A stretch of 25,128 nucleotides of DNA from a virus, in IMG/VR virus record IMGVR_UViG_3300046007_004212, positions 1 through 25,128 of that record. The stretch is one strand, 5' to 3'. Each line of letters opens with the position of its first letter. Position 1 is the first letter of the stretch. A model generated the notes under the pieces. The model was not told the origin of the DNA. It searched no databases and was given only the letters and a program-made list of their open reading frames with translations. Below, one piece after another: positions 1 to 25,128 of this stretch. The position numbers and the translations under genes were made by a program.

Positions 1-1267
1 TCTTGAGAAGTTCTGAACCGTCAATAACATCTTCTGCAGTGGCGCCAGGAATTCTTGCAAGAGGGAGCTGGCCGTCTTCTTCTTCCAGGCGTGCAATTTC
101 TTTATCGAATTCTGGCTGATCTTTTTCAATCAGTGCGTTAACCTCAGACCAGTCGCGCGCGTTGCCAACTGTGCCTGATGGGCGTCCGTCTGCACTGAGA
201 CGTGTAACCGCTTGTGGTCGACCTGTTGGTCCAGGGATAACTGCGTAGTTATCGTCTGATACATAGTAAGGGCCTTGCTTCTTCCAACCAATTGGCAAGT
301 CCTTACGAGAAGCAGATAGATCTGAAACTGAAGGAATGTCTTGATCAAACTGATCTTTGAATGATGGTTCCTCTGGAGCTTCCATCCCTGGAATACGCGC
401 TTGGTACACTGCTGCATTGCTGCTGCCAACTGGGTACAGCCCAGGCGCAAGCCCAGGAACTCCTGAAACTTCAATAAGGCCAAACTCAGATGTTAATGAC
501 GTTCCTGTAGCTGTGCGCTCTACAATGCTGTTGCTACCAGCGCCAACGTAGTTGCCGCGTGCGACTTGAATAGAGCCGTCAGGCAAACGGAATCGGAAGT
601 TAATACCACGTCCCATTTCAACCCATCGACCAAAACGGTCACGCCACTGTAGAGCTACACGTGCGCGACGAGCTGCAGAAGAGTTGCCAGCGCTAAACGC
701 AGCAACGAGTGCAGTTACATCGTCAATCTTAAAATAGGCAGGAACTGCAGACGCCTGCAAAGTGCGGAGACGTAAGAATGCGTGTTCGCGCTCAATAGAC
801 TCTGGCGGAAGCGAGTGAGCCATAGCAACAAGAGGGCGAGCGTCATCTGCAATAGCAGGGTCAGCTGCAATCCACGCTGAGTACTTCTTACGTAGATCAT
901 CGTCTGTCAATGACGCGTTAAGCGGAGATAGCGGGTGACCCTTAGGAAGAAGGTCTGCATGCTTTGTGCTAACACTCGCTAGAAGAGTCTTCTGGTTCAA
1001 GCTAATAAACTTTGTAACTTCACGGAGAACACCGTAGTTGCGAGACTCTTCTGGGAGAGACGCGAGCTCCTTCATAGCGCGAGCCATAACGATAAGCGCA
1101 GCGCGAGGAGTGACGTGACGCTCTGGGAGTGCAGTCTCATTGGCAGCATGAACAAGAGAAAGGACTTGGTCGTTCAACGCCTTTGTGCGCTTAGCCTTTG
1201 CCTTGGTCGACTGCGCTACCTTGCGATTAAAGTTGCGGTCAATCATGCGGTTGATAGGTGAGTCCAT
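1..1267 (-). CDS. Phage structural protein, partial (C-terminus cut off by window edge)
   Basis: An open frame of 422 codons starts with ATG at 1267 and runs off the left edge with no stop, so the true protein is longer. AGGAG precedes the start by about 6 bases and lies inside the end of the upstream gene, 2 bases away, which suggests coupled translation. The N-terminal half is helical and rich in Ala and Arg. The middle holds an RDRFGRWVEMG segment followed by a beta-rich stretch; I recall similar RDRxGRxxEMG segments in structural proteins of actinophages. A DLLPKGHP motif near residue 103 is echoed twice in the upstream Dps-containing protein (DLLPKAHP, DLLPKKNR), which suggests the two proteins share a partner or arose together. 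Its position after the portal and head gene favours a virion role. The exact function is unknown. Confidence 0.75.
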   Translation of the reverse strand, partial: MDSPINRMIDRNFNRKVAQSTKAKAKRTKALNDQVLSLVHAANETALPERHVTPRAALIVMARAMKELASLPEESRNYGVLREVTKFISLNQKTLLASVSTKHADLLPKGHPLSPLNASLTDDDLRKKYSAWIAADPAIADDARPLVAMAHSLPPESIEREHAFLRLRTLQASAVPAYFKIDDVTALVAAFSAGNSSAARRARVALQWRDRFGRWVEMGRGINFRFRLPDGSIQVARGNYVGAGSNSIVERTATGTSLTSEFGLIEVSGVPGLAPGLYPVGSSNAAVYQARIPGMEAPEEPSFKDQFDQDIPSVSDLSASRKDLPIGWKKQGPYYVSDDNYAVIPGPTGRPQAVTRLSADGRPSGTVGNARDWSEVNALIEKDQPEFDKEIARLEEEDGQLPLARIPGATAEDVIDGSELLK

Positions 1268-1269
1268 AG

Positions 1270-3090
1270 TTATTCTCCTGTTGCCTTTCTATTCTTTTTT
1301 GGCAGGAGGTCTGCGTCCTTACTGCTGTACAGCTTTGTTGCTAGTTCATATGCTCGTGAGAATGGTACATCACCGTCACGGACGCCACGTAGCCAGGCGC
1401 CTCGTAAGGCTGGGATCACTTCGTATCCTAATCCTGAATATTCAGCCATAGAAAAAATTGCGTGCTCTGGCGAGCCGTACTCGTCTGCAGACTTAAGAGC
1501 TACCTGCAGAAGTTCATGCTGTAGAACTGCAGCTTCTCCACGAGATGACTTAGGGTGAGCCTTAGGGAGCAAATCATTGTCCTGCTTGTAATTTGGATTA
1601 GCTGGGCGTCCACTCTTAAGAAGCTTAAGGAACGCGTTAACACGCGCCATTGCCCAACCGTCACGAGTCATACCTGGTCTGTGGCTAGACGAGAATGCTC
1701 CAGCGCCACGGCGGTAGACTGCCTTCAGCATTGGAAGCGTTGCCTTACGTCCAGGCTTTGCTTTTTCGTTATGCGCTTCTACCTTATTGCGAAGAGAGTT
1801 TTCTACCTTGTCAGAGAAAACAATTTTCTTTGAGCCTGCAGCAGATCCTGGCTTATTTTTCTTTGAGCCGTAGATGCGGTCTTTCTTAGGAGCGCGGCGT
1901 GAAGCTGCAAACTCTGAATCGTCTGCTGCATCAACAGGGACACAGTTAGGAACCATGTTCCCCTTCTTGCCCTTCTTCATACCGACCTGCTTGTAACCGT
2001 CCCAGCAAGGACTCTTACCAGCAGCAATTAAAGCGTCGTATTCGTGAGCGCTCAGCTCATCAAATGGCTCATCAAAGTTAGCAGCACTTGCAGTAATCTG
2101 GTCGTCCTCTACCTTAACAACTCCGTCAGGGATAACTGCAAAGCGGCACTTGCCTTCGTCTTCAATAGGCTGTGCAATAATCTTGCAAACGCCAGGACCT
2201 TCGTACAGAACACAATTGATGCACTTAACACCAATTGCTTTGTACTCGTTTTCAGCCGCAGGAGTGTATCCTGCCCAGATTCCTGTGCGGTCCTCATTAA
2301 ACTTGCCATGCTTTTCAGCAATCTCTAGAAGAGCTGCTGCAAGGTCCTGCTCTTCAGCAACAATAATTCCTGCTGCCGTAAGTGCTTCTTGCTGCTGCGC
2401 TTGAAACGCTTCATAGCCACCCATAACAACATGGCAGTGGTGGCATGGGCAGTCTTCATCACAAAGACAAACTCCACCATCGCTTGACGGACACATGCAC
2501 TCGCCATATCCGCAGAGTGCGCAGCCATTTGCGTCATCCATCAGCTGCTCAACCGGAGGCACAACTACATCAGTCATGTCTACACTTATAGGTTGAACAG
2601 CGTCAGATTTTCCCAAGCTATCTGCTCGTGTTGGAGAAAGGTATGATGTTAACTTCCAGCGTAGCTTCTTGTGTTCGTCATCTCGGCCCGCGAGGTAATC
2701 TGCAATACCTTGTTCATCAAGATCTGATGCGATCTTAAACGCTACGTTGATTGACTCGATAAGAATGTTGTTTGCCTCTAACAAGTCCTGACACATGAGC
2801 ATCGCGTCTGAGCCAACCTCCATGTCAGACATGCTAGACAAGTTTGCAAAGTCTGAAAGACGATAAGGAGTGAGCGCACCCATCTTGCGGATGTTCTCTG
2901 CAACAGGGTCAAACTGCGCAAAGGCGTCTTCGTAGATGTCGCTAAAGAAGTCGTGGAACTGTGAGAAGTCGCGGCCAGTAACATTCCAGTGATGTCCGTG
3001 CGCCTTGGTGTAGAAAACAACGTTGTTACCTAGAAGACGAGCAAGAGCTTCTACAAGCTCTGGCTTCTCTGCACGCATGTTGTGATTCAT
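1270..3090 (-). CDS. Head-region fusion protein: N-terminal Dps/ferritin-like domain, Cys-rich cluster, phage structural C-terminus
   Basis: This 606-residue protein follows the portal gene by 2 bases. GAAGGAGCG before the ATG is formed by the last portal codons. Residues 1-150 resemble a Dps four-helix domain: HGHHWNVTG (31-39), H46, D51, D61 and E65 in FDPVAENIRKMG match the ferroxidase helices. The residue four after H46 is Ser50 rather than the usual Asp or Glu, with Asp at 51. Residues 190-220 carry nine Cys and three His in about 30 residues, a probable metal site. Residues 290-315 hold a second four-Cys pattern (CINC, C302, C315). Residues 358-385 (SPCWDGYKQVGMKK, NCVP) and 402-495 (DRIYGSKKNKPGSA, GWAMARVNAFLK) recall C-terminal modules of phage head proteins. 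In related gene orders this slot holds the maturation protease or scaffold, but I see no clear protease motif. Iron binding in the virion is an inference. Confidence 0.75.
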   Translation of the reverse strand: MNHNMRAEKPELVEALARLLGNNVVFYTKAHGHHWNVTGRDFSQFHDFFSDIYEDAFAQFDPVAENIRKMGALTPYRLSDFANLSSMSDMEVGSDAMLMCQDLLEANNILIESINVAFKIASDLDEQGIADYLAGRDDEHKKLRWKLTSYLSPTRADSLGKSDAVQPISVDMTDVVVPPVEQLMDDANGCALCGYGECMCPSSDGGVCLCDEDCPCHHCHVVMGGYEAFQAQQQEALTAAGIIVAEEQDLAAALLEIAEKHGKFNEDRTGIWAGYTPAAENEYKAIGVKCINCVLYEGPGVCKIIAQPIEDEGKCRFAVIPDGVVKVEDDQITASAANFDEPFDELSAHEYDALIAAGKSPCWDGYKQVGMKKGKKGNMVPNCVPVDAADDSEFAASRRAPKKDRIYGSKKNKPGSAAGSKKIVFSDKVENSLRNKVEAHNEKAKPGRKATLPMLKAVYRRGAGAFSSSHRPGMTRDGWAMARVNAFLKLLKSGRPANPNYKQDNDLLPKAHPKSSRGEAAVLQHELLQVALKSADEYGSPEHAIFSMAEYSGLGYEVIPALRGAWLRGVRDGDVPFSRAYELATKLYSSKDADLLPKKNRKATGE

Positions 3091-3092
3091 TC

Positions 3093-4856
3093 TTACGCTC
3101 CTTCTACTGCCTTGTCAATAAGATTGGAAATGTCATCTGCCGGTGCAGCGCTAGGTGGAATTGCTTCTGGCTGCGCTGGTGCCTCTGTTGGTGTTGGCGC
3201 TGGTGCACCTTGCTGCTCTAGAATCTGTTGTACCTCGGGAGGTACTGGCGCTACTGAATCTGCCTGCTGCGCATCACGAACACTCTTCATTACTTCTGGA
3301 GCAAGGGCTGCAATCATCGCCTGAGTAAGCTCGGGAGAGATAGCTCCTTTTTCAATCATCATGCGGATTGCAATTTCTTTTGCATCTGGAGCGTCTTGAT
3401 TTGAGAAGCCGTGAGCATGACGCCATGTCTCGTAAGAAATCGCCATCTTGTCAAAGCCTGAATCAGCATCAGCCGCGCGGTCGTTACGAGTAGCAACCTG
3501 TGAAGGGTCATACCAAACAACAATCTTCTTTACATCTTCTTCAGTGAAGCCAGAAGCGATGAGCGCTGGTCGTAGGTAAACAACTGTAAGAGCGTCAGCA
3601 ATCAAAAGCATCAACGGTTCAATGTGTGCCTTGTATAGGGACTCGTCAATTTGAAGGGCGTTAGAGTACTTAACGTTTGCAAGCCCTGTAACGATATCCT
3701 TAGGAACGTCAAGTCCCTGGAGGATACGCTCTAGTACGCGGTCTGCGCGTTGTGCAAGTGCTGGGTCAAACGAGCGCTCAAACTTAAACTGCTTAATTTT
3801 GTCGCCAAGCTCTGCAGGTCCACGAATAATAAGTGGAACTACTGCTGATGCTGAATCCTCATCACGAATAGGAGTTGTCATAGCGTCGATGAGTTGATCT
3901 TCAAACTCATCCTCTGCCTCTTCAACAGTTAGCCCTGGGTTGAGATCATTCTCATCATCATATGGGTAATCTGGGTCAGGAGATCCAGCAACACTGAGTC
4001 CGTCTGGTAAGTACAGAGCTCCTGCGTTTAAGCGTGAACGAGTAGTCGCGCGGAACGTACGGTTGAGCAAAAGTAGCTCTGCGCAAAGATCTAGGAGACC
4101 GCGCAATGAAGAGTCTGCTTCTTCGGAGTAGCGTGGGTGAGCTCTCCAGATACGTCCAACAAACGCAGTCTTTGGAAGTTGAATAACATTCATGCCGGTG
4201 CGTCCGCCACTTGCTAAGTCACGGCGTGGAACAACTACATAGTTATTACGTGCGTCAACCTGCAATTCATCTGTAGATCTAATGTCCCAAGATTCTTGTG
4301 TTCCGCTGCCTGCGCGTGCTGGAAACTGAACAAGGTAGCATTCGCCAGACACAACAAGATTAAGAGCTGCGTCCTTTAGGAGACCAGCTTGTCCGCCATA
4401 CGCGGAGTCTAAGCGCGCGAGCGCGCGCTCGGCTGCTGCCGCTAAGCGTTCGTCAACAACATTGCTGTTGTTAACATTTACTGGAGACTCTGAAGGATTG
4501 TCAACCGCAGCCGCATATAAACGGATACGTGAAACAACAGATCCAACCAAGTTAAATGCATACTTGATTTCTCCGATAGCGTCGTAGTACTCCCACGCTT
4601 CGCCTTGCCAGTCGGTAGACCCTCCTGCGCGGCGCTGCTTGAAGTATTCAACTTCGCCTTTATCGTTAAGCTTGATTTGAGTTGCTGCCGCAGTCATTGC
4701 TCGCGGAGTTGAGTATGCAACAGGTTGTGCTTGATTAGACATTGGATCAATATTAAATGACGTAGGAGCCTGGGGCGCGGTTGTTCGTGGCGCAGCTCTA
4801 CGCTGTGCACGGTTACCGCCTGGGCGTGAATTATTATCACGCTTAAATACAGCCAC
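3093..4856 (-). CDS. Portal protein
   Basis: This 587-residue protein would form the ring at the capsid vertex through which DNA is packaged and ejected. The GTG start at 4856 is chosen because AGGAG lies 6 bases upstream. The N-terminus is basic and disordered (GNRAQRRAAPR). The core from about residue 80 reads WEYYDAIGEIKYAFNLVGSVVSRIRLY, then LLKDAALNLVVSGECYLV and GRIWRAHPRYSEEADSSLR. It continues with the LDVPKDIVTG-ANVKYSNALQIDES segment near residue 400, which is typical of portals of siphoviruses infecting actinobacteria. The C-terminal 70 residues are Pro/Ala/Gln-rich. It is the fourth gene of an operon starting near 6121 and is followed at once by the Dps-containing head protein. 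Length and gene order fit the family. No truncation is seen. Confidence 0.92.
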   Translation of the reverse strand: MAVFKRDNNSRPGGNRAQRRAAPRTTAPQAPTSFNIDPMSNQAQPVAYSTPRAMTAAATQIKLNDKGEVEYFKQRRAGGSTDWQGEAWEYYDAIGEIKYAFNLVGSVVSRIRLYAAAVDNPSESPVNVNNSNVVDERLAAAAERALARLDSAYGGQAGLLKDAALNLVVSGECYLVQFPARAGSGTQESWDIRSTDELQVDARNNYVVVPRRDLASGGRTGMNVIQLPKTAFVGRIWRAHPRYSEEADSSLRGLLDLCAELLLLNRTFRATTRSRLNAGALYLPDGLSVAGSPDPDYPYDDENDLNPGLTVEEAEDEFEDQLIDAMTTPIRDEDSASAVVPLIIRGPAELGDKIKQFKFERSFDPALAQRADRVLERILQGLDVPKDIVTGLANVKYSNALQIDESLYKAHIEPLMLLIADALTVVYLRPALIASGFTEEDVKKIVVWYDPSQVATRNDRAADADSGFDKMAISYETWRHAHGFSNQDAPDAKEIAIRMMIEKGAISPELTQAMIAALAPEVMKSVRDAQQADSVAPVPPEVQQILEQQGAPAPTPTEAPAQPEAIPPSAAPADDISNLIDKAVEGA

Positions 4857-4901
4857 GCTACACTCCTCGTCGTTGGTTAACGGAACTCTTGGACAACATG
4901 G

Positions 4902-5240
4902 TTAGTTGTCTAATCGTGCGGTTATAAGGCTTGATACTGCCGACAAGGCAAATATACACCCAATGAGCAAAGTCATAGTTGGAAAAGCAGCATAAAAAAG
5001 AACTACCGGGAGCGCTATCCACATGGACACGCACCACTCACAAGTGAATAGGAATCCTAGGTATGAGGACTCCGGTGGAAACTTTTCCCAGAAGACATTG
5101 CGAACAGGGGCAAGAATCTCGTCTAGCATGATAAGTCGAGTGATTCTAAACACCGCAAGGGCGAGGATGATGAAGTTAAGAACAGACATCACTTGGAAGT
5201 GTTCAAATGGATTGAAGGTGGTCATTTCGGTTAGTGTCAT
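4902..5240 (-). CDS. DUF1360-like membrane protein
   Basis: This 112-residue protein begins at the ATG whose first bases form an ATGA overlap with the stop of the gene at 5237-5629. An in-frame Met 24 codons upstream is rejected because it would lie deep inside that gene and has no ribosome-binding site. Features seen are a hydrophobic segment near residues 15-35 (VMSVLNFIILALAVFRITRL), the LFTCEWCVSMWIALPVV segment with its CxxC pair, and a final hydrophobic helix (TLLIGCIFALSAVSSLI). The RITRL and CxWCxSxW pattern is the hallmark of DUF1360, a small membrane family common in phages and Gram-positive bacteria whose role is unknown. It lies 45 bases before the portal start and is co-transcribed with the head genes. 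It could affect the host membrane or assembly at it; the sequence does not decide. Confidence 0.75.
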   Translation of the reverse strand: MTLTEMTTFNPFEHFQVMSVLNFIILALAVFRITRLIMLDEILAPVRNVFWEKFPPESSYLGFLFTCEWCVSMWIALPVVLFYAAFPTMTLLIGCIFALSAVSSLITARLDN

Positions 5241-5629
5241 GTTGTTGGGTCCTTTACTGAGTCCATCGTTTGGTACGGGCTCCAGGAGCGAAGGCGTGAG
5301 CCGCAATTGCACCCTTTGACGTACTTAAACGCGATGATCTTTCCAGAGCGGGTAATCGCCTGTGAGTCATCTGATTTATTCCCAGACCAGTTTAGGTCTT
5401 GGAGTCTTTCTGAGAAGATAAGCCGTGGCCCTGTGTGGTGATCTGCCGCGACTAATAGAACTTGAGATTCGTCGTCCTCTAGGACAACAAGGCGTACTTT
5501 CTCGAGATAACGAGCGCCAGTATGAACTAAATGAGAAGAAGAAGAGACAAGGACACTTTTGAAGTCATCGGTGATGTCGGGAGGGACAACCGTGATGTTA
5601 GCGGGAAACAGGTCGTGACGTACTCTCAT
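5237..5629 (-). CDS. Hypothetical protein with GCNCGSRLRSW motif
   Basis: This 130-residue protein starts at an ATG that overlaps the TGA of the upstream HTH gene (ATGA) and ends by the same kind of overlap into the DUF1360 gene, so the three genes are translationally coupled. The protein is beta-rich: the middle reads KVRLVVLEDDESQVLLVAADHH and the C-terminal part IIAFKYVKGCNCGSRLRSW. The CNC pair followed by GSRLRSW is a short motif I have seen in small phage proteins, but I cannot assign a function. There is no signal peptide, membrane segment or recognisable catalytic motif. Its place between a DNA-binding protein and head genes suggests a late function. Confidence 0.7.
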   Translation of the reverse strand: MRVRHDLFPANITVVPPDITDDFKSVLVSSSSHLVHTGARYLEKVRLVVLEDDESQVLLVAADHHTGPRLIFSERLQDLNWSGNKSDDSQAITRSGKIIAFKYVKGCNCGSRLRSWSPYQTMDSVKDPTT

Positions 5630-6114
5630 TGAAGTGCCTTATCTACGCGACGTTTCATCGCGCGGTAGGTAACCCCTGACGCACGGGCAAGCTCTGACAC
5701 TGTAACACCCTTTAGATAGAGTTCTCCTGCGATGACAGTTAGTTCATTATTCGCGGTGAAAGAAGCAGACGAGGCTGTTGTTCGTGAGCGGTAACGCCGA
5801 GCAAGAGGCGACAGCCGCGCAATACGCAACTGCTCATCTTGTGGAATACCTGGGCTCTTTGGACGTTGCCTTACGTAGCGAGGCTTCTTCACAGGAGGCG
5901 TAGGGGTCGCGGTGATAAACTCGTGGCGGGTGATTTCTTTGACTACCCAGGAGCGAATGGTGCTTCGGCGCTTGGCGGGTGTAAACGCATCAGCAATAGA
6001 CTGCAAGGTCCAACCAGCATCGTGTAGATCTTGGACGCGGCTCCACAATTGATCCTTCACAAGCGTGGCAAGGAACTCTTGCTCACTCTTTGGAAGATCG
6101 GGTGTATGCGCCAT
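5626..6114 (-). CDS. Two-HTH DNA-binding protein, first gene of the head operon (regulator or terminase small subunit)
   Basis: This 162-residue basic protein has two helix-turn-helix-like segments: HDAGWTLQSIADAF near residues 31-44 and GVTVSELARASGVTYRAMKRRV near residues 136-157, joined by a Pro/Arg-rich linker (PPVKKPRYVRQRPKSPG). The ATG at 6114 has no Shine-Dalgarno sequence. Instead TGATATAGT ends exactly 6 bases before the ATG, so the mRNA is probably leaderless. Repeated TTCGAAGA and ATGTACAA elements lie just upstream and may be its own operators. The protein shares its layout (GWTLQ-first HTH, second HTH near the C-terminus) with the 201-residue protein at 16691-17296, so the two may be paralogues. 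It could be a late-gene regulator or a small terminase; distance from the large terminase argues against the latter. Confidence 0.7.
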   Translation of the reverse strand: MAHTPDLPKSEQEFLATLVKDQLWSRVQDLHDAGWTLQSIADAFTPAKRRSTIRSWVVKEITRHEFITATPTPPVKKPRYVRQRPKSPGIPQDEQLRIARLSPLARRYRSRTTASSASFTANNELTVIAGELYLKGVTVSELARASGVTYRAMKRRVDKALQ

Positions 6115-6120
6115 AGTGAA

Positions 6121-6129
6121 ACTATATCA
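6121..6129 (-). promoter_or_regulatory. Extended -10 promoter for the HTH/portal operon (leaderless start)
   Basis: On the minus strand this reads TGATATAGT, with 6 bases (TTCACT) before the ATG at 6114. That is the spacing expected if transcription starts at the A of ATG, and no ribosome-binding site is present. Leaderless mRNAs are common in actinobacteria. Confidence 0.6.
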
Positions 6130-6185
6130 TCTTCGAAGACGTTTATGTACAAATTGCGGTGATAAGATGATGTACAATTCGAAGA
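6130..6185. promoter_or_regulatory. Candidate operator: repeated TTCGAAGA and ATGTACAA elements
   Basis: The palindrome TCTTCGAAGA (6130-6139) and ATGTACAA (6145-6152) recur as ATGTACAA (6170-6177) followed directly by TTCGAAGA (6178-6185). The repeats sit immediately upstream of the leaderless promoter of the HTH gene, so they may bind that protein or another phage regulator. The rest of 6186-6300 holds a short GGTAC/GTACC inverted repeat and AT-rich sequence with no gene. Confidence 0.35.
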
Positions 6186-6311
6186 ATCGGTACCTTATGG
6201 TTAAGTACCTTGGACGAGAGAATGGGTAGTTGGTTGTTTTCGACAGTTCGTCAAGTGTCTCGAGCGTTTTTTCTATAACGAATATTTTTTCTACTTTGTG
6301 AGAAAATAAAA

Positions 6312-6339
6312 GAAGACCACCTGCTATGAGGTGGTCTTC
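6312..6339 (-). terminator. Intrinsic terminator after the peptidoglycan-binding gene
   Basis: An 11-base-pair perfect stem (GAAGACCACCT/AGGTGGTCTTC, loop of 6) is followed on the minus strand by TTTTATTTT. It lies 13 bases past the stop codon at 6353 and closes the lysis transcript. Confidence 0.85.
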
Positions 6340-6352
6340 CTTCTTTAAGAAT

Positions 6353-6826
6353 TTATACGATTGGATTTACGTTTGGATCTCCAGCAAAGATAGCTAGGAA
6401 TGTATTAACATCAACTGACTTGTCAGTGACGTCCAATCCTCTGTCTTGTTGGAACTGGTTGACTGACATCATGGTGAGTTCACCAAGCCAGCCATCACGA
6501 TCTCCAACAACATCCTTGTAGCCAAGCTCTTCAAGGCGACGTTGAATATGATGAATGGTTAGAGACTTGCGCTCGAACTTATTCTCATATACACATTTGC
6601 TGAGAAGGACTTCATCCACATCGCCAGTAACTGCAGCGTTAGCTACAGGCATTGGCTCTTGTGGTTGTTCAACAGGAGCTGGTGTTGGTTCAGGCTGAGG
6701 CTCAGGCTCTGCAACAGGAGTAGGTTCTTCTACAACCGCAACAGGTACTTCCTCTACCGCAACCGCAACAGGCTCATCAGCTACCGCAGGGGTGTCGATG
6801 TTTTCAATATCTTCCATATCTTCCAT
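6353..6826 (-). CDS. Peptidoglycan-binding-domain protein with Pro/Val/Glu-rich N-terminal region
   Basis: This 157-residue protein has an acidic N-terminus (MEDMEDIENI). A low-complexity stretch of Pro, Val, Glu and Ala repeats covers residues 13-64. A PG_binding_1-type domain covers about residues 88-147, with SLTIHHIQRRLEELGY, GDRDGWLGELTMMSVNQFQ and VDVNTFLAIF as its hallmark elements. There is no signal peptide. It starts 15 bases after the lysozyme gene ends. In many phages both domains form one endolysin, so this may be the wall-binding partner of a two-gene lysin. A virion role is the alternative. The start at 6826 is kept because AGGAT lies upstream; the Met at 6817 is also possible, with GGAAG in front. 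Confidence 0.8.
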   Translation of the reverse strand: MEDMEDIENIDTPAVADEPVAVAVEEVPVAVVEEPTPVAEPEPQPEPTPAPVEQPQEPMPVANAAVTGDVDEVLLSKCVYENKFERKSLTIHHIQRRLEELGYKDVVGDRDGWLGELTMMSVNQFQQDRGLDVTDKSVDVNTFLAIFAGDPNVNPIV

Positions 6827-6841
6827 AGGCTTATTTTAATC

Positions 6842-7426
6842 CTAACCTTTTGTTGTTGACTTAGGGAATTGCTTTTCCCATTTGGTAATGAGATGCTCAC
6901 CCGCAGTGCCATCGTAGGCATTGGGTCCTAAGCCCCATGAAGACCAGTCCGTACCGCCTTGTGTCATGTAGTGCACGACTTGAACGTTAGTAACTGGGTC
7001 GAATAGCTCGGTAGGCTTTAGCATACCGAACTTCTCATTAAATAGAGCAAGACGGTCTTTACCCAAGCTACCAATCATGTTAACTTGGAATATACCGTAT
7101 GAGTTATCACCGGTACTTACCGTATCGTTGTGAGCCACTGGTCGGCCATTGGATTCTTTCATGGCGACAGCCCAGGCAGTCCGTAAGGCTTTGCCTTCGA
7201 ATCCCACCGCAGACAAGAGCTCGATAAGCTCGTCGTTGGTAAGAGTCTTTGCACCTCTGAACTTGTCCAGAGGATCTACTACCTCTACCGCTTTGGCTTT
7301 GGTTGTAGGTGTAAGTTGTACTTCGGTTGCGTTAGCAGCTACTGCAGCTACTCCCGCAACACCAATTGTTAGAGCCGTAATATAGGCTACGGTCGACATT
7401 GCTATGGCACGTGTTGTGATTTGCAA
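6842..7426 (-). CDS. Secreted or signal-anchored lysozyme/transglycosylase-like endolysin
   Basis: This 194-residue enzyme would cleave the glycan strand of host peptidoglycan. Residues 1-33 are a basic start and a hydrophobic Ala-rich segment (VAYITALTIGVAGVAAVA), either a cleavable signal peptide or a signal-anchor. The lysozyme-like domain spans about 60-190: the likely catalytic Glu is E91 in MKESNGRP, followed by NSYGIFQVNMIG (108-119), VTNVQVVHYM and DWSSWGLGPNAY, which match the transglycosylase/lysozyme superfamily. The start is TTG, 10 bases after a perfect AAGGAGG. The next Met (7399) is too far from it, and an in-frame stop at 7442-7444 blocks extension. The wall-binding domain is encoded separately downstream (6353-6826). 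With the holin-like gene at 7669 it forms the lysis cassette. Confidence 0.85.
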   Translation of the reverse strand: MQITTRAIAMSTVAYITALTIGVAGVAAVAANATEVQLTPTTKAKAVEVVDPLDKFRGAKTLTNDELIELLSAVGFEGKALRTAWAVAMKESNGRPVAHNDTVSTGDNSYGIFQVNMIGSLGKDRLALFNEKFGMLKPTELFDPVTNVQVVHYMTQGGTDWSSWGLGPNAYDGTAGEHLITKWEKQFPKSTTKG

Positions 7427-7562
7427 CGCTAGTTCGCCTCCTTAGGTCGGGGATGGGACAACCCATTGATGTTCCAATGAGCTTCTTGCTACCGCTATGC
7501 TTCTCAGATTTGTGTCTGTCCTCTACCGCTTGCATAGGGCCGGAGATAAGAAGGGATGACAT
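7332..7562 (-). CDS. Short ORF overlapping the endolysin start (uncertain)
   Basis: An ATG at 7562 has an excellent GAAAGGAACGACA leader like those of confident genes, and opens a 76-codon frame. It overlaps the lysozyme gene by 95 bases in another frame. Residues 1-40 (with an alternative Met at residue 10) are unique sequence. The C-terminal end, rich in Ser and Cys, looks like an out-of-frame reading of the signal-peptide codons. It may be a true small lysis protein or a short translated leader that brings ribosomes to the endolysin's TTG start. I recognise no family. Confidence 0.4.
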   Translation of the reverse strand: MSSLLISGPMQAVEDRHKSEKHSGSKKLIGTSMGCPIPDLRRRTSVANHNTCHSNVDRSLYYGSNNWCCGSSCSSC

Positions 7563-7597
7563 TGTCGTTCCTTTCGTCTCTCCGTAGTAGGCTGTTT

Positions 7598-7616
7598 GCC
7601 TGGTGATAACTATACC
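7598..7616 (-). promoter_or_regulatory. Candidate promoter for the endolysin transcript
   Basis: Minus-strand AACTATGGTATAGTT contains a -10-like TATAGT within a 6-base inverted repeat (AACTAT/ATAGTT). It lies between the upstream terminator and the start codon at 7562. No -35 box is evident. Confidence 0.4.
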
Positions 7617-7630
7617 ATAGTTAAAATGAA

Positions 7631-7652
7631 ACAGGCACCCGTAGGTGCCTGT
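7631..7652 (-). terminator. Intrinsic terminator after the holin-like gene
   Basis: A 9-base-pair perfect stem ACAGGCACC/GGTGCCTGT with a 4-base loop is followed on the minus strand by TTCATTTTAA. It sits 17 bases past the holin-like stop. Confidence 0.8.
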
Positions 7653-7668
7653 CCCACTGTAATTTATG

Positions 7669-7839
7669 TTACTCCTTCATAGAGAGGAGTGCCAGCGTTA
7701 CTGAGGCTAATCCCAAGGCCAAGAGGGTTTCCCCGCTCGTAGAGGTGATGAGCGCCAGAACGACGGTTAGTACCGCAAGGCTCATGGCAGACAAAGCTAG
7801 CCAAGCTACCTCGCGTAGATAGTTTAGTAGGTTACCCAT
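7669..7839 (-). CDS. Holin-like small membrane protein
   Basis: This 56-residue protein begins MGNLLNYLREVAWLALSAM. It has two hydrophobic segments, about residues 12-32 (WLALSAMSLAVLTVVLALI) and 38-53 (TLLALGLASVTLALL), joined by a short turn (TSTSGE). Size, two membrane spans and position one transcript upstream of the lysozyme gene fit a class II holin, which would permeabilise the membrane and time lysis. It starts 4 bases after the HTH gene ends, so the two are co-transcribed. The Shine-Dalgarno sequence is weak (AAGG), consistent with coupling. Holins have little sequence conservation, so the role rests on topology and context. Confidence 0.7.
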   Translation of the reverse strand: MGNLLNYLREVAWLALSAMSLAVLTVVLALITSTSGETLLALGLASVTLALLSMKE

Positions 7840-7843
7840 TGGG

Positions 7844-8023
7844 TTACTTAGCCTTACGGGTTTTACCCTTAAGTCTATCGGAAGTGTTGCGGATAGGAGT
7901 CCCTGAGTCCGCGATGAGCTTACGAGCCTTACCGTATGTGATACCTAGCTCCTGAGCTACCTCTACTACTGATTTACCTGCTGTATAAAGTGATGCTGCT
8001 TGTACTGGTGTCGCTGTTGACAT
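7844..8023 (-). CDS. Small helix-turn-helix DNA-binding protein
   Basis: This 59-residue basic protein starts at an ATG preceded by GAAAGGAATACCG. Residues 10-40 form one HTH: AASLYTAGKSVVEVAQELG, the turn, then ITYGKARKLIADSG. The tail TPIRNTSDRLKGKTRKAK is basic. The AGKSxxEVAxELGITYGKARKLI pattern is one I associate with very small HTH proteins of actinobacteria and their phages. It is the first gene of a two-gene unit with the holin-like protein and may control lysis timing. The leader 8024-8119 holds inverted repeats that could be its binding site. Confidence 0.8.
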   Translation of the reverse strand: MSTATPVQAASLYTAGKSVVEVAQELGITYGKARKLIADSGTPIRNTSDRLKGKTRKAK

Positions 8024-8053
8024 CGGTATTCCTTTCTTCGTTTCTTCATTTTA

Positions 8054-8094
8054 TGTGCAGTTGTGTTAAGCTGGTAAGTGCACAATTACTTACC
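8054..8094. promoter_or_regulatory. Nested inverted repeats upstream of the small HTH gene
   Basis: TGTGCA (8054-8059) pairs with TGCACA (8079-8084), and GGTAAGT (8073-8079) pairs with ACTTACC (8088-8094). The repeats sit 31-71 bases upstream of the HTH start, so they could be an operator or alternative RNA hairpins. No clear promoter is seen. Confidence 0.35.
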
Positions 8095-8119
8095 CGCTTC
8101 TGTAAGCAGATGGTACTGC

Positions 8120-8578
8120 TTAAGATTTAGTGGCCTTTTCAGGCTTAGGTGGAGTTTTGCCATGTACGTTACATAATGACTTTCCACCCCAGGCTCCGCG
8201 AGGTTTGATGTTGTCATCGCAGTCGGTGCCGTAGTTATGGAGATAGCATTGAACTCTTGGTTGTGTGTTTGGTAGTGCGTTGGTAAGAGCTACCAATGCT
8301 CGCTTGAACACAGTTGTTTTTACCTCAAGGACTCCGTTCTCATTGTGGCATGAAATACATAAGTACTCATTACGACGATGAGCTGGATCCCGCACAGCTT
8401 TAGGAGCTCCACACTTGTCGCAAGGTTGCGTCCATGCGACACCACGGATAAGTGTACGGTAGTCAGTAGCACACACAAGTATGTCATTGTGAGCGTAAAG
8501 CAAGACATCAGTCTCACCGCATAGTGGGCAGACCCCACGAACGTACTGTTGCTCACGCTGATTTGTTCCTTGCGTCAT
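8120..8578 (-). CDS. Multi-zinc-ribbon protein
   Basis: This 152-residue protein is preceded by GGAGGACAA before the ATG at 8578. It holds at least two treble-clef or ribbon-like metal sites: CPLCG (17-21) with C36, and CDKCG (53-57) with CISCH (74-78). A third Cys/His-containing segment (CYLHNYGTDC, CNVH) follows, and the tail is Lys/Pro-rich. The first ribbon resembles the start of phage and host proteins with recognition-loop HNH or ribbon folds, but no HNH catalytic pattern is seen. A TATAGT -10 element lies about 25 bases upstream, so it may have its own promoter. It probably binds nucleic acid or protein; the specific role is unknown. Confidence 0.75.
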   Translation of the reverse strand: MTQGTNQREQQYVRGVCPLCGETDVLLYAHNDILVCATDYRTLIRGVAWTQPCDKCGAPKAVRDPAHRRNEYLCISCHNENGVLEVKTTVFKRALVALTNALPNTQPRVQCYLHNYGTDCDDNIKPRGAWGGKSLCNVHGKTPPKPEKATKS

Positions 8579-8629
8579 TTGTCCTCCATGTTAGGGTAGA
8601 CTATAATCCTTCTACCTTTACTTGTAAAC

Positions 8630-8914
8630 TTAATCTTTCTTTGGACCTACGACTCCAAGAAGAGTCTTCGGCTGGTTCTTGCGAAGTGCGCGAAGGTTTG
8701 CGAATTCTTCCTTTGCGATGTACTCCGTGTGGCGAGACATTACCCACAATGGGATAGCTCCACCAGCTACAAGGAATGAAGCCGCAAGGAACGAAGCAAC
8801 ACCTGGATAGATAAAGAATGTGTGAGCTGCGTACGGAATCCAAGCTAAAGCTAGGAGACGTAGAGCTACGGTGTAGCGACGGTACTTGTGTCCTCGGAAG
8901 TTACTGATTTTCAT
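8630..8914 (-). CDS. Small two-span membrane protein
   Basis: The start is set at the ATG at 8914, preceded by ACGAAAGGACACAAA; an in-frame Met six codons upstream overlaps that site and is rejected. The 94-residue product has a basic N-terminus (MKISNFRGHKYRRYT), then hydrophobic segments at about residues 16-40 (VALRLLALAWIPYAAHTFFI) and 43-62 (VASFLAASFLVAGGAIPLWV). A basic C-terminal region of about 30 residues ends in VVGPKKD. It does not match a family I know. An accessory holin, antiholin or superinfection-exclusion protein are possibilities by topology only. Confidence 0.65.
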   Translation of the reverse strand: MKISNFRGHKYRRYTVALRLLALAWIPYAAHTFFIYPGVASFLAASFLVAGGAIPLWVMSRHTEYIAKEEFANLRALRKNQPKTLLGVVGPKKD

Positions 8915-8940
8915 TTTGTGTCCTTTCGTCATTTAAGATA

Positions 8941-8949
8941 ATTATATTG
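8941..8949 (-). promoter_or_regulatory. Variant -10 promoter for the two-span membrane protein
   Basis: Minus-strand CAATATAAT followed by TATC lacks the TG of the other sites but keeps their position, 26 bases before the start at 8914. Confidence 0.5.
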
Positions 8950-8971
8950 GGATAATCAGGAAAAGTAAACC

Positions 8972-9541
8972 TTAGCACCCGAATGCCTTTCGACATTCAG
9001 GTCCTAGGAAGAATGAACGGCTGGTTGGGTCTGTGAGCTCAGCGCCACACTTACCGCAGCAAGCATAGTGCTCACCGAAAAGGCGAGCGTACTTGTAAGG
9101 ATGTGCGGCAATGATGTCAGCAACGATCTTTACATCAGCGGCAGGCATCTTGTCTCGGTTAAACCCACCAACTGAGCCAGTAAGGCGACGCATGAAAAGA
9201 ACCTTCTCATACTCACGAACCTCAACGAAGAGCAGGTCACCCGTAAGAGGAGTGTCCTGGAGTGGAGCAATGTCTAGCTCATCAACGGGGACTGCATACT
9301 TAGACTTTGGGATACTACCCAAGGCGCGTTGAAGCTCAGATGTAGACTCCGCTAGCTTAGGCAAGCCAAGCAGCATAGAGATTACCGCAGAGGCTGAACG
9401 CTTAGTAATGGTGCTCAGCGCAGTGAAGCGGTCGTCGATAAATTGCTGGATGATTGGGTCACCCGTAGGCAAATCACGTGAGTCAAGCAGCTCGTTAATA
9501 AATGTAATCTGCTTATCACTTGCTGGAAATGTAGTACTCAT
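8972..9541 (-). CDS. Zinc-finger protein with C-terminal ribbon (DUF6011-like)
   Basis: This 189-residue protein starts at an ATG that overlaps the TGA of the upstream gene (ATGA), with GGGGAG 8-10 bases in front. The N-terminal part (SDKQITFINELLDSRDLP, then helices to about residue 75) resembles the short helical modules found in phage proteins of this type. Residues 102-150 are a beta-alpha segment. The C-terminus has CCGKCG (161-166) and PECRKAFGC (181-189), a four-Cys zinc site of the DUF6011 kind, common in actinophage proteins of unknown role. It ends the small operon that starts at 9842. Nucleic-acid binding is plausible but not shown. Confidence 0.75.
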   Translation of the reverse strand: MSTTFPASDKQITFINELLDSRDLPTGDPIIQQFIDDRFTALSTITKRSASAVISMLLGLPKLAESTSELQRALGSIPKSKYAVPVDELDIAPLQDTPLTGDLLFVEVREYEKVLFMRRLTGSVGGFNRDKMPAADVKIVADIIAAHPYKYARLFGEHYACCGKCGAELTDPTSRSFFLGPECRKAFGC

Positions 9542-9717
9542 GGACGAACTCCCCACCACTTAAGCCCACCAGTGTGAGCAACTGAACCTTCATAGGTAAC
9601 CGCCCATGAACAAGCTTCATCATATGAGCGGCAGTCATGGAAGACTGGAGCCATACCGTAAAAGGTGTACATGTAGGTAACTGATGTACCGATTGGGTGC
9701 TTGACTGCTGTTGTCAT
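9538..9717 (-). CDS. Hypothetical protein, 59 aa
   Basis: The ATG at 9717 lies 2 bases after the TAA of the preceding 40-codon gene. An upstream in-frame start would lie inside that gene and is rejected. The protein is aromatic-rich (VTYMYTFYGMAPVFHDC, KWWGVRP), with the central segment RSYDEACSWAVTYEG. It ends by ATGA overlap into the zinc-finger gene. No family is recognised. Coupled translation with both neighbours suggests a common task. Confidence 0.6.
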   Translation of the reverse strand: MTTAVKHPIGTSVTYMYTFYGMAPVFHDCRSYDEACSWAVTYEGSVAHTGGLKWWGVRP

Positions 9718-9719
9718 TT

Positions 9720-9842
9720 TTACACCCAGTCCGCTCTGTGCGATTCGCACATGTTAGAAGGGTCTGTGTACAAAGCTGGCAGGTGATGCGCCTCTGCAAA
9801 GCATATGCCGCATTCAATTTCAAAGTTGATTTTTTGAGTCAT
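9720..9842 (-). CDS. Tiny zinc-binding protein, 40 aa
   Basis: The ATG at 9842 is preceded by GGAAAGGGACGAAA and a promoter element 30 bases upstream. The 40-residue product contains CGIC (11-14) and a later CESH (32-35), a C-x2-C and C-x2-H arrangement that fits one zinc ion. It is the first gene of the 9842-8972 unit. No function is known to me; protein-protein or nucleic-acid contact is possible. Confidence 0.65.
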   Translation of the reverse strand: MTQKINFEIECGICFAEAHHLPALYTDPSNMCESHRADWV

Positions 9843-9872
9843 TTTCGTCCCTTTCCGTGGTCGTTATAGTTA

Positions 9873-9881
9873 ATTATAACA
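9873..9881 (-). promoter_or_regulatory. Extended -10 promoter for the 9842-8972 unit
   Basis: Minus-strand TGTTATAAT followed by TAA lies 30 bases before the ATG at 9842 and shortly after the terminase stop at 9902. Confidence 0.6.
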
Positions 9882-9901
9882 GGTAAATGGGGAAAATGGC
9901 A

Positions 9902-11296
9902 CTACCTGACCTTAAATGTTCCCCCGCCACGGAAGCTAGGCATACGTTTAGCCGAATGGCTCTTAGCCTTAATGGTTCCACCAACGAAACCTGCAGGTGG
10001 TTTAATAAGGAGGGCTGTGAGGGCATGGACCAGGGCGTCGACTCGGTCTGGGGATTTACCCTCGCCTGGAATCCAAGCGCACATCTGGGACTCGAGGTCG
10101 CCCAGGTAGCCAACGTGGTGGACACGGTTCTGTTCGTAGGCAAGCGTGATTGGCTCAGCGCGTAGGGCTTTGCCGTACTTGGAGTGGACCTCAAGGACCT
10201 TTACAGTTGGGTCAATTGTGTTAATGGCGTTGCGAACCAGCGCACCACCTTGGTTTACTTCGGCTACCACAGGGCAACCCCACTTGCGAGCCATTTGCAC
10301 TACCTTGTTAGCCCAGACCTCTGGTGAACCGTGAATGGACGCGTCCTCAAGTACCCAGCTCTGTCGTTTGTATAAGTCTCGTTCACCGGTAGAAGCTACA
10401 ACGACTATGCCGCATTCGTCTCTAGGATTCTCGGCTACTGATGGGTCAACGCCAATGCATCGCAAAGGAGTTCCCATTGGCAACTGCATCTCTCGACCGC
10501 GGTCGATGAGCTCCTGTGTCCAGAGAGCTCCTTCAACATCTGAAAGCATCTCACCGTAGAGCTCTTGTGCAGCTAAGCGAGTTCCTTCGTACACTCCAAC
10601 GATTGCGTCGATGTAAGCTTGAGAAAGGTTTCCGCTGTTGTCTAGTGTAGAACCTTTTGTAATAACTACCTTGCCAGTCTTCTCAGCTTCAGCGATGAGC
10701 TGGTAAAGAAGCGGCACACGCTTAGGAGTTGTCGTAATCATAATTTTTGGATTCGCGCCAAGACGAGTACCAACGCGTAAGTTGTCGAAGGCTGTCATGC
10801 CAGCTGCATCAGGAGTTTGTCTCCAGGCTGCAACCTCATCTCCCCAGGCGTGCGTGAATTGCGGACCACGAAGTGAGTCTGGTTCATCAGCTGTGAAGCA
10901 TGTTGCCGTATTGCCGTTGGGCCAAGTTAGTCTTCGCTTAGATGGTTCGTACAATGGACGTTCGCTTGGAGGAGTTACGTTAATAATTCCAGATTCACCC
11001 TCAACGATTACGTCACGTACGTCAGCAGCTGTACGAGCTACCAAAGCAAAACGGCGTTGGCCATTTGTTGTGTACTTAGCTTCTTCACGCACCCACTCGG
11101 CTGCGGTACGAGTCTTACCAGCTCCGCGACCGGCGATGTAAGCCCAGATGTTCCAATCACCTGGCGGAGCTTGTTGCTCAGGGCGTCCCCACACTGACCA
11201 GTCCCAAAGGAGATTATCTGGGTCGAAACCCGCAAGGATTTCATTACGCTGCTCCTCAGGGAGATGCGCGAGCTGTTCCATTAGACTTTTAGCCAT
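9902..11296 (-). CDS. terL: Terminase large subunit (packaging ATPase/nuclease)
   Basis: This 464-residue protein would drive DNA into the prohead and cut the concatemer. The ATPase half has Walker A GRGAGKT (56-62), Walker B HAWGDE (149-154) and the coupling motif region KIMITTTPKR near residue 200. The nuclease half has CIGVDPSVAENPRDECG, with its first acidic metal ligand, and a late acidic site in SPDRVDALVHALTAL. Length fits the family. The ATG at 11296 has no Shine-Dalgarno sequence. A TACTAT/TATAGT element ends 4-7 bases before it, so the mRNA may be leaderless. No small terminase adjoins it. Downstream come small genes and lysis genes, with the portal 5 kb away. Confidence 0.95.
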   Translation of the reverse strand: MAKSLMEQLAHLPEEQRNEILAGFDPDNLLWDWSVWGRPEQQAPPGDWNIWAYIAGRGAGKTRTAAEWVREEAKYTTNGQRRFALVARTAADVRDVIVEGESGIINVTPPSERPLYEPSKRRLTWPNGNTATCFTADEPDSLRGPQFTHAWGDEVAAWRQTPDAAGMTAFDNLRVGTRLGANPKIMITTTPKRVPLLYQLIAEAEKTGKVVITKGSTLDNSGNLSQAYIDAIVGVYEGTRLAAQELYGEMLSDVEGALWTQELIDRGREMQLPMGTPLRCIGVDPSVAENPRDECGIVVVASTGERDLYKRQSWVLEDASIHGSPEVWANKVVQMARKWGCPVVAEVNQGGALVRNAINTIDPTVKVLEVHSKYGKALRAEPITLAYEQNRVHHVGYLGDLESQMCAWIPGEGKSPDRVDALVHALTALLIKPPAGFVGGTIKAKSHSAKRMPSFRGGGTFKVR

Positions 11297-11300
11297 GTGT

Positions 11301-11310
11301 ACTATAGTAC
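11301..11310 (-). promoter_or_regulatory. Palindromic -10 element directly before terL
   Basis: GTACTATAGT lies within the palindrome GTACTATAGTAC. It offers TACTAT (7 bases before the ATG) or TATAGT (4 bases before). With no ribosome-binding site present, a leaderless terL transcript starting at or beside the ATG is likely. Confidence 0.45.
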
Positions 11311-11312
11311 AT

Positions 11313-11433
11313 TAAAAAGAAAGAAGCTAGACGGTTAAGTCTAGCTTCTCTCCCCAGAAAGGCGTCTCTAGCAGATGGATTGGAGTACATCCGCGAGACC
11401 CTCAGCCGAGGAAATGCAATAACCTGGCTGAGT
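11313..11433 (-). ncRNA. Candidate structured small RNA between the HDAC-like gene and terL
   Basis: About 120 bases lie between a TGATATAAT promoter (11440-11448, predicted start near 11433) and a strong intrinsic terminator (11322-11349). No ORF of note lies within. On the minus strand the RNA can fold into three hairpins. The first is CTCAGCC/GGCTGAG (11401-11407 with 11426-11432), which begins at the predicted 5' end. The second is a two-part stem, GTCTC then GCGGATG pairing with CATCTGC then GAGAC (11364-11399, one G-U pair). The third is the terminator. I do not recognise a known RNA family, and it lacks a tRNA cloverleaf. It could be a regulatory RNA, a decoy or a packaging-related RNA. 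Confidence 0.55.
11322..11349 (-). terminator. Intrinsic terminator of the candidate small RNA
   Basis: A perfect 11-base-pair stem AGAAGCTAGAC/GTCTAGCTTCT with a 6-base loop is followed on the minus strand by TTCTTTTT. It ends 26 bases before terL, so terL needs its own promoter. Confidence 0.85.
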
Positions 11434-11439
11434 AGGCTA

Positions 11440-11448
11440 ATTATATCA
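11440..11448 (-). promoter_or_regulatory. Extended -10 promoter of the candidate small RNA
   Basis: Minus-strand TGATATAAT followed by TAGCC. The motif abuts the end of the HDAC-like gene (stop at 11446), so stop codon and promoter overlap. Confidence 0.65.
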
Positions 11449-12375
11449 TGAAAAAATCATAACTTCGTCATGAATCTTTGAGACTACGCTTGCCCAGATA
11501 GCTGGAGTATGGTCGAACGGTTGATAACCACCAGCTCCCCCGATGAGTACACGACCTTCCGAATAGGCAGAAGCAATACGACCGACTGTCGCAGCTGCAT
11601 CTTCATATCCAGGATAGTCAAATTGTAAAGTAGATAGTGGATCTGACTTATGTGCGTCAGCTCCTGTAGCTACTAAAACAACATCTGGCTTTACCGTATC
11701 AGCAAGTTGTTCGATTTCTCCCATAGCTCTACGAAACTCATCATCACCGCTTGCTGGGTCTAATGCCCAGTTATAAACTCCGAGCTCAGGGAAGTGTCCC
11801 TTTAGCCCAGTGCCCGGGAAGATAACAGAATCGTGAATGCTGCAGGTAACCAAATCGGCAGAGCCTGACAGTAAGTTCTCGACGCCATCGCCGTGATGTG
11901 CGTCCCAGTCGATGTACATAACTTTCATACCGTTCTTCTGGAATTCACGTGCAGCCCAAGCCATATCGTTGAATACGCAGAAACCAGATGAGTGGTCGTA
12001 CTGCGCATGATGCTTAGCTCCCTGAGGATTAAAGCCAACCTTCAGCTCGCCAGCTAACATCTTCTCAGTGAGACGAACAGTTCCCGCAAACATATGAAGA
12101 GCTACTTGTCCCATGTGCTTATTATCTGGGTACCATTGCCCACCTTTACCGCGGTCAATAACATCAGATACATATTTCATATCGTGAATAGACTCAACAC
12201 GTTCTCTGTCTCCAGCTTGAATATCTGGTTTTACAAGAACGATGTCTCTGTCTTCAGCAATAAGCTCCGTAGCGTACTTAGCTCTGACTGGATTAGTTGG
12301 GTGTGAGCTATCTGGCCCACCAAGCTTCCAGTCTAAGTAGATGTCGTCGTAAGCGACATGCAGTTTATTTTTCAT
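11446..12375 (-). CDS. Histone-deacetylase/AcuC-like zinc hydrolase
   Basis: This 309-residue enzyme belongs to the class I/II deacetylase superfamily, zinc-dependent amide hydrolases acting on acetyl-lysine, acetylpolyamines or similar substrates. The active site appears complete: the HH pair at 122-123 (GAKHHA), SGFCVFND, zinc ligands D158 and H160 in IDWDAHHGDGVE, FPGTG, the third ligand D240 in ATGADAHKSDPLS, and the transition-state Tyr at 284 in GGAGGY. The ATG at 12375 overlaps the end of the phosphatase gene by 11 bases; AAGGA lies upstream and Met codons further up are inside that gene. The substrate cannot be told from sequence. Being co-expressed with a phosphatase suggests removal of host protein modifications. 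Confidence 0.88.
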   Translation of the reverse strand: MKNKLHVAYDDIYLDWKLGGPDSSHPTNPVRAKYATELIAEDRDIVLVKPDIQAGDRERVESIHDMKYVSDVIDRGKGGQWYPDNKHMGQVALHMFAGTVRLTEKMLAGELKVGFNPQGAKHHAQYDHSSGFCVFNDMAWAAREFQKNGMKVMYIDWDAHHGDGVENLLSGSADLVTCSIHDSVIFPGTGLKGHFPELGVYNWALDPASGDDEFRRAMGEIEQLADTVKPDVVLVATGADAHKSDPLSTLQFDYPGYEDAAATVGRIASAYSEGRVLIGGAGGYQPFDHTPAIWASVVSKIHDEVMIFS

Positions 12376-12877
12376 TTGTAGTTGTGTCCTTAATATGTAG
12401 GTAGTCAACAAAATCGTTGTTGAGTAACACTGCGTTAGATCTCTTGTCCCGCATCAACTGAATCGCATCAGCAGAAGAGTATCCTTCAAGCATGAGGGCA
12501 AGACCCATCGTTAAGCTAGAACGGTTAATCCCAGCTTGACAACGAATCAATACTCGCTTGCCAGATTTCCAAGCGGCATGTGCAAATGCAGCTGCCTCAT
12601 GAAGTGAAGCGTAATCCGCATTGCCCTCAAGACCTGAGTCGTAAAAGCCATAACGAAGTTCTTGCACAAACCAGTCAACTGGATTTGCCCAAGCGTAAAG
12701 AGTTACTACCGTATCGAAATCATCTTTAGTGATAGCACGAGATGTATGAATGTTTGCTGCATCCTCAATCGTGTCATCATCATCTGTTCCACCAAGAAAT
12801 AATCCTGGAAGTATCTCACTCCATAGGGGGAAGTCCCAGTCAATATCGTGTACTGGTGCGTATGAAGCATTAGTCAT
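12365..12877 (-). CDS. Dual-specificity/tyrosine phosphatase-like protein
   Basis: This 170-residue protein carries the Cys-based phosphatase signature as RCQAGINRS (112-120), with nucleophile C113 and R119. The usual His before Cys is Arg here, a change that may alter the thiolate pKa. The N-terminal WSEILPGLFLGG (19-30) is the typical opening strand of dual-specificity phosphatases. D80 in YGFYDSG is a candidate general acid. The start at 12877 has GGAGGGTAGTA in front and lies 2 bases past the upstream stop. The gene overlaps the HDAC-like gene, so both are made together. Substrates might be phosphoproteins, nucleotides or RNA 5' ends. Confidence 0.82.
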   Translation of the reverse strand: MTNASYAPVHDIDWDFPLWSEILPGLFLGGTDDDDTIEDAANIHTSRAITKDDFDTVVTLYAWANPVDWFVQELRYGFYDSGLEGNADYASLHEAAAFAHAAWKSGKRVLIRCQAGINRSSLTMGLALMLEGYSSADAIQLMRDKRSNAVLLNNDFVDYLHIKDTTTNEK

Positions 12878-12879
12878 TA

Positions 12880-13098
12880 CTACCCTCCGGTCATCTCTAA
12901 CCAGCACTTAGGATGTATGCCAGAAATCATTTGTTCACGAATTGCAATGTCCATGTCTGGGAAAGCCTCTTGAATCAGCTTACCGAAATTCCACTCAAGG
13001 AATCCAATAGCTGGAACTTCGACAACTCCCTGCTCACCGCACATTCCGCATGCAGGAGTAGTGACTATGTAGGTTTCTTTTGATAGATCTGTAGACAT
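12880..13098 (-). CDS. Small zinc-binding protein of actinophage type
   Basis: This 72-residue protein begins MSTDLSKETYIVTTPACGMC, with the start at 13098 chosen for its ACGAAAGGACAAAGAAA leader. CGMCG (17-21) and a late HPKCW give a C-x2-C plus His/Cys metal site. The middle, WNFGKLIQEAFPDMDIAIREQMISG, is a conserved block I associate with small proteins of actinobacteria and their phages, of unknown role. It heads a transcript with the phosphatase and HDAC-like genes. Confidence 0.75.
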   Translation of the reverse strand: MSTDLSKETYIVTTPACGMCGEQGVVEVPAIGFLEWNFGKLIQEAFPDMDIAIREQMISGIHPKCWLEMTGG

Positions 13099-13129
13099 TT
13101 TCTTTGTCCTTTCGTCATTTGATATATCT

Positions 13130-13138
13130 ATTATATCA
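13130..13138 (-). promoter_or_regulatory. Extended -10 promoter for the 13098-11446 operon
   Basis: Minus-strand ACCTGATATAATAGATATATC, 31 bases before the ATG at 13098. It drives the zinc protein, phosphatase and HDAC-like genes. Confidence 0.65.
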
Positions 13139-13161
13139 GGTAATGTTACCCGCAAGTACCA

Positions 13162-13728
13162 TTACTCTTCTTGTATGTACGTATGAATCTCTCCACCGGA
13201 GTAGATGTCATGTTTGCAAGCAGCTTCAATAGCTCTCCGCAATACTTTCTCGGCAGCCTCCGGTGTCTTAACCCTTTGGAAGTTAAGAGCTTCGAGAGCT
13301 CCAAGAGCTATATCGCCACCACTCCCTGAGTAGTAAACGTTCCTAGCTTCTCTGTCCCAGCTGTAATCATTAAAGATAGGATAGATGACTCCGCGTACTG
13401 AAACTATTAAGTTAGAATCGTGCCAAGCTGCATCACCGTCTTCTTTACCTTCGAACCCAGCATCAACGAAAGCTTTGCGAAGTGACGGTATGAATTTTTT
13501 TGTCATAAAAACGTCGAGGTCTTCGCTACGAGTAGGAGTTGGAGGTTTCCAACCGAACTGCGCAATGTTTCCACCACGCGATGCACCAGACACAGCAATG
13601 AGAACTCCATTGTTGTCTACGATTTTATGAGTCGCAAGGTCCATGAAGCGACCGTCCTCATCAGATGCTCGTGAATCACAGCCGATGACTGACCAGCCAT
13701 CACCTTGAATTGCCGCAAGCGTAGTCAT
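13162..13728 (-). CDS. HslV/20S-proteasome-like Ntn hydrolase
   Basis: This 188-residue protein resembles HslV and proteasome beta subunits, threonine proteases that use the N-terminal Thr after Met removal. It begins MTTLAAIQGDGWSVIGCDSRAS, which puts Thr at mature position 1 and Asp at 17 (CDSRA), as in HslV. The expected Lys near 33 is present at mature 34 (THKI). GVLIAVSGASRG and YYSGSGGDIALGALEAL match the S-loop and SGxG region of the fold. Length is close to HslV (about 175). GGGGAGAACC precedes the ATG. No ATPase partner of HslU type is nearby; the AAA+ gene at 24100 is of MoxR type. It may act alone, with host ATPases, or interfere with the host proteasome. Confidence 0.8.
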   Translation of the reverse strand: MTTLAAIQGDGWSVIGCDSRASDEDGRFMDLATHKIVDNNGVLIAVSGASRGGNIAQFGWKPPTPTRSEDLDVFMTKKFIPSLRKAFVDAGFEGKEDGDAAWHDSNLIVSVRGVIYPIFNDYSWDREARNVYYSGSGGDIALGALEALNFQRVKTPEAAEKVLRRAIEAACKHDIYSGGEIHTYIQEE

Positions 13729-13751
13729 GGTTCTCCCCTAGATGTGTCCAA

Positions 13752-13779
13752 GCGCCTAGGAAAACTGTATCCTAAGCGC
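13752..13779 (-). other. Hairpin in the 5' leader of the HslV-like gene
   Basis: A 10-base-pair stem GCGCTTAGGA/TCCTAGGCGC (one G-U pair valid in the minus-strand RNA, loop of 8) lies between the preceding stop (13795) and the ribosome-binding site. No U-tract follows, so it is more likely an mRNA stabiliser or attenuator than a terminator. Confidence 0.4.
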
Positions 13780-13794
13780 CCGGACTACGTCTAT

Positions 13795-14127
13795 TTAGAC
13801 GAGATCTATAATTGCGATTGGCACTGTCACATTTGCAGAGTCAACCGCGCCTGTTGTTGGGTTTACCCTTGCGAATCTACCCATAGGTGTCTCAAGTCGA
13901 ACAGTAACCTTTGTACGGTTCTTCCCTGAGATTGTGGCGTACTGCCCAACCATGTAACGAGTTCCTGTGGACTCATTGAAACGTACACGCGCACCAATGT
14001 TGTAGTCATTGATGGTTAGTGCCGCACGTGCCTTTGGGGTACGTAAAGCAATGGCGTCCTTAATCTTGCCAAGGTCTGAGTCCATTGAACCAGAGTTGAT
14101 GGCGTCAAGAATATCCTGAGTGTTCAT
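13795..14127 (-). CDS. Hypothetical protein with SH3-like beta segment
   Basis: This 110-residue protein starts at 14127 behind ACGAAAGGAAGTAGG. The N-terminal 40 residues are helical (MNTQDILDAINSGSMDSDLG). The rest is beta-rich: NDYNIGARVRFNESTGTRYM, VGQYATISGKNRTKVTVRL and ANVTVPIAIIDLV, which has the look of a small KOW/SH3-like barrel. Proteins of this build are frequent in phages, sometimes annotated as hypothetical early proteins. There is no catalytic motif. Confidence 0.65.
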   Translation of the reverse strand: MNTQDILDAINSGSMDSDLGKIKDAIALRTPKARAALTINDYNIGARVRFNESTGTRYMVGQYATISGKNRTKVTVRLETPMGRFARVNPTTGAVDSANVTVPIAIIDLV

Positions 14128-14152
14128 CCTACTTCCTTTCGTCGTTAGGATA

Positions 14153-14161
14153 ATTATATCA
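14153..14161 (-). promoter_or_regulatory. Extended -10 promoter for the gene at 14127
   Basis: Minus-strand ACCTGATATAATTATCC, 25 bases before the start. It lies 4 bases past the stop of the upstream gene (14165). Confidence 0.65.
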
Positions 14162-14164
14162 GGT

Positions 14165-14410
14165 TTATCCGTCAACCTCTGCTCTAAAGTACTGGATTCC
14201 ATCAGCCTTTTGTGCTTCGTCCTCTACCCATGGCAGGCGTGTTCGACTGAGGTCGAGGAGGCTGTTGGTGAAAGCTACCGCAGTCTTCTTGGCAGCGCCA
14301 AGAGAAGTGTGAGCTGCATGACGAGACTCACCGGTGGCGAGGTCCTTTACGGTTACAAGCCAAGCTGCCTGTGGAGCTTTGTTCTTTAACAATGTAGCTA
14401 CTACGCTCAT
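14165..14410 (-). CDS. Hypothetical basic protein, 81 aa
   Basis: The start at 14410 has AGGAAGGAAAACCA in front. The protein reads as a short beta hairpin (AWLVTVKDLATGESRHAAHT) followed by a helix (SLGAAKKTAVAFTNSLLDLS). This is an arrangement seen in small phage proteins that add a modified-residue or nucleic-acid contact module, but I cannot name a family. It follows the zinc-ribbon gene by 12 bases and is probably in its operon. Confidence 0.65.
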   Translation of the reverse strand: MSVVATLLKNKAPQAAWLVTVKDLATGESRHAAHTSLGAAKKTAVAFTNSLLDLSRTRLPWVEDEAQKADGIQYFRAEVDG

Positions 14411-14422
14411 TGGTTTTCCTTC

Positions 14423-14647
14423 CTAGTTAGTGTCATTGGGGTCGAACCATCCATCACGTGAATTAGCTTCGCCGCATGCGGAACAAGTCCAGTACGCATA
14501 CCACTCTGTGATTCCGTGAGAATACTCTTGTTCTACTGTAACGCTTTGCTCAAAGCGGCAAGGGTCATTGCCGCACTCTAGCTCCATGTCTCCTTTAGTT
14601 GAAGTTGACAGCGCTACTGGATCTCCTGCGTAGTACGAGTCACTCAT
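14423..14647 (-). CDS. Zinc-ribbon protein, 74 aa
   Basis: Translation starts at 14647 by ATGA overlap with the upstream stop, rather than at the in-frame Met 15 codons earlier, which lies inside the neighbour and lacks a ribosome-binding site. ECGNDPCRFEQ and the later WTCSACGEANSRDGWFD provide four Cys for one zinc ribbon, with an aromatic-rich strand (GITEWYAYW) between. The pattern recalls phage zinc-ribbon proteins that accompany replication or transcription factors; no function is certain. Confidence 0.65.
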   Translation of the reverse strand: MSDSYYAGDPVALSTSTKGDMELECGNDPCRFEQSVTVEQEYSHGITEWYAYWTCSACGEANSRDGWFDPNDTN

Positions 14648-14835
14648 GAGAGAGCTAGGGCATCGCAGATAGGCAATGCATGTTGTCGCCATTGCTGGAT
14701 AACTCTGTCTACAGACTCGGCGTAGCCAACCTGCTCCTTCATAACAAGCATCACCGCGTAGTCTGTTAGCGAAGTGTTTTTAGCTATCATGCAGTCGTCG
14801 ATTTGGCGAGAGCAGTAGTCGCAGTATTCACCCAT
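14644..14835 (-). CDS. Small Cys-rich protein, 63 aa
   Basis: The ATG at 14835 overlaps the previous TAA by one base (TAATG) and has GGAGG upstream. The product starts MGEYCDYCSRQIDDC, a likely metal site, then a helix (DYAVMLVMKEQVGYAESVDRVIQQWRQ in pieces) and a C-terminal Cys. It is the second gene of a four-gene coupled run from 15005 to 14165. The role is unknown. Confidence 0.65.
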   Translation of the reverse strand: MGEYCDYCSRQIDDCMIAKNTSLTDYAVMLVMKEQVGYAESVDRVIQQWRQHALPICDALALS

Positions 14836-15005
14836 TACAGAGCCTCCGCATGAGCTGGCTTCGATGCACGAAACTTAACAAGGAGGTCTGAAACTTCATG
14901 AGCTGCCTCATGCATGCCAAGGTTCTCGTACGTAGCTTTCTGCTTGCCAAGAGCGGCAAGGATAATTATTAAATCAGCATTATCAATTTTAATGTTGTAT
15001 TCCAT
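14835..15005 (-). CDS. Hypothetical helical protein, 56 aa
   Basis: The start at 15005 is fixed by ACGAAAGGACGCACG. The sequence is a short strand (MEYNIKIDNADLIIILAAL) and then an amphipathic helical part (EAAHEVSDLLVKFRAS). It is the first gene of the run 15005-14165, whose members are linked by TAATG and ATGA overlaps. No family is recognised. Confidence 0.65.
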   Translation of the reverse strand: MEYNIKIDNADLIIILAALGKQKATYENLGMHEAAHEVSDLLVKFRASKPAHAEAL

Positions 15006-15030
15006 CGTGCGTCCTTTCGTCATTGAGTAA

Positions 15031-15039
15031 ATTATATCA
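15031..15039 (-). promoter_or_regulatory. Extended -10 promoter for the 15005-14165 operon
   Basis: Minus-strand CCTGATATAATTTACTC, 25 bases before the start at 15005, immediately after the stop of the gene at 15042. Confidence 0.65.
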
Positions 15040-15041
15040 GG

Positions 15042-15263
15042 CTAGGTAAGCTTTTGGTCCAGTTCAACGAAGCTAATCGCCCACTTAGTAAGAGCTGCCT
15101 CGCTACGATTCTTGTGATGACCGCAGAGGTAGATCTCTCCGTTAGCTCCAGTAATCTTCCATACAGCGCGAGCAACACGGCACGAGTCGCATTCGACCCA
15201 GCTGGAAAAAGTTTCTTTCGCTTCTTGTTCGAGCTGGACTTCTTCTTCCACAATCGACTCCAT
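15042..15263 (-). CDS. DUF7455-like small zinc protein
   Basis: This 73-residue protein starts at 15263 behind AAAGGAGAGTC. After an acidic N-terminal helix (MESIVEEEVQLEQEAKETF) it carries CDSC (25-28), a beta segment (ARAVWKITGANGEIYLCG) and CGHH, the zinc site typical of the DUF7455 family found widely in actinobacteria and their phages. It is a single gene between a terminator and the next promoter. A -10-like TATGATAGT lies about 20 bases upstream. Confidence 0.75.
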   Translation of the reverse strand: MESIVEEEVQLEQEAKETFSSWVECDSCRVARAVWKITGANGEIYLCGHHKNRSEAALTKWAISFVELDQKLT

Positions 15264-15302
15264 GACTCTCCTTTGTTAGAACGAAACTATCATACTTACA
15301 GA

Positions 15303-15337
15303 GAGAAGACCAGAGCAGCGAACTGCCCTGGCCTCTC
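15303..15337 (-). terminator. Terminator hairpin with UUCG tetraloop after the WGR gene
   Basis: On the minus strand GGCCAGGGCAG pairs with CTGCTCTGGTC around a TTCG loop. The G-U pairs are valid only in minus-strand RNA. The downstream tract TTCTCTCTG is moderately U-rich. It lies 5 bases past the stop at 15342. Confidence 0.7.
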
Positions 15338-15341
15338 CGCG

Positions 15342-15584
15342 TTAAGCTGAGTAAGCGATTGTGTAACCTTTGTCGAGCTTTGATTGGATCTTATCCATCG
15401 CTGCCCAACGTGCTCCTTGTGCGCTTGAAAACGTTTTTACCTGACGTTGGCGACTTGGCTTCTCTGCCATTCCCCACACTGCGGTAAACGAATTTCCATC
15501 AACTGAAAGTTCGTAAACTTTCTTCTTTCCTAGAGCTCCGCGTGTTCCATCGGATACTTTTACTAGGCACCATTTTGTCTGCAC
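15342..15584 (-). CDS. Stand-alone WGR-domain protein
   Basis: The GTG at 15584 is chosen because GGAAGGACACAAA stands directly before it, as at other genes here; an upstream in-frame GTG would place this site inside the coding region. The 80-residue product is almost only a WGR-like domain: YELSVDGNSFTAVWGMAEKP, VKTFSS, then AQGARWAAMDKIQSKLDKGYTI. WGR domains in PARPs and MolR-type bacterial proteins bind nucleic acid ends or aid ligand sensing. In the central motif the Arg of W-G-R is replaced (WGM). A DNA-end or NAD-related role in infection is an inference. Confidence 0.7.
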   Translation of the reverse strand: MQTKWCLVKVSDGTRGALGKKKVYELSVDGNSFTAVWGMAEKPSRQRQVKTFSSAQGARWAAMDKIQSKLDKGYTIAYSA

Positions 15585-15627
15585 TTTGTGTCCTTCCGTC
15601 GTTTTCACCGGTTGTGGTGATAAGCTA

Positions 15628-15636
15628 ATTATATCA
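15628..15636 (-). promoter_or_regulatory. Extended -10 promoter for the WGR gene
   Basis: Minus-strand ACCTGATATAATTAGC, 43 bases before the GTG. The leader starts with a small hairpin, CACC-ACAACC-GGTG. Confidence 0.65.
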
Positions 15637-15680
15637 GGTAAATCAGGAAGATAGTGCCATACCCACCAGTAACTTAGCTA

Positions 15681-15710
15681 AAGGTACCCTACTGGTGAGT
15701 AGGGTACCTT
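15681..15710 (-). terminator. Strong hairpin after the gene at 15722
   Basis: A perfect 13-base-pair stem AAGGTACCCTACT/AGTAGGGTACCTT with a 4-base loop starts 12 bases past the stop. The following minus-strand sequence TTTAGCTAAGTT is only weakly U-rich, so it may be a terminator or a 3'-end stabiliser. Confidence 0.65.
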
Positions 15711-15721
15711 CAACTAGGTAC

Positions 15722-16198
15722 TTAGTATGTATCTGGGAGAGTTTCCTTTAGCTCATCAAACTCACCGCTGAGGATTCTGTTTTGGACTTCTTCATCTGTG
15801 ATGAGACCATAAGCCCAGAAAGTACTTTCTTTATTTAGGATATCTTGGAGGAAGTATAGGTATCTTTCTTCATCTTCATCCACTGATTCTGGGGATAGGT
15901 ACTCGATACCATCAATCTCTTCATAGCCACCGATATCTAGGTGGTGGTAAGTATTATCTGGGTACCGAAGGAGGAACCCTTGACCATCATGCATTGCTAT
16001 TACTACTGCTGTGTCTTGGGGTAGAGAAGGGTGCCAATACTGAATTGTGCCATCAAATTCCTTGATGCCACCCTCAACTCGGTCTTCATCATTGATTCCT
16101 GCAAATCCTATGTTGCTGTAGATCTCTGAGAATGGTTTTCCTGGGACATCTTTGAATACTTGGTTAAAGATTTCTGAGGGTGTTTGTTGATTCAACAT
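15722..16198 (-). CDS. Hypothetical acidic protein, 158 aa
   Basis: The start at 16198 is chosen because ATTGGA lies 8 bases upstream, as at the acidic-cassette genes. A TTG four codons earlier is less likely. The sequence has strands and aromatic clusters in the centre (TIQYWHPSLPQDTAVVIAM, GQGFLLRYPDNTYHHLDIGG) and an acidic C-terminus (ESVDEDEERYLYFLQDIL, EFDELKETLPDTY). The layout faintly recalls SMI1/KNR4-type immunity folds, but no diagnostic motif is seen. It has its own promoter and a strong hairpin after it, so it is an autonomous unit. Confidence 0.65.
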   Translation of the reverse strand: MLNQQTPSEIFNQVFKDVPGKPFSEIYSNIGFAGINDEDRVEGGIKEFDGTIQYWHPSLPQDTAVVIAMHDGQGFLLRYPDNTYHHLDIGGYEEIDGIEYLSPESVDEDEERYLYFLQDILNKESTFWAYGLITDEEVQNRILSGEFDELKETLPDTY

Positions 16199-16231
16199 TA
16201 GAGGTTCCAATCATTAGTAGTTAGTAAGATA

Positions 16232-16240
16232 ATTATATCA
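16232..16240 (-). promoter_or_regulatory. Extended -10 promoter for the gene at 16198
   Basis: Minus-strand ACCTGATATAATTATC, 33 bases before the start. Just upstream, ACTAT-NNN-ATAGT forms an inverted repeat like the palindrome before terL. Confidence 0.65.
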
Positions 16241-16273
16241 GGTAGAACTATATAATAGTACTACATTTGAAGA

Positions 16274-16534
16274 CTATTCTTCCCAGAGCTCAGACCGGAG
16301 TGCCGCTTCATATAGATCACCCCGGTAGGAATTTGAACCGAAGGAGATGTCCTCCTCCATGAGCTTGTTCAGGGACAGGACTGCGGTATGACCCTCAGCC
16401 TCGAACATGATGACCAGCTTCATATCAGATTCGTTTGCGTCATCAACTACCGCAACCTTGAAGGGTAGCCCAGCTACTCCATTGCGATGATAGTCCGCAT
16501 CAACAATCTGAAGTTTGTTTGGATCTAAGCTCAT
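16274..16534 (-). CDS. Hypothetical protein, 86 aa
   Basis: The ATG at 16534 overlaps the upstream TGA (ATGA) and has GAGGAAAGAA in front; an earlier in-frame Met would overlap most of the neighbour. The sequence is a strand-rich module (LQIVDADYHRNGVAGLPFKV, VVDDANESDMKLVIMFE) ending with a helix (DLYEAALRSELWEE). It is the last gene of the operon 17454-16274. No family is recognised. Confidence 0.65.
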   Translation of the reverse strand: MSLDPNKLQIVDADYHRNGVAGLPFKVAVVDDANESDMKLVIMFEAEGHTAVLSLNKLMEEDISFGSNSYRGDLYEAALRSELWEE

Positions 16535-16698
16535 TTCTTTTCTTTCCTCTCGGGTCTGCGGTCTGATATCTCGTGAACCAGGACGTCTTTTCCATGTTTG
16601 TGAAGCCACGCCTTAGCGACGTCTTCATTCACGAACTGACCAAGCCACTTGCCATCAGCATCGTACACATTTACAAGTTCGTACAGTGGGTTACTCAT
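16531..16698 (-). CDS. Hypothetical protein, 55 aa
   Basis: It starts at 16698 with an 8-base overlap with the HTH gene's stop. It reads MSNPLYELVNVYDADGKWLG, then FVNEDVAKAWLHKHGKDVLV and a very basic tail (DRRPERKEKK). The strand-helix-strand layout is that of a small beta-alpha module found in phage proteins of unknown role. Coupling suggests it works with the HTH protein. Confidence 0.6.
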   Translation of the reverse strand: MSNPLYELVNVYDADGKWLGQFVNEDVAKAWLHKHGKDVLVHEISDRRPERKEKK

Positions 16699-17296
16699 TA
16701 TTTGGTCGATTCTCTCTTTTAATAACTTTGTAAGCTTTGCTCTGTCCAGTCTTAGTTTCCTTGTAACCGTACCGAGTAAATCTAAACTGTATCGCGCCAT
16801 GGGTAATACCCAGAAGCTTTGCAAGACGGTAGACGCTCACACCTTGCTGAGTATGAGCTTCCCAGAGGAGAGCGGTATACTCCTCAGCTTCAGCTCTTCC
16901 TTTTGTGTGGTCCCACCGAATCGATTGTGCGATTGGCTGTAGCTCTTTTAGTCGAGCAAGAGTTTCTGGCTTCGGTTCTGTATGCTCCGCTCCGGAGTAC
17001 ACTATAACTTCTTCAGTCGGTAACTCTGGAACTGGATAGCTTCCTGGAGCTTGCTGCACTAGGTACACCAACTCGGGGATAGCTTGAGTTTCAAGTTGTC
17101 GCACCCGCTCGCGTGTAACTCCTAATGAGTCTCCCACAGCTTGAAGCGTCCAGCCTTTAGCTCGAAGAGCGTAGATGTAAGCCGCACGTAGTTCTCTTTC
17201 CTTCGCAGGAATAAGACCGAGCGCAGTAGCAACTACGCTAGGTAGTGTGAGATGCTGACGCTGCTGCACCAAAGATTTCTTATAGATTCTTTTCAT
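16691..17296 (-). CDS. Sigma-region-4-like HTH protein with second HTH
   Basis: This 201-residue protein has KGWTLQAVGDSLGVTRERVRQLE (47-69 in two blocks), matching the region 4.2 HTH of sigma-70 factors. A second HTH lies near residues 152-173 (GVSVYRLAKLLGITHGAIQF). The linker is acidic and Pro-rich (PVPELPTEEVIVYSGAEHTEP in pieces). The ATG shares one base with the stop of the 52-codon gene upstream (TAATG). There is no region 2, so it is not a full sigma factor; it more likely binds DNA as a regulator or docks to host RNA polymerase. It shares its layout with the HTH protein at 5626-6114. Confidence 0.75.
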   Translation of the reverse strand: MKRIYKKSLVQQRQHLTLPSVVATALGLIPAKERELRAAYIYALRAKGWTLQAVGDSLGVTRERVRQLETQAIPELVYLVQQAPGSYPVPELPTEEVIVYSGAEHTEPKPETLARLKELQPIAQSIRWDHTKGRAEAEEYTALLWEAHTQQGVSVYRLAKLLGITHGAIQFRFTRYGYKETKTGQSKAYKVIKRENRPNNE

Positions 17297-17454
17297 TAGT
17301 TGTGATTCAAGAAATCTTCAAGTGCCTGGTCGATAGCGTCCTTCACTAATTCGGAAAGCTTTGCCAGCTCTTCGAAAGAGAATGTTCGCTCTGTCATTTC
17401 TTCGAGGTCCTCAACAGAGAGACTTGAAACGTAAACCATTTTGCTTTTACTCAC
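17296..17454 (-). CDS. Small acidic helical protein, 52 aa
   Basis: A GTG at 17454 follows ACGAAAGGACTACC. The product begins VSKSKMVYVSSLSVEDLEEM and continues as helix (FEELAKLSELVKDAIDQALE) to a TAA that overlaps the next ATG by one base. It is predicted to be all helical and acidic. It heads the operon with the sigma-like HTH protein and could be its modulator, an inference from coupling only. Confidence 0.65.
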   Translation of the reverse strand: MSKSKMVYVSSLSVEDLEEMTERTFSFEELAKLSELVKDAIDQALEDFLNHN

Positions 17455-17481
17455 GGTAGTCCTTTCGTCGTTTGTTGGTTA

Positions 17482-17490
17482 ATTATAACA
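17482..17490 (-). promoter_or_regulatory. Extended -10 promoter for the 17454-16274 operon
   Basis: Minus-strand TGTTATAAT followed by TAACC, 27 bases before the GTG. It lies 3 bases past the stop of the upstream gene (17493). Confidence 0.6.
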
Positions 17491-17492
17491 TG

Positions 17493-17795
17493 TTACACTA
17501 GAAAATGTACACGTATTTGGTGCTCGACAGTAGCGAGTGCGATAGGCGACTCTCCGCCTACATGCCAATGATACATTTCATCGAGTTCAGGCGTCCCATC
17601 TTCGTAACGCTTCCAGTCATAGATAGTTGCGACAGTTCCGTCGTCAAACTTAAGACACCATTCAGTGGTTACCTTGTCGCCTTCACCGTAGTACTCAGGT
17701 TCGCCGAATACTTCGACGAGCTTACGCAGAGTAGTCTCTGTGTACCCTTGAAGGGAAGTCCCTACGGATGCTTCAAGATCTTTTGTAAACTTCAT
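17493..17795 (-). CDS. Hypothetical acidic protein, 100 aa
   Basis: It starts at 17795 behind ACGAAAGGAAACACA. The central block FGEPEYYGEGDKVTTEW followed by LKFDDGTVATIYDWKRY, and the later HVGG, form a pattern I have met in small phage proteins but cannot name. The fold looks like alpha plus a beta sheet. It is a single-gene unit with its own promoter. Confidence 0.7.
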   Translation of the reverse strand: MKFTKDLEASVGTSLQGYTETTLRKLVEVFGEPEYYGEGDKVTTEWCLKFDDGTVATIYDWKRYEDGTPELDEMYHWHVGGESPIALATVEHQIRVHFLV

Positions 17796-17822
17796 TGTGT
17801 TTCCTTTCGTCGTTGTAAGTTA

Positions 17823-17831
17823 ATTATATCA
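17823..17831 (-). promoter_or_regulatory. Extended -10 promoter for the gene at 17795
   Basis: Minus-strand ATGATATAATTAAC, 27 bases before the start and directly after the preceding terminator. Confidence 0.65.
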
Positions 17832-17848
17832 TATAGGTATGACAAGTA

Positions 17849-17869
17849 AGGGCGCCTTTCGGCGCCCCT
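17849..17869 (-). terminator. Terminator hairpin after the gene at 17877
   Basis: AGGGGCGCC-GAAA-GGCGCCCTT type stem: GGGCGCC pairs with GGCGCCC around a GAAA tetraloop on the minus strand, then TTACTTGTC. The U-tract is weak but the position is right. Confidence 0.6.
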
Positions 17870-17876
17870 ACCTGCT

Positions 17877-18131
17877 TTAGTCTTCTATGTCTTGGATTGA
17901 CTCGTTTAGAAGCTCTGTGAACTTTGTGCGGAACTCTTCGACTGCGGTATGAATTACAGCCTCGATGTCGAGAGACTTTAGGAAGTCTTCGATTTCAACT
18001 TCGCCTGCGAGGCTGAACATTTCTTCCTTAACGAGGAACTTTAGCTCACCATCAGCGTCGCGGTCTGCGGCGTCGATAATCTGCTGCACTGCGTTCTCAC
18101 CGAGCGAGAGGCTGTTTGTCATGCTGGTCAT
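17877..18131 (-). CDS. Acidic helical protein, 84 aa
   Basis: The start is the ATG at 18131, six bases after GATTGGAG; the TTG four codons earlier would overlap that site. The protein is strongly acidic and helical (ENAVQQIIDAADRDADGEL, EVEIEDFLKSLDIEAVIH, LLNESIQDIED). It closes the series of acidic cassettes. It is not visibly related to the two paralogous types next door but shares their leader and size. No family is recognised. Confidence 0.65.
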   Translation of the reverse strand: MTSMTNSLSLGENAVQQIIDAADRDADGELKFLVKEEMFSLAGEVEIEDFLKSLDIEAVIHTAVEEFRTKFTELLNESIQDIED

Positions 18132-18164
18132 TTGGATCTCCAATCCGTAGGTGTTGTTAGGTTA

Positions 18165-18173
18165 ATTATATCA
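18165..18173 (-). promoter_or_regulatory. Extended -10 promoter for the gene at 18131
   Basis: Minus-strand ATGATATAATTAACC, 33 bases before the start. Confidence 0.65.
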
Positions 18174-18200
18174 TGGTTTTTAATAAATGCCTACGCGAAA

Positions 18201-18229
18201 CGCGCGGCATGCAGAGCAGAGGCCGCGCG
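18201..18229 (-). terminator. Terminator hairpin after cassette A1
   Basis: An 8-base-pair CGCGCGGC/GCCGCGCG stem with a 13-base loop is followed on the minus strand by TTTCGCG and AT-rich sequence. It lies 12 bases past the stop at 18241. Confidence 0.6.
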
Positions 18230-18240
18230 GACGCGATAGT

Positions 18241-18597
18241 TTATTCGAACGTGTCGACGTCGATTTGAGTTTCGAGGTTATACGAAAGTTCGGCGAAGTC
18301 AGTGTAGAGAGCGTAAACGTTATTTTCGAGCGGAACGAAAGTTTCGTTGTCGTCGAATTCGTCGAAGCCGGAATGGCCGATGAAGTGGTCAAGATGTTCG
18401 GCAGGGATGTTCAGGATTTGATAATCGTTGTAGCCGGCATTGACGGTGGAAACGAGTGTGATAGGCGAGTTAGGAAAGCGTTCGGCAAGAAATTGTAGAG
18501 CTACGGCGACGCAGAAAGCGTCGTTGAGCTTGACGTCGTGATTTGAGAGTGCAGGCATAGTTGCAGTTGTTTTTACGAAATCGTTTGCATTTTGCAT
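18241..18597 (-). CDS. Acidic cassette protein A1, 118 aa
   Basis: The ATG at 18597 follows AAAGGGGCC. By my count the protein has about 19 Asp/Glu against 3 Lys/Arg. It is clearly related to the protein at 19041-19334: both open MQNxNDF and share an xxYxxYxxxxIPA block, a Phe-rich middle and LENxVYxxxxxxxELxxNL. The family is unknown to me. The high negative charge and small size resemble DNA-mimic anti-restriction or anti-CRISPR proteins, but this is analogy, not homology. The codons favour C-ending forms (TTC, GAC, AAC) with many TCG/CGA junctions, unlike the flanking genes, which suggests separate acquisition. Confidence 0.7.
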   Translation of the reverse strand: MQNANDFVKTTATMPALSNHDVKLNDAFCVAVALQFLAERFPNSPITLVSTVNAGYNDYQILNIPAEHLDHFIGHSGFDEFDDNETFVPLENNVYALYTDFAELSYNLETQIDVDTFE

Positions 18598-18631
18598 GAA
18601 AGGCCCCTTTGTTTGTTTTTGTAATAATTGA

Positions 18632-18640
18632 ATTATATCA
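18632..18640 (-). promoter_or_regulatory. Extended -10 promoter for cassette A1
   Basis: Minus-strand ACATGATATAATTCAA, 34 bases before the start. Only a weak AT-rich hairpin separates it from the upstream gene's stop. Confidence 0.65.
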
Positions 18641-18663
18641 TGTTTAATTATAAATACGAACGT

Positions 18664-18933
18664 TTATAAAATGTTAATTTCGTCGAGGAGTGCAGTTGGC
18701 AAGTGGGAAGCGCAGAAGGCGACGGAAGAGTCGATTGTGTAGAACGGAGTCGTAATGTTGAAGCTGGCAGAGCAAGCGTCGCAAGAAATGAGTGTGTCGT
18801 TTGTTTTTGCGAGAAGAAGAGAGAATTCAGAAAAGTCGAAGTCGATTTCAGAGTCGACGTAATCAGTAGTGAAGTCGATTTTTGCGTATGAGTCGTAATT
18901 GTTATTACGGATATTTGTTTGTGTGGTTGTCAT
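18664..18933 (-). CDS. Acidic cassette protein B1, 89 aa
   Basis: The start at 18933 is the ATG after AATTGGAGATTTTC. The N-terminal 40 residues are rich in Asn, Asp and Thr (DFTTDYVDSEIDFDFSEF). The C-terminal half has CDAC (51-54) and CASH (74-77) followed by LPTALLDEINIL. The protein at 19437-19715 ends the same way (C49, C54, CLSHQPQALRDFIAAL), so the two are paralogues with a probable zinc site. About 13 acidic against 3 basic residues. The function is unknown. It is a single-gene transcription unit. Confidence 0.7.
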   Translation of the reverse strand: MTTTQTNIRNNNYDSYAKIDFTTDYVDSEIDFDFSEFSLLLAKTNDTLISCDACSASFNITTPFYTIDSSVAFCASHLPTALLDEINIL

Positions 18934-18966
18934 GAAAATCTCCAATTCGTAATTTGTAATAAGTTA

Positions 18967-18975
18967 ATTATATCA
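18967..18975 (-). promoter_or_regulatory. Extended -10 promoter for cassette B1
   Basis: Minus-strand ACATGATATAATTAAC, 33 bases before the start, with the AT-rich tail of the previous terminator directly upstream. Confidence 0.65.
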
Positions 18976-19007
18976 TGTTTATTATGTTTTTTGTAAATAC
19001 GCGAAGG

Positions 19008-19032
19008 GCCGCGCAGTTGTGAGCTGCGCGGC
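19008..19032 (-). terminator. Terminator hairpin after cassette A2
   Basis: A perfect 9-base-pair GCCGCGCAG/CTGCGCGGC stem with a 7-base loop is followed on the minus strand by CCTTCGCGTATTTAC. It begins 9 bases past the stop at 19041. Confidence 0.75.
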
Positions 19033-19040
19033 GCGAGCGT

Positions 19041-19334
19041 TTAGATGTAATCAGGAAACAGAGATTGAAGTTTAGAAATCGCAGCAGGGTTGAGATTTGC
19101 AGCGATTTCAGAAGGATTAGCGAGAAAAGAATAAACGTCGTTTTCGAGTTTTTCGTCAGTATCGGCGTTAAAGTAAAGATCGAGAAAGCCAGATGAGTCG
19201 GCAGGGATACGGAAAGTCATGTAGGTGTCGTAAGAGTTAGGGTACGAAGTATTTATGTATTCGATGTTTGTAAAGCCGGATTCAGAAATAAATTCAAAAG
19301 CTACGGAAGACGCGAAGTCGTTTGTGTTTTGCAT
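19041..19334 (-). CDS. Acidic cassette protein A2, 97 aa
   Basis: The ATG at 19334 follows ATTGGAGATTTCATC. It is a paralogue of A1: MQNTNDFASSVAFEF, then SYDTYMTFRIPAD, LENDVYSFLA and EIAANL. Its C-terminus LQSLFPDYI resembles SLSEIFPDYED at the end of the 73-residue protein at 19830, which may be a more distant relative. About 14 acidic against 3 basic residues. No membrane segment or signal peptide is seen. Confidence 0.7.
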   Translation of the reverse strand: MQNTNDFASSVAFEFISESGFTNIEYINTSYPNSYDTYMTFRIPADSSGFLDLYFNADTDEKLENDVYSFLANPSEIAANLNPAAISKLQSLFPDYI

Positions 19335-19370
19335 GATGAAATCTCCAATTCGTTAGTTTGTAATATGTTT

Positions 19371-19379
19371 ATTATATCA
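19371..19379 (-). promoter_or_regulatory. Extended -10 promoter for cassette A2
   Basis: Minus-strand ACATGATATAATAAAC, 36 bases before the start. Confidence 0.65.
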
Positions 19380-19404
19380 TGTTTATAATAAAATAAATAC
19401 GAAA

Positions 19405-19424
19405 GGCCCAGCGTGAGCTGGGCC
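19405..19424 (-). terminator. Intrinsic terminator after cassette B2
   Basis: An 8-base-pair GGCCCAGC/GCTGGGCC stem with a TCAC loop is followed on the minus strand by TTTCGTATTTATTTTATT. It lies 12 bases past the stop. Confidence 0.85.
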
Positions 19425-19436
19425 AGTCGCGGCAGG

Positions 19437-19715
19437 TTACAGGGCTGCGATAAAGTCGCGGAGAGCTTGTGGCTGATGTGACAGGCAGTTAGTCATGATG
19501 GACTGGACAGGCGAGTCGTCGAGGAACGAAATTGACGGCAAGGTTTTTTTGTTGCAGTCGTCGAATTCGCAGTCGTAGTCAGTGTCAGTGAAGTTGATTT
19601 GGACGTTGTAGACGTCGTTGTTTTCGGCAGCGTCAAGGTCGTTGAAAAGCATTGGGTCGATTTCAAGAACGAGTGCGTCAGCGGTTTTTTCGATGATTTT
19701 GATTTGTGCGGACAT
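19437..19715 (-). CDS. Acidic cassette protein B2, 92 aa
   Basis: The ATG at 19715 follows GACTGGAGACATC. The N-terminus is a short strand and helix region (MSAQIKIIEKTADALVLEID). The middle is Asp-rich, and the C-terminal half holds C49, C54 and CLSH (77-80) with QPQALRDFIAAL, matching B1. About 16 acidic against 5 basic residues. The Cys/His pattern suggests one zinc ion (C-x4-C here, C-x2-C in B1). The function is unknown. Confidence 0.7.
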   Translation of the reverse strand: MSAQIKIIEKTADALVLEIDPMLFNDLDAAENNDVYNVQINFTDTDYDCEFDDCNKKTLPSISFLDDSPVQSIMTNCLSHQPQALRDFIAAL

Positions 19716-19732
19716 GATGTCTCCAGTCGTTA

Positions 19733-19752
19733 TATTAACGTATTCGTTAATA
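19733..19752. promoter_or_regulatory. Inverted repeat in the leader of cassette B2
   Basis: TATTAACG and CGTTAATA form an 8-base inverted repeat with a 4-base centre, just downstream of the -10 element. The position suits an operator at the transcription start. It shares the CGTTA half-site with 20066-20092. Confidence 0.4.
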
Positions 19753-19757
19753 AATGA

Positions 19758-19766
19758 ATTATATCA
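19758..19766 (-). promoter_or_regulatory. Extended -10 promoter for cassette B2
   Basis: Minus-strand ACATGATATAATTCAT, 42 bases before the start. Confidence 0.65.
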
Positions 19767-19792
19767 TGTTTATAATAAAAATATTACGAAAA

Positions 19793-19816
19793 GCCAGAGC
19801 GTTTTCGCGCCCTGGC
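19793..19816 (-). terminator. Intrinsic terminator after the gene at 19830
   Basis: A 9-base-pair GCCAGGGCG/CGCTCTGGC stem (one G-U in minus-strand RNA, loop of 6) is followed by TTTTCGTAATATTTTTATT. It begins 14 bases past the stop. Confidence 0.85.
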
Positions 19817-19829
19817 CTCTCGCAACAAC

Positions 19830-20051
19830 TTACTTTATTTCGCCATCTTCGTAATCTGGAAAAATCTCTGAGAGACTTTGGTAGAATTTTTCAGAAGGTG
19901 AAGCGGTAAGCTTAATTGTTGGCCAGCTATTCGCGCCGTTCGCGCTTTCCAAAATCTGAACTGAAATTACTCCATCAATTCCTAGGAGATTTTCAACTGT
20001 TTGGTCTAGGCTGATCTCTTCAGTAACTACATCGAATTCATACATCTTCAT
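19830..20051 (-). CDS. Acidic cassette protein A3 (possible distant A type), 73 aa
   Basis: The start at 20051 follows ATTGGAGCTTAAG; a second Met two codons on is possible. The sequence has strands EFDVVTEEISLD and VISVQILESANGANSWPTIKLTAS, then a helix ending SLSEIFPDYEDGEIK. The ending resembles that of A2 (LQSLFPDYI), but overall similarity is weak and I rate the kinship as tentative. It is acidic like its neighbours but uses more ordinary codons. It is a single-gene unit. Confidence 0.65.
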   Translation of the reverse strand: MKMYEFDVVTEEISLDQTVENLLGIDGVISVQILESANGANSWPTIKLTASPSEKFYQSLSEIFPDYEDGEIK

Positions 20052-20065
20052 CTTAAGCTCCAATC

Positions 20066-20092
20066 AACTTATAACGTAATTCGTTATAAGTT
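20066..20092. promoter_or_regulatory. Perfect 11-base inverted repeat at the transcription start of A3
   Basis: AACTTATAACG and CGTTATAAGTT surround a 5-base centre, directly abutting the -10 element. It could be a repressor operator covering the start point, or a 5' mRNA hairpin. Confidence 0.5.
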
Positions 20093-20093
20093 A

Positions 20094-20102
20094 ATTATAT
20101 CA
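20094..20102 (-). promoter_or_regulatory. Extended -10 promoter for cassette A3
   Basis: Minus-strand ACATGATATAATTAAC, 42 bases before the start. The motif contains the last two codons and the TAA stop of the upstream gene (ATG ATA TAA). Confidence 0.7.
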
Positions 20103-20388
20103 TGTTTTCAGGAGCAAAGCCGGTACTTAGCCGCTTTTCTAGCTCCTGCATCTTTTCAACGACTGCAATGTCCCAGTTAACATCTGTCCGGCACTTCGGG
20201 CAGTACTCTGGCCAGAAGTCATCAGGAGTAGATGTGTCGATGATGACGGTAGACTCGCCGCAGAAGAGCTCGGGACTTTGATCTCTAAAAAGAAACCAGT
20301 TAAGACGCTGGTCCTTTGTTAAAGAGTTCCACGGACGCCCTGGACCTTTACAGTCAAGAGTCATAAGGACCGGTAGCTCGCCGCTCAC
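20095..20388 (-). CDS. Zinc-binding hypothetical protein, 97 aa
   Basis: The GTG at 20388 overlaps the TGA of the preceding gene (GTGA). The N-terminal half reads LDCKGPGRPWNSLTKDQRLNWFLFRD. The middle is FCGESTVIIDTSTPDDF, and CPKCRTDVNWD completes a likely zinc site (C-x-G, then C-x2-C). The C-terminus is a helix (AVVEKMQELEKRLS). It ends inside the next promoter motif. The function is unknown; such zinc proteins are frequent among phage early genes. Confidence 0.7.
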   Translation of the reverse strand: MSGELPVLMTLDCKGPGRPWNSLTKDQRLNWFLFRDQSPELFCGESTVIIDTSTPDDFWPEYCPKCRTDVNWDIAVVEKMQELEKRLSTGFAPENMI

Positions 20389-20567
20389 TGCACAAGCTCA
20401 GCTTCTGGGAACCAGCGGAAGAATGTGAAGAGCAGCTGGGCGTAATCGCCAGCCGTCATCTCTTCAGTGAAGGCCGCAATCTCATCGTGGCGACCTAGCT
20501 TCTTTAACTCGCGCTGACCTGCCGCAATGATGGCAAACGCGTTGCCGTCTGAAATCTGTACTGCCAT
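20385..20567 (-). CDS. Hypothetical helical protein, 60 aa
   Basis: The ATG at 20567 follows ACGGAGGACAAC. A longer reading from 20651 would consume the structured leader and lacks a ribosome-binding site. The protein is MAVQISDGNAFAIIAAGQRE followed by helices (HDEIAAFTEEMTAGDYAQLL) and an aromatic end (FFRWFPEAELVQ). It is coupled to the zinc protein by GTGA overlap. No family is recognised. Confidence 0.65.
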   Translation of the reverse strand: MAVQISDGNAFAIIAAGQRELKKLGRHDEIAAFTEEMTAGDYAQLLFTFFRWFPEAELVQ

Positions 20568-20672
20568 GTTGTCCTCCGTCGTTTGAATGTTAGGACGCGG
20601 CAGGAGCTGGGATTGTTTCGTGCCTTCTGCAGAAGGTGGTTGTTTGACCACCAGTGCTTCCCTGCCGCGTTG
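20568..20672 (-). ncRNA. Structured 5' leader before the 60-residue gene
   Basis: Between promoter and start lie about 105 bases closed by a perfect 10-base-pair stem, ACGCGGCAGG/CCTGCCGCGT (20595-20604 with 20661-20670), whose 5' arm begins at the predicted transcription start. Inside are a GGTGGT/ACCACC hairpin (20635-20652) and a 14-base palindrome CCTTCTGCAGAAGG (20623-20636), which share two bases and so may be alternatives. The ribosome-binding site follows the closing stem. This looks like a cis-regulatory RNA or a 5' protective element. No known riboswitch consensus is recognised. Confidence 0.5.
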
Positions 20673-20677
20673 GTTTA

Positions 20678-20686
20678 ATTATATCA
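20678..20686 (-). promoter_or_regulatory. Extended -10 promoter of the structured leader
   Basis: Minus-strand ACCTGATATAATTAAACC, 110 bases before the start at 20567 and 3 bases past the upstream stop at 20689. Confidence 0.65.
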
Positions 20687-20688
20687 GG

Positions 20689-20877
20689 TTACTCTGTCTC
20701 GATGTACACAGTAGAGCCGTGTTTCGTGATGATGTCCTCGAACTTGTCGCCTTCAATGGATTCAAGCTCGATGCCTTCCGGCAAGTCTGATTCCTTGAGT
20801 ACGAATACGTAGTCCGCATCCGAGCCAACCCACCAGTCACCGTTAGGTGACGCGTACCACACTCTTTCCGTAGCCAT
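20689..20877 (-). CDS. Hypothetical acidic protein, 62 aa
   Basis: The ATG at 20877 lies 2 bases after the previous stop, with GGTGGG just upstream; a Met 12 codons earlier is inside that gene. The product is beta-rich (MATERVWYASPNGDWWVGSD, YVFVLKESDLPEG) with an acidic C-terminus (GSTVYIETE). The opening resembles small single-sheet phage proteins, but I cannot name a family. Confidence 0.65.
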   Translation of the reverse strand: MATERVWYASPNGDWWVGSDADYVFVLKESDLPEGIELESIEGDKFEDIITKHGSTVYIETE

Positions 20878-20879
20878 GG

Positions 20880-21032
20880 TTAACCCACCTGGAACGCATC
20901 GCAATAGCGACATTGGTACCAGTCGCCAAGCTTTGAGTCTTCTACGTACTCGTGGATGTAGTCGTGCTGGTCATCGGTAGCGCAAAAGATATCGTCACCG
21001 CGCCGTATAAAGCTGCGTGCCTTTGTTTGCAT
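20880..21032 (-). CDS. Small zinc-finger-like protein, 50 aa
   Basis: The ATG at 21032 follows ACGAAAGGACGACC. The product begins MQTKARSFIRRGDDIFCATD and ends with CRYCDAF. The three Cys and nearby His residues could bind one metal. The basic N-terminus and Cys-x2-Cys end suggest contact with nucleic acid. It lies behind the longest structured leader in the window and is coupled to the 62-residue gene. Confidence 0.65.
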   Translation of the reverse strand: MQTKARSFIRRGDDIFCATDDQHDYIHEYVEDSKLGDWYQCRYCDAFQVG

Positions 21033-21168
21033 GGTCGTCCTTTCGTCGTTTAGGTGTTCAAGGGCCGCGGTGATACTTCGGCCAATCTTGCCAGAGGTCT
21101 CTTGCGAGACGTGGACTCGGGCGTCGCATGTTCCGCCTAGTTTAACTAGTGGCTAGCACCCTTGAACG
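21033..21168 (-). ncRNA. Structured 5' leader, about 135 bases
   Basis: A perfect 9-base-pair stem GTTCAAGGG/CCCTTGAAC (21159-21167 with 21056-21064) starts at the predicted transcription start and encloses about 95 bases. Within it are GCCACTAG-loop-CTAGGC (21135-21153), GTCTC-GCAA-GAGAC with a GNRA tetraloop (21097-21110), and a GCCG/CGGC stem (21064-21082). The ribosome-binding site comes after the closing stem. The fold is a multi-branch junction. I looked for cobalamin, glutamine and tRNA features and found none. A riboswitch, protein-binding leader or separate processed RNA are options. Confidence 0.55.
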
Positions 21169-21173
21169 AGTTA

Positions 21174-21182
21174 ATTATATCA
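21174..21182 (-). promoter_or_regulatory. Extended -10 promoter of the 21168-20689 unit
   Basis: Minus-strand ACCTGATATAATTAAC. It includes the final codons and stop of the subtilisin gene (CTG ATA TAA). Confidence 0.7.
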
Positions 21183-22095
21183 GGTTGTACTGCTTTTGGA
21201 CCACATCTGTGACCGAACGGTAAGCCTTGTCCAGCTTGGACTGGATGGTTGCCCATAGGGAGTCGTATGTTCCACCTTCTGAGAGGGACTGAGTCCACTT
21301 AGACGCCACCGCAACCGTTGCTGCTGATGTTCCAAGCACAAGGGTGTTTGACCCATCAAGCAAAGTCGTGTTGTGACGGCCTAAAGCGTAGAGATCTAGG
21401 TCCGCGCCACCGTTAGAGTTTGGCATGATTGGATACACCCAACCGGTGACTGCACGAATCGTGTAGCGCGTATCCGTTGCTCCTACCGTAATTGCTTCTG
21501 GTATACATGCCGGATAGTCAACTTTGATTTGGTTCGAACGGTTGCCCGCTGCTGTGAACACACCAATGTTGCTTGCCTTAAGCTCTACAATACGAGACTG
21601 CAGTGGAGTTTCAATAGGGCATGCCGCTTCTTTGTACGCCCGTCCCATTGAGATAGAGACTGCACCGACGTTTAGTCGAGCTGAGTTAGCCGCAACCCAA
21701 TCAAGAGCAAGCTGCACCGCTTTGGTTGTGTACGTATTGGCGAAGCCTTTGTCCGACTTGCCGATGATACGAATCAACACGAATCTAGCAGAAGGGTTGA
21801 CCGCGTTAGCTACCGACGCCATCTGCGTGCCGTGATTAAACGTCCTGTCCTTAGCTCCGTCCGTTGCCGCTAGTGCTGCTGCACCTGGGCCAGTCATTGA
21901 TGCTTGCCCGTTAGGACACTTGCCGTGCTCGATAAAGCATGCCTCATCAACTACCTTGCCCGCAAAGAACGGGAGCTGCGTGTTGAATCCGGAGTCAATG
22001 ATGACTAGAGTCTTTGGTTGCGTTGCCTGCGCTGATGGAGTCAGCCCTGCCGCAAGAGCAAGAATGATTCCGGTGATTGCTAGTTTGGTTTTCAT
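21175..22095 (-). CDS. Secreted subtilisin-like serine protease (S8 family)
   Basis: This 306-residue protein starts at 22095 behind AAAGGACGAAC; a Met nine codons earlier would place that site inside the gene. Residues 1-25 form a signal peptide (KLAITGIILALAAGLTPSAQA). The S8 triad is complete: D34 in VIIDSG, H88 in NHGTQMASV and S257 in LGTSAATVAVA, with oxyanion N185 in TAAGN. VSISMG and AITVGATD match the S8 core strands. There is no obvious propeptide beyond a few residues and no extra binding domain. It follows the MoxR/VWA genes. It could process virion or envelope proteins, degrade outside proteins or aid spread; the role is not clear from sequence. Confidence 0.88.
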   Translation of the reverse strand: MKTKLAITGIILALAAGLTPSAQATQPKTLVIIDSGFNTQLPFFAGKVVDEACFIEHGKCPNGQASMTGPGAAALAATDGAKDRTFNHGTQMASVANAVNPSARFVLIRIIGKSDKGFANTYTTKAVQLALDWVAANSARLNVGAVSISMGRAYKEAACPIETPLQSRIVELKASNIGVFTAAGNRSNQIKVDYPACIPEAITVGATDTRYTIRAVTGWVYPIMPNSNGGADLDLYALGRHNTTLLDGSNTLVLGTSAATVAVASKWTQSLSEGGTYDSLWATIQSKLDKAYRSVTDVVQKQYNLI

Positions 22096-22132
22096 GTTCG
22101 TCCTTTGTTTGTCGTTTGTCATTAAGTTAGCT

Positions 22133-22172
22133 CCGGTGCAGGTATGCTTTGACGGAAGAGTTCCCGCACCGG
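22133..22172 (-). other. Intercistronic hairpin between the VWA and subtilisin genes
   Basis: CCGGTGC/GCACCGG (7 base pairs) encloses 26 bases including a GGAA-CTC-TTCC mini-stem on the minus strand. No U-tract follows, so it is more likely an mRNA processing or stability element than a full terminator. Confidence 0.4.
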
Positions 22173-22179
22173 AATGTTG

Positions 22180-24003
22180 TTAGGCCGCGTTCCTGCGACC
22201 AATCTTTGATAGAGCTTCCGCAGCTGCCTGACCGATAGTCACTGCTGCATCCGTTGGGTCCTGAACCTTTGCAAGAACTACTGCTGATGTTCCTGAAGTG
22301 ATTCTGTCTGCGTATCCACTGCGCTCGTACTTGTCGAACGGTAGCCACAGAACTGCAACACCTGCCTTGTCACATTCACGCACCCACTTTTTCGCATAGT
22401 CACGCTCTGCATCTGTGTAGCAACCATCGCTCACAACTACAAGTAGTCGAGCGCCAGTGCCATGTAGAAGATTAAGTCCACCATCAAGAGCCTTGAATGC
22501 TTTGTCGAACTTTTCAGTTCCATCAGGCGCAGTATAGACGTTAACCTTGTCAAGGTGCTGACCTGGCTTGAGTGTAGGGAATACATCTTCGCCATAGTAG
22601 ACCATAGCAGTCTGCGCTTGAACACGTCGACCTGCTTCAGACATCGCCCATGCAGTAACTGCCATGGGATTCATCGCAGAAGACATTGAGCCTGAGATGT
22701 CTACCATCACACCAATCTTGAGTGTTGGGTCATCTGTGTGCTTGCGAACTGTACGCTTCCAAGGTTCTGCATGCTGCATTGAACCTTGAGCGCGATATGC
22801 AGCTTCCTGCACAATCGAACGAGTGCGGAGACGTCCTGGTGGAAGAATACTAGAGATCTCGTGTTCATCGCGCTCACGATACTTCGCACGTTCTAAGAGA
22901 TTCGCAATCTTGACTGCTGCTGCACGCTCAGAAGGTAGTGGCTCACGAATCTCAGCAAGACGTGAACGACTGCCTGCAGTGACTCCCATCTCGGAAGTAG
23001 TCTTGCCAAAGACATCATTCGCAACCTTCTTGTGGTCCTTCTGCTGACTTGCAGCTTGGGAACGCATGTCGACAACCTTCTGCCAATCTTCCTTCTGCTC
23101 CTGGTTCTCGACTTCATCACCAACAGCAATTGCAACGTCACCTGCAGCTTCATCAAGAGCTTCCTTAATGTCTTCGATGATGCCATCAACAATGACAAGA
23201 ATCTCTGACCCAGGTCCTCCTGGAGTTGGCTTCTCTGGTTCACCGCGCTCGACAGCAAGGTCTGCAAGAAGCTTTTCCCACTCGCGAGCAAGTTCGTAGA
23301 GGTTGCGTGGGTCTGTGTGATTGTCATGCGCTTGGAAGCGAATCCATATATCACGAAGACTTGCGTAGACTTCATCGCCAAGAAAGTCGACGATGATAGC
23401 TTTGATCTCTGCAACATCTGCATTGTCAAGTGAACCTGCATCTGCACGAGCGCAAGTAAGAGCTGCGAGTCCTGCGACTGCACGCACGCCATGAGACAAG
23501 TGCTCATCTGCAGATGCGTTGATGTCATGTAGAACGATTTCCAACGCGCAAGCGCGAAGGAAGACTCTGTTAGCTGGGAAGTTCACAACACCATGATGTT
23601 CGATGCGTGATTCTTCGAGAGACATAAGGGCTCTGTACTCATTCATTGAAAGTTCTTCAAGAGCCTTCTCAAGATTAAAGCGCGAGTAGCGAGCATGGAG
23701 TGCCTCATGGAAGATAGCACCTGCAGCCTTCGGCCAATCGAAAAGTGTGTCGCGCTTGCTTAGGTCACCAATAGTCTCTGGTGAAGTACCTGCGCCGAAC
23801 GCAATATCAACATTGACCTCGACTTCAGCCACAGGTGGGTTGAAGCAAGCTGGGGTTGGTCCTCCAGCTCCGGGTCCTACGTATGCAACGATGTCTGAGC
23901 GTCCTGCCCAGATATTGACAAGGTTGCCAATCTGTGCGCCAACGGGGAGCCACTCAGCTGGAGTGCGCTCCGCGCGTGTCGCGGAATACTTAATGTGTCC
24001 CAT
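22180..24003 (-). CDS. VWA-domain protein with HExxH metallopeptidase-like motif, partner of the MoxR ATPase
   Basis: This 607-residue protein starts at 24003 behind ACGGAAGGATAGAC; an in-frame start 22 codons upstream overlaps the promoter. HEALH (99-103) with a downstream LEESRIEHH (129-137) resembles the zinc site of the metallopeptidase-like regions found in VWA proteins of CobT/DUF2201 type. An acidic Gln/Glu linker spans about 260-325. The C-terminal VWA domain has a near-perfect MIDAS, DISGSMSS (435-442), then LLVVVSDG with a second Asp. VWA proteins paired with MoxR/CobS-type ATPases act as metal-inserting or remodelling chaperones. The cobalamin link is by family only. The target may be a virion or host complex. 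Confidence 0.82.
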   Translation of the reverse strand: MGHIKYSATRAERTPAEWLPVGAQIGNLVNIWAGRSDIVAYVGPGAGGPTPACFNPPVAEVEVNVDIAFGAGTSPETIGDLSKRDTLFDWPKAAGAIFHEALHARYSRFNLEKALEELSMNEYRALMSLEESRIEHHGVVNFPANRVFLRACALEIVLHDINASADEHLSHGVRAVAGLAALTCARADAGSLDNADVAEIKAIIVDFLGDEVYASLRDIWIRFQAHDNHTDPRNLYELAREWEKLLADLAVERGEPEKPTPGGPGSEILVIVDGIIEDIKEALDEAAGDVAIAVGDEVENQEQKEDWQKVVDMRSQAASQQKDHKKVANDVFGKTTSEMGVTAGSRSRLAEIREPLPSERAAAVKIANLLERAKYRERDEHEISSILPPGRLRTRSIVQEAAYRAQGSMQHAEPWKRTVRKHTDDPTLKIGVMVDISGSMSSAMNPMAVTAWAMSEAGRRVQAQTAMVYYGEDVFPTLKPGQHLDKVNVYTAPDGTEKFDKAFKALDGGLNLLHGTGARLLVVVSDGCYTDAERDYAKKWVRECDKAGVAVLWLPFDKYERSGYADRITSGTSAVVLAKVQDPTDAAVTIGQAAAEALSKIGRRNAA

Positions 24004-24034
24004 GTCTATCCTTCCGTCATTGATTGATGAGTTA

Positions 24035-24043
24035 ATTATATCA
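24035..24043 (-). promoter_or_regulatory. Extended -10 promoter for the VWA gene
   Basis: Minus-strand ACCTGATATAATTAACTC, 31 bases before the start. The ATPase and VWA genes are therefore not only dependent on a shared transcript. Confidence 0.65.
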
Positions 24044-24045
24044 GG

Positions 24046-24112
24046 TGTAGAGGGGTCCCAGGCACCCACACCGAGAACCCCTCCGGCCCACAGCCAAGAT
24101 TAAATCTTGGCT
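24046..24112 (-). terminator. Hairpins between the MoxR and VWA genes
   Basis: AGCCAAGAT/ATCTTGGCT (about 24092-24112) spans the ATPase stop codon. A second stem, GAGGGGT/ACCCCTC with a 20-base loop, follows. Neither has a clear U-tract, so termination would be partial at best. Confidence 0.35.
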
Positions 24113-25092
24113 GGTTGGCAACCTTCACCGTAGACTCTAGTGAACACATCCGCAACGACGGGGCGGTCCAGTTCTGGAGCTGCTGCGATGATGTTCGCAA
24201 TTGCGAACTTGGTGCCAAATGTCTTTGTGATGTCACGGAATGCGAGTAGTTCACGCATCTGTGGGCACCAGCCAGTTTCACCTGATTGCTGACGACGTGA
24301 CAAGTTCTGTGCAACTGTCACAATCTGTTGAGGTGCGCCAAGCTTCTTGGCAAGCACCCAGTCGGTAGTCATCTCTGCTTGTATTACGAAGCGAGATAGA
24401 AGAGCTTCAGAGAGTCGAACTCCGGGAGCATTCGGATTGGTTGCTGCGATTACGTAGAACCCTTCCTTAGCTTTTACAGTTCCGCGCTCTGGGTTTGCAG
24501 TGACAGTGTACTCACCACGACCATCCATGAGTCCATATACACCTGCCATGACCTTAGGGTCAACAAGCCCACCTTCATCAATGAAGAATGGTCTGCCTTC
24601 TTCGGCAGCTCGAAGCAACGGACCATCGACCCATTCGAATCCACCTGTAGGTGTTTGCACATACCCACCAATGAAGTCTGATAGTTCTGTATCGCCAGTA
24701 CCAAGAACAGTGATAACTTCATCACCATACGCAGCTTCAACGAGTGCAGTCTTGCCACAACCTGGAGCTCCGTACAGAAGAATGTACTGCTGGTTCTTGC
24801 GCGCTTCGCGAAGGACCATGACGTCGTCATGCTCTCCCCACTTGCGGGCATGGTACTTGTCACCATTAGGGCGCTTGTATGTAGAGTCTTCCCCTACGAA
24901 TGCATCTGCTGATATCACTGGAATAACCTTTGTCTTGGGTGTTGGACGATTGCCAACTTTACCCTGTGGTTGAACTAGTGAGTCGAGAGAAGATGAGAGT
25001 TCATCGTTCATCTGCTGAGCTGCAACAGTAAAGATACTGTCACTTAAGTTCGGGTAGATCTTGTTTAAAGATTCTACTAATGTTGTTGTCAT
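24100..25092 (-). CDS. MoxR/CobS-type AAA+ ATPase
   Basis: This 330-residue ATPase starts at 25092 behind AAAGGACAAAGTAA. The AAA+ elements are in order: Walker A GAPGCGKT (108-115), the GTGDTELSDFIGGY segment with its MoxR-like insert, Walker B FFIDEG (169-174), sensor-1 AATNP and the SRF arginine-finger region (233-235). The N-terminal 90 residues are unique. The pairing with the VWA gene directly downstream is the classical MoxR-VWA (or CobS-CobT) arrangement, in which ATP hydrolysis drives remodelling or metal insertion into a client. Such pairs are known in some large phages, but their clients there are not established. Confidence 0.9.
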   Translation of the reverse strand: MTTTLVESLNKIYPNLSDSIFTVAAQQMNDELSSSLDSLVQPQGKVGNRPTPKTKVIPVISADAFVGEDSTYKRPNGDKYHARKWGEHDDVMVLREARKNQQYILLYGAPGCGKTALVEAAYGDEVITVLGTGDTELSDFIGGYVQTPTGGFEWVDGPLLRAAEEGRPFFIDEGGLVDPKVMAGVYGLMDGRGEYTVTANPERGTVKAKEGFYVIAATNPNAPGVRLSEALLSRFVIQAEMTTDWVLAKKLGAPQQIVTVAQNLSRRQQSGETGWCPQMRELLAFRDITKTFGTKFAIANIIAAAPELDRPVVADVFTRVYGEGCQPAKI

Positions 25093-25128
25093 TTACTTTG
25101 TCCTTTGTCGTTTGTGGGTGGGTGTCTT

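Follow-up and report, generated by a model that had tools for sequence, protein, structure and literature searches.

Mobile regulatory cassettes are known from T4-type phages as PeSL (promoter early stem-loop) elements (PMC4503421, citing Arbiol 2010 and Comeau 2014). The section of that paper cited here describes terminator and promoter modules between small genes, which are shuffled among related phages at the modules. Another precedent concerns composition. CpG and UpA are suppressed in vertebrate and plant RNA viruses, and in the cited part of PMC5659819 this dinucleotide avoidance runs across coding and non-coding viral sequence. The locus described here, in a 25,128-nucleotide stretch of viral DNA (IMG/VR record IMGVR_UViG_3300046007_004212, hereafter the window), recalls both systems. 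It is an array of small one-gene units whose leaders, ORFs and 3'UTRs avoid G after a purine and keep G beside C, beyond what protein sequence and codon usage account for. To our knowledge, no known process explains this purine-G rule.

Table 1. Features of the cassette array and its surroundings in the window.
Feature	Coordinates	Strand	Remarks
A3	19830..20051	-	ordinary gene left of the slot, not A-type
Extended -10 box of B2	19755..19766	-	
Purine-G-poor tract	18192..19722	-	the four longest RGR-free gaps of the minus strand: 19722-19409, 19344-18943, 18941-18608, 18606-18192
Cassette gene B2	19437..19715	-	ORF, 92 aa, C-x4-C...CLSHQP; RG 4, RGR 0
Terminator hairpin of B2	19405..19424	-	found by terminator scan; also behind X in G004
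Extended -10 box of A2	19368..19379	-	
Segment A2-B1-A1	18230..19338	-	gene N in its place in record G002
Cassette gene A2	19041..19334	-	ORF, 97 aa; related to A1; RGR 0
GC hairpin behind A2	19009..19031	-	missed by terminator scan; also behind Z (G009) and B1 (G004)
Extended -10 box of B1	18964..18975	-	
Cassette gene B1	18664..18933	-	ORF, 89 aa, CDAC...CASHLP; RGR 0
Extended -10 box of A1	18629..18640	-	
Cassette gene A1	18241..18597	-	ORF, 118 aa; RGR 0
GC hairpin behind A1	18201..18229	-	loop CTCTGCTCTGCAT; missed by terminator scan
C	17877..18131	-	ordinary gene right of the slot
D	17493..17795	-	conserved anchor gene, used for fetching relatives

The five minus-strand ORFs of the original prediction, starting at 20051, 19715, 19334, 18933 and 18597, were all borne out; the array itself reads B2, A2, B1, A1 (19715-18241). 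Each gene was said to have its own promoter, and an TGATATAAT box does stand before every one of the five, including A3 (20091-20102). Allowing up to three mismatches, TGATATAATTAA matches the window 48 times against 17.5 expected, the largest count in 100 shuffles being 29. The box also stands before 131 ordinary ORFs in 11 loci and is thus no hallmark of the array. The GC-rich terminators claimed for most of the genes were found as hairpins behind A3, B2, A2 and A1, and none was found behind B1. Among these hairpins, only those of A3 and B2 satisfied the terminator scan, whose total of 9 is no more than chance (10.0 expected). An Rfam search of 17000-21500 gave one match, far below the gathering score. 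The predicted arrangement of separate transcription units with paralogues is supported. A unit consists of an extended -10 promoter, a short Shine-Dalgarno leader, one small acidic ORF and, usually, a terminator-like GC hairpin.

The 11 relatives carry from zero to four such cassettes each, in differing orders and mixes: X alone (G001), B2-N (G002), B2-A1 (G003), X-Y-A1-B1 (G004), A1-B1-B2 (G005), one A-type gene alone (G006), A1-B2 (G007), B2 alone (G008), B2-Z (G009), A1 alone (G010) and none found (G011). This order and content speaks against the duplicated two-gene module that had been proposed. The pattern is one of gain, loss and exchange in piecemeal fashion. The flanks of the window and of G002 are 97.8% (1801 nt) and 99.5% (1701 nt) identical, and identity is unbroken over 98 nt beyond the stop of B2 and over another 98 nt upstream of where C starts. 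In this one pair the breakpoints were resolved to the base, and they fall at a start codon behind a shared leader and at a shared hairpin, the A1 hairpin being the right-hand one. Divergence of the ORFs thus begins at the second codon, the 98 matching bases being followed by a one-base indel and CATCATG. Identical hairpins also stand behind unrelated ORFs in different records; that of A1 recurs behind N in G002 and behind Y in G004. With breakpoints at the end of a shared leader and at a shared hairpin, the regulatory ends of the cassettes look like recombination handles.

These tailed phages form a freshwater (lake-water) group whose hosts are probably Actinobacteria. The window terminase is nearest to those of DSL-LC01 (79%) and of Microbacterium phages. 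DSL-LC01, the nearest named phage, has one similar gene (34961-35302), in which RGR is absent (9.4 expected) and purine-G merely reduced (8 against 20.3 expected).

Kinship of A1 and A2 was confirmed (BLASTP 2e-6 in a set of 19 proteins; Z 7.7, with 0 of 300 shuffles scoring as high). For B1 and B2 the pairwise signal is weak (E 0.035, Z 3.1, 1/300) and the relationship is carried by intermediates, three Cys being invariant in nine sequences; the two proteins are members of a wider Cys/His-motif group. The suggestion that A3 is A-type failed (Z 0.3 to A1 and 1.9 to A2), and its AG+GG count is ordinary (26 observed, 26 expected). Neither an absence of A1-A2 and B1-B2 similarity nor the fold of a virion protein, on either of which the original prediction was to fall, was encountered. 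Homologues of A1 occur at 64-89% in five further distinct records and at 35% in one more; those of B2 at nine loci, or six records once the window's twin and duplicates are removed; those of B1 in L012 and L014. All five proteins are strongly acidic, as predicted, with a pI of 4.05 (the program's floor) and three to five Lys+Arg each. Acidity is not special to the array, the neighbours C, F and J having pI 4.05-4.08.

No cassette protein passed the Pfam cut-off, among ten window proteins and then nine cassette proteins or homologues. For the ten window proteins, the best E of a cassette protein in PHROGs was 0.099, and PADLOC, which contains defence proteins, gave zero matches for ten proteins at E up to 0.01. 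Searches of phage records with A1 and B2 (tblastn, none at E 1) and of genome contigs with the alignments labelled A4 and A2 found no homologues. Against PDB sequences, the alignments labelled A5 and A4 matched only 1ubd_C (E 0.044) and 2ex3_B (E 0.82), which we take as chance. AF2 models (pLDDT 74.0 for A1, 87.8 for B2) compared with the PDB by Foldseek and VIA-align 2 gave no clear match (best Z 4.5 and 3.9, respectively), which does not establish a new fold. DUF7455 (PF24254), likewise a small protein of the same phage with two Cys followed by Cys/His, was considered for the B proteins and rejected: its HMM was unmatched by B1, B2 and the homologues tried, and the hhalign probability was 1%. 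The window gene at 15042-15263 does match DUF7455 (E 1.4e-8). A host-takeover or anti-defence function of the cassettes is plausible from their variability, small size and acidity.

The composition of 18241-19715 had been said to differ from the flanks, and the difference is far stronger than that. In 20 cassette ORFs (6327 nt) RGR occurs 0 times, with about 160 expected. A set of 23, which adds B1 and B2 of L014 and the DSL-LC01 gene, contains one RGR; these 23 are not independent, representing about ten families with homologues counted without down-weighting. The counts leave out IMGVR_UViG_3300044911_002081 (same array as the window), 3300042154_001714 (array as in G002), 3300042463_001194 (as in G004), 3300027963_000336 (as in G008) and B2 of G002, identical to the window's. 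The rule is independent of reading frame: in the 20 ORFs AG is depleted at all three codon positions (0.17, 0.15 and 0.08 of expected), and GG stands at 0.88, 0.35 and 0.07. RGR, GAG, AAG, GGT and GTG are among the most depleted trinucleotides, and AGT, TAG and CAG reach 0.05, 0.06 and 0.14 of expected.

Synonymous choices follow the next base. Four-fold codons preceding GA, GG or GT end in A or G in 0/233 cases, against 898/1639 in the ordinary genes that these phages carry; before GT alone the count is 0/55. Preceding GC the fraction is 9/97, and preceding A, C and T it is 49%, 54% and 31% (ordinary 53%, 44% and 49%). Two-fold codons preceding GA end in C 168 times and in T twice (ordinary: C 225, T 280). 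Within-gene synonymous shuffles gave Z of -8.8 for AG, -6.8 for GG, -3.4 for TG and +13.6 for CG; ordinary genes avoid GG mildly too (Z -11.0, 2201 against 2365). C-adjacent G makes up 848/979 in cassette ORFs, 174/194 in 3'UTRs and 33/35 in leaders. In the ordinary set it is 4261/10599 (131 ORFs), with 116/249 and 24/48 at 21 genes with a box downstream; this set was picked by G >= 0.19, so the contrast in G content is partly built in.

Free of selection by G are the four longest RGR-free gaps of the window, a whole-record scan (G006 and G007 covered to 20 kb) and a scan of 4420 ORFs in overlapping loci, in which ranking by Poisson tail intersperses some long or repetitive ORFs with the cassettes. 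The limits of the gaps coincide with Shine-Dalgarno sites, with one hairpin and with the point where the next unit begins; most cassettes retain GGA or GGG in their Shine-Dalgarno sequence. Among 2004 ATG ORFs of 12 records, filtered differently from the 4420, 20 pass: 19 are cassettes, and the remaining ORF overlaps one in another frame. A scan of 2609 ORFs from further loci left ten below 0.45 of expected, of which five are cassettes, one is an overlapping frame and four, 45-51 aa long, lie in other contigs. The rule is not a by-product of low G, since three low-G ORFs outside the array exceed the expected purine-G (29/17.4, 53/37.5 and 53/36.2).

The strand matters: CT, the complement of AG, is not depleted in cassettes, and avoidance of a CRISPR PAM or of restriction was rejected on this ground. 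An antisense ORF was discarded as well, because 22 of 23 ORFs have stops in all three antisense frames (A1 of L014 has one open). Phage tRNAs (Thr-TGT, Pro-TGG and Arg-TCT in DSL-LC01, Gly-GCC in G001 and Met-CAT in G003, among 16 pieces scanned) do not explain the codon choice.

Several processes could produce such a rule. Cassette ORFs might have been purged of internal Shine-Dalgarno-like motifs and RNA structure for high or clean translation. Most of the depleted RGR, GAG, AAG, GGT and GTG are pieces of the Shine-Dalgarno strand, and cassette mRNA folds half as strongly as ordinary mRNA (23 ORFs of each kind: -14.4 and -26.8 kcal/mol per 100 nt, respectively), but the weak folding is mostly compositional (mean Z against synonymous shuffles -0.53). 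The cited section of PMC5100845 reports that Shine-Dalgarno motifs are depleted in an expression-dependent way, while that of PMC6107199 disputes a specific depletion. The avoidance found here is not confined to motifs that pair with the anti-Shine-Dalgarno, nor to ORFs: the 0/55 before GT and the scarce AGT, TAG and CAG concern motifs that, by reasoning rather than computation, hardly pair with it, and the rule extends into the 3'UTR. We regard translational selection as rather unlikely. Import of the cassettes from an unsampled element or host of such composition, before amelioration, seems to us somewhat less likely still. Their codon usage is sharply unlike that of the rest of the phage (in a set of 21 that includes three low-G genes from outside the array), and the searches of phage records and contigs found no homologues outside the group. 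However, resident homologues keep the rule at dS 0.11-2.0 (dN/dS 0.06-0.46), one gene of a phage whose listed GC is 53.6% lacks RGR altogether, and a donor obeying such a frame-independent rule would call for an explanation in turn.

A strand-specific mutational process eroding purine-G only here, such as deamination of template-strand C outside CG or GC, is the least credible of these alternatives. It would suit the strand asymmetry, the G to A direction in GAG, AAG and CAG codons (the same set of 21) and the spacers within arrays, which also obey the rule. Yet loss of template C cannot yield the replacement of T before G by C or the raised CG. Neighbouring same-strand genes with the same kind of box are untouched.

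Our preferred explanation, which we consider a serious possibility though short of probable, is a variable slot of autonomous cassettes whose mRNAs are under RNA-level selection and whose products serve host takeover or counter-defence. The rule would be read on RNA: a process in the infected cell would recognise or cut G when it follows a purine, or when it follows U with no C close by, and cassette mRNA would escape. Cassette genes would therefore stay expressed when other messages do not, and products that are takeover or counter-defence factors would explain both why the genes turn over fast and why they must be expressed under attack. The rule about C next to G is absent upstream of the array's first promoter: just before boxes, C-adjacent G is 10/23 without a cassette upstream (counting here an L015 unit that B2 precedes) and 21/25 inside arrays, one box (L012 4814) lying inside a leader. 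In the 25 nt before boxes purine-G was counted 5 times in 575 nt against 33 in 525. Because purine-G is rare before boxes too, the rule is unproved to stop at transcript ends inside the array, and this weighs slightly against an RNA reading.

Perhaps nuclease evasion is the source of the RNA-level selection. It is tempting to propose, though we hold it rather doubtful, that purine-G-free mRNAs of counter-defence cassettes survive or stay translated while a purine-G-reading, RNA-targeting activity, putatively a host defence RNase or a phage shut-off nuclease, destroys other messages. In the cited parts of the papers on RNase Y, mycobacterial RNase E and RelE, no purine-G preference is found: RNase Y prefers cutting after G (PMC4608709) or at GA (PMC11780869), cleavage by mycobacterial RNase E falls 5' of C (PMC10641625) and RelE prefers C before G (PMC5224514). 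Evasion of these three enzymes was rejected, because GA, C and CG are plentiful in cassette RNA and they would cut it well.

Compared with PeSL, the array has a repeated terminator-promoter module between small ORFs, B1 being without a hairpin and only the hairpin of B2, among those of the in-window cassettes, satisfying the terminator scan. Gene content between modules differs among close relatives, and breakpoints lie at or inside the module in the window-G002 pair. Unlike PeSL phages, the window phage is related to DSL-LC01 and Microbacterium phages rather than T4, and its box is an extended -10 and not a T4-type early promoter; the cited section of PMC4503421 does not mention a purine-G rule. 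The exchange works like T4 PeSL shuffling, and promoter-terminator modules that act as recombination handles thereby gain an example from a probable actinophage. Unlike the CpG/UpA suppression described in the cited part of PMC5659819, the avoidance here concerns a DNA phage, AG, GG and partly TG, and is restricted to a few genes. A near-absolute, frame-independent and strand-specific dinucleotide rule that is confined to one exchangeable slot points to a hitherto unrecognised pressure acting on phage genes and, in the simplest case, on their mRNA. If a nuclease reads it, a new defence or shut-off specificity is predicted, together with a simple scan for genes that need expression under it. 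Such evasion by counter-defence cassettes would provide a sequence signature for finding these genes in any phage, and would parallel, in bacteria, the CpG suppression of animal viruses.

What is surprising in the array, formed by the four minus-strand cassettes B2, A2, B1 and A1, is a rule against purine-G (AG or GG) whose reader is only hypothetical. The four cassettes are the longest tracts free of AGA, AGG, GGA and GGG (RGR) anywhere on the minus strand of the window. Twenty cassette ORFs (6327 nt) contain no RGR trinucleotide, where base composition predicts about 160, and a 23-ORF set contains one. AG is depleted at every codon position, including across codon borders. GG is depleted at 2-3 and 3-1, and there is hardly any depletion at 1-2, where Gly codons carry it. 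The rule is strand-specific, as CT shows no depletion. Four-fold codons preceding GA, GG or GT never end in A or G in the cassettes (0 of 233; in 131 ordinary ORFs from these phages, 898 of 1639). Ahead of A, C and T, the share ending in A or G is 49%, 54% and 31%, versus 53%, 44% and 49% in the ordinary ORFs. T preceding G is also avoided, except with C before the T or after the G. Overall, 848 of 979 Gs in cassette ORFs have an adjacent C, versus 4261 of 10599 in ordinary ORFs.

Synonymous codon shuffling does not reproduce this rule. Against within-gene shuffles, cassettes give Z values of -8.8 for AG, -6.8 for GG, -3.4 for TG and +13.6 for CG; in ordinary genes the values are +7.3, -11.0, +8.3 and -10.8, indicating that mild GG avoidance is general and that the AG, TG and CG trends are reversed. 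Nor is low G sufficient for the rule: outside the array, three low-G ORFs from these phages exceed the expected amount of purine-G. With dS up to 2.0 within cassette families, the rule has persisted despite extensive synonymous substitution. It is also specific: only 20 of 2004 ATG ORFs from 12 records have purine-G below 0.42 of expected, of which 19 are cassettes and the last is an overlapping ORF within one. No ORF fell below this filter in two more distant records carrying gene D, the anchor used to fetch relatives (G014, G015).

The rule extends beyond the ORFs. C-adjacent Gs account for 33 of 35 in cassette leaders and 174 of 194 in 3'UTRs, versus 24 of 48 and 116 of 249 for ordinary genes with a downstream box (extended -10 promoter). 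Immediately before the box the count is 25 of 42 overall; over a slightly longer stretch it is 21 of 25 with a cassette upstream and 10 of 23 without, which indicates that the C-beside-G rule ends upstream of an array's first promoter. Purine-G itself is scarce everywhere in the AT-rich pre-box stretch (5 in 575 nt versus 33 in 525), and spacers within arrays obey the rule as well. That the rule is strictly confined to RNA is thus likely, not proved.

We infer that the rule is read on RNA. Its reach into untranslated regions and its indifference to frame lead us to favour the idea that cassette mRNAs would thereby escape an RNA-level activity during infection. Selection centred on translation is the main rival, since the avoided sequences include Shine-Dalgarno-like motifs and the folding of cassette mRNAs is half as strong as that of ordinary mRNAs. 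The cutting preferences of RNase Y, mycobacterial RNase E and RelE, as far as the published accounts describe them, do not match the rule, which speaks against any simple nuclease version of RNA-level escape. A purely mutational cause is unlikely, as T before G is likewise replaced by C. Open papers on dinucleotide avoidance in phage genes or on internal Shine-Dalgarno avoidance, searched with few terms, held nothing like the rule, which to that narrow extent appears undescribed.

The five ORFs of the original prediction and their TGATATAAT boxes were recovered, and the encoded proteins are indeed acidic (pI at the program's floor). Neither box nor acidity defines the array, since many genes nearby have them too. 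A dN/dS of 0.06-0.46 in the A1, B2, B1 and X families (dS 0.11 to 2.0; X is a cassette gene of relatives) shows purifying selection, and the cassette genes thus encode real proteins. The kinship of A1 and A2 is firm. That proposed for B1 and B2 is weak pairwise and is bridged by intermediate sequences; three Cys are invariant across nine B-type sequences (five records; Y, Z and N of relatives among them), eight of which carry C-x-S-H near the C-terminal end. A3, the gene left of the slot, had tentatively been taken for an A-type protein and is related to neither A1 nor A2. AlphaFold2 models were confident for B2 (pLDDT 87.8) and fair for A1 (74.0), and comparison with PDB structures gave no clear match for either.

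The host of the window phage (25,128 bases, an IMG/VR virus record) is probably actinobacterial, judging by its terminase large subunit, which shares 79% identity with its DSL-LC01 (OQ999401) counterpart and 58-62% with those of the next matches, Microbacterium phages. DSL-LC01 is described as a phage of 129 kb, recovered by assembly of metagenomes from Dishui Lake, with Actinomycetia as predicted host (PMC10611076). By inspection, both share an ATPase gene, a 600-residue protein, small genes and terminase in that order. DSL-LC01 has one ORF of the purine-G-poor kind, unrelated to the cassettes, in which RGR is absent and purine-G merely reduced (8 versus 20.3).

Other features were noted (table). 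A 29-residue stretch is 52% identical between D and M (E 3.4e-5 in a set of 19 proteins). By the search used, D has 103 relatives in IMG/VR; six lie in named phage records (four Flavobacterium, one Prochlorococcus, one unassigned). The leader repeats sit just downstream of the -10 boxes, similar ones precede A1 in relatives, and they are possible operators. Long RGR-free tracts with about 3-9% G on one strand occur in a 14.7-kb contig (IMGVR_UViG_3300022188_000095), which resembles the mitochondrial genome of an animal, deposited among viruses.

Coordinates of the array and of other features noted in the window and elsewhere
Feature	Record	Position	Strand	Remark
Array B2, A2, B1, A1	window	19715-18241	-	
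Gene D	window	17493-17795	-	
Gene M	window	15342-15608	-	
DUF7455 protein	window	15042-15263	-	PF24254, E 1.4e-8; same small-gene region as array
Three larger genes (315, 629, 330 aa)	window	21175-25092	-	upstream of small-gene region; by eye like secreted serine protease, VWA-domain protein, AAA ATPase; last two apparently syntenic with DSL-LC01
Inverted repeat, A3 leader	window	20067-20091	-	ACGAA/ACGT core
Inverted repeat, B2 leader	window	19735-19750	-	ACGAA/ACGT core
Purine-G-poor ORF	DSL-LC01	34961-35302		
Low-complexity ACGC/CACTGC tract	OQ999401	46291-46771		480 nt without RGR; mostly within annotated hypothetical protein, among late genes
13-nt loop of A1-type hairpin, different stem	IMGVR_UViG_3300035130_000092	near 12833		apparently unrelated contig

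The array occupies a variable slot. Relatives were fetched with A2, A1 and D (80 loci taken of the 103 found with D), with alignments of the A and B families, and with box, leader and hairpin as DNA queries. Most neighbouring genes in the closest relatives (G002, G010, G001, G011) have 81-100% identity to their window counterparts, the exceptions being I (66% in G010, 74% in G011), F (43% in G010), H (57-70% in G001 and G011) and M (68% in G011). The slot holds B2-A2-B1-A1 in the window, B2-N in G002, A1 in G010 and X in G001; no cassette was found in that of G011. More distant relatives have X-Y-A1-B1, A1-B1-B2, B2-A1, A1-B2, B2-Z, B2 or one A-type gene, often with other small genes on either side. 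This lack of fixed order or company argues against the duplicated two-gene module first proposed.

Between the window and G002, exchange of cassettes is resolved to base level. Beyond the B2 stop, 98 nt are identical without a break, across hairpin, box, leader and Shine-Dalgarno; then come a one-base indel and CATCATG, after which the ORFs diverge. Identity restarts at the A1-type hairpin, 98 nt ahead of gene C on the right of the slot, and identity in the flanks is 97.8% (1801 nt) and 99.5% (1701 nt). Moreover, each of the array's three hairpin types recurs 3' of unrelated ORFs. With such breakpoints and reuse, the hairpin, box and leader look like recombination handles, a role already described for PeSL elements of T4-like phages (PMC4503421). 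We regard the array as a new variant of promoter-terminator cassette shuffling.
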